Source of the DNA: a virus
Strand: one strand, 5' to 3'
Virus record (IMG/VR): IMGVR_UViG_3300046516_000797
Span: 1 to 39,673 of that record
DNA length: 39,673 nucleotides
Position 1 is the first letter of the stretch; each line of letters starts with the position of its first letter. Position numbers and translations under genes: made by a program. The notes beneath the pieces were generated by a model. That model searched no databases and was not told where the DNA came from. It worked only from the letters and a program-made list of their open reading frames with translations. Shown here one piece after another: positions 1 through 39,673 of this stretch.

Positions 1-301
1 TGCCAGCCGCCTCCTACCGCCGCCGCCTCGCCAGCCGCCTCCTACGCCTCGCCAGCCGCCGCCAGCCGCCGCCGCCAGCTGCCAGCCGCCTCCTACCGCC
101 GCCGCCTCGCCAGCCGCCTCCTACGCCTCGCCAGCCGCCGCCAGCCGCCGCCGCCAGCTGCCAGCCGCCTCCTACCGCCAGCCGCCTCGCCAGCACCCGC
201 CAGCCGCCTCGCCAGCCGCCTCGCCAGCACCCGCCAGCCGCCGCCGCTCGTGCAGCTGCCAGCCGCCGCCAGGACAAACAAAAACCGCCGCCGCCGCCGC
301 C
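1..301. repeat. GC-rich 79-bp tandem repeat array (left end)
   Basis: Two full copies of a 79-bp unit (1-79 and 80-158) and a diverging third copy (from 159) are seen directly. The unit is built from smaller GCCAGCCGCC and GCCGCC words with CTCCTACC spacers. The array continues at the other end of the window: 39559-39607 matches 31-79, and 39608-39673 is identical to 1-66, so the two ends read as one array. Open frames here encode only Ala/Gly/Arg/Trp low complexity and I do not call genes. The array lies about 1.1 kb upstream of terS, a plausible place for a packaging signal, but that role is inference. Confidence 0.9.
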
Positions 302-309
302 TATCCTGC

Positions 310-330
310 TAAAATCAAACCGCTCAAACT
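310..330 (+). promoter_or_regulatory. Promoter-like element with shared ATCAAACCGCT motif
   Basis: ATCAAACCGCT occurs at 314-324, directly upstream of the ATG at 331. The same 11-mer recurs at 36085-36095 and 38625-38635, always in an AT-richer gap on the + strand ahead of genes. A TAAAAT hexamer at 310-315 resembles a -10 box and would give a very short leader. No Shine-Dalgarno precedes the ATG. Promoter function is inference; the repeated motif is observed. Confidence 0.45.
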
Positions 331-588
331 ATGGCCAAAAAAACAAAACCGACAGCAGAAAACCCGGCCGCTATTCTCGGGCGTCTCGGTGGGCTCGCGA
401 ACACGGCGAAGCAGAAACGCGCGCGGAAACAGAACGCGCAAAAAGCGGGACGACCTCGCCGTGTGTGTACGCACTGCGGTGCGCCCGTCGTCGGCGGGCA
501 CGCCGATCGTGCGCTCGATGACAGCTGTGGCGCGCACGGCTGGCGGTGGCAGACCCGCCGCGAGCAATTCAAAAAGGGGCAGGAGTAG
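331..588 (+). CDS. Small basic protein with GG..GRPR motif and Cys pair
   Basis: An 85-aa protein. The N-terminal half has the pattern AAILGRLGG, then Lys/Arg/Ala-rich helix, then AGRPR. This resembles a motif common in small uncharacterised phage and bacterial proteins (LGRKGG ... GKKGGRPR), often assumed to bind DNA. The C-terminal half has a CxxC (CTHC) and a later Cys/His pair that could bind a metal. No Shine-Dalgarno is visible; the ATG follows the ATCAAACCGCT element closely. It is the first gene after the repeat array and precedes the packaging genes. Function is unknown; a DNA-binding or regulatory role is a guess. Confidence 0.6.
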   Translation: MAKKTKPTAENPAAILGRLGGLANTAKQKRARKQNAQKAGRPRRVCTHCGAPVVGGHADRALDDSCGAHGWRWQTRREQFKKGQE

Positions 589-606
589 CATGATGGGGCT
601 GGCCTG

Positions 607-1359
607 ATGCAAGACTCGATCATCGCGTGGACGAATAACACCGCGAACTTCTGGATGGGCTGCGAGAAAATCTCACCAGGGTGCGCGCACTGTTACGCTG
701 AGGTCCTGACGATCAATCGGATGCAGCTGCACGTGTGGGGCCCGGTGGCGGACAGCAAACGCCAGCCGGTCGCCGGCGTCTACGCGAACATCCGCAAGTG
801 GAACCGTGCCGCCGCCGCCTCGGGCATCCGGCAGCGGGTGTTCGTGATGTCGCTCGGCGATTTCTTCGAAGACCATCCGGACGCGAACGCGGTGCGGCCG
901 CAGGCCTGGGACGCGATGCGCGCCGCGCCGTGGCTCGATTTTCAAATCCTCACGAAGCGACCCGAAAACATTCCGGCGATGCTGCCGATGCTGTGGCCGT
1001 GGCCGCATGTGTGGCTCGGGGTAAGCATCGAGAACGACCGCCACAGTACCCGCGCGCAGCTGCTCACGCAGATCCCGGCGGCGGTGCATTTCATCTCGGC
1101 GGAACCGCTGCTCGGGCCGCTGCCGTCCCTCGACCTGACCGATATTGAGTGGGTGATCGTCGGCGGCGAATCCGGCCCAGGCTATCGCCCGATGGATCAT
1201 GCGTGGGCGCGCGAGCTCGCGGTCCGCTGCCGAAAAGCGAAGACGGCGTTTTTCTTCAAGCAGTCGGCCGCACCGAGAACCGAGATGGGTGTCGAACTGG
1301 ACGGCAAGATGCAACGCGCGTTTCCGAAAACCCCATTCGAGGTCGCGAGGTTGCTGTAA
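607..1359 (+). CDS. DUF5131 (phage Gp37/Gp68) three-Cys protein
   Basis: A 250-aa protein of the Gp37/Gp68 family (DUF5131), a radical-SAM-like family common in phages. The N-terminus carries Cys19, Cys26 and Cys29 (CX6CX2C) in the family context GCxKxSPGCxxCYA. Further family signatures follow: FVMSLGDFFE, a LTKRPENI segment, a WLGVSIEN segment, ISAEPLLGP, and VIVGGESGPGYRPM near residues 190-205. The cysteines would hold an Fe-S cluster; the reaction is unknown to me. Some members pair with a TcmP protein, but I see no TcmP here. A five-codon mini-ORF (590-607) with AGGAG at 581-585 ends in TGATG overlapping this start, suggesting translational coupling. Confidence 0.85.
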   Translation: MQDSIIAWTNNTANFWMGCEKISPGCAHCYAEVLTINRMQLHVWGPVADSKRQPVAGVYANIRKWNRAAAASGIRQRVFVMSLGDFFEDHPDANAVRPQAWDAMRAAPWLDFQILTKRPENIPAMLPMLWPWPHVWLGVSIENDRHSTRAQLLTQIPAAVHFISAEPLLGPLPSLDLTDIEWVIVGGESGPGYRPMDHAWARELAVRCRKAKTAFFFKQSAAPRTEMGVELDGKMQRAFPKTPFEVARLL

Positions 1360-1836
1360 ATGCGCGGCCGCAAACCGAAGCCGAGCGCACAACGCGAACT
1401 GGCCGGGAACCCAGGCCATCGACCCGTCAACGACGATGAGCCGCAGATCACCACCTCGCCCGACGCCTACAGCGCGGTGCCGGCGGTCCTGACCCATCCG
1501 GAAGCCATCGCCGAATGGCGTCGGCTCGTGCCGCTGCTCACGGTCGCGCGGCAGATCAGTGACGCGGATCGCAGCGCGTTAATGGCGCTGTGCATCGAGT
1601 GGGGCCGGTACCTCGAGGCGCTGTCGAAAGTGACGACGCTCGTGGTGTTGACGCCGAGCGGCTACCCGATGCCGAATCCGTACCTCAGCGTAGCGACGAA
1701 GGCGCTCGTGGCCTGTACGAAGCTGTGGCCGGAACTCGGGTTGACTCCCTCCAGCCGCACTCGCGTCCGCGTGACCGAACCGGCCGGCGGCGACCCGTTC
1801 GCAGAATTCGACCCGCCGAGCGTTCGTCCCCACTAA
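1360..1836 (+). CDS. terS: Terminase small subunit, P27 family
   Basis: A 158-aa protein. The N-terminus MRGRKPKPS followed by a GNPGHRPVN segment is the hallmark of P27-type small terminase subunits. The central helical region (residues about 45-120) contains the EWRRLVPLL and WGRYLEA segments typical of the family. It would recognise the packaging site and regulate the large subunit during DNA packaging. It starts immediately after the DUF5131 stop with GAGG about 10 nt upstream, and the large subunit follows after 9 nt. Length is normal for P27 members. Identification rests on motif resemblance and position. Confidence 0.88.
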   Translation: MRGRKPKPSAQRELAGNPGHRPVNDDEPQITTSPDAYSAVPAVLTHPEAIAEWRRLVPLLTVARQISDADRSALMALCIEWGRYLEALSKVTTLVVLTPSGYPMPNPYLSVATKALVACTKLWPELGLTPSSRTRVRVTEPAGGDPFAEFDPPSVRPH

Positions 1837-1845
1837 CGGAGGTTC

Positions 1846-3528
1846 GTGCATCCGATCGACGCGTACGCCGACGCGGTGGTGTCGGGCGCGATCCCGGCCG
1901 GCAAGTATCATCGGCTCGCGTGTGTCCGCCATCAGCGGGATCGCGAGCGCGAGGGCACGCCCGAGTTTCCGTACCGCCTGGACATCGCGAAGGCGGAGCG
2001 GTTCCTGCGGTTCGGCGAGCAGCTGCGCCACTACAAAGGCGAATGGGCCGGGAAGTTCATTCGCTGGCAGCCGTATCAGGTGTTCCGCCTCGGCTCGGTC
2101 TTCGGATGGGTGCACGTCGAGACCGGCCTGCGCCGATTCCGCAATGCGTACAACGAACTCCCACGCAAGCAGGGGAAGTCACTGGAAGCGGCGGTGGTCG
2201 CAATCTACGTAACGTTCTTCGATGAGCCCGACGAGCCCGGCGCCGAAGGCTACTGCGCGGCGACGAAGCGCGACCAGGCGAAGATCGTCTTCAACGACGC
2301 GAAGCGCCTCGTGGAACGCAGCGGCCTGCACACCCGGTTAGCGACCCTCCAAACGAATATGTCGCGCGCGAGCACCGCGTCGAAGCTGGAGCCCATTGGG
2401 GCCGACGTGGATTCGACCGATGGCCTGAACCCGCATTTCATCAACATGGACGAACTGCACGCGTACAAAACGCGCGGCATGATCGACGTGCTGGAAACGG
2501 CGACCGGCGCGCGGCGACAACCGCTCATCTACAAAATCACCACGGCCGGCAGCGACCTCGTGTCGCCGTGCGGCGATGAACATCGGTACGCGTGCGAGCT
2601 GCTCGAAGGCACGTTGACCGACGAGACGTACTTCGCGTTCATCGCGCACGCGGACCCAGACGACGATTGGACCGCCGAGGCCACGGCGCGGAAGGCGAAT
2701 CCGAATTACGGCGTGTCGGTCAATCCGGACGACCTGTTGTCGAAGCGGATCAAAGCGATCGGGATGCACAGTGCGGCCGCGACGTACAAGCAGAAGCATT
2801 TGAATCTGTGGGTCAGCGCGTTCGATCCGTGGCTCGCGATTGACGGGTGGGCGCTCGGGCAGACCTCGGGGTGGACGTTGGAAGACATGCGCGGCGAGGC
2901 CTGCGTCGTGGGCATCGACCTCGCGTCGAAGCAGGACCTGGCTGCACTCGTGGCGTTGTTTGCCCCAACCGAACGCCGGCGGCGGTGGGCCGTATGCCGG
3001 TGGGTGTTCACACCCGAGGAGACGCTGGCCCGACGTGCTGAGCGCGACCGCGCGCCGTACCTGACGTGGGTCGAGATGGGCGTCCTGATCGCGACGCCGG
3101 GACACATCGTCAAGCACCAGGTGTTCCGCGACACGCTGCAAGAGCTCAGCGAGGTCGCGACGATTCGTGCGGTCGGGTTCGATCCGTGGCACGCGGAGCA
3201 GCTCCAGGCGCAGCTGACCACGGAAGACGGGTACGCGGAGGAAGAGGCGCTGAACGTGCCGCAGACCTTCGCCGGGATGTCGAGCGGCTGCAAGGCGATG
3301 GAAGCCGAAGTGTCGGCCGGCGCGGTGGACGCTGGCGGCTGTCCGCTGATGCTCTGGTGCGCGGGCAACGCGGTGGTGATGCGCGACAACAAGGACAACA
3401 TCTACCCGGTGAAGCGCAAGAGCCGCGGCCGGATTGATCCGATTGTCGCGCTCGCGATCGCGTGGAATTTACAACTCCGACTGACCGCACCGCAGATACC
3501 CGAAGACCCGGATCTCGTCGTCGCCTAG
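1846..3528 (+). CDS. terL: Terminase large subunit (ATPase/nuclease)
   Basis: A 560-aa motor of the HK97-like Terminase_1 family that pumps DNA into the prohead and cuts it. The ATPase domain has Walker A PRKQGKS (residues 106-112), Walker B FINMDE (198-203) and the coupling segment YKITTAGSD (229-237). The RNase H-like nuclease domain supplies acidic residues at Asp358 (VGIDLA), Asp446 (GFDPWH) and Asp531 (RIDPIVAL). The start is GTG with GGAGG 5 nt upstream; no better ATG is present. The stop overlaps by 3 nt with the stop of a converging small gene. Both domains look intact. Confidence 0.95.
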   Translation: MHPIDAYADAVVSGAIPAGKYHRLACVRHQRDREREGTPEFPYRLDIAKAERFLRFGEQLRHYKGEWAGKFIRWQPYQVFRLGSVFGWVHVETGLRRFRNAYNELPRKQGKSLEAAVVAIYVTFFDEPDEPGAEGYCAATKRDQAKIVFNDAKRLVERSGLHTRLATLQTNMSRASTASKLEPIGADVDSTDGLNPHFINMDELHAYKTRGMIDVLETATGARRQPLIYKITTAGSDLVSPCGDEHRYACELLEGTLTDETYFAFIAHADPDDDWTAEATARKANPNYGVSVNPDDLLSKRIKAIGMHSAAATYKQKHLNLWVSAFDPWLAIDGWALGQTSGWTLEDMRGEACVVGIDLASKQDLAALVALFAPTERRRRWAVCRWVFTPEETLARRAERDRAPYLTWVEMGVLIATPGHIVKHQVFRDTLQELSEVATIRAVGFDPWHAEQLQAQLTTEDGYAEEEALNVPQTFAGMSSGCKAMEAEVSAGAVDAGGCPLMLWCAGNAVVMRDNKDNIYPVKRKSRGRIDPIVALAIAWNLQLRLTAPQIPEDPDLVVA

Positions 3529-3725
3529 TCGTCGGCTTCGTCGTCGAGTAAGCGGGTGAGGGCCTGGCGCACGATCGCCGGCATCGAGGTGCGTTGCTGT
3601 TGGGCCAGCTGGTACACCCGCTGGAAATCGGTGCCGCCGACCTTGACGCAGATCGCGGTGGAGGCTTCACCACGAGACACGGCGGGACGACCACGAGCGG
3701 GGCGCGCGCGGCCGTCGTCTGGCAT
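3525..3725 (-). CDS. Small ribbon-helix-helix-like protein (leftward)
   Basis: A 66-aa protein starting at ATG 3725 with a GAGG about 11 nt upstream on the minus strand. The C-terminal half reads as strand (STAICVKV), turn, helix (FQRVYQLAQQQ), Ser-Met-Pro turn and helix (AIVRQALTRLL), which is the ribbon-helix-helix/CopG layout used by small repressors and antitoxins. The N-terminus is Arg/Pro rich. It is one of only three leftward genes in the window and sits inside the packaging operon, converging on terL with a 3-nt stop overlap. No toxin partner is adjacent. A repressor role is inference from fold resemblance. Confidence 0.62.
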   Translation of the reverse strand: MPDDGRARPARGRPAVSRGEASTAICVKVGGTDFQRVYQLAQQQRTSMPAIVRQALTRLLDDEADD

Positions 3726-3816
3726 AGGGTGGATGCCCTCGGTTGTATCACAGCCGAGCCCGTTTGCGATATTCAAAATTGCCGCCAGCGACGGCTGACC
3801 CGCACACTGTCGAGGC

Positions 3817-4053
3817 GTGTGGCTGTCTCGGCTGTTCTGGTGGCGACCGCCGTGCCTCCTGCACGTCGTGATTGTCAATCTGCAAGATGACCCGAGCACC
3901 GCGCTGCGCGGGGTGCTGTGGTCCGCGCGGGGGCCCTGGCTGCGGCTGCGGAACGCCTCGCTGCTGAAACCGAACGTGCCGCCGGTGGCCATCGACGGTG
4001 AGGTGATCGTGCACCGCTCGAACGTGTCCTTTCTGCAAGTGGTCCCGACCTGA
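3817..4053 (+). CDS. Small conserved protein upstream of portal (Sm-like pattern)
   Basis: A 78-aa protein with a GTG start, whose stop overlaps the portal start (TGATG at 4051-4055). After a short aromatic N-terminus, residues about 17-76 look all-beta: VVIVNLQD, a GVLW turn, LRLRNASLL, then DGEVIVHRSNVSFLQVV. The last block resembles the second Sm/LSm motif. Small proteins of this type sit between terL and portal in other siphophages, but I know no demonstrated function. The 91 bases upstream (3726-3816) carry no gene I can support. The Sm-like suggestion is inference only. Confidence 0.6.
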   Translation: MWLSRLFWWRPPCLLHVVIVNLQDDPSTALRGVLWSARGPWLRLRNASLLKPNVPPVAIDGEVIVHRSNVSFLQVVPT

Positions 4054-5534
4054 TGCCGATCGTCCAGAGTTTCGGCACCCTGCAAACGACGACGACGACC
4101 TCGCAGTATTGGCCGAGCGCGACGAGCGTCCCGCTCTACGGCGAGACCCAAGCCTACGCGACCATCTACGCGACACAGCCGAACGTGCGCACGTGCGTGG
4201 ATTTCCTGTCGCGGAACATCGCGCAGCTCGGGCTCCATGTGTTCCGGCGCGTGTCGGACACCGACCGTGTGCGGCTCGCCGATCACGACGTGGCGAACTG
4301 GCTGACGAAGCCGAACCCGGCGACGACGCGGTACCGGTTGATGGAAGGCCTGATGGGCGACCTCGGGATCTACTTCAACGCGTACTGGCTGAAGCTGCGG
4401 CTGCCGGGACGCCTCGGGCTCGTGCGGCTGCCGCCCGAGCAGATGACGGTCGATGGGGGGCTGCTCCCGTCGCGGTTCCTGTGGACGATCAACGGCCAGA
4501 CGAAAGAACTGCCGGTCGATGATGTCGCGTACTTCAACGGCTACAACCCGCTGAACCCGTTGATGGGATTGTCGCCGCTCGAAACGCTGCGGCGGATTCT
4601 GGCGGAGGAAGCGGCGGCGGCGGCGAACCGTGAGGCCTACTGGCGGAACGCGGGCCGGATGGACGGCGTGATCGAGCAGACGAAAGACGCGGCGAATTGG
4701 GACGACACCCAGAAGGCGAAGTTCCGCACGCAGTGGCAGGAATTTTCAGCCGGTGGCGCGAAGGCCGGCATGACCGCGGTGCTACCGAAGGGGATGCAGT
4801 GGAAGCAGGCCTCGTTCTCGTCGCGGGATTCGGAGTACCTCGCCAGCCGCAAGTTGTCGCGCGAAGAGTGCGCGGCCGCGTACCACATTCCGTTGCCGAT
4901 GGTCGGGATTCTCGACCACGCGACGTTCTCGAACATCAAGGAACAACACAAGCAGCTGTACCAGGATTCGCTCGGGCCCTGGCTGGAAATGATCGCCGAG
5001 GTCCTCGAAGCGCAGGTGCTGGTGGAGAGCCGCGACCAGGAGAACGTGTACCTCGAATTTAATATCGCCGAGAAGTTGAAGGGCAGCTTCGAAGAGCAGG
5101 CGGCGGCCCTGCACGCGCTCGTGGGCCGACCGATCATGACCGCGAACGAAGGCCGCGCGCGGTTGAACCTACCGGCGAGCACGGACCCGTCGGCGAATGA
5201 ACTGGCCGCGCAGCAAGGCGGGCCGGCGCAGCCATCACAGCCGATTGACGGGATGGTGGTACCAGCGGACGGGACCGCCGACGACTCGACGCCGATCGCG
5301 GGCTCGGTGCAGCACATTCTCCACGCGACCCGCGCGCGACAATTCGGCCGGCTCGCGAAGGTTCCGGTGGCCGACCGTGCGGCGACGTTCGATTACCGCG
5401 CGCGGGATCGCTGGAACCGCGAACTCGCGGACGACCTCGCGGCGGCGGGGCTGTCGAGCGACGAGGCCAAGCAGCTGGCCCTCCACGCGAACGGCGAGAC
5501 GTACTTCCAACTAGAACGCGAGGCCATGCAATGA
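4053..5534 (+). CDS. Portal protein, HK97 type
   Basis: A 493-aa protein forming the dodecameric DNA-entry ring at one capsid vertex. Family features include the early segment VRTCVDFLSRNIAQL (residues about 48-62), the NPATTRYRLMEGLMGDL region, the wing strands around residues 100-180, and the conserved FSNIKEQHKQLYQDSLGPWL segment with following EVLEAQVL near residues 290-320. The C-terminal 100 residues are Ala/Pro-rich and probably flexible. Length is slightly above the usual 400-450 aa. It overlaps the preceding gene by TGATG and the protease by ATGA, so head genes are translationally coupled. Confidence 0.95.
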   Translation: MPIVQSFGTLQTTTTTSQYWPSATSVPLYGETQAYATIYATQPNVRTCVDFLSRNIAQLGLHVFRRVSDTDRVRLADHDVANWLTKPNPATTRYRLMEGLMGDLGIYFNAYWLKLRLPGRLGLVRLPPEQMTVDGGLLPSRFLWTINGQTKELPVDDVAYFNGYNPLNPLMGLSPLETLRRILAEEAAAAANREAYWRNAGRMDGVIEQTKDAANWDDTQKAKFRTQWQEFSAGGAKAGMTAVLPKGMQWKQASFSSRDSEYLASRKLSREECAAAYHIPLPMVGILDHATFSNIKEQHKQLYQDSLGPWLEMIAEVLEAQVLVESRDQENVYLEFNIAEKLKGSFEEQAAALHALVGRPIMTANEGRARLNLPASTDPSANELAAQQGGPAQPSQPIDGMVVPADGTADDSTPIAGSVQHILHATRARQFGRLAKVPVADRAATFDYRARDRWNRELADDLAAAGLSSDEAKQLALHANGETYFQLEREAMQ

Positions 5535-6505
5535 GTACCCGGTATGCGCACGTGCTGAGTTTCGCGCTGGAACATCCGTGGGCGGTCACGCGCTCGATGG
5601 GCCAGCAGATCGCGCAGATCATCGCGCGACACGTCGCCGGCGAGGACCTCGAGCCGGGCGCACTGGCCGCGCTCGTGCAGCGGCAAAACACACCCGCCGC
5701 CGCCGCTGGCGGCACGGCGGTGATTCCGGTCTATGGCGTGATTGCGCCGCGCATGAACCTGATGAGCGAGATGTCGGGCGGCACCACATTCGAGGCGCTG
5801 ACCGCGCAGCTGCACGAGGCCTTGGCGAATCCGGGTGTCGGCACGATCGTGTTCGACGTGGACTCACCGGGCGGCAACGTCGCCGGCGCGACGGAGTTTG
5901 CGCGCGAGGTCCTGAAGGCGCGCACCCAGAAACCGATCATCGCGCAATCGAATCACCTGATGGCCTCGGCCGCGTACTGGGCGATGGCCTGCGCGACCGA
6001 AGTGGTCGCGAGCCCGTCGTCGATGGTGGGCTCGGTCGGGATCTACACCATGCACGACGACGTGTCGGAGGCGCTCGCGAAGCTGGGCGTCAAGCGCACG
6101 GTGATCGGCGCGGGCAAATTCAAGACCGAAGGCCTCGACGGGGGACCGCTGTCGGAGGCCGCGCTCGCGCACGTGACGCAGATCGTGGCCAGTGCCTATG
6201 ACCGCTTCGTGACCGATGTCGCGGCCGGTCGCGGGGTCAAGCGCACCGAGGTGGAGAACGGCTACGGCGAGGGCCGCGCCATCACCGCTGAGGACGCGCT
6301 GGCGCTCGGCATGATCGACCGCATCGGCACGTTGAGCGACACGATTGCGCGCGCGACGACCGCTCGATCTCATCACGTCGGACACGCCACAGGCCAGGAG
6401 CCGCGACTCGCGGCCACGTCTCAGGAGCGACAGGCCGATGTGTTCTGGCAGTACGCGAAGGAATGCGAACTGCTCCAACTCGACACCGTAGAGGACCGAC
6501 CATGA
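5531..6505 (+). CDS. Capsid maturation protease, S49 (SppA/ClpP-like) family
   Basis: A 324-aa prohead protease that trims capsid precursors. Visible S49 features: the strand IPVYGVIAP (about residue 66), VFDVDSPGGNVAGA (oxyanion region, about 110-123), SNHLMASAAYWAMA containing the likely catalytic Ser (about 142-154), and VGSVGIYTMHDD. A later YDRFVTDVAAGRG and AEDALALGMIDRIG segment closes the domain. About 55 C-terminal residues beyond the domain are variable and could act as scaffold or linker. It is coupled by ATGA to both portal and major capsid protein, the classic HK97 order. Confidence 0.92.
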   Translation: MSTRYAHVLSFALEHPWAVTRSMGQQIAQIIARHVAGEDLEPGALAALVQRQNTPAAAAGGTAVIPVYGVIAPRMNLMSEMSGGTTFEALTAQLHEALANPGVGTIVFDVDSPGGNVAGATEFAREVLKARTQKPIIAQSNHLMASAAYWAMACATEVVASPSSMVGSVGIYTMHDDVSEALAKLGVKRTVIGAGKFKTEGLDGGPLSEAALAHVTQIVASAYDRFVTDVAAGRGVKRTEVENGYGEGRAITAEDALALGMIDRIGTLSDTIARATTARSHHVGHATGQEPRLAATSQERQADVFWQYAKECELLQLDTVEDRP

Positions 6506-7752
6506 AACTCTTGCAACTGCAATCCGATCTGAAAGCGAAGCAGGCGGCGGCGACGAAGCTGATCGAAGAGACGCGCGCGAAGACCGAGGCCGAGAACAGC
6601 CGCCTCATGACCGCTGAGGAACGCGGGGCGATCGACCAGCTGCTCGCGGAAGGCAAGGACCTGAAGGCGAAGATCGATCGCCTGGCCGGCGACCAGGCGC
6701 TCGACGCGGAGCTCGCGCGACTCACCGAAGGCCTGCCGACGGTGACCCCGAACGCGCAGGCGCGGCCGGCGCAGACACTCGGCCAGCAATTCGTGTCGGA
6801 CCCGAGGTATCGCGAGTGGGTCGGTGCGGGCCTGCATCGACGCCAGGGCCAGTTGTCCCCGTCGTTTGAATCGCCGATCTGGACGCCGCCGCACATGCAC
6901 GCGACGACGCTCACGACGCAGCCGGGATCGGGCGGCGCGTTGATCGTGCCCGACTATCAGCCGGGCGTGATCCCGCTGATGTTCAAGCGGCTGGTGGTCG
7001 CCGACCTCATCGCCCCAGGCAGCACGGATTCGAACGTCGTGTCGTACATGAAAGAGACGACGTTCACGAACGCGGCGGCGGCGGTGGACGAGGGCGCGGC
7101 GAAACCGGAATCGACACTCATCTTCGCTGGCGCGACCTCACCCGTTCGCAAGATCGCGCACTGGATTCCGGTCACCGAGGAAATGCTGGAAGACTACGCG
7201 CAGACCGCCTCGATCATCGACTCACGGCTGCGGCTCGGCCTCGCGCTGGTGGAGGAGGACGAGCTGCTCAACGGCAGCGGCGTTGCTCCGCATCTGCTCG
7301 GGCTGATGACCTTGCCCGGTCTGACCGCCGCACTGCCGCGCGGCACGGACAGCAACGCGGACGCGATCTTCAAGCAGATCACGATCATCGCGACGACCAC
7401 GTTCGTGATGCCGGATGGCATCGTGATGAATCCGGTCAACTGGCAAACGGTGCAGCTGACGAAGAACGCGGCCGGGAACTACATGGGCAACGGGCCCTGG
7501 TCGCCGGCGCAGCCGGCGCAGCTGTGGGGCTTGCCGGTCGCGGTCACACCGACGATTGTGGCGAACACCGCGCTCGTCGGCGCATACGGCACGGCCGCGC
7601 AGATCTTCCGCAAGGGCGGCGTGCGCGTCGAGTCGAGCAATTCGCACGCGTCGTTCTTCGTCAACAACTTGGTGGCGATCCGCGCGGAAGAGCGGCTCGC
7701 GCTCGCGGCGTATCGCGAGGCGGCGTTCGGGAAAGTCACCGGGCTGGCCTAG
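6502..7752 (+). CDS. Major capsid protein, HK97 fold
   Basis: A 416-aa shell protein. I place the start at ATG 6502 because GAGGA lies 7 nt upstream and the ATG overlaps the protease stop. Residues 1-100 are a charged coiled coil (KAKQAAATKLIEETRAK and on), the likely cleaved delta/scaffold region. The HK97 core begins near residue 130 with GSGGALIVPDYQPGVIPLM, followed by an E-loop-like part, AHWIPVTEEMLEDYA, and EEDELLNGSG. The C-terminus ends with FVNNLVAIRAEERLALAA, typical of the family. The adjacent protease and portal support the assignment. Confidence 0.95.
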   Translation: MKLLQLQSDLKAKQAAATKLIEETRAKTEAENSRLMTAEERGAIDQLLAEGKDLKAKIDRLAGDQALDAELARLTEGLPTVTPNAQARPAQTLGQQFVSDPRYREWVGAGLHRRQGQLSPSFESPIWTPPHMHATTLTTQPGSGGALIVPDYQPGVIPLMFKRLVVADLIAPGSTDSNVVSYMKETTFTNAAAAVDEGAAKPESTLIFAGATSPVRKIAHWIPVTEEMLEDYAQTASIIDSRLRLGLALVEEDELLNGSGVAPHLLGLMTLPGLTAALPRGTDSNADAIFKQITIIATTTFVMPDGIVMNPVNWQTVQLTKNAAGNYMGNGPWSPAQPAQLWGLPVAVTPTIVANTALVGAYGTAAQIFRKGGVRVESSNSHASFFVNNLVAIRAEERLALAAYREAAFGKVTGLA

Positions 7753-7815
7753 TTCACAGGACGCGTGGTGCCGGGCCTCGGGCTCGGCACCGCGCACGCA
7801 ACCAGGAGAAACGAT

Positions 7816-8193
7816 ATGTCCGTTGCCGTCTACAACCCCGTGACGAACTCGTACGAAACACAAGCCGGGCCTGACCAGGACCTCGTGTACACGGCTGACG
7901 GGCCGATCAGCCACGGAGCCGGCGTCCACGCGATCGCGAAGGTGAGCGCGGCCGCGATGACGCTCTCGCAGCCGACCGCCGCCGAAGAGAACATCCGCAT
8001 CCTCTTGACCGCGCGCACGGCGTTCGCGCACAAGGTCGCGGTGGCGGGCGGGCTCGGCGGCAACGCGGCCGATGCCGTGATCACCTTCGCGAAGGTCGGC
8101 GACGGCATCGAGTTGATCGCCTCGAACCTGCGGTGGGTGCCGACCGGCGCGGGCTACGGCACGGTAATCGCCGCGACACTCGTCGCTGAGTAA
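7816..8193 (+). CDS. Putative capsid decoration/stabilisation protein
   Basis: A 125-aa protein directly after the major capsid gene. The start at ATG 7816 is favoured by AGGAGA 7-8 nt upstream over an upstream GTG in the same frame. The sequence (MSVAVYNPVTNSYET, then LVYTADGPISHGAGVHAIAKVSA) is an all-beta pattern that I recognise from small proteins following HK97 capsid genes. Position and good ribosome-binding site suggest an abundant structural protein binding the capsid surface. It is the first gene here not overlapped with its upstream neighbour (63-nt gap). Function is inferred from position. Confidence 0.65.
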   Translation: MSVAVYNPVTNSYETQAGPDQDLVYTADGPISHGAGVHAIAKVSAAAMTLSQPTAAEENIRILLTARTAFAHKVAVAGGLGGNAADAVITFAKVGDGIELIASNLRWVPTGAGYGTVIAATLVAE

Positions 8194-8199
8194 TCGACG

Positions 8200-8436
8200 A
8201 TGTTCCGGCAGGACCCAGGACCGTGCCCGATCTGCGGAGCCGCGCATAGCGCGTGCACCGAGAAGAGCGGGCCGATCTCACAGCCGATTGTCCCGTCGCA
8301 TGGGACGCCGGCGGCGGTGGCTGCGCCGAATCCTGCACCGCGCCCGGCGCTCGTAGCCGACGCGGTGCAGGCGACGTTACCGCCTGACCACTTCACGTCG
8401 GGCACGTATCGACGCAAGCGGAAGACGACACCATGA
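8200..8436 (+). CDS. Small CxxC protein between head genes
   Basis: A 78-aa protein starting MFRQDPGPCPICGAAH with Cys9, Cys12 and Cys19 (CPICGAAHSAC) as a likely metal site, followed by a Pro/Ala-rich linker and a basic tail (YRRKRKTTP). No clear Shine-Dalgarno precedes the ATG, and the gap from the previous stop is 6 nt. Its last codons overlap the next start by ATGA, which supports it being translated. Similar short N-terminal CPxCG proteins occur at this place in other siphophages as conserved hypotheticals. Function is unknown. Confidence 0.6.
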   Translation: MFRQDPGPCPICGAAHSACTEKSGPISQPIVPSHGTPAAVAAPNPAPRPALVADAVQATLPPDHFTSGTYRRKRKTTP

Positions 8437-9167
8437 CGATTCCTGCGCGCTCTGTGCTCGTGACGCCGGCGACACCCGTCGTGTCCTCGTCGGTCGCGAG
8501 TCCGACCGTGCTGAAGACCGAAACCCCGCACTACCTCGTGAGCGGCGACAAGGTGCGCCTGGCCGGGCACGTCGGCGCGACACCGGCGCTCGATGGCGAC
8601 TACGTGGTCACGGTGATCGACGCGACGACCGTCTCGCTGCCGATCACGGTCACGGCTGGCGGCAGCGGCGGCACGCTGACCCGCACCGCGGCGCGGCTCG
8701 TGCTGACGCTGGACGAGGGCAAGCTGCGCGCGGGGCTCGACTGGCCGGCGGGTGATGAGCGCGACGCGCTGATGCTCGGGTTCATCGCGGCCGCGCAGAA
8801 CCAGGTGGAGCAACGCACCGGGCTCGCGCTGCTCACGCAGGTGCGGGATGTGTACCTCAACGCGGCGGGGCAGCGACCGCCCCAGACGACGCCGGTGCAA
8901 GCGATCATCGGCGTGCCGACCGCGACACCCTACGACGACTGGCCGGCTGAACCGTTTCCGTTTCAACCGTGGTCGGTGCGGATTGTCGTCGGCTGGTCGA
9001 GCGTGGAGCAGGTGCCGCCGCTGCTCGTACATGCGGTGGGGCTGTTGACCGCGCACTACGCGACGTTGGGCCGCGACCTGGCCAGCCTCAACTCGAACAT
9101 CGCGACCGAGGTCCCGCAAGGGTTTGAAGCCGCGATCGAAACCTTTGGGCTGGTGACCCTGATGTGA
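8433..9167 (+). CDS. Head-tail connector with N-terminal FCCH-like beta domain
   Basis: A 244-aa protein with two parts. Residues about 15-88 are a beta module (PHYLVSGDKVRLAGHVG, YVVTVIDATTVSLPI, GSGGTLTR) resembling the domain annotated as ubiquitin-activating-E1 FCCH in phage proteins. Residues about 92-244 match the gp6-like head-tail connector family: a helical stretch DERDALMLGFIAAAQNQVE, RTGLALLTQ, then RIVVGWSS and a C-terminal helix. The connector ring would sit under the portal. It is coupled to its neighbours by ATGA and GTGA. The added beta domain is unusual relative to the usual ~100-200 aa connectors. Confidence 0.75.
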   Translation: MTIPARSVLVTPATPVVSSSVASPTVLKTETPHYLVSGDKVRLAGHVGATPALDGDYVVTVIDATTVSLPITVTAGGSGGTLTRTAARLVLTLDEGKLRAGLDWPAGDERDALMLGFIAAAQNQVEQRTGLALLTQVRDVYLNAAGQRPPQTTPVQAIIGVPTATPYDDWPAEPFPFQPWSVRIVVGWSSVEQVPPLLVHAVGLLTAHYATLGRDLASLNSNIATEVPQGFEAAIETFGLVTLM

Positions 9168-9517
9168 TTGGACCGACCACCACGATCGGGGATCGGCCGC
9201 ATCGGGTGAACTTGCAAAACCCGTCCGCGCCGATTCCGGATGGGCACGGCGGCTATACGCAGGCCTGGGTGGACCTCGTGCCGTTCGCGCTCTTCGTCAA
9301 GATCGAGCCGGCGACCGCGCTCGCGCTCGAACGCGTGAAGTCGGTCGGCACGGTGGTCGCGCAGGCGACGCATCTGGTGACGGGGCCCTATCACCCGCAG
9401 GCAACGACGCAGACGCGGCTGCTCTTCAATGGGCGCGCGCTGACCGTCGTCGGCCTGGTGAGCCGTGACGAGCGGAACGTGGAGAGCGTGATGATCTGCG
9501 CTGAGGTGGTCCGATGA
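9164..9517 (+). CDS. Head closure / head-tail adaptor protein
   Basis: A 117-aa all-beta protein of the phage head-tail joining family (Phage_H_T_join type). Features are an N-terminal GDRPHRVNLQNPS strand, a GGYTQAWVDL turn (the common GG-x-x-x-W motif), FVKIEPATA, a loop containing HLVTGPYHP, and RLLFNGRALTVVGLVSRDER near the C-terminus. It would plug the connector and join the tail. The GTG start overlaps the upstream stop by GTGA, and its own stop overlaps the next start. Length is normal for the family. Confidence 0.85.
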   Translation: MIGPTTTIGDRPHRVNLQNPSAPIPDGHGGYTQAWVDLVPFALFVKIEPATALALERVKSVGTVVAQATHLVTGPYHPQATTQTRLLFNGRALTVVGLVSRDERNVESVMICAEVVR

Positions 9518-9924
9518 GCGTGCGGCTCGTGATGGACACCCGCGAGATTCGGGCCGCGCTCGCGAAGCTGCCGGAAGAGCTGCGCGGCGAAGCGGGCCAC
9601 ATCGTCGAGGCCTCCGCGAACGAGGCGGTGGTCGCCATCCGCAGTGCGTACCCGGTCTTCACCGGGAACCTCCGCGATCACGTCTACGCGACACAGTTCG
9701 AGGCCGGGCGGTTCGTCTCGAAGTGGCGGGTGATCAACGCGGCGAAGCACGCGTGGATCTTCGAGCACGGCACGGTCCAGCGGCACACCGGGAAGGGTGC
9801 GAATCGCGGCATCATGCCGCCGGGCAACGTGTTCATTCCGACCGCGATCCGCGTGCGGCGGCGGCTGCTGGAGCGGCTGCGCGACATGCTCGTGCAGCAT
9901 GGGCTGATGGTCCGGGCGGCGTGA
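9514..9924 (+). CDS. HK97 gp10-family tail completion protein
   Basis: A 136-aa protein of the HK97 gp10 family. Typical features are an N-terminal helix (REIRAALAKLPEEL), a second helix, the YPVFTGNLRDHVYA segment where this family has P-x-x-T-G-x-L, and HAWIFEHGTVQRHTGKGANRG resembling the conserved E-x-G-T motif. A basic C-terminal helix follows. These proteins act at the neck/tail-terminator region during tail completion. It is ATGA-coupled to the adaptor gene and followed after one base by the tail terminator. Confidence 0.85.
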   Translation: MSVRLVMDTREIRAALAKLPEELRGEAGHIVEASANEAVVAIRSAYPVFTGNLRDHVYATQFEAGRFVSKWRVINAAKHAWIFEHGTVQRHTGKGANRGIMPPGNVFIPTAIRVRRRLLERLRDMLVQHGLMVRAA

Positions 9925-9925
9925 G

Positions 9926-10342
9926 ATGTCGGATTCTTCAGCGGTGCAGACCGCACTCGTGGCGAAGCTGGCAGGCGACCAGGCCCTCGCCGACCTGTTG
10001 CCCGATGGGGTGTTTTTCGGCGATGCCGCGCAGGGCGCGACGGCGTTCGTGCTGGTGTCGCTCGTGATTGGCGCGGATGAGCGGATGTTCAACGCGCGCG
10101 CGTGGGAAGCGCCGATCTATCTCGTGCAGGCGGTGCATCTCTCGACAAGCGGGGTCACGGCCGACAACGCGGCGAAGCGGATCGATGAACTGCTGGACGA
10201 CGGGTCGCTCACGATCGAGGGCTATACGCTGATGCACATGGCGCGCGCGGAATACATTCGCGGCGTGGAGCCCGACACGATCGATCCGTCGCTGCGCTGG
10301 CAGCACGCCGGCGGGCGGTACGAAGTGATGGTCAGCGAATGA
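9926..10342 (+). CDS. Tail terminator (DUF3168-like)
   Basis: A 138-aa protein. An N-terminal helix (AVQTALVAKLAGDQALADLL), the central IYLVQAVHLS strand, the helix AKRIDELLDDG and the C-terminal GGRYEVMV strand match the small tail-terminator proteins of siphophages (DUF3168/gp17-like). These cap the growing tail tube. Position between gp10-like protein and the tail tube gene fits, apart from the intervening glycosyltransferase. The stop overlaps the glycosyltransferase start by ATGA. Assignment is from pattern and synteny. Confidence 0.75.
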   Translation: MSDSSAVQTALVAKLAGDQALADLLPDGVFFGDAAQGATAFVLVSLVIGADERMFNARAWEAPIYLVQAVHLSTSGVTADNAAKRIDELLDDGSLTIEGYTLMHMARAEYIRGVEPDTIDPSLRWQHAGGRYEVMVSE

Positions 10343-11982
10343 CGCCACGGTTCTCAGTGATCGTGCCGACGACGGGCCGCGCGACGCTGGTGCGCGCGCT
10401 GCAATCGGTCGCGGACCAGCTCGAGCCGGGCGACGAAGTGATTGTGGTGGGCGGCGACGACGCCGGCGCGGAGGCCGCGATCCGATTCGGCTTCACGTTC
10501 ATCCCGTGCGGGCCCGGTGGGAACTTCGGCTGCACCGAACGGACGATGGGTATCGCGCGCGCGACGGGCACGCATCTGGTCTTTTTGGACGACGACGACG
10601 CGTTTCTGCCGGGCGCGTTCGCGAAGATGCGCGAGGCCTGCGCCGCGCACCCAGGACGGCCGGTGATGTTCCGGATGATTGCGCCAGGCGGTCGGGTGCT
10701 CTGGCACGAGCCTGTGGTCCGCCTCGGCAATCACGGCACGCCGCAATTCGTGACGCCGAACGACCGCGCGCGGCTCGGGCAGTGGGGCACGCGGTACGAA
10801 GGCGATTTCGATTTCTGTGTCTCGACGCTCGCGCACTATCCGGAGGGGGCGCTTGTCTGGGACTCGACCGTGGTGTACACCTGTCGGCCGCAGATCGCGG
10901 CGGTGGGCGGTCGCGTGCTGCTCGTGCATCCTGGGGCGACGGTCGCGCCGGCGGATGTGGAAGCGGGTTTGCGCTTCGGCCTGGAAGCGCACGGCGTCAC
11001 CGTGATCCGGTACCGGCTCGATGAACGCATCGAGGGATCGCGGCGGTGGCTGTACACCGCCTGGCGGCGGGCGAAGCGAACCTACCCGACCTTTGACCGG
11101 CCGACGAGCGCCGATGTCTTCTACCATGCCGGGCTCGGCGCGTTGGAGATGGCGCTGCGGCACCAGGTCGAAGCCGTGGTGATCGTGAGCGCCATGTACC
11201 TGCACCCCGACGTGATCGTGATGCTGAAGCGGGCAGGCCTGCGCGTGGTGGTGCTCTTCACCGAAACCCCGTACGACCTCGACCACGAATTGAAGATCGC
11301 CGCGCTCGTGGATGGCGGCTGGACGAATGAACGCTCGGCGGTGGACGCGTTCCGCGCGGTCAATCCGCGCATGGGCTATCTGGCGCACGGCTGGCATCCG
11401 GAACGGCATCGGCCGGGCCCGCGACCCGGCGACGACCAGGTGACCGCGCACGATGTGGTCTTCGTCGGCACCGGCAATCGCGAGCGCGTGGAGTGGCTGA
11501 CGCAGATCGATTGGACCGGGATCGACCTGGGGCTCTACGGCTCGTGGGATATGTTGGGCTCGCGGTCGCCGCTGCGCGCGTTCGTGCGCGGGAAGCAGAC
11601 CGAGAACAGTCTGACGGCCGCGCTCTATCGTCGCGCCAAGGTCGGCCTGAATCTGTACCGGATGTCGCAAGGGTGGGGACGGCACGCGCCGCCCATCGCG
11701 CACGCCGAGTCCCTGAATCCGCGCGCGTATGAACTCGCGGCGTGTGGCGTGTTCCACGTGAGCACGGATCGCGCCGAAGTGCACGAGGTCTTCGGCGAGC
11801 TCGTGCCGACCTTCACGACCGCTGCGGAGGCCTCGCAACTCCTCCGCACCTGGCTGGCGGCACCGGCGGCGCGCGCGGCGGTGGCCGCGCAGCTGCCGGC
11901 GCGGGTCGCCTCGGGCTCGTGGGTCGCCCGGTCGGCGACCATCATCGCGGATGTGCAATCGCTTGTGGCGCGCGCGGCGTAA
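10339..11982 (+). CDS. Two-domain glycosyltransferase (GT-A plus CgeB-like GT-B)
   Basis: A 547-aa protein. Residues 3-180 form a GT2-like GT-A domain: SVIVPTTGR start, a DEVIVVGGDDA strand, and LVFLDDDDAFLPGAF with the acidic nucleotide-sugar/metal motif at 84-87. Residues about 188-540 resemble the CgeB/Glyco_trans_1 GT-B group: VVFVGTGNRERV, ALYRRAKVGLNLYR, and SLNPRAYELAACGVFHVS (458-475), where this family has N-x-R-x-x-E-x-x-A-x-G. Two transferases in one chain could add two sugars in sequence. It is ATGA-coupled to the tail terminator and precedes the tail tube gene, so virion-protein glycosylation is a natural inference. Target and donor are unknown. Confidence 0.85.
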   Translation: MTPRFSVIVPTTGRATLVRALQSVADQLEPGDEVIVVGGDDAGAEAAIRFGFTFIPCGPGGNFGCTERTMGIARATGTHLVFLDDDDAFLPGAFAKMREACAAHPGRPVMFRMIAPGGRVLWHEPVVRLGNHGTPQFVTPNDRARLGQWGTRYEGDFDFCVSTLAHYPEGALVWDSTVVYTCRPQIAAVGGRVLLVHPGATVAPADVEAGLRFGLEAHGVTVIRYRLDERIEGSRRWLYTAWRRAKRTYPTFDRPTSADVFYHAGLGALEMALRHQVEAVVIVSAMYLHPDVIVMLKRAGLRVVVLFTETPYDLDHELKIAALVDGGWTNERSAVDAFRAVNPRMGYLAHGWHPERHRPGPRPGDDQVTAHDVVFVGTGNRERVEWLTQIDWTGIDLGLYGSWDMLGSRSPLRAFVRGKQTENSLTAALYRRAKVGLNLYRMSQGWGRHAPPIAHAESLNPRAYELAACGVFHVSTDRAEVHEVFGELVPTFTTAAEASQLLRTWLAAPAARAAVAAQLPARVASGSWVARSATIIADVQSLVARAA

Positions 11983-12009
11983 CCGAAGAGCAAACGAAGG
12001 AGAAGAGAG

Positions 12010-12381
12010 ATGCCCCGATATCACGGTGGAAAAGCAATCGTGCAGGCGTCGGTCGGTCAAGCAGGCAGTGTGTCGCAAGTGATCTCGATGTCGAAGTGGT
12101 CGCTGAACAAATCGCGCGATCTGAACAAGGTCTACGTGCAGGGCCTCCCCGACATCAAGGGCACCCTGTCCGGCTTCTGGGATTCGTCGTCCGACGTGTT
12201 GTTCAACGCGGCGGACTCGCCAGACGGTGTGAAGCTGTACCTGTATCCGTCGTCGCTCTATCCGACCTCGTACGAGTACGGCCCGGCCTGGCTCGACCAG
12301 ACCATCGACGTGGACGTGAAGGGCGCGGTGTCCATGACCGGCGCGTTCGTCGCGGCCGGCGCGTGGGGCCACTCGCACTAG
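12010..12381 (+). CDS. Major tail (tube) protein
   Basis: A 123-aa protein with the strongest ribosome-binding site of the region (AAGGAGAAGAGAG ending just before ATG), as expected for a tube subunit made in many copies. The sequence is beta-rich with the pattern MSKWSLNKSRD, VQGLPDIKGTLSGFWD, GVKLYLYPSS and VDVKGAVSMTGAFVAAG, which resembles short tail-tube proteins of siphophages. It lies between the tail terminator/glycosyltransferase and the assembly chaperone genes, the usual place. It is shorter than many tube proteins (150-250 aa). Confidence 0.78.
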   Translation: MPRYHGGKAIVQASVGQAGSVSQVISMSKWSLNKSRDLNKVYVQGLPDIKGTLSGFWDSSSDVLFNAADSPDGVKLYLYPSSLYPTSYEYGPAWLDQTIDVDVKGAVSMTGAFVAAGAWGHSH

Positions 12382-12385
12382 ACCG

Positions 12386-12649
12386 ATGCCGTTGACCGTG
12401 CGCGGCGTCGAGGGCGCGATCCGCCTGGGCTACTACCCGGTGGGCACGCTGCGCGCATGGATCGTGACGCGGATGGACGACACGTGGTCGCTGACCGCGA
12501 CGGTGGAATCGCTGGATGTCTTTCGAGCCTCGCAACGGCCGTTGACATTTGTCGCGCGACACAAAGACGGCCGCTGGGTGTGGCCGATTCAGACGTTGCA
12601 GATTTCGGGCGGCTCGTTGACTGCGAGCCTGGGCCCGCCGGAGAGGTGA
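12386..12649 (+). CDS. Small conserved tail-module protein
   Basis: An 87-aa protein 4 nt after the tail tube gene. Features are LRAWIVTRMDDTWSLTATVES in the middle and a C-terminal ISGGSLTASLGPPER. I recognise this layout (R-x-W-x-V-T-R, then L-x-A-x-L-G-P-P-E) from unnamed proteins that follow the tail tube gene in other phages and prophages. The pattern predicts a compact beta fold. It may be a minor tail component or chaperone; no function is established to my knowledge. No strong Shine-Dalgarno is seen, so it probably relies on coupling. Confidence 0.65.
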   Translation: MPLTVRGVEGAIRLGYYPVGTLRAWIVTRMDDTWSLTATVESLDVFRASQRPLTFVARHKDGRWVWPIQTLQISGGSLTASLGPPER

Positions 12650-12652
12650 CCA

Positions 12653-13099
12653 ATGCACTCGCGATTCGTCCGACCTCAGAGCGTCACGCTGCCGATCTCC
12701 CACGGCGACACGATCACCGTCAAGCGCCGACTGACGCACGGCGAACACACCGATATCAATACCCGGCTCACCATGAACGTAGACGGCTTGGCCCGCATGA
12801 ACCCGGCGATGCTGCCGTACTCGCGCGCGATCGCCTACCTGCTGGATTGGAGCATCACCGATGACAGCGGCCGGCGCGTGGACATCGTAGACAAATCGCC
12901 CGATGAGGTCCTCGCGATCTTGCGCGCGATGGAGAGCGACGACTACGACGAAATCGCCGACGCGATCCTCAAGCACGAGCGCGCGATGAACGCGGAACGC
13001 GCGGCGGAAAAAAACGGCCAGGGTGGCGAGACCAAGTTGCCAGCGACCTCGCCATCGCTCGACGCTGCGGCTGGCGGTACGAGTGGGTCCGCGACCTAG
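12653..13099 (+). CDS. Tail assembly chaperone, gpG-type product (unshifted)
   Basis: A 148-aa unshifted product. It begins 3 nt after the previous stop. The N-terminal domain (residues about 8-110) has beta segments SVTLPISHGDTITVKRRL, then a helical part including DEVLAILRAMESDDYDEIADAI and a charged helix ending ERAAEKNG. The final 27 residues after the slippery site are Ser/Thr/Gly-rich and read as the short alternative tail. It would bind the tape measure protein during tail assembly. It is expressed together with a longer frameshifted form described separately. Confidence 0.82.
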   Translation: MHSRFVRPQSVTLPISHGDTITVKRRLTHGEHTDINTRLTMNVDGLARMNPAMLPYSRAIAYLLDWSITDDSGRRVDIVDKSPDEVLAILRAMESDDYDEIADAILKHERAMNAERAAEKNGQGGETKLPATSPSLDAAAGGTSGSAT

Positions 13100-13173
13100 A
13101 CGCGGACGTGTACGCGATTCTCGCGGAGCAGTTGATCGCCGAGCAAGCCGCCGCTGACGAGGATGAACCCTGA
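12653..13173 (+). CDS. Tail assembly chaperone, gpGT-type -1 frameshift product
   Basis: A -1 slip at A_AAA_AAC (13009-13015) joins codons 1-121 to a second frame that runs 13015-13170 and stops at TGA 13171-13173, giving about 173 aa. The extension contains DLAIARRCGWRYEWVRDL then DADVYAILAEQLIAEQ, a pattern typical of the T part of gpGT chaperones (LAxxxGW ... LxxxL). The shifted stop overlaps the tape measure ATG as TGATG, the same junction style seen elsewhere in this operon. A hairpin sits 6 nt after the slip site. All this is seen in sequence; use of the shift is inferred from the family. Confidence 0.85.
13009..13056 (+). promoter_or_regulatory. Programmed -1 frameshift signal
   Basis: A seven-A run (13008-13014) contains the in-frame heptamer A AAA AAC at 13009-13015, a classical X_XXY_YYZ slippery site. 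After a 6-nt spacer, GGTGGCGAG (13022-13030) pairs with CTCGCCATC (13048-13056), a 9-bp stem with one G-U pair and a 17-nt loop. Both the site and the spacing match known -1 recoding signals. Confidence 0.85.
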
Positions 13174-15998
13174 TGGCTCTGACCGCCACCTTCGAAGCTG
13201 ATTTTTCGTCCTTCTACGACGCGTGTCAGAAGGCCGAAGTCTCGCTCAAAAGTTTCGAAACCGAGGCTGGGAACGTCACGACCTCGTTGAACAAGATGGT
13301 GGAGCAGTTCGACGGGCGGCGGTTGATCGAGCAGGCGACGCTCATGACGGAGGCGCTCAACCGTATCGGCGCCGACCACATGACCGAAGAGGAACTGACC
13401 CGTATCGGGAACACGGCCGCGGCTGCCGTCGAGAAAATGAAAGCGATGGGCATCGAGGTGCCGCCGCAAATGCTGAAGGCGGCGGAGGCCGCGAAGACCG
13501 TCGGGACGGAACACACGAACCTGATCGGCATCCTGACCAGTGTCGCCGGCGCGTTTGGGATCGCGTTCTCCGTCTCGGCGGCGGTGAACTTTATTCGGAC
13601 GATTGGCGAGGAAGCGGTCGAACTCCGGAACCTCAGCTTGCAGACGCGGATCAACATCGAGGACCTCCAGGTGCTCGCGGGCGCGACGAACGATTTCGGC
13701 GTGACCGGCCAGGAACTCGGTGCCGCGCTCTATAACCTGCAACGACGGATCGCCGGCAACGACCAGAGCGTGGCCTACGCCTACCACCTGATGGGCATGA
13801 GCATCGACGAGGTGAAGGACAAGGACCCGATGACCTTGTTCCTGATGACCGAGCGTGGCCTCGCCAGCTTGAAAGGTGGGATTCAGGACACCGCGGCCGC
13901 CGACCTCTTCGGCGGAAAACTCGGCTCGTCCATGATCGCGTTCTCAGCGGGGGCCGACGATGCCGTGGAGCACGCGAAGAACTTCAACAAGATCGTCGGC
14001 ACGGACTCGGTGAAGGCCACAGCGGATTTCGCCCAGGCGATCGAGCAGGCGTGGAAGAACATCAAATCGAGCACGACCGATGTGCTCGGGCCGCTCGCGG
14101 AAGGGTTCAACAACCTGAACAAGTTGGTCGAGGGCGGCACGAGCAAGTGGGCGATCTTCTGGGCGCAGTTCAAGGACCAGATCGCGTTCGAGGCCACAGG
14201 GAAGGGCACCGAGAACATGACGCGATTGTTCCTGGCGCTGCAAGAGCAACAGGACAAAAACAAAAAAACGCAGGAGGAACACACCGGCGCGGTCAAAGCG
14301 GGCACGGTCGCGCTCGATGAGCATGGCCGCGCGGCGGCGTTCATGGCGAAACTCGAGCAGGACTCCGCGAAGCCGCTGCTGGATTGGCAGAAGGACTACC
14401 TCGATCACCTGAAGGACATCGGGCAGCTCAACGCGCAGAACGCGTCCGCGATTGGGGTCAATGCCGACCAGCTCGAAAAATACAAGGCGACGGTCGAGCG
14501 CTTGAAGCAGGAGGAGCAGGACCGCGCGACGAAGAATAAAGAGTTTGACCAAGAACTGATGAATGGCCTCAACAACCAACTGGCGGTGATGCGGCAGGTT
14601 GAGGCGGCACAAGCGCAGCACTTCGGCTTGGAAACGCAAATCGAGATGCTGAGGAACCTGGCCGCCGCCGAGCATCTGCGCGCGCTCGCGGTCGCGGATG
14701 AGATGACCTCCGAGAAGGACCGGCAGAAGGTCCTCGAAGACGATTTCAAGCGGCAGACGGAATTCAAACTCCAAGAGGCCGCGCTCGAACAGGCGCTCGC
14801 GAACCAGCACGGCGAAGCGATGGTCCGCGCCATCGGGTTCCAGACGCAATACAACGCGCTCTACGGGCGCGATGCCCAGGGCAATCTGCTCGGGGTCAAC
14901 AACCTCCTCGATGATCAGCGCAAGCGCATCGACGCGATCAACGCCGCGTTGCCTGACGCGGCGAAGGGCACGGCGGAATACACCGAAAAAATGAACGCGC
15001 TCCAACTCGCGGACGCGAAGTTCGCGCAGGAGTTAGAGAAAGAGGCCCAGGCGAACACGAAGGCGGCGGCGGCGGCAGACATTTTCGGCCAGAAGATCGC
15101 GGCCCTCAAGGATGTGCTTCCGCCAGGGGCGGAACAGACGGCGCGCATCGCACTCGCCACACAGGATTACGTCAAAAGTTTGGAGGCGCTGGCACCCGCG
15201 CAGGACGCGACGCAAGCGGCGTTCGACAAAGCGGACGCGCAGTTCTTCAACCACGTCAACGCACTGAAGCAGTACCGGGATCAGGTCAAGCTGCTGCTCG
15301 ACGCGTACGCGATGGGCCCGGACGTGATGGAACGCATTCGGGAGGCCCAGGACAAGTTCATCAAGACCATCAACGAGCAGACGCAAGCGACGACCGCAAG
15401 CGCGAACGCATGGGCGAAGAACTACGACGAATTTCTGCGATACAACCAGGCGCTCGGCATCAGCACGAAGACCGTGGAAAACTCGATTGCCGTCTGGGAG
15501 CAACAGACGAAGAATCTGAACCAGTACCAGGGGCAGCTCGCCATCGTCGCCGATACCGCCGAGGACGCGTACAACCAGGTGCTCAAGTTCAACGCGACCG
15601 TCGCGATGGGGCCGAACACCGGTCAGTCTGGCGGACAGTCGAACGTGAGCGGCATCAACGCCCAGGTCGCGAACATGGCGACGGTCTACCAGTGGGCGAC
15701 CTCGGTCCTCCAGAACTGGGGCCAATCGCCAACGGGCACGGCCGGGCTCAAACTGCCGGCGCGCGCCGAGGGCGGACCCGTCGAATCCGGCTCGGCGTAC
15801 ATGGTGGGCGAGAAGGGGCCGGAAGTCTTCGTGCCCTCGGTGTCGGGGTCGATCAATCCGAACGCGCCCGGCGGCGGCACCGTGATCCACATGCCGATCA
15901 CGTTTCATCTCGTGGACACCGAATCGAATCTGGCGCGGCGCGTGAGCGCGGAAATTCTGCGCTCCGTCAAGCGCGGCACCCTGATCGGCAGCGTGTGA
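13173..15998 (+). CDS. Tape measure protein
   Basis: A 941-aa protein that sets tail length and is ejected with the DNA. It is mostly alpha-helical with long charged coiled-coil stretches (residues about 330-620). One hydrophobic segment (about 117-141, LIGILTSVAGAFGIAFSVSAA) could span a membrane. Near the C-terminus is the signature ARAEGGPVESGSAYMVGEKG followed by PEVFVPS, common at the end of tape measures. The length predicts a tail of very roughly 140 nm if about 1.5 angstrom per residue holds. Its ATG overlaps the frameshifted chaperone stop, and its stop overlaps the next start (TGATG). Confidence 0.95.
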   Translation: MALTATFEADFSSFYDACQKAEVSLKSFETEAGNVTTSLNKMVEQFDGRRLIEQATLMTEALNRIGADHMTEEELTRIGNTAAAAVEKMKAMGIEVPPQMLKAAEAAKTVGTEHTNLIGILTSVAGAFGIAFSVSAAVNFIRTIGEEAVELRNLSLQTRINIEDLQVLAGATNDFGVTGQELGAALYNLQRRIAGNDQSVAYAYHLMGMSIDEVKDKDPMTLFLMTERGLASLKGGIQDTAAADLFGGKLGSSMIAFSAGADDAVEHAKNFNKIVGTDSVKATADFAQAIEQAWKNIKSSTTDVLGPLAEGFNNLNKLVEGGTSKWAIFWAQFKDQIAFEATGKGTENMTRLFLALQEQQDKNKKTQEEHTGAVKAGTVALDEHGRAAAFMAKLEQDSAKPLLDWQKDYLDHLKDIGQLNAQNASAIGVNADQLEKYKATVERLKQEEQDRATKNKEFDQELMNGLNNQLAVMRQVEAAQAQHFGLETQIEMLRNLAAAEHLRALAVADEMTSEKDRQKVLEDDFKRQTEFKLQEAALEQALANQHGEAMVRAIGFQTQYNALYGRDAQGNLLGVNNLLDDQRKRIDAINAALPDAAKGTAEYTEKMNALQLADAKFAQELEKEAQANTKAAAAADIFGQKIAALKDVLPPGAEQTARIALATQDYVKSLEALAPAQDATQAAFDKADAQFFNHVNALKQYRDQVKLLLDAYAMGPDVMERIREAQDKFIKTINEQTQATTASANAWAKNYDEFLRYNQALGISTKTVENSIAVWEQQTKNLNQYQGQLAIVADTAEDAYNQVLKFNATVAMGPNTGQSGGQSNVSGINAQVANMATVYQWATSVLQNWGQSPTGTAGLKLPARAEGGPVESGSAYMVGEKGPEVFVPSVSGSINPNAPGGGTVIHMPITFHLVDTESNLARRVSAEILRSVKRGTLIGSV

Positions 15999-16270
15999 TG
16001 GCGGTCGCCCTGGCGCGCGCGGTGCAGTCGGCTCAGCTCTACGCCGTGGTCCGGTCGGCCTGTGTGTGCGGGCAGCCGTGGACGGCGCACCGCGCGGGGG
16101 CGACGTGTGCCGGGTATCAGCCGGCGCGACCGCCGACGGAGCTCGGCGTCGTGGCGTACGCGCACCGGTCGCGCGCGTGTCGCTGGTGGTGGTGGTTCGA
16201 ATCCTTCGCGCGTGCGCGCCGCACCTCGAGCGAGCGGCGTTGGTCAACTCGGCGCTCACAACAGGAGTAG
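15998..16270 (+). CDS. Small Cys-containing protein after tape measure
   Basis: A 90-aa protein beginning at ATG 15998 in a TGATG overlap with the tape measure stop. The N-terminal half has VRSACVCGQPWTAHR followed by CAGYQPARPP, with Cys residues near 24, 26 and 41 that could form a zinc site. The C-terminal half is Arg/Trp/Ser rich. Its last codons contain the AGGAG that serves the next gene. I recognise similar small Cys proteins at this place in other phages but know no function; a minor tail role is inference. Confidence 0.55.
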   Translation: MAVALARAVQSAQLYAVVRSACVCGQPWTAHRAGATCAGYQPARPPTELGVVAYAHRSRACRWWWWFESFARARRTSSERRWSTRRSQQE

Positions 16271-16274
16271 CGAT

Positions 16275-16676
16275 ATGCCGTTCGGAACCGCGACCCTCAT
16301 CACGAATCTCGGGAAGGCGATGTTTGCCGACCGCATCCGGCAGACGCCCGCGACGTACCCGAATGCGCCGCGCTACGCGGGCATCGGCACGGGCGCGACA
16401 GCAGCGGCTCGCACGGCGGCGGTCGCGGATGTCGCCCTCAGCACGCCGGTCGAGGCGCGCGTGGCAGGAGCCGAGTCGGTCGTGACGACCACGGTCGCGA
16501 ATGACACGATGCAAAACGTCGCGACCTTCACGGCCACGGCCGCGCGGGCGGTCGATGAGTACGGCCTGTTCGACGCGGCCACGGCGGGGAACATGTTCCT
16601 GTCCGCGACCTTCCCCGTGATCAATCTGGCCATCGCGGACAGCGTGCAGTTCACCGCGAAAACGCAACTCATTTAG
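16275..16676 (+). CDS. Putative tail fibre/minor tail protein
   Basis: A 133-aa beta-rich protein with ATG at 16275 and AGGAG 7 nt upstream. The pattern (ATLITNLGKAMFADRI, a YAGIGTGATAAART turn, TTTVANDTMQNVATF, VDEYGLFDAATAGNM, then VQFTAKTQLI) matches a widespread type of phage tail structural protein whose last strand ends in a T-I-like tail. The VDEYGLFD block corresponds to the N-E-x-G-x-F motif of that group. It is probably a baseplate or fibre-linked component. It sits between tape measure and the large hub protein, with only 4 nt to the latter. Confidence 0.68.
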   Translation: MPFGTATLITNLGKAMFADRIRQTPATYPNAPRYAGIGTGATAAARTAAVADVALSTPVEARVAGAESVVTTTVANDTMQNVATFTATAARAVDEYGLFDAATAGNMFLSATFPVINLAIADSVQFTAKTQLI

Positions 16677-16680
16677 CGCG

Positions 16681-19600
16681 ATGCCGACCACGGTCGTCGC
16701 GCATATTACGGCGTCGCAAGGCGGGGCGACGACGCCGTTCACCACGCCGCCGCTCGCGACGACGGGCGCGGATGCCCTCATCGCGTACATCGGCGCGCAC
16801 GCGGCGAGCGCGGGTGGCCCCGGGACCCCGACCGTGAGCGACAGCTACGGCAATACGTGGGTTGTGCAGAATATCGGTGAGGCGGGGAACGTGCAGGGGT
16901 GGATCGCGTACGCGACCGGCCCGCCCGCGCCAACGGTGGGCCCCGGTCACACGCTCACGATTGGCAATACGGCATACGCGGGGGTAGTCGTCACCGCGTT
17001 TCGCGGAATCCAAACACTCGCGGCTCCCCCAGATCGCGGCGTCGCGCCGTCAGCTCCTACAGCGGCGGCGACGATGCAATTCGGCCCAATCACGCCGGGA
17101 CGCCACGGGGAAGTGCTCTTCGGCGCGTGGGTCTTTAACCAAGCGATGGGATCGCCCCCCACGGTCGATAGTGGTTTCACGCGGCTGGATTTTCTGGATA
17201 CCGTCGGCGGCGTGAATTTCGGGATCGCCACTGCGTATTTCGTCCAAGGGGCGGCGGCGCTGCAAGGCTTTACCGCGACCATGCCCGTCGCGGTGCAGAT
17301 GGCCGGGCATCTGGTGTCGTGGTACGCGGCGGCGGCGATGCCCCCACCGACGCCGGTCCTACTGACTGCGGTGGGCGGAGCCAGCCAAACGGGGATCATC
17401 ACCAGCAGCTCGATTGACACGACGGGGGCGGATACGTTGGTGATGGTCGTCGCCGCCAACGCGGCGGCGGGGTTTCCAGCCATCAGCGACACCTACGGGA
17501 ATACGTGGGTCCTTGGGCCAAGCGGCCAGGGCGTCGCCAGCAACGCGTTTCTGCTCTACGCGAAAAACGCGCACGTCGGGGCGGGCCACGCGTTCACGTT
17601 TGGTCCGGCCGGAGCCAACCTCATGGCCTCGTTTGGCGTGTTGGCGTTTGCGGGATTGCGCGTCGATAACCCGCTTGGTACGACCGGCGGGCGGCAGTTT
17701 CTGTCTGCTACGTCCGTGCAAGCGTCGATGACGACGGCACGCGTCAACGAGGTGAGTTTCTTCGGCGCATCGGTTGAGGCCGTGATTACCCAGCCGGTCG
17801 TGGATTCAGGATTTAGTTTAACGTTCTGGGCTCCGGGCATCGCGGGGACGTACTACGGATCGTTGCTGGCCTATCGCGTCAACGCGACACCGGGCCTCGT
17901 GCAACCGACCGCCTCGTGGACGCCCGCGACGAACGGGATCGCCGTGTGGTTCACGTTGTACGCGCCGCAAGCGATCACGCGGACGCCGGTCGCGTTCCAA
18001 GGACAAACCGCCGCCGCCCGCCGCGCGACGATGCGTACGCTGCCGACGACGACGCAAGCGCAGACCGCGTCCTTCGTCTGGGGCTGGTTCCGCAAACTGA
18101 CCGTCGCCGCGACGCAAGCGACGAGCGCGGCGCTCTCCTCTGGCCGCGCGTTTCTGAAAGCGGTGACCGCGACCCAGGCGACGACAGCGACCATCCGCCG
18201 CGCGCTCGGGCGCACGCTCGCCGCCGTGCAGGGGAGCGCCGCCACGCGCGGCCTCGGCCGGGTCCTGGCGGCGGTGCAGCGGCTCGTCGCCAGCCTCACG
18301 AACATCCAAGATACGGCGGCGTTTCACTCGGTCGTCGGGATCACCATCGACGGGGTGGACGTGAAGGGCCGCGTGCGGATGCGGACCCTTACGATCCACG
18401 ACGCGCTCAACGATGCGCCGAATACGTGCGCGCTCGCGATCGAAGCGCCACAGCCGAAGGTGGGGCAGCGATTGCGCGTCACGATCAACGCCGCGCACCC
18501 GCAGCTGTTGTTCGACGGGCCAATTGATTCCGTGATGACGAGCTACGAAGGCCTGCCCGCCCAAGTGATCTACAACTGCACGGCGGGCGACGACCTGGTG
18601 CTCTTGAATCGCAAGCGGCCGTTCGGCGCGTGGACGAACGTCTCGGCGACGACCGTCGCGCAAAATCTGATCACGCAGTTCGGACCAGGCTTTACCTCGA
18701 CCAACGTCGCCCCAGGCCTGCCGGTGGTGTCCGTCGTCTTCGACGGGACGGCCACGTTCGGTGCGTGCCTGCAACAACTCGCGAAGTTGATCGGCGGCTA
18801 CTTCTACGTCGAGGACCTGGACCTGCATTTGTTCCTGGCCGAACCCGGCACCGCGCCCGATCCGATTGACGCGACGCACAAGTTTCTCGACAGCCCGCCG
18901 ATCACCGCGAGCATCGACACGTCGCAAGTGCGGACGCGGCTCTACGGCAAGGGGCACAGTGAGCAGGTGCCCTGCGACGTGCTCGCCAACGACACGATCT
19001 TGCCTATTGCCGATGCCGTGATGTTCAGCCAGAGTCCAGGCGGCCTGGCGATTGTCGCGACGACACCGGATGGCGCGCAACATCAGCGCATCAACTACAC
19101 CGACCGCCGCATCGGTGGGGCCAGTTCGTTTGTGGGACCGGGCGCAGCGCCGAGTGTCGCCCCGACGGCCACGGGCGCGTTCGGGTCGAGCGCACTGGCG
19201 GTGGGCGCGACCTATCAATACGCGTACACCTGGGTGACGGCGGCGGGCGAGTCGCGGCCGAGTCCGACGGTACCCGTCACGCCGGGGACGCTTGGCAGCG
19301 CCGGTCCCGCGAATGGGCCCTCGCCTACGCAAGTGACGAATTTCTTCAACAGTGACCTCGTGTACGGCCAGCAATACAACTACGCGTGCGCGTGGAATTA
19401 TGCGACGGGCCTCAGCAACGGCACGCTCTCGGCGCTCGGGCCGGCGCGGTCCATCGTCTGCGATCACTGGTGGAACAACTCCCCGCCCGACGGCGCACCG
19501 CGGTACTACACCAACGGTTTCCAACTTTACCCGCCGAGCGGCGCGGTCGATGCCCGCGCGAAACAGTTGTGGATCTTTCGGCAAGTCGGGGGCAGTTGGT

Positions 19601-20601
19601 ACTACGTGGGCGGCTGGACCGTTTCAAACGGCACGGTCGGGAATCAATCCGCGTACGACTCCGCCAGCGACGCGTGGTGCGTGGGGTACAACCCGCCCCA
19701 CGGGAACCCCGCCCAGGGGACACAACCCGTGAATCAATTCACCGTCGGCGGGGTCGCCGTCGGGCCGTCGGGCACCACGATCCGTCGCATCTATCGGACG
19801 GGCGCGAACGCCGCGCAACTCAAACTGCTCGCCACGTTGAGCGATAACAGTACGACCGCGATGGCCGCGCCCGACAACGTGGCCGATGCGAGCCTCGGGG
19901 TCAATGCGCCCACGGCAGACACCTCGGGGCTCGTGACGCAATCGGGTGGACAGGTTCTCGCCGGGAGTACGACGATTCCGACGGCGAGCGCGGGGCCGTT
20001 TCCGCTGGCGGGGTGGGCGTTCGTCGGGGCGAACTGGATACGCTATACGGGTATCAGTGGCAACGCGTTGACGGGCGTGCCCGCGAGTGGTCCCGGTTCC
20101 CTCGTGAACACGATCAACTACGGCGAACACATCGTGGTCGCGGACGTGTTGCTCGGCGTGTCGCAGCTGAACCTGCCGGTGCTCGCGGGGTCGTCGTGCG
20201 CGATCTGGGTGCAGGTGGACGACGTGGCCGCGCAAGCCAACATGCAGACGCTCGACGGCGGCGATGGCATCTACGAGGACACCGTGGTGGACGAACGGCG
20301 CGCGGCGATTTCGCTCGGGCAGCTCTGCCAAGCGAATCTCGCGCTCTACAACAATCCGATCATCACGATCACGTACGCGACCCGCGACCCGAAGACGAAA
20401 AGCGGGAAGCGGGTCGTGGTGACACTGGACGCCCCGCTCGCGATCAACCAGACGCTCGTGATCCACACGGTGGACATCACCGAGATCGACATCGCGTACG
20501 CGACGATGCCGCGCTTCACCGTGACCGCGAGCACGGTGCGATACTCGCTCGAGGATTTGCTGCGCCAGCTCGCCACAGCCAACAACGCCACCACGTCGTA
20601 A
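16681..20601 (+). CDS. Large tail hub/fibre protein with duplicated N-terminal domain
   Basis: A 1306-aa protein, the largest product here. Residues 1-218 and 225-428 are a tandem duplication: TTGAD at 27 and 247, SDSYGNTW/SDTYGNTW at 53 and 269, VDSGF at 162 and 374; the units look like beta-sandwich, possibly glycan-binding, domains. Residues 430-545 are a helical repeat (TATQATTAT, GRTLAAVQ and variants, about 20-residue period). From about 553 a tail-hub-like domain begins (GITIDGVDVKGRVR, QRLRVTINAAHPQLLFDGPI). A fibronectin-like stretch (YQYAYTWVTAAGESRPS) near 840 and a C-terminal hub segment (GIYEDTVVDERRAAI) follow. It probably forms the tail tip and contacts the host. No Shine-Dalgarno is visible. 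Confidence 0.8.
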   Translation: MPTTVVAHITASQGGATTPFTTPPLATTGADALIAYIGAHAASAGGPGTPTVSDSYGNTWVVQNIGEAGNVQGWIAYATGPPAPTVGPGHTLTIGNTAYAGVVVTAFRGIQTLAAPPDRGVAPSAPTAAATMQFGPITPGRHGEVLFGAWVFNQAMGSPPTVDSGFTRLDFLDTVGGVNFGIATAYFVQGAAALQGFTATMPVAVQMAGHLVSWYAAAAMPPPTPVLLTAVGGASQTGIITSSSIDTTGADTLVMVVAANAAAGFPAISDTYGNTWVLGPSGQGVASNAFLLYAKNAHVGAGHAFTFGPAGANLMASFGVLAFAGLRVDNPLGTTGGRQFLSATSVQASMTTARVNEVSFFGASVEAVITQPVVDSGFSLTFWAPGIAGTYYGSLLAYRVNATPGLVQPTASWTPATNGIAVWFTLYAPQAITRTPVAFQGQTAAARRATMRTLPTTTQAQTASFVWGWFRKLTVAATQATSAALSSGRAFLKAVTATQATTATIRRALGRTLAAVQGSAATRGLGRVLAAVQRLVASLTNIQDTAAFHSVVGITIDGVDVKGRVRMRTLTIHDALNDAPNTCALAIEAPQPKVGQRLRVTINAAHPQLLFDGPIDSVMTSYEGLPAQVIYNCTAGDDLVLLNRKRPFGAWTNVSATTVAQNLITQFGPGFTSTNVAPGLPVVSVVFDGTATFGACLQQLAKLIGGYFYVEDLDLHLFLAEPGTAPDPIDATHKFLDSPPITASIDTSQVRTRLYGKGHSEQVPCDVLANDTILPIADAVMFSQSPGGLAIVATTPDGAQHQRINYTDRRIGGASSFVGPGAAPSVAPTATGAFGSSALAVGATYQYAYTWVTAAGESRPSPTVPVTPGTLGSAGPANGPSPTQVTNFFNSDLVYGQQYNYACAWNYATGLSNGTLSALGPARSIVCDHWWNNSPPDGAPRYYTNGFQLYPPSGAVDARAKQLWIFRQVGGSWYYVGGWTVSNGTVGNQSAYDSASDAWCVGYNPPHGNPAQGTQPVNQFTVGGVAVGPSGTTIRRIYRTGANAAQLKLLATLSDNSTTAMAAPDNVADASLGVNAPTADTSGLVTQSGGQVLAGSTTIPTASAGPFPLAGWAFVGANWIRYTGISGNALTGVPASGPGSLVNTINYGEHIVVADVLLGVSQLNLPVLAGSSCAIWVQVDDVAAQANMQTLDGGDGIYEDTVVDERRAAISLGQLCQANLALYNNPIITITYATRDPKTKSGKRVVVTLDAPLAINQTLVIHTVDITEIDIAYATMPRFTVTASTVRYSLEDLLRQLATANNATTS

Positions 20602-20615
20602 CACAGGAGAGCACA

Positions 20616-20798
20616 ATGGACCCGACACCGAAACCCGATCACGACCTGCCCGGCGACCGCGACCCGCGTCCGGATCACGATCTGCCGGGTGACCGCGACC
20701 CGCGCCCGGATCAAGGCCTGCCCGGTACACCCGATCGCCCAGGCGGACCGCGCCCCGATCACGATCTACCGGAATCGGAGCGGCCCGAGCCGAAGTAA
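20616..20798 (+). CDS. Acidic proline-rich dodecapeptide-repeat peptide
   Basis: A 60-aa product with AGGAGA 6 nt before the ATG. It is built from a 12-residue repeat, DHDLPGDRDPRP, in two to four copies with decay; the DNA shows a matching 36-bp period. It has no hydrophobic core and is predicted to be disordered. It follows the tail hub gene by 14 nt, so it may be the last late gene. Its 3' end overlaps by 33 nt with a leftward gene. Function unknown; the good ribosome-binding site is the main evidence that it is real. Confidence 0.6.
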   Translation: MDPTPKPDHDLPGDRDPRPDHDLPGDRDPRPDQGLPGTPDRPGGPRPDHDLPESERPEPK

Positions 20799-21011
20799 CT
20801 GCGGCGTGAAAGCCGACGCCTCGCGCTCGACAACCGCGACCTCGTGACAGCGGACGATGTTGGCGCGCGCGAGGATCTCGTCGGCCTCGGGTTCCGTGTA
20901 GCGGCCGGCGTCGGCGAGCGCGACGGTGTACCCGTTCCAGTCCGGTCGCCACCAGGCGTGGTGCTCGAACGACCAGATCACGTAGACGATCTCACCAGGG
21001 TGATCGATCAC
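20766..21011 (-). CDS. Small leftward protein, WWRPDWNGYT type
   Basis: An 81-aa protein starting at GTG 21011, chosen because GAGGA lies 5 nt upstream on the minus strand. It contains SFEHHAWWRPDWNGYT, then LADAGRYTEPEADEILARAN, a pattern (W-W-x-P-x-x-x-G-Y-T ... A-G-x-Y-x-x-x-E-A) that I recognise from small phage proteins of unknown role. It lies 13 nt downstream of the zinc-ribbon gene on the same strand, forming a two-gene leftward unit diverging from the Xre-type regulator. Convergent 33-nt overlap with the repeat peptide. Confidence 0.7.
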   Translation of the reverse strand: MIDHPGEIVYVIWSFEHHAWWRPDWNGYTVALADAGRYTEPEADEILARANIVRCHEVAVVEREASAFTPQLLRLGPLRFR

Positions 21012-21024
21012 GTTGGTCCTCGCT

Positions 21025-21180
21025 CTAATGTTTCGGCGTTGGCACGCGTCGCGGTCGATTCCAGTACGGCGACTTGCACTTCGGGCACGCGGCCGGCGCA
21101 TAGCCCGGCACGAGCGGCACCCACTGATGCCCGCAGCGTTCGCAGCGCCACCCCGTCTTACTGACGACGGTCTTGCTCAT
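21025..21180 (-). CDS. Small zinc-ribbon protein (leftward)
   Basis: A 51-aa protein, ATG at 21180. Four cysteines in two CxxC knuckles (WRCERCGH and ACPKCKSPYW) form a rubredoxin-like zinc ribbon; the tail is basic (NRPRRVPTPKH). Such mini zinc ribbons are frequent in phage genomes and may act in nucleic-acid or protein binding, but no specific role is known. It is first in the leftward unit and its promoter must lie in the divergent region 21181-21459. A weak AGG precedes the ATG. Confidence 0.72.
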   Translation of the reverse strand: MSKTVVSKTGWRCERCGHQWVPLVPGYAPAACPKCKSPYWNRPRRVPTPKH

Positions 21181-21459
21181 CGCCTAGGGATTTTCGCTGA
21201 GCGGCTAACCGCGCAGTATATCCCGAGGGAGGGAGAGGCTTCCGAAGAATAGCGGCGAGAAGGATACCGCCGCGCCGCTGGTGCAATAACTTGCAAACAG
21301 CTGAGTAGCTACAAGTTGCAGTGTCACCAGACCTTGCAAGGTTTTTGATGGCCGAATAAAAATTTACGCAAAATCGCGCGAGTTGTGCTTTACCGTTCTT
21401 CGCTTGCGGCTGACGACCTATCACGAACGATAGACGCGCAGCACACGGAGTCGGCGACT
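21181..21459. promoter_or_regulatory. Divergent control region with TTGCAA-centred sites
   Basis: This 279-bp gap separates a leftward unit from the rightward regulator and is AT-richer than its surroundings. Three similar sites are visible: AACTTGCAA (21288-21296), its near inverse CAAGTTGCA (21312-21320), and the perfect palindrome ACCTTGCAAGGT (21331-21342). AACTTG and CAAGTT also form an inverted pair. Such clustered dyads look like operators for the adjacent Xre-type protein. The AT-rich AATAAAAATTTAC at 21355-21367 may hold a promoter. Operator function is inference. Confidence 0.55.
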
Positions 21460-21717
21460 ATGGCTAGACGGTCGGCGGCGGCGACGATCGAGGACCTCAC
21501 TCCACACAGCAGCTTCAATACCCGGCTGAAGCTTGCCATCATCAAGAGCGGAATCCCGCAGGGCAAGATCGCGCACCATCTCGGCATCTCACCGTTCCGC
21601 TTGTCCCGCATCGTGCGCGGCCGACAGGCACCCACCGACGACGAGCAGGACCAACTGGCGGAACTGCTGCGGGAGCCGCGGCGGGTGCTGTTCAAGACGA
21701 CGACGCTCGCGCTGTAA
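21460..21717 (+). CDS. Xre/Cro-family helix-turn-helix regulator
   Basis: An 85-aa protein, ATG at 21460 with GGAG about 9 nt upstream. Residues about 20-72 form a lambda-repressor-like domain: FNTRLKLAIIKSGIPQGKIA, HHLGIS (turn), PFRLSRIVRGRQAPTDDE and a closing helix. There is no peptidase or oligomerisation domain, so it is Cro-like in size. It lies at the divergent control region and could repress the leftward unit or its own operon. Whether it acts as the lysogeny repressor or as Cro cannot be decided from sequence. Confidence 0.82.
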   Translation: MARRSAAATIEDLTPHSSFNTRLKLAIIKSGIPQGKIAHHLGISPFRLSRIVRGRQAPTDDEQDQLAELLREPRRVLFKTTTLAL

Positions 21718-21734
21718 GGGGAAGGACGCAGACC

Positions 21735-21899
21735 ATGATCCGTCGCTGGTGGGTCCGCTGGCGCATCCGTCGCCGCGCGCGCGCGTTCGCGCGGGAGTAC
21801 CGCCGCCGCGCGCAGCTGGTGTCGTGCTGTGGGCCGATGTCGGCGCGGTGGCTCCAAACGAATCACTACCTGAGCGGGCAACGTCGCGAGGGGCATTGA
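21735..21899 (+). CDS. Arg/Trp-rich 54-aa basic peptide
   Basis: A 54-aa product, ATG at 21735 preceded by AAGGGGAAGGA. The first 27 residues are strikingly basic (WWVRWRIRRRARAFAREYRRR). A Cys-Cys pair and a NHYLSGQRREGH end follow. It is 17 nt after the regulator gene and 3 nt before the next, consistent with one operon. Composition suggests nucleic-acid or membrane binding. No family recognised. Confidence 0.5.
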   Translation: MIRRWWVRWRIRRRARAFAREYRRRAQLVSCCGPMSARWLQTNHYLSGQRREGH

Positions 21900-21902
21900 G
21901 CC

Positions 21903-22085
21903 GTGCGCGAACTCGTGACGCCTCGACCGGCCGCGATTGTCACCTGCGAATGGTGCCGCTGGACCGCACAGCACACGGCCGATACCCCGCTGGAACTCGT
22001 CGCGTTCCTGCGGCCGCTGCTGCTGAAGCACTACCACCAGGCGCACCCAGACAAATTGTTCGGCCCCGAGGTCCTCGAACCGTGA
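21903..22085 (+). CDS. Small C2H2-like zinc-finger protein
   Basis: A 60-aa product starting at GTG 21903. It contains VTCEWCRWTAQH and, 20-odd residues later, LLKHYHQAHPDK, i.e. CxxC followed by H-x(1-4)-H, a C2H2 zinc-finger layout. It overlaps the next gene by GTGA at 22082-22085, which supports translation. Small zinc-finger proteins of this kind are scattered through phage early regions. Role unknown, possibly DNA binding. Confidence 0.55.
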   Translation: MRELVTPRPAAIVTCEWCRWTAQHTADTPLELVAFLRPLLLKHYHQAHPDKLFGPEVLEP

Positions 22086-22267
22086 AGCGCCGACGCGTCC
22101 AGCACCGGATGGCGCTGTCGCGGCAGCTGTTGAACCGTGCGCCTCGGCGCGCGAGCGGCACGCCCGGCTGTGATTGCGATCAACCGAATAACCCCGACGT
22201 ACAGATGCACGCGGCCGACTGCACGTGGCGGCAGGCGCGCGACACGAGGAGGTCCGATGCCGACTGA
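22082..22267 (+). CDS. Small basic CDC protein, unknown
   Basis: A 61-aa product with GTG start in a GTGA overlap. The N-terminus is basic (MKRRRVQHRMALSRQLL). The second half has GCDCDQPNNP and DCTW, three Cys residues that might bind metal. Its 3' end encodes the AGGAGG used by the next gene and overlaps that gene by 11 nt. No family recognised; kept because of the tight junctions on both sides. Confidence 0.45.
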   Translation: MKRRRVQHRMALSRQLLNRAPRRASGTPGCDCDQPNNPDVQMHAADCTWRQARDTRRSDAD

Positions 22268-23183
22268 GGTTCGTCACCCTGACGTGGTGGACGACGACGA
22301 TCCCGCCGAGGCCTTGGAGCTGCGGCATCCTGGGGTACCCGTCACGCTCGGCGAACTGGCCGCGCGGAAGGGCGAGGCGGTCGAGATCATCGAGGCGAGA
22401 ATTCAGGTGCTCGAAACGCTGCGCCGGGCCTCGATTCGTGCGACGAGCCCGGCCGATTGGTTGTTGTTCAAGAGCCCAGACGAGCAGGGCGGACAGATCG
22501 TCGGCTACCTCCAGGACTGCGGCGCCGACCGTGTGCGCGACCTCTTCGGCATCGAAGTGTTCGGCGTCTCGAAACCCGAGAAGGTGGTCGGCGTTGATCC
22601 GAAAATCTTTCACTACCTCATCACGGGCTCGGGCCGCTGCAAGCTGACCCGCCAGGTGCTCGAAGAGGTGGAGGGCGGTCGGTCCTCGACCGATGATTTC
22701 TGCAAGGGCAAGGAAGGCCTCGACCTCGAACTCACGGTCCGGAAGGCCGCGCGCGCGAACCTCGATGGCAACATCACGCGCGAACTGGCCGGCATGAAAT
22801 CCGTGCCGGTGGACGACCTGACCGCAGCGTGGGCCGGCACGTCGAAGAAGGTCGAAGACTGCCGGCGCGGTCGCGGCTTCGGCACGCGCGACGAACGGCT
22901 CGGCGCGCGCACCGAGAAAGCGCCCGACGTGGACCCGCCCATCTGTCCGCATTGCCAGTCGAAGGGGCAGTATCGGCCGGCGAAGGGGACGCGCGGTGCG
23001 TTCTACGGGTGCCCGAAATGGGAGAAGCACGCCGACAAAAAGTTCATCGTCGATGCCGCCGAGTGGGTCGCGAAGGCGCAGCAGCAGCAGCCGCAGAAAC
23101 CGCCGCCGCCAGCAGCTGCGGCCGGCGCTCCGCTCACCGCGAATGAGGTCTTCGGCGCGCGCGAACCCGGCAGCGAAGGCTGA
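22257..23183 (+). CDS. Putative recombination (annealing-type) protein with C-terminal zinc ribbon
   Basis: A 308-aa protein, start fixed at ATG 22257 by AGGAGG 5 nt upstream. Residues 35-60 are a helix; 64-225 form a conserved core (SPADWLLFKSPD, ITGSGRCKLT, VRKAARANLDGNITRELAGM, TSKKVEDCRRGRGFGTRDER). I recognise this core from uncharacterised phage proteins encoded next to exonucleases. A zinc ribbon like that of topoisomerase I follows (Cys230, Cys233, Cys252). The tail is Gln/Pro-rich. The exonuclease gene begins 2 nt after the stop, the usual arrangement for a single-strand annealing protein and its exonuclease. That function is inference, not shown by a known motif. Confidence 0.6.
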   Translation: MPTEVRHPDVVDDDDPAEALELRHPGVPVTLGELAARKGEAVEIIEARIQVLETLRRASIRATSPADWLLFKSPDEQGGQIVGYLQDCGADRVRDLFGIEVFGVSKPEKVVGVDPKIFHYLITGSGRCKLTRQVLEEVEGGRSSTDDFCKGKEGLDLELTVRKAARANLDGNITRELAGMKSVPVDDLTAAWAGTSKKVEDCRRGRGFGTRDERLGARTEKAPDVDPPICPHCQSKGQYRPAKGTRGAFYGCPKWEKHADKKFIVDAAEWVAKAQQQQPQKPPPPAAAAGAPLTANEVFGAREPGSEG

Positions 23184-23185
23184 CC

Positions 23186-24175
23186 ATGACCGCCGCCGCG
23201 ATCGCCGAGCGCGTGGGTACCGCCTGGGCGCAGTTTCTCACCGCGAACAGTCGGCCGGGCACGCCACACGAGTACGTGTACGCGTCGGCGTGGCGCATCT
23301 GCGAACGGCGGATGGTGTATGAACTCACCGAGGCTGACAAGCAGCCGCCGTGGTCACCCGAGATGCTCGCGAAGTTTCGCCGTGGCGACGACCGCGAGCG
23401 CGATCTGCTCGTGGACCTGACCCGCATCGGCCGCACGGCCGACCCGCCGTTCGCGATCATCGGCCAGCAGGAACGGTTCGCGCTGCGCGATCACAAGAGC
23501 CGCACCGCGATTGTCGGCAAGGTGGACGCGCGGCTCGTGATCGATGGCCTCCGCGCACCGCTCGAAGTGAAAGCGTGGTCGCCGATGATGGTGGACCGCA
23601 TCGAAACGTTCGCGGACCTCTTCGAGAATCCGTGGACGCGCTCGGGCGGCTATCAACTCCTGTCCTACCTGTACGGCGCGGGTGAACCCTTCGGCTTTCT
23701 GTTGCTCGACCGCTCGGGCCTGCCGAAGTTGTTGCCGGTCGAACTCGACCAGAACCTCGATCGCATGGAAGAGTTTCTCTCGCGCGCCGAACGGGTGCTC
23801 GACCACGTGCAGGCGGGCACGTTGCCCGACTACCTGGACGACGATCCCGGCGAGTGCCGCCGCTGCTCCTGGTATGGCCACACGTGTAACCCGCCGCTGA
23901 GCGCCGGCGCGGCGACGGTGTTGACCGACCCAGAACTCGAGGCGGCGCTCGAACGACGCGAGGCCTTGAAGGACGCCGGCGCGGAATACAACGCGCTCGA
24001 CAAGGACCTCAAAGCGCGGCTGCGCGGGGTCGAGTGCGGCATCGCCGGCAAGTTTCAAATCCTCGGACGGTGGGGCAAGCAGTCGCGCGTGGAGCTGTCC
24101 GACGCGCTGAAGAAACAGTACACGGTGACGGACCCGAAGGGCCGCTTCACGCTTGACATTACTCGATTGAGTTAG
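23186..24175 (+). CDS. PD-(D/E)XK exonuclease with Fe-S cysteines (Cas4/RecB-like)
   Basis: A 329-aa nuclease. Core motifs: Asp114 in VGKVDARL, then Glu127 and Lys129 in LEVKAW, with GYQLLSYLY (Gln157, Tyr161) as the QxxxY motif. Four cysteines (39, 224, 227, 234) have the spacing of the 4Fe-4S clamp of Cas4/AddB nucleases: one near the N-terminus and CRRCSWYGHTC after the core. A C-terminal helical domain of about 90 residues follows, as in phage recombination exonucleases. It would resect dsDNA ends and hand ssDNA to a partner, likely the upstream protein. Confidence 0.88.
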   Translation: MTAAAIAERVGTAWAQFLTANSRPGTPHEYVYASAWRICERRMVYELTEADKQPPWSPEMLAKFRRGDDRERDLLVDLTRIGRTADPPFAIIGQQERFALRDHKSRTAIVGKVDARLVIDGLRAPLEVKAWSPMMVDRIETFADLFENPWTRSGGYQLLSYLYGAGEPFGFLLLDRSGLPKLLPVELDQNLDRMEEFLSRAERVLDHVQAGTLPDYLDDDPGECRRCSWYGHTCNPPLSAGAATVLTDPELEAALERREALKDAGAEYNALDKDLKARLRGVECGIAGKFQILGRWGKQSRVELSDALKKQYTVTDPKGRFTLDITRLS

Positions 24176-24190
24176 GGCGAGGTGGGCCCG

Positions 24191-24562
24191 GTGCCCAATG
24201 ACAAATTACTGGCGGAATGGTTTTGGGTCGATCGATGGGAGGGCTCGCGCGCGTTCCTGTTGCCGATGGAAGCGCGCGGACTCTATCGGGAAATGCTCAC
24301 GCAGGCCTGGCGGCGGGGCGCGCAGCTGCCGAACAACCACGAAGCGATCCGACGCGCCATCGGCGCAACGGTTCCGGAGTGGCGGCGCTGTTGGCCGCTT
24401 GTCAAGCAGTTTTGGAAAAGTGAGGGGAAGCGGCTGGTGAACGACACCCAACGCGAGGTCTACGCCGAGGCGCTCGCGCGACAGGAACGGGCCTCCGAAC
24501 GCGCTATGAAAGCGGCGCGCGCGCGATGGAACGGCAAAGCACAAGGACATGCTCAAGCATAG
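24191..24562 (+). CDS. YdaU-like (DUF1376) protein
   Basis: A 123-aa protein. I prefer GTG 24191 to GTG 24182 because GAGG ends at 24181, giving a 9-nt spacing. The sequence WFWVDRWEGSRAFLLPMEAR, GLYREMLTQAWRRGAQLPNN and an IRRAIGATVPEWRRCWPLV block match the DUF1376/YdaU N-terminal domain. A LVNDTQREVYAEAL segment follows, then a basic Ala/Arg tail. YdaU-type proteins are linked to phage replication initiation, often as the N-terminal half of a longer protein; here the domain stands alone. Followed by a 119-bp gap. Confidence 0.78.
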   Translation: MPNDKLLAEWFWVDRWEGSRAFLLPMEARGLYREMLTQAWRRGAQLPNNHEAIRRAIGATVPEWRRCWPLVKQFWKSEGKRLVNDTQREVYAEALARQERASERAMKAARARWNGKAQGHAQA

Positions 24563-24681
24563 CTCGTGGAATGCCCTCCGTCTCTGTCTCTTGTACGTAC
24601 TAGCTAGTTGTACGGATAGGGATCGTTAGTAGGGATCTTCGTACTTGAAACAATTAGTACCTCGCGAAGACGCGAGCACCG
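24563..24681 (+). promoter_or_regulatory. Intergenic control region with hairpins
   Basis: A 119-bp AT-richer gap. CGTAC...GTACG inverted repeats flank TAGCTAGTT (about 24595-24613), and a perfect hairpin CTCGCG-AAGA-CGCGAG (24661-24676) ends 5 nt before the ATG at 24682. No strong Shine-Dalgarno precedes that ATG; its only GAG lies in the hairpin's 3' arm, so the hairpin could affect initiation. A promoter is plausible, but I see no convincing -35/-10 pair. Confidence 0.4.
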
Positions 24682-25011
24682 ATGACTGACGACAAAAACA
24701 ATCGAGCCCGACCACTCGCCAAGCTGGTGCGGGAACTTGTCAGGACCGAGCGGTACGAACACCTCGCGGATCTGACCTACGACCTGCGGGACCGGTGTCG
24801 GCGGCTGAAGCTGCCATGCGACGACGACGCCATCACGCAGGCCTATCGGCTGGTCGATTCGAATCTGCCGCTGACCAAGGTCGCTGCGCGGGGCCGACGG
24901 AATGAGTCGCGACCTATTCCCCCGGTCGTGCCGTCGGTCCCCGCGCACGACGCGCGCGAGGTCTTCGTGCGTGTCTGCACGGGCGTGCTCGCATGGCGGG
25001 AGCGCCGATGA
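24682..25011 (+). CDS. Hypothetical protein, helical
   Basis: A 109-aa protein of no recognised family. The N-terminal two thirds look helical (LAKLVRELVRTERYEHLADL, TYDLRDRCRRLKLPC) with an ITQAYRLVDSNLPL segment, followed by a Pro-rich linker and a C-terminal helix (REVFVRVCTGVLAWRERR). It begins after a hairpin-containing gap and ends in an ATGA overlap with a tiny membrane peptide. It may belong to the replication block by position only. Confidence 0.6.
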   Translation: MTDDKNNRARPLAKLVRELVRTERYEHLADLTYDLRDRCRRLKLPCDDDAITQAYRLVDSNLPLTKVAARGRRNESRPIPPVVPSVPAHDAREVFVRVCTGVLAWRERR

Positions 25012-25085
25012 AGGAACGACGCGGCGGGTGGCTGATTGTCGTCGCGGTACTTGTGTGGATTGTGTGGTCACTGAACATTCTATGA
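25008..25085 (+). CDS. 25-aa single-span membrane peptide
   Basis: A 25-residue product beginning MKERRGG, then a hydrophobic stretch (WLIVVAVLVWIVWSLNIL) long enough to cross a membrane. ATG overlaps the preceding stop by ATGA, with GGGAG 4-5 nt upstream. Basic N-terminus predicts the N-in orientation. Too short for most callers; the coupling and clear membrane pattern make it credible. Function unknown. Confidence 0.5.
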   Translation: MKERRGGWLIVVAVLVWIVWSLNIL

Positions 25086-25094
25086 GGCCCGACC

Positions 25095-25340
25095 ATGAAG
25101 ACATGGACGCGCGCCGGTGTCGGTCACGTGTGCGGCCGCTGTGGAGAACCGTTTGCCGAAGGCGCACCGATGGCGGTGCTCACGCTGCGGACGACGACGC
25201 TGTATCGCTGCGCCAGCTGCGCCGGGCCTGCACCCGCCGACGTGCCGGCGCGCGCATCGCCGCAGCCGCCAACGGGTCCGCTGCGGCTGTCGTTTCTGTT
25301 GCCGCTCGGCTTCAGCAGAGAGCCAGGGCAGGAGGGCTGA
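25095..25340 (+). CDS. Small double-CxxC zinc-binding protein
   Basis: An 81-aa protein. HVCGRCGEPFAEGAPM and LYRCASCAGP supply two CxxC knuckles separated by about 22 residues, a treble-clef or zinc-ribbon layout. The second half is Pro/Ala-rich and ends in SREPGQEG, whose codons include the GGAGGG ribosome-binding site of rusA. It overlaps rusA by one base (TGATG). Unknown role; position links it to the recombination block. Confidence 0.6.
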   Translation: MKTWTRAGVGHVCGRCGEPFAEGAPMAVLTLRTTTLYRCASCAGPAPADVPARASPQPPTGPLRLSFLLPLGFSREPGQEG

Positions 25341-25837
25341 TGCTCGCGTTCACGGTCTACGGCGTCGCGCAGCCGAAGGGCAACATGCGCGCGCTGCATC
25401 TCAAGGGCATGAAATTTCCGATCGTCACGGACTCGAACAAGAGCGCGCGGTCCTGGGCGCAGCTCGTGGCCGAGGGCGCGAGTCATGCGCTCGGGCAACT
25501 GTCGGACGATCAACGCGCCGTGCTCGTGGCAGCGGTGCGCGTGTCCGTCGCGTTCTACTTGCCGAGGCCAAAAAAATATCAGCGGCGGGGTGTGGCGGTC
25601 GCGCACCTCACGAAGCCGGACATCGACAAGCTGTTGCGCGGCGTGCTCGACGCGCTGACGCAGGTGGTGTGGCGGGACGATTCGCAGGTGGTCGAACTCG
25701 TGGCCGTGAAATTCTACGCGGACCTGGACGACCGACCGCACGTCCGCATCCGGGTGTCGCCGACCGCTGGCACGCGGCCGCTCCTGGTGCCGGCGGCTCC
25801 GCTGTCGTTGCTGCCGTTACTGGAGGCCGACGCGTGA
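25340..25837 (+). CDS. rusA: RusA-family Holliday junction resolvase
   Basis: A 165-aa protein; ATG 25340 has GGAGGG 3-4 nt upstream in a TGATG overlap. RusA hallmarks are an N-terminal TVYGVAQPKGNMR strand-turn, VSVAFYLPRPKKY, then KPDIDKLLRGVLDAL (Lys92, Asp94, Asp96, Lys97, Asp104) and WRDDSQVVEL (Asp113, Asp114), which hold the metal-binding acidic residues. It would cut four-way junctions formed in recombination or replication and debranch DNA before packaging. The final 30 residues are a Pro/Leu-rich extension beyond the usual ~120-aa core. Confidence 0.92.
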   Translation: MLAFTVYGVAQPKGNMRALHLKGMKFPIVTDSNKSARSWAQLVAEGASHALGQLSDDQRAVLVAAVRVSVAFYLPRPKKYQRRGVAVAHLTKPDIDKLLRGVLDALTQVVWRDDSQVVELVAVKFYADLDDRPHVRIRVSPTAGTRPLLVPAAPLSLLPLLEADA

Positions 25838-26364
25838 TCTGCCGCTTCTGTGGCCAGCCGGTCGAGGTGGATGACCTGTTGCACATGCTGAAGTGCGATG
25901 GGCAGCAGGGTGCGATCGAAGCCGCCGCCGCTGCGGTGGACGACGTGCCGATGCTGATGGCAGGCCTCGACCCGGCTTCGTATGACGCGTCGAAAGCCGC
26001 CGCAGTGAGCGTGCTCGACTCGAAAGCCGCGCAGCGGGATCGCGTGGAAGCCGCGATCGATCGGTGGGCTCGTCACGGTCGCACCGATGATGAATTGCAG
26101 CGGGACCTCCAGCTCGATGGCAGCTCCGAGCGGCCGCGCCGATGGGAACTCGTGAAGCAACAAAAGATTGTGATTCGTCGCGACCATACCGGCGCGGCGG
26201 TGAAGCGCCGCACCAGCACCGGCCGCTGGGCGGTGGTCTGGATCACGACACGATGGGCCGAAGCCAACGAAAGGACCGACCGATGCGCCTCTTCGACGAC
26301 GACCGAATCGGCTGCTACCTCGATGACATCGGACACCGCGTCGAGAAAACAAAGGACGGCCTAG
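25834..26364 (+). CDS. Winged-helix-like protein with N-terminal Cys knuckle
   Basis: A 176-aa product with GTG start in a GTGA overlap with rusA. ICRFCGQP and a later HMLKC give a CxxC...H/C metal site. Residues about 68-140 resemble a winged helix used by phage proteins: DRVEAAIDRWARHGRTDDEL, QRDLQLDGSSERPRRWELVK, then a basic wing. The last 27 residues are Ser/Thr-rich and lie within an 82-nt overlap with the next gene, which suggests that the annotated C-terminus is partly non-functional. Probably DNA-binding; target unknown. Confidence 0.6.
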   Translation: MICRFCGQPVEVDDLLHMLKCDGQQGAIEAAAAAVDDVPMLMAGLDPASYDASKAAAVSVLDSKAAQRDRVEAAIDRWARHGRTDDELQRDLQLDGSSERPRRWELVKQQKIVIRRDHTGAAVKRRTSTGRWAVVWITTRWAEANERTDRCASSTTTESAATSMTSDTASRKQRTA

Positions 26365-26822
26365 AAATCAAGATGGTGGACCTGACGCTGCGGGTGCAGC
26401 CGCTGACGCCGGAACTCGCCACGTCGCTCGATCCCGATGTGCACGCGCTGTTGTTCAACCTCGGCGATGGCCAGCCGAAACCGAAAATCAAAGCGATGGA
26501 ATTTCGCTTACCCTGCGGCCGGCAGGCGATGTCGGTGTACCTGTTGCCCGAGGGCCTTGCCGACCCGCAGATCCGATTCGTGGACGTGGAGATTGATCGG
26601 CCGCGCGCGCGCACCGAGAAAGGCGTGGACGGGTACGGCTTCGTCTTCTACGCCAGCTTCGGACCCGTTGGGGCGCAGGACCTGGAGTACATCTGCAACT
26701 GGTACACGCAGCAACGGTTCGTCACGTTCCAGCCGCAGCAGCTGTCGTTGATTGAGAACGCGCCCGAGTCCACGACACCGCGCCGGCGGGCGCGGGCAGA
26801 AGCGTCCGCCTCGACACACTGA
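26283..26822 (+). CDS. Conserved phage protein, unknown function
   Basis: A 179-aa protein with AAAGGA upstream of ATG 26283. It reads as alternating strands: MVDLTLRVQPLTPELATSL, a HALLFNLGDGQPKP loop, KAMEFRLPCGRQAMSVYLLP, VDVEIDRPRARTEKG, then LEYICNWYTQQRFVTFQPQQ. I recall similar proteins in siphophage early regions with no assigned function. The C-terminus is a basic Arg/Ala tail. It lies between a winged-helix-like protein and a J-domain protein, so replication or recombination support is possible. Confidence 0.65.
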   Translation: MRLFDDDRIGCYLDDIGHRVEKTKDGLEIKMVDLTLRVQPLTPELATSLDPDVHALLFNLGDGQPKPKIKAMEFRLPCGRQAMSVYLLPEGLADPQIRFVDVEIDRPRARTEKGVDGYGFVFYASFGPVGAQDLEYICNWYTQQRFVTFQPQQLSLIENAPESTTPRRRARAEASASTH

Positions 26823-26826
26823 GCAC

Positions 26827-27450
26827 ATGGCGAACCTCGACATCGAATCGGTGAAGCGGTACCCGCTGGAATGGCCGATCGGCTGGACGCGCACGCGGCC
26901 GGGCTCGCGCATGGACGCGCCGTTTCGTCACTACAAATCCCGCTTGAACGTGGTCGATGCGCTCGGGCGGCTCGACAGCGAACTCGACCGCCTGGGTGCG
27001 CGCGCGGCGACACTCTCGACGAACGTGTCACTGCGGCTCGATGGGCGGATTCGTGGCGACGAGAGCCCGGCCGATCCTGGGGTCGCGGTGTACTTCACGT
27101 TCAAGGGCAAGGCGACGGTGCTCGCGTCGGATCGGTTCCTGCGCGTGGCCGACAACATCGCCGCGATCGCCGGGCACATCGAAGCGATTCGACGCGTGGA
27201 ACGGTACGGGGTCGGCACGATTGAGCAGGCACTGGCCGGCTACAAGGCACTGCCAGCAGACTCAGCCGCCAACTGGCGCGCGGTCTTCGGCTTCTCGGCC
27301 GACGCTGCGCCGACGCTCGACCAGGTGGACGCGGCGTATAAGCGGCTGGCTCGGGCGAAGCATCCGGATGTGGGCGGCTCGGAAATCGAGATGGCGCACC
27401 TGAACCGCGCGCGCGACTACGCGCTCGGAGAATTGGAACGGGCCTCGTGA
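26827..27450 (+). CDS. J-domain (DnaJ-like) protein
   Basis: A 207-aa protein. The C-terminal 50 residues form a J-domain: LDQVDAAYKRLARAKHPD with the diagnostic HPD at 179-181, then GGSEIEMAHLNRARDYALGEL. J-domains stimulate Hsp70 ATPases, so this could recruit host DnaK, for example in replication complex remodelling. Residues 1-155 are a separate conserved region (YPLEWPIGWTRT, PFRHYKSRL, AVYFTFKGKATVLASDRF) seen in other phage J-domain proteins. Start ATG 26827, 4 nt after the previous stop; the stop overlaps the next GTG. Confidence 0.88.
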   Translation: MANLDIESVKRYPLEWPIGWTRTRPGSRMDAPFRHYKSRLNVVDALGRLDSELDRLGARAATLSTNVSLRLDGRIRGDESPADPGVAVYFTFKGKATVLASDRFLRVADNIAAIAGHIEAIRRVERYGVGTIEQALAGYKALPADSAANWRAVFGFSADAAPTLDQVDAAYKRLARAKHPDVGGSEIEMAHLNRARDYALGELERAS

Positions 27451-28313
27451 GAATCGGTCTGAACGGCATGGGCGACGCACCGCTGCCACAGGACGAGTGC
27501 GATTTCATCGCCTCGTGGGGACCGATGACCGTACGGGCGGGCGTGACGAGGGCCGACGGTGCCGCCGCCACACTCGCGGCCTGCGACAAGACGCAGCCAC
27601 GGCCGATTGAATGTCTCTTTCTGGTGCAGGGCATCGACCTCGGCCTCGTGTATGACCTCGGTCATGTGCTCAAGGGACGCAGCGACATCGGCATCGAGTT
27701 GGGCAACGAGTTGAACCTGGTCGGCATCGCGCCGGTTGATTTCGGCGCGTTCGTGTTGGAATCGTACCGCACGCTGCGCGACCTCGGGTTCACTGGCGAG
27801 ATTTGGTCGGGCGGGCTATCCGACTGCCGACAAGCGACGCTCGATTACCTCGTCACCGCTGGCATCTACGACTGGCCCACCGACCTCGGTGTCGCGCTGC
27901 ATCGGTACCCCGAGAATCCGTGGACGCAGGACCCGACGCTCGGCCAGGGTCCGACACGCAGCGATGTGTACGACAAGCGCGAGCGATGGCGTGAGCAAGC
28001 CGACATCATGGCCGTGACGGGCAATCGCGCATTGGCGATCACCGAGTTCGGCTATCACTACGAGTTTCAGACGACTGGGTGGGGCGACTACCGACGCCAC
28101 ACGCAGTTGACGCAGGAGCAGGGCGCGGCCCATCTCGCGGCCGACCTGTGGTGGTTCAGCCAGATGAACGTGCAGCTCGCCACGATGTACCAATGGACCG
28201 ACGGTCCACCAGACGCGTTCAACGAAGCGATCAACCGATTCGGGATTCGTAAATCTGACGGCACGTACCGCGAGCGCATCATCGACGTGCTCCGCGATTG
28301 GTCGAACCGATGA
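27447..28313 (+). CDS. Putative clan GH-A glycoside hydrolase-like protein
   Basis: A 288-aa protein with a TIM-barrel glycosidase look. Clan GH-A markers are GIELGNELN with Glu88 as likely acid/base (the NE motif after strand 4), LHRYPE after strand 6, LAITEFGYHYEF with Glu200 as likely nucleophile, and MYQWTDG at strand 8. Length is normal for a minimal barrel. There is no signal peptide. GTG start in a GTGA overlap with the J-domain gene. It could degrade host surface or cell-wall glycans during entry or release. Substrate cannot be told from sequence. Confidence 0.72.
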   Translation: MRIGLNGMGDAPLPQDECDFIASWGPMTVRAGVTRADGAAATLAACDKTQPRPIECLFLVQGIDLGLVYDLGHVLKGRSDIGIELGNELNLVGIAPVDFGAFVLESYRTLRDLGFTGEIWSGGLSDCRQATLDYLVTAGIYDWPTDLGVALHRYPENPWTQDPTLGQGPTRSDVYDKRERWREQADIMAVTGNRALAITEFGYHYEFQTTGWGDYRRHTQLTQEQGAAHLAADLWWFSQMNVQLATMYQWTDGPPDAFNEAINRFGIRKSDGTYRERIIDVLRDWSNR

Positions 28314-28624
28314 GCCGACATCCAGGCAAGCCAACCGACGACGAACGTGACGCGGCGGCAGAGGCCTTCTACGCGGACGGCGTAGGCCTCGAACGGTGCC
28401 GGGTCTGTCACCAGGCGCTGCGCGCGACAGACGGCGAGGCGCTCGTGTCGATTCGCTTGAGCGACATCGAGGAAATCGTCTGCCTGTTGGAGCAGTACGT
28501 GGATTGCCCCGAGGTGTGGGCGGCCACGATCACCAGGCTGGAGCAGGCCTGCGGCCGCACCGTCGCGCAAATCTGCGCGGCGGAACGATTGACAACCTTG
28601 AATGCACAAAGGAGCGAACGATGA
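28310..28624 (+). CDS. Hypothetical protein between glycosidase-like genes
   Basis: A 104-aa protein starting at ATG 28310 in an ATGA overlap. It contains ERCRVCHQAL (CxxC) and a helical region rich in Leu/Ile/Glu (IRLSDIEEIVCLLEQYV, AATITRLEQAC). No family recognised. Its last codons carry the AAGGAGC that serves the next gene. Tight coupling on both sides indicates one transcription unit with the two glycosidase-like genes. Confidence 0.55.
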   Translation: MSRHPGKPTDDERDAAAEAFYADGVGLERCRVCHQALRATDGEALVSIRLSDIEEIVCLLEQYVDCPEVWAATITRLEQACGRTVAQICAAERLTTLNAQRSER

Positions 28625-29028
28625 ACGCGATGTCACGGACACACTGCGGCGATGCGAACGCACCGGAGCTCTCGATCCGGTACACGACCACGAAGGTCGG
28701 CCTCGGCGAGACCAAGGACCAGACGATCCTCGTCGTCTCGAATCCCGACCCGGTGAACGGCAAGACGCTCGGGCCGTACGAGCAGGACGGCATCACCCCG
28801 CGCTTCACGGGTGATGGACTGACCCTCTCGTGTCAACCGAACGGCTCGCTCGAAGTGCGACCGGCCGGCGCGTGGGCAGAATTCGAGGTCGCGCAGATCG
28901 ACGCAGCGGGAAACGTCACATACTGGCCGGGCCAGGCGTTCATCAATTCGCCGAACATCCCACAGCCGCAGCGGGGCACCTGCTACAAGTTCCTGGGAAC
29001 GCTCAACGTTCCGGTGGTTCGTCCATGA
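28621..29028 (+). CDS. Hypothetical beta-rich protein
   Basis: A 135-aa protein, AAGGAGC 6 nt upstream and ATGA overlaps at both ends. Strand-rich segments include LSIRYTTTKVG, DQTILVVSNPDP, LTLSCQPNGSLEVRPAG and AEFEVAQIDAAGNVTYW, a compact beta-sandwich-like pattern. It contains two Cys and many Gly/Pro turns. No known family. By position it could be a partner or structural companion of the glycosidase-like protein that follows. Confidence 0.55.
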   Translation: MNAMSRTHCGDANAPELSIRYTTTKVGLGETKDQTILVVSNPDPVNGKTLGPYEQDGITPRFTGDGLTLSCQPNGSLEVRPAGAWAEFEVAQIDAAGNVTYWPGQAFINSPNIPQPQRGTCYKFLGTLNVPVVRP

Positions 29029-30419
29029 ACGCGCAGACGCTGGCGCTCTTGAACACCGTCGTCGCGACCGCTGACGCGCCAACGAAACCCGCGCGGAAGG
29101 GCACGGTGCGCTGGCAGGGCAAGGCGGTCTACGACGACACCGGAGTCTTTCACCCGCTCGGGATGACATTTTTCTGGGCGATGCAGGGCTGGCGAAACGA
29201 GCGGCCGCGGTTCCTGGCGAACCTCGATTGGTTGATCGCGGCCTGCCTGACCGCGAAGATCGATCCGCCCGACTACCTGCGGCAACTCTGTCAGGTGGAC
29301 TGGCTCGGCAACGCGATCGATCCCACGTGGCCCGAGTACGACGACGTGTTTCTCGGCGCGACGGGCGAGACGCAGAAACGCGGGATGCGGACCGAGGCCA
29401 CGGTCTTCGGTTCACCCTACAACGACCCGGTGGCGCTCGCGGTGCGGTTGTCGCGGCTGATCGCGCGCCATCCAGCCGGGTTCATGGACATCGAAACCTG
29501 GAACGAATGGGCGCAGAACGGCGGCAGCATCGAGTCGATGCAGCAATGCGCGCGCGTGTTCCTGGTGGAGTCCGGCGTGCCGCTCGTGGCGCTGTCGTCC
29601 GACATCATCGGCGACGACATCGCCGACGCGACCGCGCAGTGCGGGGCGTCGATGGGCACCGCGCACACGGATCGGAGTGACGCCGAAGGCGGATGGCGGA
29701 TGGTCCGTCAGGGGTTCGACGCAAAAGCGACGCGCGTGATCTACTCAGGCAACGAACCGCCTGGGCCGCACTCGTCTGTGGGTGTGCTGCACAGCCCGTT
29801 GCAGCTGGCGATGCTGCGAGCCGTGACGATTCAATCGGGCGGGGCGCTGTGGCTGCTCCACGTGGGCGATATGGTCATGGGCATCGAAGACCCAGGGCAC
29901 GACCGGCACCCGAACCTCTGGCAAGTGCAGATGACCGAGCCGATCACCGGCAAGGTCTACTCGCTCATCGACGCGCTGAAAGCGGTCCGCGCGGTGGATG
30001 CGTGGATGCCGGCGAACGTCGAGAACTGGCAGAAATCGGCTGGCAATCCGAACATCCAACCGCAGGCGCTCGTGTGCGACATCACGGGCTGGCCTGACGG
30101 CGGCGAGGGCACGAACCGCTGCTACAACGCGTGGTCTGGCGATGGCCGCTTCACCCAGGTGCTGTGCGGCATCAAGGGGCGACGCACGTTCACGCAGGTG
30201 TGTCCCGATGGCGGGACCTACCACATCACCGGGATCAACCCAGAGACGGACGAGCGGCTCGATTGGACGCTGGCCTCGGGGCAGACCGTCGTGATCGACG
30301 GACCCGCGAACGGACTGCTCGGCTACATCCTGAACGGGGTCCGCGTGCCGGGCCCCGCCGCGCGCGCGGTGGTCTATCCGCCGCTGACGATCGCCGACGA
30401 CGTGCGGCTCGAGCTGTGA
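29025..30419 (+). CDS. Second glycoside hydrolase-like protein (TIM barrel plus beta tail)
   Basis: A 464-aa protein. After a 30-residue leader, HPLGMTFFWAMQGW and FLANLDWLIA resemble the first strands of cellulase-type GH-A barrels; FMDIETWNEW supplies the strand-4 Asn160-Glu161 pair, and VIYSGNEPPGPHSS (Glu244) may hold the nucleophile. The last 80 residues (GGTYHITGINPETDERLDW, VVIDGPANG) are beta-rich, possibly carbohydrate binding. Divergent from the first glycosidase-like gene, so not a recent duplicate. ATGA-coupled start; small membrane proteins follow. Enzymatic activity is inference. Confidence 0.62.
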   Translation: MNAQTLALLNTVVATADAPTKPARKGTVRWQGKAVYDDTGVFHPLGMTFFWAMQGWRNERPRFLANLDWLIAACLTAKIDPPDYLRQLCQVDWLGNAIDPTWPEYDDVFLGATGETQKRGMRTEATVFGSPYNDPVALAVRLSRLIARHPAGFMDIETWNEWAQNGGSIESMQQCARVFLVESGVPLVALSSDIIGDDIADATAQCGASMGTAHTDRSDAEGGWRMVRQGFDAKATRVIYSGNEPPGPHSSVGVLHSPLQLAMLRAVTIQSGGALWLLHVGDMVMGIEDPGHDRHPNLWQVQMTEPITGKVYSLIDALKAVRAVDAWMPANVENWQKSAGNPNIQPQALVCDITGWPDGGEGTNRCYNAWSGDGRFTQVLCGIKGRRTFTQVCPDGGTYHITGINPETDERLDWTLASGQTVVIDGPANGLLGYILNGVRVPGPAARAVVYPPLTIADDVRLEL

Positions 30420-30458
30420 CCGATGTGCCGACCCAGCTGGCCGCGACGGAGGCGCACG

Positions 30459-30557
30459 GTGACCTGGCTGATGGTGGGCCAGGCGTTCGGGAGCCTCATC
30501 GTCGCGCTCGCGCTCGCCGGGTGGGTGTGGCTCGTGTTGCATCACATCGGATTCTGA
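30459..30557 (+). CDS. Small single-span membrane peptide
   Basis: A 32-aa product from GTG 30459, chosen because GGAGG (30448-30452) is 6 nt upstream. An in-frame ATG at 30423, 3 nt after the glycosidase stop, would give 44 aa with a basic leader. The residues SLIVALALAGWVWLVLHH form one membrane span. It precedes the two-span protein at 30570. Could be a holin-like or accessory membrane peptide; function unknown. Confidence 0.5.
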   Translation: MTWLMVGQAFGSLIVALALAGWVWLVLHHIGF

Positions 30558-30569
30558 AAGGGGACAGGT

Positions 30570-30758
30570 ATGCCGCTCGTGCAGCTGCTGATCGTGTTGA
30601 TCGTCGTCGGCGCATTGCTCTACCTCGTGCAGCAACCTTCGACCAAGATCGCGCCGGAGGTCAAAACGATCATCACGGTGGTGGTCGTGATCGTCCTGGT
30701 GCTGTGGCTCGTGCAGGTCTTCGGGGTCTTTGATGTGGTGGTTCCGCGATTGCGATGA
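30570..30758 (+). CDS. Two-span small membrane protein (Thivi_2564-like), holin candidate
   Basis: A 62-aa protein with AAGGGG upstream. Two hydrophobic spans (LLIVLIVVGALLYLV and TIITVVVVIVLVLWLVQVFGV) are joined by a short polar loop with PSTKIAPEVK. This matches the Thivi_2564-type small membrane proteins common in bacteria and phages. Size and topology also fit a small holin. Its position downstream of glycosidase-like genes and before a proline-rich Cys peptide is lysis-cassette-like, though no proof of lysis function is visible. Confidence 0.65.
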   Translation: MPLVQLLIVLIVVGALLYLVQQPSTKIAPEVKTIITVVVVIVLVLWLVQVFGVFDVVVPRLR

Positions 30759-30892
30759 ACGCGCGGCTGCGCGTCCTGATGAGCGTGGTCCTGGCGCTGC
30801 ATATCACGCGGGTGGTCTGTTGCAAATGTTCAGTGACCGTGCCGCATCCGCCGCCGCAGCCGCCGCCATGTGCTGAGCCGTGCGATGGGTAA
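30755..30892 (+). CDS. Proline-rich Cys peptide with hydrophobic start (Rz1-like layout)
   Basis: A 45-aa product, ATGA-coupled to the two-span protein. It has a basic start (MNARLRVL), a moderately hydrophobic stretch (MSVVLALHITRVV), a Cys-Cys-Lys-Cys cluster, then a proline-rich tail (PHPPPQPPPC). Lambda Rz1 is similarly a tiny proline-rich lipoprotein, but the residue before the first Cys here is Val, not Gly/Ala/Ser, so the lipobox is poor. Identification as a spanin is speculative. Confidence 0.4.
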   Translation: MNARLRVLMSVVLALHITRVVCCKCSVTVPHPPPQPPPCAEPCDG

Positions 30893-31094
30893 ACGGAAGC
30901 CGCGCGCGTGTCTGTGTTGGCTGTTGCTCACCGAGGCCGAGTGTCGGCGGATGAGCCGAGGCCTGGTGTCGCGCCGGCTGCGCGCCAAGGCCGCGCGCCT
31001 CGCCAGATCACGGCCGATGGTGATGGGGCGGCGGCGATCACGACGGGCGGTCAGCTGCTTCGGTCAGACGAACTTCGTGGAGATACGGCGATGA
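30885..31094 (+). CDS. Small highly basic protein
   Basis: A 69-aa product from ATG 30885, overlapping the previous gene by 8 nt and the next by ATGA (31091). It is rich in Arg/Lys (RKPRAC, SRRLRAKAARLARSR, GRRRSRRAV) with three Cys. No family recognised. Start choice is uncertain. The overlaps with both neighbours are the best support; a chance frame cannot be excluded. Confidence 0.4.
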   Translation: MGKRKPRACLCWLLLTEAECRRMSRGLVSRRLRAKAARLARSRPMVMGRRRSRRAVSCFGQTNFVEIRR

Positions 31095-31435
31095 AAACAC
31101 TCGTGCTGGTACTCCTGCTCGGCGGCATCGTGCAGGCACAAACGACGGACGGCGACCACTACGTCTACACACGCAAGGAACCGACGAGCCTGTTCCTTGT
31201 CGCCGTGGGTGTCGTCGTCGCCTTCGGTGGGGTGGTGATTCTCGCGCAACGTGATCCCTGTTGCTGCTTTCCACAGCCGACGCCGTATCAACTGACGGGT
31301 GGGGTGGTGGCGCTCGGGACCGGCATCGGCTTGGTCGCGATTGGCACCCGCACCCGGTGGGTGACGCGCGTGGTGCCCTCGGTCACGCACCAGAGCGTCG
31401 GCGTCTCGACCGTGATTCGTTGGAGGCCTCGATGA
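31091..31435 (+). CDS. Membrane protein with signal peptide
   Basis: A 114-aa protein with GGAG about 9 nt upstream. Residues 1-16 form a signal peptide (MKTLVLVLLLGGIVQA, cleavage likely after VQA). Two further hydrophobic stretches follow: TSLFLVAVGVVVAFGGVVIL and TGGVVALGTGIGLVAIG, with a DPCCCF loop between. A beta-like C-terminus ends in STVIRWRPR. No family recognised. It lies at the end of the small membrane gene run and may belong to the envelope-directed cassette. Confidence 0.6.
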   Translation: MKTLVLVLLLGGIVQAQTTDGDHYVYTRKEPTSLFLVAVGVVVAFGGVVILAQRDPCCCFPQPTPYQLTGGVVALGTGIGLVAIGTRTRWVTRVVPSVTHQSVGVSTVIRWRPR

Positions 31436-31602
31436 CAGCCGTGCGGAAAACGCTCGTGGAACTTCGGACGGAACGCGACTACCTGGAGTGGGAAAACTCG
31501 CGCACCACATCGGCCGCGAGAATCGAAAAGAACGCGCGTCGGCTCGTCACCGTGCGCGCCCTCATCGAAGAGATCGAACACGCGACCACGGAGGCCCGAT
31601 GA
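31432..31602 (+). CDS. Small coiled-coil protein
   Basis: A 56-aa product, ATGA-coupled, with GGAGG 7 nt upstream. It is almost entirely helical and charged (LVELRTERDYLEWENSRT, then IEKNARRLVTVRALIEEIEHA), compatible with a two-helix hairpin or dimeric coiled coil. No known family. Both ends overlap neighbours by ATGA, supporting translation as part of the operon leading to excisionase and integrase. Confidence 0.6.
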   Translation: MTAVRKTLVELRTERDYLEWENSRTTSAARIEKNARRLVTVRALIEEIEHATTEAR

Positions 31603-31934
31603 GCGATGCACTGCCAACCGACCCATTCGACAAGCTGTTGTCGCGCCTGGTCGGACTGCCGAACGGCGCGCACACGCAGCCGAGCGTGGTGCAGGCGGTC
31701 GATTTCTACGGGAACATCACCTCGTTCATGGTGCAGACCGTGAAGACCGACGAGGGGCCGACCGCGTTCGTGACGCAGGTCAACGCGGTGGGTTCGGCGC
31801 GGTTCATTCTGCCGCCAGCGGTGCTGCAATTGATCAACCGCCAGCAGGACGCGACGACGACGCAGATCCGCCGGCGGCATGGGCGGCGGCTCGCGGAGAA
31901 CCGCGCGGCCGCGCGCAAGGCAGCGAAGCGATGA
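31599..31934 (+). CDS. Hypothetical conserved phage protein
   Basis: A 111-aa protein. The middle (VVQAVDFYGNITSFMVQTVK, AFVTQVNAVGSARFILPP) is beta-rich; the C-terminus is a basic helix (TQIRRRHGRRLAENRAAARKAAKR) likely to contact nucleic acid. I have a sense of similar unnamed proteins in other siphophages, but cannot name a family. ATGA overlaps at both ends. Position just before the excisionase-like gene suggests a lysogeny-module member. Confidence 0.58.
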   Translation: MSDALPTDPFDKLLSRLVGLPNGAHTQPSVVQAVDFYGNITSFMVQTVKTDEGPTAFVTQVNAVGSARFILPPAVLQLINRQQDATTTQIRRRHGRRLAENRAAARKAAKR

Positions 31935-32218
31935 ACGCCGAACCACAGATCGCCCAGGCCGAATGGCTGACGGTGAAAGAGGCCGCGGCTCGGGCGAAAT
32001 GCTCGACGCGGTTGATCTACGAAAACATCCAGCGCGGCCGGCTGCGCGCGTCGCGGCTCGGCACGCGGAACGACATCCGGATTCTCGACGCGTGGTTGAC
32101 CGCCTGGCTGTTCAGCCTCAGCACACCGACCGTGGTCAATCCGGACGCGCCCGAACTCGTGGGCGACCCGCAGCCGCTCACATTTACCCGGCGCGGTCGC
32201 AAAGGCGGAGAAAAATAA
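31931..32218 (+). CDS. Excisionase-like MerR/HTH_17 DNA-binding protein
   Basis: A 95-aa protein. Residues about 12-52 (EWLTVKEAAARAKCSTRLIY, ENIQRGRLRASRLGTRNDIR) match the helix-turn-helix_17/excisionase domain. A second half with a LTFTRRGRKGGEK tail follows. It would bend DNA at att sites to direct excision, or act as a regulator; placement two genes before integrase favours excisionase. ATGA-coupled to the previous gene. Confidence 0.8.
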   Translation: MNAEPQIAQAEWLTVKEAAARAKCSTRLIYENIQRGRLRASRLGTRNDIRILDAWLTAWLFSLSTPTVVNPDAPELVGDPQPLTFTRRGRKGGEK

Positions 32219-32257
32219 GTCGAGACATTCTCTGTAAGTATCTATAAGCTTCTATGT
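32219..32257 (+). promoter_or_regulatory. Promoter-like gap before the RHH and integrase genes
   Basis: This AT-rich gap holds TATAAG at 32243-32248, a near-consensus -10 box, 9 nt before ATG 32258, and TCGAGACA at 32220-32227. TCGAGACA also occurs at 36078-36085. The -10 to ATG distance and absence of a Shine-Dalgarno suggest a leaderless transcript for the RHH-like gene. The -35 match is poor. Inference from sequence. Confidence 0.45.
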
Positions 32258-32506
32258 ATGAAGCATAAACCTACGGCGAAACGCAAGACGGCGCAGATTT
32301 GTCTCTGGATCAACGCAGACCTGAAGGCGCAGCTGGACGAGATTAAAAACGTGGACGGGATTCCGCTCGGGAAACAAATCGAACTCGCGGTCGCGCTCTG
32401 GCTCCGCACGCGGCCGGACTCGCTCGCGTCGGTCGTGGAGAAACTGAAGACCGCCGGGTACGTGCGCTCGGCCGCAGAGGTCGCATTGCAGGGGGCTCGC
32501 CGATGA
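32258..32506 (+). CDS. Ribbon-helix-helix-like small protein
   Basis: An 82-aa protein. The order basic start (MKHKPTAKRK), strand (TAQICLWINADL), helix (KAQLDEIKNVDG), turn and helix (GKQIELAVALWLRTRP) matches ribbon-helix-helix repressors. A second helical part (SVVEKLKTAGYVRSAAEVAL) follows. ATGA overlap with integrase means the two are co-translated, so it could autoregulate integrase expression. Start is ATG 32258; another ATG at 32254 is out of frame. Confidence 0.65.
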   Translation: MKHKPTAKRKTAQICLWINADLKAQLDEIKNVDGIPLGKQIELAVALWLRTRPDSLASVVEKLKTAGYVRSAAEVALQGARR

Positions 32507-33897
32507 CCGCACTCGTCGAGAAACGCTGTGCGTGCGCCGAGGCCCGGTGGCCGAAGTGCGATCATCCGTGGTACCTGAAACAGATTCGGTGGGGCGGCAA
32601 AACGTTCGAGCCGAATCTCACCCGCCACGTCCGCCAGGTCCTCGCGCGGAAAGAACCGCTCGAAGACAAGGTGGACGCCGAACGAATCGCGCGCGATGTG
32701 ATCAACGCGATTCAGTTGGGCACCTACGTGCGCGCGAAGCATCATCGACCGCCGCCGCCGCCGAAGACCACGCAGCCAGGGCAAACGCTCGATGTGGTCG
32801 CGGAGGCCTTCGCGCGCATCTGTATCGACAAGGATGCCGAGAAAGCCGACAACTCGAAAGCGAATGACCGCGCGCACCTGAAGCGGTTGTGCCGCACCGA
32901 GGTGGACGGCGACCGCCTGGGCGCGCGGGTCATGGCCGACATCACGCTCGAAGACCTCATCGAATTTCGCGCGGAGCAGGAGGAACTGTCCGCGAGCACG
33001 TGGAACAAGATCCGCACCGTGCTCGGGCAGCTGTGGTCCTGGGCCCGGTGGCACGACCACATCACGCGCGATCTGCTCACCGACTCACCGCCCGCGATGC
33101 TGAAGAAGGTCGGCCGCAGCCAAACGGCGCAGCGACGGGAACGGTTCCTCGGCAATCTGTGGGACGACATTCTCGAAGCCGCGACGGAGCTCCGGGTGGA
33201 CGGCGCGCGCTTCGTCGGCCTGCTCACGACGCTGATGGAAACCGGCGCGCGCGTCGGCGAACTCCTCGCGCTCCAATGGAAGGATGTCCACTTCGACACG
33301 AAGACGCTGCACATTCGCGGGGTGGAGGTCGGCGCGGGCAAGACCGGCGAGCGCAAGATTGAAATCTCCGAGGTGCTCGTCCCCGTGCTGCTCGACCGGC
33401 AGCTGGACCCGGCCGGCAAGAAATTCAAGCTGACCGCCTACGTCTTCGGGGACGCCTACGGCGACCGCCTCACGAGCGTGAAGAAGGCCTGGGCCACGAC
33501 GCTGCTGCGCGCCAGCCGCATCGAACCTCGGTGGACCGAGAAGGGCGACTACGATGCCGCGACCCGCGCGCAGCTGCGGGACATCAACAAACACATCCAC
33601 GACATCCGCCACGAGGCGGCGTGTCGCTGGCTCGAAAGTGGGCTGTGGAACCTCGACCAGATCCGCATCCGCCTCGGGCACACCACAATCGCGCAGACCG
33701 CCACGTACCTGCATGTGGAGGCCGGGAGCGCGCGCACCGCACAGCAGGCGTACGACGCCAAACGCCAAGCGGACGCGGAAGCCGCCGCCGCCGCCGCTGC
33801 TACACTCACCAAGGCAGTGGGCGAGAACGCAGGCAAATTGCAGGCAAATAGCAAAAACAAATTCAGGCCGCGGTTAATCAAAAGCGATAACACCTAA
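32503..33897 (+). CDS. int: Tyrosine recombinase integrase
   Basis: A 464-aa phage integrase. The N-terminal region (CACAEARWPKCDHPWY, five Cys/His) may bind zinc or act as arm-binding domain; a core-binding SAM-like region spans about 95-200. The catalytic domain has Arg250 (ETGARVGELLAL), His366 and Arg369 (HDIRHEAA), His393 (LGHTT) and Tyr402 (TATYLHV). All active-site residues are present. The Ala-rich C-terminus overlaps the left arm repeats of attP. It recombines attP with a tRNA-Arg attB. ATGA-coupled to the RHH-like gene. Confidence 0.95.
   Translation: MTALVEKRCACAEARWPKCDHPWYLKQIRWGGKTFEPNLTRHVRQVLARKEPLEDKVDAERIARDVINAIQLGTYVRAKHHRPPPPPKTTQPGQTLDVVAEAFARICIDKDAEKADNSKANDRAHLKRLCRTEVDGDRLGARVMADITLEDLIEFRAEQEELSASTWNKIRTVLGQLWSWARWHDHITRDLLTDSPPAMLKKVGRSQTAQRRERFLGNLWDDILEAATELRVDGARFVGLLTTLMETGARVGELLALQWKDVHFDTKTLHIRGVEVGAGKTGERKIEISEVLVPVLLDRQLDPAGKKFKLTAYVFGDAYGDRLTSVKKAWATTLLRASRIEPRWTEKGDYDAATRAQLRDINKHIHDIRHEAACRWLESGLWNLDQIRIRLGHTTIAQTATYLHVEAGSARTAQQAYDAKRQADAEAAAAAAATLTKAVGENAGKLQANSKNKFRPRLIKSDNT
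33829..33849 (+). repeat. Left attP arm repeats (GCAGGCAAAT x2)
   Basis: Two direct copies of GCAGGCAAAT (33829-33838, 33840-33849) lie in the last codons of int. The surrounding 28 bases (33822-33849) recur at 34061-34088 with one mismatch. Paired short repeats on both sides of a core are what integrase arm-binding sites look like. Confidence 0.75.
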
Positions 33898-33912
33898 TCA
33901 ATGCAACCATTT

Positions 33913-33952
33913 GCGCCCGTAGCTCAGCGGATAGAGCACCCGCCTCCTAAGC
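33913..33952 (+). other. attP core: 5' half of tRNA-Arg(CCT)
   Basis: From 33913 the sequence reads as a tRNA: acceptor 5' strand GCGCCCG (33913-33919), D arm GCTC-AGCGGATA-GAGC (33922-33937), anticodon stem CCCGC (33939-33943) and loop CTCCTAA (33944-33950) with anticodon CCT for Arg. After GC at 33951-33952 pairing is lost and no variable or T arm follows, so it is not a functional gene. Placement 15 bp after int identifies it as the attP identity segment. The host attB is inferred to be tRNA-Arg(CCT). The 34131-33901 surroundings contain no protein gene. Confidence 0.85.
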
Positions 33953-34067
33953 AGCTGCCGGGATTCCACGCGCGACGATGCACGTATACAACTCCGCAAT
34001 TCCTTAGCTATTTCTGCATTTCTCTTCTGGTCGTTCTACTCTCGCAACCGCCCATCACGTCGAGTAC

Positions 34068-34088
34068 GCAGGCAAATTGCAGGCAAAT
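34068..34088 (+). repeat. Right attP arm repeats (GCAGGCAAAT x2)
   Basis: Two copies of GCAGGCAAAT (34068-34077 and 34079-34088), the same pair and spacing as at 33829-33849. The attP core lies between them, about 64 bp from the left pair and 115 bp from the right pair, a lambda-like arm arrangement. Confidence 0.75.
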
Positions 34089-34102
34089 CAAACCGCCGCC
34101 CG

Positions 34103-34130
34103 GCACCCGCTCACCAGGCGGGTGCTCTAT
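34103..34130 (-). other. Inverted tRNA anticodon-arm-like hairpin
   Basis: The minus strand reads ATAGAGCACCCGCCT, identical over 15 bases to 33931-33945 of the tRNA-Arg fragment, then GGTGA and GCGGG. It forms a perfect 8-bp hairpin (34103-34110 with 34118-34125, loop 7). As an anticodon arm the loop is CTGGTGA, anticodon GGT (Thr). No acceptor or T arm is present. It could be a relic of another tRNA attachment site or just an int-distal hairpin; there is no T-run for a terminator. Confidence 0.55.
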
Positions 34131-34133
34131 AAC

Positions 34134-34206
34134 GTTCCACGTGGAACCTGCATTTTGAAAATGCAGTTTGGTACGTACGGGTACGTACCTGAACCTGGAG
34201 GACCGA
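34134..34206 (+). promoter_or_regulatory. Three consecutive palindromes upstream of 34207
   Basis: Three dyads stand side by side: GTTCCACGTGGAAC (34134-34147, perfect), CTGCATTTTGAAAATGCAG (34148-34166, perfect around a central G), and GGTACGTAC-GG-GTACGTACC (34170-34189). The second is followed by TTT and could be a weak bidirectional terminator; the others look like operator sites. They lie between attP and the first gene of the next unit, with GGAGG at 34197-34201. Function is inferred. Confidence 0.5.
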
Positions 34207-34398
34207 ATGAGCAAAAAGAAAAACGATGACGACGCAGCGAGACGCCGAGATGTGAACAGTGGTGATCTTGAGGCGTTGTGCAGTGGTGTGGTCTGCCGTG
34301 ACGGCGAGGGCTGTTGCGTCGTGCTCCGATACGTGATGACCTGGCTCGTCCTGTCGTCGAGAAGTGATCTGATCGTGCCGTGTCCTGTTGTGACCTGA
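34207..34398 (+). CDS. Small Cys-rich protein with charged N-terminus
   Basis: A 63-aa product, ATG 34207 with GGAGG 6 nt upstream. It begins MSKKKNDDDAARRRD, followed by a Cys/Val-rich part (LCSGVVCRDGEGCCVVLR, YVMTWLVLSS). Codon choice is less GC-biased than in neighbours, so it may be recently acquired or spurious. No family recognised. It is the first frame after the attP region and precedes HNH by 5 nt. Confidence 0.45.
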   Translation: MSKKKNDDDAARRRDVNSGDLEALCSGVVCRDGEGCCVVLRYVMTWLVLSSRSDLIVPCPVVT

Positions 34399-34403
34399 AC
34401 CCC

Positions 34404-34745
34404 ATGCAGTTCTGCACTCAACCTGGCTGCTCCGTGATCGTGGACCGTGGCCGCTGCGAACGCCACAAGCCCACCGAGCAGGACCGCCCGAACGCTGACA
34501 TCCGTCGCCTCTATCGCACGCCTCGCTGGTTCGCGCTGCGCGCGCTCGTGCTGATGCAGGAGCCGCACTGCCCGGGCGTGGATGCTGCTGGCCGCTCGCC
34601 CGACCCGCGCGGCTGTGGTGTGCGAACGACGCAGGCCGACCACATCCAGCCGCACCGCGGCGACCTGCTCCTCTTCTGGAAGCGGGAAAACTTGCAAGGG
34701 CTCTGCGACCGTTGTCACGGTCGGAAGACCGGGCTCGGTCAGTGA
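34404..34745 (+). CDS. HNH endonuclease
   Basis: A 113-aa protein. An N-terminal knuckle (CTQPGCS, RCERH) is followed by a LYRTPRWFALRALVL segment typical of phage HNH proteins. The HNH core is TQADHIQPHRGD (Asp79-His80), a middle Asn96 in RENLQGL, and CDRCHGRKT with His105; Cys pairs 101/104 and 56/71 can bind zinc. HNH proteins near terminase assist DNA packaging in HK97-type phages. On a circular map this gene is about 6.6 kb upstream of terS. An upstream in-frame start would add 8 residues. Confidence 0.88.
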   Translation: MQFCTQPGCSVIVDRGRCERHKPTEQDRPNADIRRLYRTPRWFALRALVLMQEPHCPGVDAAGRSPDPRGCGVRTTQADHIQPHRGDLLLFWKRENLQGLCDRCHGRKTGLGQ

Positions 34746-34918
34746 GTGCGCGAGGCCTCAACTCCGCCACTCCTGCACGCCAGCTGCACGACATCGAAGG
34801 AGGGGAGGGCCCGTTGGAAAATCGCTCCGTAAACTCGCTCTATGAAACCATCCAGGCCCTTCGCTCGATTTCCCGCGAATTTCGAAGGGGGGGTTCATTC
34901 CGATGCCGAAGACCATAG
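34742..34918 (+). CDS. Doubtful small ORF between HNH and ParB-like genes
   Basis: A possible 58-aa product from GTG 34742 in a GTGA overlap with the HNH stop, ending inside the next gene by 16 nt. An internal TTG at 34816 with GGAGGGGAGGG upstream could start a 34-aa form. Sequence (LYETIQALRSISREFRRGG) is not recognised. Without it, 34746-34902 would be a 157-bp gap that could hold the promoter of the ParB-like gene. Low confidence. Confidence 0.25.
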   Translation: MSARGLNSATPARQLHDIEGGEGPLENRSVNSLYETIQALRSISREFRRGGSFRCRRP

Positions 34919-35481
34919 CGATCAAGAAATTAAGAGCGGACCCCGAGAACCGCCGCCGCCACACCACACGCAACCAGGCCATGCTGAAGCAGTCGCTCGA
35001 ACATCTCGGAGCCGCGCGCTCGATTGTGATCGATGAAGACGATGTAGTGCTCGCGGGAAACGGCGTGGTGGAGCAAGCCGCCGCCGCTGGCATCACGAAA
35101 GTGCAAGTGATCGAGTCAGACGGTCAGACACTCGTGGCCGTGCGCCGGCGTAACCTGTCAGACGACGACAAACGGCAGCTGGCGATGTACGACAATCGGA
35201 CCGCTGAACTCGCCGCGTGGAATCCGGAGCAGCTGGCAACCGACAAGGCCTCCGGCCTGGAGCTCGCGCCGTTCTTCACCGACAAGGAACTCGGCGCGAT
35301 CCTGTCCGCTGAATCGCTGGTGGAGCGCCGACCGCTCGAGGTGCCGCGACCCGCTGACATCGCGTGGGTGCTCGTCGCGATCCCGCTGAAGGAATGGCCG
35401 AAGCACCAGGCGGCGGTGGAGGCCATGCAGCAGACCGCGCTGTTCACCGGCATCACGATTCGCGGGAAGGACGACAAGTGA
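34903..35481 (+). CDS. ParB-like nuclease-domain protein
   Basis: A 192-aa protein. The N-terminal 90 residues match the ParB/sulfiredoxin-like domain: IKKLRADPENRRRHT, LKQSLEHLGAARSIVIDED, DVVLAGNGVVEQAAAAG, then VRRRNLSDDDKRQLAMYDNR. The usual R-x-x-R/GNHR-like motif appears as AGNGVVE, typical of phage members. The C-terminal half has ELAPFFTDKELGAIL. Such proteins often pair with methyltransferases in phages. AAGGGGGG precedes ATG 34903 and a GTGA overlap links it to the next gene. Exact role unknown. Confidence 0.85.
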   Translation: MPKTIAIKKLRADPENRRRHTTRNQAMLKQSLEHLGAARSIVIDEDDVVLAGNGVVEQAAAAGITKVQVIESDGQTLVAVRRRNLSDDDKRQLAMYDNRTAELAAWNPEQLATDKASGLELAPFFTDKELGAILSAESLVERRPLEVPRPADIAWVLVAIPLKEWPKHQAAVEAMQQTALFTGITIRGKDDK

Positions 35482-36071
35482 ACAAGCGACCGCCGAAGCC
35501 GAAGGTGGACAACCGATCGCTGAAAGCGAAGGTGGAGCTACGGCGGTGGCTGCTCGACGCGATGGGCATCACTGACGTGCGGGTACTCGACGCGTGCGCC
35601 GGCGCGGGCCACATCTGGGGCGCGATGCGCGAGCACGTGACCATCAGCTCGTGGGTCCGCTCGGACACCGCACCGCGCCAGGTCGGGACGCTGCGACTCT
35701 CGGCACTGCAAGCGGTCCAGGCGCTCGACCTCGGCGGCTTCAACGTGATCGACATCGACCCGTACGGCGAGCCGTGGGACGCGTACCTCGCGGCACTGCC
35801 GCAGCTGCGCGAGCCGGTCGCGGTGTTCCTGACGCGCGGCCGCGTGCAGTTCTGCGTGACGAGCAAGAGCGTGATGATCGCGTGCGGGGTGCCGCCGACC
35901 TGGGCGGTTCCGCGCACGCCGAAGTTCGCGGCGTTTCTCGATGACGTGGTGCTGAGCCAGACGTGGCACTATGCGAAGGTCGTCCACGCGTCGGTGGTCG
36001 AACTACCGAACGTCACCTATTACGCGCTCGGTCTGCACCCGCACGTGAAGCGCGACAAACTAACCGCTTAA
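35478..36071 (+). CDS. Trm1-like SAM-dependent methyltransferase
   Basis: A 197-aa class I methyltransferase. Motif I is VLDACAGAGHIW (residues 37-48), an acidic strand end follows near SSWVRSDTA, and motif IV is NVIDIDPYGEPWDAYL (89-104). D-x-D-P-Y/F-G is the signature of Trm1-type tRNA guanine methyltransferases rather than the DPPY/NPPY of DNA methylases. It lacks the long Trm1 C-terminal domain. GTG start overlaps the ParB-like stop (GTGA). The substrate may be RNA, DNA or another phage component; sequence alone cannot tell. Confidence 0.72.
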   Translation: MNKRPPKPKVDNRSLKAKVELRRWLLDAMGITDVRVLDACAGAGHIWGAMREHVTISSWVRSDTAPRQVGTLRLSALQAVQALDLGGFNVIDIDPYGEPWDAYLAALPQLREPVAVFLTRGRVQFCVTSKSVMIACGVPPTWAVPRTPKFAAFLDDVVLSQTWHYAKVVHASVVELPNVTYYALGLHPHVKRDKLTA

Positions 36072-36152
36072 ATAAATCGAGACAATCAAACCGCTATCTA
36101 ATACACTTTCTACAGCTGTGGCACTCCCGCCGCAGCCATAGGAGCGTGTGGA
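36060..36152 (+). promoter_or_regulatory. Promoter-like region with ATCAAACCGCT
   Basis: CTAACCGCT (36060-36068) is followed 27 bp later by ATCAAACCGCT (36085-36095) and TATCTAATACACTTTC. The same pair, with 26-bp spacing and the downstream match TCAAACCGCT-N4-AATAYACTT, occurs at 38604-38645. TCGAGACA (36078-36085) is shared with the region before 32258. This is an AT-rich gap ahead of a run of small genes, so a phage promoter or operator is likely. Confidence 0.55.
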
Positions 36153-36455
36153 ATGACGGTGAAGATTGTCGCAAACGACCACGGAAATCCGGTGGGCAAG
36201 CTGGCCGACGCGGAGCTGCACTTCGAGGACGGTCCGCTCGCGGGGCTGAAGTTGATCGGGTTCGGCATCTGGGAACGGCGGAGCAGCACCGGCCGCAACG
36301 TCACGTTTCCGGCGCGGCAGTATTCGGTGAACGGCGAGCGCCGGTCGTTCGCGCTGCTGCGGCCCATCGTGGACGTGGACGCGCAGAACCGCATCCGCGA
36401 AGTGGTGCTCGACGCCTACGCGAAGTTCGAAGAAGCGGCGGCGGTCACCGAATGA
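36153..36455 (+). CDS. Conserved small phage protein, SpoVG-like pattern
   Basis: A 100-aa protein, AGGAG 9 nt upstream. Sequence features: LHFEDGPLAGLKLIGFGIWE, NVTFPARQYSVNGERRSFAL, then a C-terminal helix RIREVVLDAYAKFEE. The order (strand, F-P-x-R/K-x-Y motif, C-terminal helix with A-Y) is reminiscent of SpoVG-type nucleic-acid-binding proteins, but the match is weak. I recognise near relatives as hypothetical phage proteins. First gene after the promoter-like element, so early expression is likely. ATGA-coupled to the RadC-like gene. Confidence 0.6.
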   Translation: MTVKIVANDHGNPVGKLADAELHFEDGPLAGLKLIGFGIWERRSSTGRNVTFPARQYSVNGERRSFALLRPIVDVDAQNRIREVVLDAYAKFEEAAAVTE

Positions 36456-36898
36456 TGCTGCGCGAACTGACCGTGCACTACACGGTCAAGCACACGCCCG
36501 ATGGTCCGGTGGCCATCGGGCGACAGGTCACCATGCCGAGCGCGGCCGCGGAACTTCTGAGGCCGGTGCTGGCGCACGAGCCCGGCGAGGTCTTCGGGAT
36601 TCTCTGCCTGAGCATCAAACGCACGGTGATCGCCTACCACGAAGTGAGCCGAGGCACGTTGAACGCGACGCTCGTCGATGGGCGCGCGGTCTTCCAAGCC
36701 GCGATCCTCGCGAACGCCGCGAGCATCATCCTGGCTCACGTACACCCGAGCGGCGACTCGTGGCCGAGCGCCGACGACCAGGCGCTGACCAAACGGTTGA
36801 TCGCTGGCGGTCAGCTGCTCGGCATCGAAGTGTCCGACCACATCATCATCGGCGCGGGCGGCGGCTACTTCAGTTTCAAGGAAGGCGGGTACTTGTGA
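36452..36898 (+). CDS. RadC-like JAMM/MPN-domain protein
   Basis: A 148-aa protein carrying only the RadC catalytic-like domain. The JAMM metal motif is complete: Glu46 (GEVFGILCL), His96 and His98 in LAHVHPSGD, Ser106 and Asp109 in PSADD. The following KRLIAGGQLLGIEVSDHIII is the RadC C-terminal signature. The helix-hairpin-helix part of full-length RadC is absent. RadC-type proteins are frequent on mobile elements; their biochemical role is unsettled. Starts with two ATG codons (36452, 36455) at an ATGA overlap; ends in GTGA. Confidence 0.88.
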   Translation: MMLRELTVHYTVKHTPDGPVAIGRQVTMPSAAAELLRPVLAHEPGEVFGILCLSIKRTVIAYHEVSRGTLNATLVDGRAVFQAAILANAASIILAHVHPSGDSWPSADDQALTKRLIAGGQLLGIEVSDHIIIGAGGGYFSFKEGGYL

Positions 36899-37089
36899 GG
36901 TGGTTCAGCGTTGTGAACATGCAGCCGAACGGCGAGCAGTTCGTGATCTTCGATGGCAAGACCACGAAGGACTTCGCCGTCGGCCGCGCGCGCATGTATG
37001 CGGACGCGACGACAGGTCCGCTGCGCGTGCTCGTGTTCCGTGGCAGCCGCGTCGGGCGGCTGGTCTTCACGCTCATACGGGAGGCCTGA
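36895..37089 (+). CDS. Small unknown protein
   Basis: A 64-aa product with GTG start in a GTGA overlap with the RadC-like gene. It looks like a compact alpha/beta fold: MRWFSVVNMQ, QFVIFDGKTTKDFAVG, a helix RARMYADATT and two closing strands LRVLVFRG and GRLVFTLI. No family recognised. Neighbours are equally short and co-oriented, forming an operon of accessory genes. Confidence 0.5.
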   Translation: MRWFSVVNMQPNGEQFVIFDGKTTKDFAVGRARMYADATTGPLRVLVFRGSRVGRLVFTLIREA

Positions 37090-37092
37090 CCG

Positions 37093-37290
37093 ATGGCGAT
37101 TGAATTCAAGGTGTGGGTGATGGTCGAAGAGTACGACACCACAAGCGGGCGCGGCGAAGACGTGGATCTGATGTTCGGTTCGAAGCGCACGTTCCGCAGG
37201 CTGCAACCGGCGATTGATTTCGCGACCGCGTTGCAGGAGACGCCGGTCCTCGCCTGGCGAGGGCGCGGCCGAAAAGTGAAGGAGGTCTGA
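37093..37290 (+). CDS. Small unknown protein
   Basis: A 65-aa product, GGGAGG about 9 nt upstream of ATG 37093. Strand-rich start (IEFKVWVMVEEYD), an acidic loop (GRGEDVDLMFG), then KRTFRRLQPAIDFATALQET and a basic tail (RGRGRKVKEV). No family recognised. The AAGGAGG for the next gene lies at its end. Confidence 0.5.
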   Translation: MAIEFKVWVMVEEYDTTSGRGEDVDLMFGSKRTFRRLQPAIDFATALQETPVLAWRGRGRKVKEV

Positions 37291-37291
37291 G

Positions 37292-37525
37292 GTGCCTGAG
37301 TTTTTCGAAACGCGGATGGGGCAGCAATTCTATGACGGGACGATGAAGCAGATCGCGCGGTCGCTGAACGTGATCGCGGCACTGATGACAGACCGCGATC
37401 GCGATGGGCACGCGCTCGACAGCATCCGCGCGCTGCTCGACGGCCAGCACTGGAGCCCCGATGCCATAGACGAGGTCGCGCGGATCGTGCGCGGCACCGG
37501 CCGCGAGATTCGAGAACCCAAGTGA
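37292..37525 (+). CDS. Small conserved phage protein (PEFFETRMGQQFYDGT)
   Basis: A 77-aa product, GTG 37292 with GGAGG 6 nt upstream. The N-terminal PEFFETRMGQQFYDGTM followed by helix ARSLNVIAALMTDRD is a pattern I recognise from small early phage proteins of unknown function. The rest is helical (LDSIRALLDGQHW, DAIDEVARIVRG). Overlaps the next GTG by GTGA. Function unknown. Confidence 0.6.
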   Translation: MPEFFETRMGQQFYDGTMKQIARSLNVIAALMTDRDRDGHALDSIRALLDGQHWSPDAIDEVARIVRGTGREIREPK

Positions 37526-37725
37526 AGCGACCGATCACGCGCGACGCGATCCGCTGTCCGCAGTGCGGCGGCAGATTAAGGCTCGTGATCGATGGCCTGG
37601 TCGGTCGGCTGTTCGTGCCGAACTACTACATCGTGGAGCGTGGACCGAGGCAGTTCGAGTGGCGGATGGTGCCGGCGCCGTTCGTCGCGTGCTCGCGCTG
37701 CGAATTTTGTGAGGAGGTCAGATGA
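37522..37725 (+). CDS. Small zinc-ribbon protein
   Basis: A 67-aa product starting at GTG 37522. CPQCGGRLRL near the N-terminus and CSRCEFC near the C-terminus provide a four-Cys zinc ribbon across a beta core (LVIDGLVGRLFVPNYYIVER). It overlaps the next gene by ATGA and its last codons carry GAGGAGG. It probably binds nucleic acid or protein; role unknown. Confidence 0.6.
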   Translation: MKRPITRDAIRCPQCGGRLRLVIDGLVGRLFVPNYYIVERGPRQFEWRMVPAPFVACSRCEFCEEVR

Positions 37726-37955
37726 AAGTGATGCTGTTACAGAGCGTGGACGGCCAGGAGTGGGCGCACGTGGTGATGTATCCCGAGACGTGGACGGCCG
37801 ACCACGCGCACATGCAAGCCATCGAAGCGTTCAACGCGGCGCAGGTGAAGCACCCCGACGAATGGGAATGGAAGCAGTGCGAGCCCGAGCTGCTCGAACG
37901 CGGGTTCGTGATTCCGATCTGCGGGCTCGGGCCGACGTGGGATCTCAACCGATGA
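37722..37955 (+). CDS. Small unknown protein
   Basis: A 77-aa product with GAGGAGG upstream of ATG 37722. Features: MKVMLLQSVDGQEWAHVVMY, a helix DHAHMQAIEAFNAAQV, a Trp/Glu-rich stretch (EWEWKQCEPELLERG) and FVIPICGLG. No family recognised. Overlaps the DUF2958 gene by ATGA. Confidence 0.52.
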   Translation: MKVMLLQSVDGQEWAHVVMYPETWTADHAHMQAIEAFNAAQVKHPDEWEWKQCEPELLERGFVIPICGLGPTWDLNR

Positions 37956-38314
37956 ATCGCAACTTGTATGGAGACGACGACGAAGCACTCCAGGCGCGCG
38001 CCGACCGCGCGGCCGCGCATGGACTCGTGGCCGCAGCGAAGGCCGCGCAGCTGCCGGGCCTGTACTCAACCGATGGACAAGGCAACGACGCGATCGCGCG
38101 GCTGAAGTTTTTTACGCCGTGGTCGAACTGGACCTGGTACGTGCTCGAGTTTGACGGTGACGACGAATGCTTCGGGCTCGTGCAGGGACACCAGGAGGAA
38201 CTCGGATCGTTCAGCCTCGCGGAACTCGAAGCGATACGCGGTCGGTGGGGACTACGCGTGGAGCGGGATTTACACTTCGAGCCGCAGCCGCTGAGCAAGG
38301 TGCGACACACATAA
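37952..38314 (+). CDS. DUF2958-family protein
   Basis: A 120-aa protein. After a helical leader, AAQLPGLYSTDGQGNDAIAR, LKFFTPWSNWTWYVLEFDGD, DECFGLVQGHQEELGSFSL, AELEAIRGRWGLRVERDLHF match the DUF2958 core (LY-x-T ... K-x-F-T-P-x-S-x-W-T-W ... G-x-F-S-L-x-E-L). The family is common on plasmids and phages and has no known activity. It is the last gene of the accessory operon and is followed by the repeat island. Confidence 0.85.
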   Translation: MNRNLYGDDDEALQARADRAAAHGLVAAAKAAQLPGLYSTDGQGNDAIARLKFFTPWSNWTWYVLEFDGDDECFGLVQGHQEELGSFSLAELEAIRGRWGLRVERDLHFEPQPLSKVRHT

Positions 38315-38319
38315 CAGGG

Positions 38320-38495
38320 AAGTGAGAAATCTAGCAGCTGGCCGGCGTGAACCCGCCGCCGCCAGCTGCCAGCCGCCGCCGCCGCCAGCCGCTCGCAGCT
38401 GCCCAGCCGCCGCTCGCCAGCCGCCTCCTACCGCCAGCCGCCGCCGCTCTAGCAGCTGCCAGCCGCCGCCTCGCCAGCCGCTCGAAAGTGAGAAA
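38320..38495. repeat. GC-rich repeat island bounded by a 10-bp direct repeat
   Basis: About 155 bases of GCCAGCCGCC/GCAGCTG repeats (38330-38485) interrupt an AT-richer gap. Exactly flanking them are two copies of AAGTGAGAAA (38320-38329 and 38486-38495), as if the block had been inserted with a target duplication. Internal words CTAGCAGCTG and CGCTCGAA recur. The repeat belongs to the same family as the terminal array. No ORF is called. Seen directly; insertion origin is inference. Confidence 0.75.
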
Positions 38496-38594
38496 AGGCT
38501 AACGTTTCCGGCCGAAAAAATAAATGCGGATCTGTGAAAAAGATTAGCGATTTCAGCCAACAAAGCGATTCCGGCCCAGAAAGGCTAACGTTTC
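38494..38594. repeat. Iteron-like repeats (AAAGGCTAACGTTTC)
   Basis: AAAGGCTAACGTTTC occurs exactly at 38494-38508 and 38580-38594, with a degenerate copy AAAGATTAGCGATTTC at 38539-38554 between them, so the spacing is about 41-45 bp (near four helical turns). A second word, CG(T/A)TTCCGGCC, occurs at 38503-38513 and 38566-38576. Phased direct repeats in an AT-rich gap suggest binding sites of a replication initiator or repressor. Confidence 0.6.
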
Positions 38595-38603
38595 TACAAT
38601 CTG

Positions 38604-38655
38604 ACCGCTAGCTATTGCTTGTATATCAAACCGCTCTAAAATATACTTCTCATAT
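38604..38655 (+). promoter_or_regulatory. Promoter-like element with ATCAAACCGCT
   Basis: ACCGCT at 38604-38609 and ATCAAACCGCT at 38625-38635 repeat the arrangement at 36063-36095. TTGCTT (38616-38621), a 16-bp spacer and TAAAAT (38638-38643) give a reasonable sigma70-like promoter. The next gene starts at 38714 with AGGGG upstream. Confidence 0.5.
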
Positions 38656-38713
38656 CGAACGGGGCTGAGCAAGGCAATCAAGCCAGCCGCCGCCGCTCGA
38701 AGGGGAAACGAAA

Positions 38714-38983
38714 ATGACTAAGACCACCAGCCGCCGCCTCGCAACCATCCGCGCGTTCAAAGCCAGCCGCCGCGCGGCAGGCCTCAAAGCTTGGGCGACG
38801 ATGCGCGCCGAAGCCGTCAGCCGCCGCCAGCGTCGGGCCGCGTTCCAAGCTTGGGCGACGATGCGCGCCGAAGCCGTCAGCCGCCGCCAGCGTCGCGCGG
38901 CTCTGAAGGCGTGGGACACCATCCGCCACAACCGCCGCTCAGCCGCCGCGCGGATGGCTTGGGAAACCCGCCGCGCTGCGTAA
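38714..38983 (+). CDS. Basic tandem-repeat protein (AWxTxR motif)
   Basis: An 89-aa protein made of repeated units LKAWATMRAEAVSRRQRRAA, FQAWATMRAEAVSRRQRRAA, LKAWDTIRHNRRSAAARM and AWETRRAA. The DNA shows a 60-bp direct duplication (38787-38835 identical to 38847-38895). It is strongly positive and helical, resembling small DNA-binding or chromatin-like phage peptides with KAWxTRR repeats. Some codons (AGCCGCCGCC read as Ser-Arg-Arg) are the same words as in the GC-rich repeat family. ATG 38714 has AGGGG 10 nt upstream. A DNA-compaction role is speculative. The following 38984-39086 holds hairpins (39003-39023) but no gene. Confidence 0.6.
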   Translation: MTKTTSRRLATIRAFKASRRAAGLKAWATMRAEAVSRRQRRAAFQAWATMRAEAVSRRQRRAALKAWDTIRHNRRSAAARMAWETRRAA

Positions 38984-39086
38984 AGCAGCCGACAGGCCGA
39001 AACGCCAGCCGCCGCAGCTGGCGTCGCAGCGTAACCCGCTGCCTGACGAGGCCGATACACTCGTGCAGTTTTTAGGAGAACCGTCC

Positions 39087-39476
39087 GTGAAAAAAACGAA
39101 GACCGTAGCACCCGCCGCCGCCAAACGCGGCAACAAGTCCGGAGGCCTGTCCGATGCGCGGCTCGTACCGCCGCCAGCCGTCCAGCCGCCGCCAGCACCC
39201 GCCGCCGCTGTCGTCGTTTCTGCCGAAGTGGCAGCGAAACGCACGTCCGCCGCTAAGCAGGCCTGGGCGACGCGCCGAGCATTGAACCCTGAAAAGTTTC
39301 CAATGCCCGGCCAGCCGAAGGCACCCGCCGCCGCCGCAGTGCAGCCGCCGCCGCCAGCACCCGCCGTGCTGAAATCGGCCAGCCGCAAGCCGAAGCACGA
39401 ACCCGCCGCCGTGCTGACCGCTCTATCGTCCGCGCTCCGTCAGGCCAGCACCCGCACCCGCAGCGGCCGACGATAG
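39087..39476 (+). CDS. Ala/Pro-rich basic protein with AWATRRA motif
   Basis: A 129-aa product from GTG 39087, chosen for AGGAG 9-10 nt upstream; an in-frame start at 39063 would add 8 residues. The N-terminus is basic (MKKTKTVAPAAAKRGNKSGG). The body alternates PPPAVQPPPAPAAA stretches with AAKQAWATRRALNPEKF, which repeats the motif of the previous gene. The Pro/Ala blocks are encoded by CCGCCGCCAGC words of the GC-rich repeat family, so repeat expansion has shaped the protein. Probably disordered. Function unknown. Confidence 0.5.
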   Translation: MKKTKTVAPAAAKRGNKSGGLSDARLVPPPAVQPPPAPAAAVVVSAEVAAKRTSAAKQAWATRRALNPEKFPMPGQPKAPAAAAVQPPPPAPAVLKSASRKPKHEPAAVLTALSSALRQASTRTRSGRR

Positions 39477-39477
39477 C

Positions 39478-39673
39478 ACCCGCCTCCGCTCGGCTGGCCA
39501 GCTTCTAACAGCTGGCCAGCCGCCTCCTACCGCCAGCCGCCGCCGCCAGCCGCCGCCGCCAGCCGCCTCCTACGCCTCGCCAGCCGCCGCCAGCCGCCGC
39601 CGCCAGCTGCCAGCCGCCTCCTACCGCCGCCGCCTCGCCAGCCGCCTCCTACGCCTCGCCAGCCGCCGCCAGC
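39478..39673. repeat. GC-rich tandem repeat array (right end)
   Basis: This end continues the array at 1-301. 39559-39607 equals 31-79 and 39608-39673 equals 1-66, so the 79-bp period runs across the two window ends. 39512-39527 (CTGGCCAGCCGCCTCC) also echoes the island at 38330-38485. The assembly could have collapsed or opened anywhere in this array. No gene is seen. Confidence 0.88.

Follow-up and report, generated by a model that had tools for sequence, protein, structure and literature searches.

In the window analysed here (the 39,673 nt of IMG/VR virus record IMGVR_UViG_3300046516_000797), a gene for a predicted two-domain glycosyltransferase (GT) lies directly upstream of the tail tube gene. 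Comparison with related phages showed that its GT-B part is obligately paired with one clade of tail tube proteins, with which it is co-inherited against freely recombining neighbours. That the GT-B gene always accompanies the tube gene suggests that these phages sugar-coat their own tails. Features are listed in Table 1.

Table 1. Features of the fused gene and its neighbours (feature, position in the window, strand, basis)
Putative tail terminator/completion protein	9926..10342	+	PF11367 E 0.006 (below cut-off); synteny in ~100 loci
GT-A domain, GT2-like, residues 1-183	10339..10887	+	PF00535, AlphaFold model, Foldseek GT2 matches
DDDD putative metal/nucleotide-sugar motif, residues 84-87	10588..10599	+	Invariant in alignment A2
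YEGDFDF, residues 153-159	10795..10815	+	D156 and D158 invariant
Flexible interdomain linker, residues ~184-191	10888..10911	+	pLDDT <50 at residues 184-190
GT-B domain, CgeB/GT4-like, residues 192-547	10912..11979	+	PF13524, GT4 fold matches, relatives
EX7E motif (E457-E465), typical of retaining GT-B enzymes	11707..11733	+	Motif position, conservation
Tail tube protein, 123 aa	12010..12381	+	Model of homologue L014, Foldseek, alignment
Tube segment with Y77, Y79, Y88 and Y90	12238..12279	+	Column comparison, 98 vs 40 tubes
87-aa gene	12386..12649	+	Co-inherited with tube and GT-B

The ORF at 10339-11982 (plus strand, ATG start) encodes a product of 547 aa. The GT-A half matched PF00535 (Glycos_transf_2; residues 6-104, E 7e-9, 36.2 bits against a curated cut-off of 23.3) and the GT-B half matched PF13524 (Glyco_trans_1_2; residues 384-535, E 1.6e-15, 57.7 bits against a cut-off of 25). 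The AlphaFold model consisted of two globular parts (residues 1-183 and 192-547, mean pLDDT 84), for which Foldseek searches of the PDB returned the GT2 enzymes WrtF, TarS and 6p61 (GT-A half) and the retaining GT4 enzymes MshA and BshA (GT-B half). The first-pass annotation, made from the letters of the DNA, had proposed a GT-A domain carrying the DDDD motif, and a CgeB-like GT-B domain with an N-x-R-x-x-E-x-x-A-x-G pattern at residues 460-470. Both proposals were borne out, since structure prediction, which it had named as a check, gave a GT fold in each half, and the protein is confirmed as a predicted enzyme in which a GT-A (GT2) domain is fused to a CgeB-like GT-B domain. Residues 455-470 (HAESLNPRAYELAACG) include the EX7E motif (E457..E465); E465 is invariant and E457 is kept in at least 90% of the aligned relatives. 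More than 200 GT-B relatives were found in IMG/VR; GT-A-only rows, which a joint alignment placed wrongly onto GT-B, were left out of the model. The YEGDFDF segment is a candidate for the catalytic acid/base region of the GT2 half. The dN/dS values against the sister locus (0.16 for GT-A and 0.13 for GT-B) indicate that both halves are under purifying selection.

The ATG of the fused gene and the stop codon of ORF 9926-10342 (TGA) share bases as ATGA, as had been noted earlier, and an overlap of this kind with the stop of the terminator gene is seen in the slot generally, regardless of its cargo. The label of ORF 9926-10342 as a tail terminator is putative and weaker than that of the tube. The tube gene (12010-12381) begins 27 nt past the fused gene, behind its own AGGAGA-like ribosome-binding site, which agrees with the position claimed for it. 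Its assignment was supported by the homologue at locus L014 (56% identical to the window tube), the model of which has the beta-sandwich with flanking helix of a tail tube and matched the monocin, R4C, GTA and lambda tubes in Foldseek (best E 1.1e-6, TM up to 0.81). Farther upstream lie genes for head completion, connector, capsid, protease, portal and terminase. The genes tested included none for the synthesis of nucleotide sugars.

Relatives were gathered from IMG/VR with separate queries (whole protein, GT-B, GT-A, tube and terminator). They represent a large group of uncultured phages, mostly from soil, on metagenomic contigs; a scan of genome contigs gave only two MAG contigs (Propionibacteriaceae and Gallionellaceae), too weak a result to name a host. 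Among 100 distinct loci in which terminator and tube were both present, the two genes were separated by 23-62 nt in 30 and by about 220 nt in 2, while the slot held GT-B in 59 and other ORFs in 9. Ahead of GT-B in these 59 loci was a methyltransferase-like ORF (30 loci), a GT-A (10) or nothing (15); 4 loci were not classified. The methyltransferase-like ORFs were of three sequence types; representatives of two exceeded the Pfam cut-off (PF08241, E 9e-15; PF13489, E 7e-7) and that of the third was below it. The fusion of GT-A with GT-B is shared by the window, L001-L004 and L027, whereas L008, L012, L017, L057 and L082 encode the two as separate genes. GT-B is thus the constant element of the slot, and the partner preceding it is exchangeable (GT-A or SAM-methyltransferase types) or absent. 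Since GT-A is one of several interchangeable states (absent, GT-A, methyltransferase), the GT-A half would represent a variable second step rather than the core. The survey of related phages that had been suggested therefore gave a divided answer: GT-B is kept with its tube clade, but the fusion is not general, and in relatives the slot may be empty or filled with other cargo. As a separate observation, five GT-B-less slots (L220, L211, L230, L232 and L250) contained a beta-like ORF of about 166 aa belonging to no known family, possibly a tube decoration protein.

The first-pass annotation had argued from the coupling to virion genes. This position is real, but the slot also takes non-GT genes, so that adjacency by itself is weak evidence and was rejected as proof of a link to the tube; the argument is carried by the co-inheritance test. 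In tube-anchored loci (the best 80 of 238), GT-B lay directly upstream of the tube in 79, and in the remaining one (L315) it was found about 800 nt upstream of the tube, so that no loss of GT-B was seen among these best 80 down to 57% tube identity. Conversely, in each of the 71 GT-B loci that had 500 nt or more of sequence downstream, the tube was found there. Terminator-anchored loci, on the other hand, had GT-B in only 21 of 69 determinable cases (roughly 30%). Distance alone does not explain this contrast, because the terminator adjoins the cassette as closely as does the tube.

The fewest changes of GT-B presence required on each gene's tree were counted for the same 66 loci. The tube tree needed 1 change and that of the 87-aa gene 2, against 10 for the chaperone-like gene, 12 for the terminator, 14 for the gp10-like gene and 16 for the tape measure. 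In a set of 24 loci, the capsid tree required 7 changes and the tube tree 1, on which ground the capsid was rejected as the target; of the two acceptors offered originally, tail tube or capsid, only the tube was retained. GT-B-carrying tubes formed one clade with support of about 100 (99.9). Since short proteins give poorly resolved trees, AU tests were also run, and a single GT-B clade was rejected for the terminator (p 7e-4), the gp10-like gene (p 1e-24) and the chaperone-like gene (p 3e-4), but not for the 87-aa gene (p-AU 0.77). Pairwise GT-B distances in 39 GT-B loci correlated best with those of the tube (Spearman 0.68, the highest of all neighbours); the values for the other neighbours ranged from 0.15 to 0.41. 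Along the tube tree the partner switches 18 times, whereas GT-B is never lost. GT-B follows the tube tree and is therefore part of a tube module, supporting the tail tube over the capsid as the target.

Constancy of GT-B together with an exchangeable partner is most simply read as a first glycosylation, after which a second sugar may be added or the sugar methylated. In this proposal, the fused gene would supply the modifying enzyme of a module that glycosylates the tail tube while the late genes are expressed. Using a host-made nucleotide-sugar donor, the GT-B domain would attach the first sugar to the tube protein of the adjacent gene, and the fused GT-A domain would add the second; a disaccharide built by the two domains, as suggested at the outset, is plausible. 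In related phages a methyltransferase in place of GT-A would cap the sugar, or the second step would be absent, and the outcome would be a short, exchangeable surface glycan on the tube. Although we infer the activity, the acceptor, the order of the steps and the residues, we consider this reading as a whole to be probable, with the tube as the most likely acceptor, ahead of the co-inherited 87-aa protein. A broader version, which is possible but rather doubtful, is that a common lineage of uncultured temperate siphophages has an obligately glycosylated tube, on which a GT-B of the retaining type, dedicated to and co-evolving with one clade of tubes, would place the first sugar at an outer Tyr/Ser patch, possibly through tyrosine O-linkage, and that the swappable second enzyme diversifies the glycan.

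Candidates for the acceptor residues would be the GT-B-specific Tyr and Ser positions of the tube, several of which are probably on the outer sheet. The Ser/Thr content is higher in GT-B tubes than in GT-B-less tubes (20.3% vs 16.0%). Alignment columns were compared between 98 GT-B and 40 GT-B-less tubes. Residues Y77, Y79, Y88 and Y90 of the window tube correspond to Y86, Y88, Y97 and Y99 in L014 numbering (used from here on), positions that are Tyr in 81-100% of GT-B tubes and mostly non-Tyr in the others. Position S14 is Ser/Thr in 84% of GT-B tubes vs 0% of GT-B-less tubes, and corresponding differences were found at S79 (92% vs 5%) and S/T107 (95% vs 17%). In tail tubes, beta4 and beta5.1 belong to the outer sheet (PMC8718954); strands 83-88 and 98-103 of the L014 tube are beta4 and beta5.1 by strand order. 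The Tyr patch should face outward, because L85 and L87 face the core, an orientation read from strand order only; residue 107 would belong to the inner sheet. GT-B tubes arose once, so that the Tyr/Ser signature has no independent replicates and, as a pointer to acceptor residues, is suggestive only. It was also observed that, relative to the sister locus L001, 9 residues (27 nt, in frame) are missing after R36 from the beta2-beta3 loop of the window tube, a loop that makes an inter-ring contact in known tubes. The tube of the sister L002 lacks a different 9-residue stretch; these gaps either are true deletions or arose in assembly.

Another virion protein of the block or the tail could be the target instead, although this seems unlikely. 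The 87-aa gene co-segregates with GT-B nearly as well as the tube (2 vs 1 changes) and its product could have the target role, but its distances correlate less well with those of GT-B (0.36 vs 0.68). Fibre-like ORFs occur in the same slot in L005, L208 and L185; such genes are rare and show no link to GT-B, which is missing from the terminator-tube pairs of L208 and L185. Physical linkage, with recombination breakpoints flanking the block, could also give co-inheritance without a functional link, so that GT-B would ride as a passenger on a tube-side recombination block and act on something else. The free recombination around the slot in these phages and its non-GT cargo are in keeping with such a passenger, which nevertheless appears improbable given that GT-B was never lost in the best 80 of 238 tube-anchored loci while its partner was swapped often.

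The claim that the virion, rather than the host or the DNA, is modified was well supported by the comparative data, since GT-B is co-inherited with the tube. It is very unlikely that the enzyme alters the O-antigen or teichoic acid of the host surface to bring about lysogenic conversion or superinfection exclusion. The phage is probably temperate, because a tyrosine integrase (PF00589, 32503-33897) and an HTH protein (21385-21717) are encoded in the window, and GT2 and CgeB-type enzymes also work in the synthesis of surface polysaccharides. However, the gene is within the late morphogenesis operon and coupled to virion genes, GT-B tracks the tube gene across phages, and neither a flippase nor a membrane GT, the components of a Gtr-type serotype-conversion cassette, was recognised among the window ORFs scanned. 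Phage GTs can also modify DNA (PMC12619734), but glucosylation of DNA bases is hardly to be expected here, since the genes scanned included neither a hydroxymethylase nor any base-modifying gene and GT-B is linked to the tube and not to replication genes.

To our knowledge, the experimental record of phage virion glycosylation is confined to a few mycobacteriophages. Two reports (PMC12363180, PMC12619734) describe glycosylated proteins in Che8, Corndog and Myrna, with glycans on the mycobacteriophage capsid and tail tube that are added by GTs of the phages themselves. The closest precedent is of the Corndog type, in which a cassette of one O-methyltransferase and three GT genes lies inside the structural operon (PMC4351075). 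According to the slot survey and co-segregation, the present module resembles these systems in having phage-encoded GT genes within or linked to virion structural genes. The enzymes differ: Che8 gp108 was assigned to GT2 plus TylF/Methyltransf_24, gp109 gave a weak GT2 match and gp110 was GT25, so that only the broad GT2 family is shared, and hhalign probabilities of the Che8 enzymes against GT-B or GT-A were below 3% for the pairs tried. Placement differs as well, the genes being at the genome end in Che8 and between portal and protease in Corndog, whereas the present slot is beside the tube, co-inherited with it and open to exchange of the partner. The present system would thus work like mycobacteriophage glycosylation, with other enzymes and a tube-linked slot. 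The GT-B half resembles the CgeB-like enzymes of PF13524 in its Pfam score above the cut-off, EX7E motif and GT4-like fold, but differs in its fusion to GT-A and its tie to the tail tube of a phage. Pairing of a GT with a methyltransferase is also known from Rhodococcus cluster CB phages, where it was proposed to glycosylate virions (PMC13313380). Searches with tblastn of the full protein and GT-B against 50,697 cultured phage records gave no match, nor did the tube match cultured phages.

Taken with these precedents, the comparative data suggest an enzyme solution for virion glycosylation that is separate from theirs and tied to the tube itself. Because the module points to a likely acceptor, offers candidate residues and has a second step open to exchange, a role of tail glycans (shielding, receptor or decoy, tube stability) becomes testable with three genes.

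Further observations concern other parts of the window and of related contigs. Directly ahead of the terminase genes, 607-1359 encodes a DUF5131/phrog_2045 protein (Pfam E 4e-66). The ORFs at 27447-28313 and 28830-30419 look by eye like TIM-barrel glycoside hydrolases (ELGNELN...ITEFGYH and DIETWNEW, respectively), had no Pfam match and are possibly tail-associated or lysis glycosidases. In L007 (3610-8555), a GT-A-only relative follows shortly after a fibre-like ORF of 1004 aa, upstream of a capsid-like gene. Another GT cassette was found at a different virion locus in L006 (1-3274), where an ORF with collagen-like GXX repeats precedes a CgeB-like GT-B gene and two GT-A genes, and the head-tail connector comes after them.

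Follow-up and report, generated by a model that had tools for sequence, protein, structure and literature searches.

A probable phage attP site of the tRNA 5'-half type and its place in a branch of Acidobacteria-phage integrases

Introduction

How does a temperate phage preserve a tRNA gene of its host when the part of that gene carried beside its own integrase gene is the 5' half? Nearly all tRNA-integrating elements spare the host promoter because it is the 3' end of the gene that they replace. Integration by way of a 5' half is rare but known, as an earlier note on the DNA analyzed here had assumed in calling it the less common arrangement. A 5' tRNA fragment is found in 159 of the 3,919 islands mapped by Islander (PMC4383910). 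In archaea, pTN3-like elements target the 5' halves of tRNA genes and express the rebuilt gene from the integrase promoter, a mode that a review describes as seldom seen in bacteria (PMC8371274). The question is raised by an entire IMG/VR virus record 39,673 bases in length, here called the window, which has genes for a terminase, a portal, a head protease, and a major head protein.

Results

The int gene of the window (32503 to 33897, plus strand) encodes a tyrosine integrase of 464 amino acids, identified by both Pfam (Phage_integrase, E 8e-15) and PHROG (integrase, E 2e-42). The catalytic domain contains the R..HxxR..H..Y set of tyrosine recombinases, and residues R250, H366-x-x-R369, H393, and Y402 are invariant among its relatives. 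Upstream of int, positions 31931 to 32218 (plus strand) encode a small HTH protein, a probable excisionase, which matched PHROG excisionase families at E values of 1.6e-5 to 8e-4 and scored slightly below the cut-off for Pfam HTH_17. ARAGORN detected no complete tRNA in the window, and megablast against the GenBank phage collection gave no match.

Positions 33913 to 33952 (plus strand) are identical to nucleotides 1 to 40 of tRNA-Arg(CCT) in 14 Acidobacteria genomes, from the first mature tRNA base to just beyond the anticodon loop. The earlier note had read these 40 bases as a tRNA 5' half and proposed looking for matching bacterial genes, which do exist: an exact 40-mer scan of 84,980 species genomes returned 14 loci, all of them in Acidobacteria. 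At 13 of the 14, ARAGORN identified an intact tRNA-Arg(CCT) starting precisely at the 40-mer; the remaining locus is truncated by a contig end. The gene is present as a single copy per genome, and the sole second match, in one genome, differs by three mismatches and in its anticodon loop. When the phage half is joined to the host 3' half, the product is identical to the tRNA of the host and is recognized by ARAGORN; the reciprocal product, the host 5' half joined to the phage side, is not recognized. Because the 40-mer begins an Acidobacteria tRNA-Arg(CCT) gene, we read the window site as an attP of the 5'-half type, with the tRNA half as its core.

Survival of the tRNA requires identity from nucleotide 1 to the crossover, and the observed identity, ending just beyond the anticodon loop, fits this requirement. 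In relatives from the same integrase branch, identity likewise always begins at nucleotide 1 and stops approximately 1 to 3 nt beyond the loop. The crossover thus most likely falls within the anticodon loop, CTCCTAA at 33944 to 33950 (plus strand), which would be a 7-bp overlap region; the sequence narrows the crossover only to the identical stretch.

Matched repeats stand on both sides of the core. The left (P) arm-type site at 33822 to 33849 and the right (P') arm-type site at 34061 to 34088 (both plus strand) are identical at 27 of 28 positions (96%) with a spacing of 239 nt, and each contains two GCAGGCAAAT repeats 11 bp apart, as the earlier note had reported. Without mismatch, GCAGGCAAAT occurs at only four sites in the window (33829, 33840, 34068, and 34079). 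The note had placed the whole arrangement after int. This holds for the core, which begins 15 nt past the stop codon, but not for the left repeat, which lies within the 3' end of the int coding region. The longest exact match between the left and right sides is 23 nt in the window and 17 to 27 nt in seven of nine elements tested, with 12 nt in the related lysogen G118 and 9 nt in L003; with the right sides shuffled, it stayed at or below 12 nt throughout the nine. Exact arm matches between different phages reach at most 11 nt. Tandem arm repeats with a period of approximately 11 bp are therefore phage specific, left and right agreeing within each phage and differing among phages. Across these elements, 62 to 103 nt separate the end of the left arm from the tRNA, and 97 to 121 nt separate the anticodon loop from the start of the right arm. 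Matched repeats on either side of a core are a feature of heterobivalent, lambda-type sites, and the repeats resemble the arm-type sites expected for such an integrase, which is predicted to bind them. The suggestion that they are probable arm sites is strengthened by the relatives, each with its own matched tandem repeats at similar positions.

Scans of viral collections found the same core behind other integrases in L006, L005, L003, L088, L089, L163, L165, and L167. These integrases are 32 to 90% identical to that of the window (90% in L006), and each is accompanied by its own arm repeats. L092 carries a variant Arg-CCT half and L093 an Arg-TCT half. A pattern search independent of the integrase detected the Arg-CCT form in eight contigs, and in all eight the half tRNA had a branch integrase just upstream. 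Among 396 genomes of the phylum, with four candidates scored in each, strong matches occurred only in six genomes of the same order that had already been found. We also observed tRNA-Arg 5' halves on viral contigs L141-L144, L151, L152, L154, L157, L159, and L162, most of which have no recognized branch integrase nearby; the 5' mode may thus be more frequent in viral metagenomes than in the set of mapped islands.

To compare modes of integration, related integrases were classed by the position and strand of the adjoining tRNA or tRNA fragment, partly by inspection, as 5' mode (13) or 3' mode (16). The 5'-mode integrases comprise eight free-phage attP sites and five lysogens or remnants, at tRNA-Arg (CCT or TCT) or tRNA-Gly. 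On a maximum-likelihood tree, the mode labels required 2 changes compared with 9.8 when shuffled, and all 13 5'-mode rows fell on one side of a branch (support 95/91) together with a single 3'-mode row, L063 at a tRNA-Gly. Strict monophyly of the 5'-mode rows was borderline (p 0.049), and a larger tree that included untyped and distant rows needed more changes. The 5' mode is the rule of this integrase branch, with one exception. It extends to tRNA-Gly(CCC) in L075, and L059 and L060 apparently target one kind of tRNA-Arg(CCT), L059 in the 3' mode and L060 in the 5' mode. Relatives outside the branch use the 3' mode.

The earlier note had asked for prophages with int at the tRNA junction, and such a junction is present in the related lysogen G118: int is followed by the intact tRNA, and the opposite side bears the displaced 5' half. 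One contig end (L054) contains a phage capsid gene, the integrase, and then an intact tRNA-Arg(CCT), which ARAGORN recognized at this junction as a hybrid tRNA (L058). The other side (L055) reads from host DNA into the tRNA 5' half, a terminator-like hairpin, CGTGGCAA repeats, and phage-type HTH genes; the host DNA includes an adenine phosphoribosyltransferase-like reading frame, as judged from its translation. The CGTGGCAA tandem repeats match on the two sides. In the sister genome G116, both homologous flanks lie on a single contig around an intact tRNA, with approximately 6.5 kb of additional DNA downstream and no related integrase found on that contig. The G118 junctions, on two separate contigs and from a related phage (its integrase is 69% identical to that of L003 and approximately 32% to that of the window), are the pair expected from 5'-half integration. 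Recombination in this lysogen and the identity of the hybrid with the host tRNA bear out the proposal that the phage half is the integration target. The 5'-fragment class is thus represented by the core in the window and by the junctions in G118 rather than in the window phage: no lysogen of the latter or of its 90% relative L006 was found among the genomes, which are mostly metagenome-assembled.

Integrase remnants directly upstream of an intact tRNA-Arg(CCT) are present in genomes G005 (L011) and G013 (L019). Just past the G013 remnant comes a nitronate monooxygenase gene, and the rest of the prophage therefore appears to be gone. In L038 (G030:C195), an integrase remnant precedes a displaced 5' half, which suggests that another phage integrated at a tRNA gene already preceded by DNA from an older one. 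Directly behind the displaced 5' half, at L055 9969-10006 and at L038 ~1488-1452 (minus strand), are terminator-like hairpins with T runs; by their sequence, they would halt transcription entering the prophage from the host tRNA promoter. A general block to read-through was unsupported, with terminators just behind the core in G118 and L088 and absent in the window.

In a lysogen, the leader at 33853 to 33912 (plus strand), consisting of the 3' end of int and 15 nt, would sit upstream of the rebuilt tRNA. The earlier note had raised the possibility of a phage promoter, and the evidence is divided. Of 32 host genes, 30 have a -10-like hexamer, TANNNT, 8 to 26 nt ahead of the tRNA, as do 9 of 13 5'-mode elements; in several relatives, the hexamer is TAAACT and overlaps the int stop codon. 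The excess is modest: the hexamer also occurs in 5 of 16 3'-mode controls matched for distance from the int stop, and at 3.4% of random positions. However, the hexamer is absent 8 to 26 nt upstream of the core in the window and in L006, no consensus promoter is visible in the leader, and a sigma-70 promoter scan of 33700 to 34500 found none. With the hexamer in most 5'-mode elements and none in the window, it is plausible that phages of the branch supply the promoter, and for the window phage this is unproven.

Several further repeats lie near the P' arm. An inverted partial copy of the tRNA half (34099 to 34130, minus strand; 15 nt exact, 84% over 32 nt), passed over by the earlier note, contains a perfect hairpin at 34103 to 34125 (8-bp stem; 7-nt loop, CTGGTGA) and resembles an anticodon arm with a different loop. 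It is kept in L006 and absent from the other relatives, and 162 genomes of the order yielded no source tRNA for it. It may be a relic or serve as an additional core-type site for the integrase. In L003, the core (10436-10475) is directly followed on its 3' side by GCTACGGGCGC, which is perfectly complementary to the 5' end (acceptor) of the tRNA over 11 nt, a length reached by 0 of 200 shuffles. Encoding a complement to the displaced half is not a general property of these phages, however: only the window phage and L006 stand out in duplex energy, alongside the complement in L003. Positions 34134 to 34147 form a 14-bp perfect palindrome, GTTCCACGTGGAAC, also kept in L006 and located approximately 0.75 kb before the ParB-like gene at 34903 to 35481; we presume a resemblance to bacterial parS sites. 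The window, L006, and L088 also share an inverted repeat, CTGCATTTTGAAAATGCA, located on the right-hand side of the P' arm at the same place (34148 to 34165 in the window).

Discussion

Our results indicate that positions 33822 to 34088 very probably serve as attP for a temperate phage that infects Vicinamibacterales-type Acidobacteria and recombines with the host tRNA-Arg(CCT) gene by replacement of its 5' half. In the mechanism that we propose, the integrase would bind the tandem arm sites on both sides of the core, and attP would recombine with the host tRNA-Arg(CCT), most likely inside the anticodon loop. At the int end, phage nucleotides 1 to ~38 would then join the host 3' half, placing an intact tRNA behind phage DNA, and the host promoter with the host 5' half would remain at the far end, joined to phage DNA. 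Lying behind phage DNA, the rebuilt tRNA would have to be transcribed from phage sequence; for most relatives, the int tail is the putative location of the promoter.

The same letters could reflect conventional 3'-mode integration, the 5' half being the displaced leftover and the record a prophage end rather than a free attP. The 3' mode is far commoner (PMC4383910) and is used by the relatives outside the 5' branch. Nevertheless, phage genes lie on either side of the core (int to the left; HNH, ParB-like, and RadC genes to the right), matched arms surround it, the tRNA 3' half is absent, the layout is common to eight elements, and in G118 the intact tRNA is on the int side. We therefore regard the conventional reading as highly improbable.

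Some mycobacteriophages have been described in which lysogeny depends on a tRNA, integration breaking the host gene and a complete phage-encoded tRNA compensating for the loss (PMC10865867). We give hardly any credence to such a system here, since the window has no complete tRNA, the 40-nt identity restores a perfect tRNA, and the int-side junction of G118 retains an intact hybrid. Another role for the tRNA half, as a decoy or a tRNA-derived regulatory RNA with attP elsewhere, might be entertained because the nearby inverted copy could pair with it. Yet that copy is limited to the window phage and L006, whereas the half adjoins int between matched arm repeats in many phages and G118 recombined exactly at it, which makes this role very unlikely.

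Integration by 5'-half replacement, as we propose it for the window phage, is a mechanism already known from the Islander and pTN3-like precedents; what stands out here is an unusually clean, clade-wide pattern. As in the Islander 5'-fragment islands, where anticodon-loop crossovers are a common class, the element replaces the 5' part of the tRNA gene and displaces the host 5' fragment (PMC4383910). Here, by contrast, this is the habit of a defined branch of Acidobacteria-phage integrases, for which free attP sites, arms, and a lysogen could be compared together. The pTN3-like elements share an attB in the 5' half of a tRNA gene and a rebuilt tRNA expressed from element DNA, which for our phage is a prediction (PMC8371274). 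Their integrases are archaeal and are split on integration, the att site lying inside int; here the core lies outside int, which stays whole. Phages with a conventional 3'-half attP, for example those of mycobacteria, likewise combine a tyrosine integrase, a tRNA target, and a core of 30 to 45 bp, but in these phages the 3' half is retained and the host promoter stays in control (PMC10865867). A text search of the literature found no description of an Acidobacteria integrase branch consistently using the 5' mode.

It is conceivable, although we consider it rather doubtful, that this integrase subfamily is specialized in promoter takeover of a single-copy host tRNA, the prophage placing tRNA-Arg(CCT) under phage transcription and the int tail of a decayed prophage staying behind as a permanent promoter, of which the int remnants in G005 and G013 would be examples. 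The finding ties an unhosted metagenomic phage to Vicinamibacterales-type (soil) Acidobacteria. Members of the branch do the opposite of elements that replace the 3' end, and they do so repeatedly and on several tRNAs, which provides a natural comparison of the two modes within a set of related integrases, in some cases at a single tRNA. This makes it testable how a single-copy tRNA gene keeps its expression after a promoter swap.
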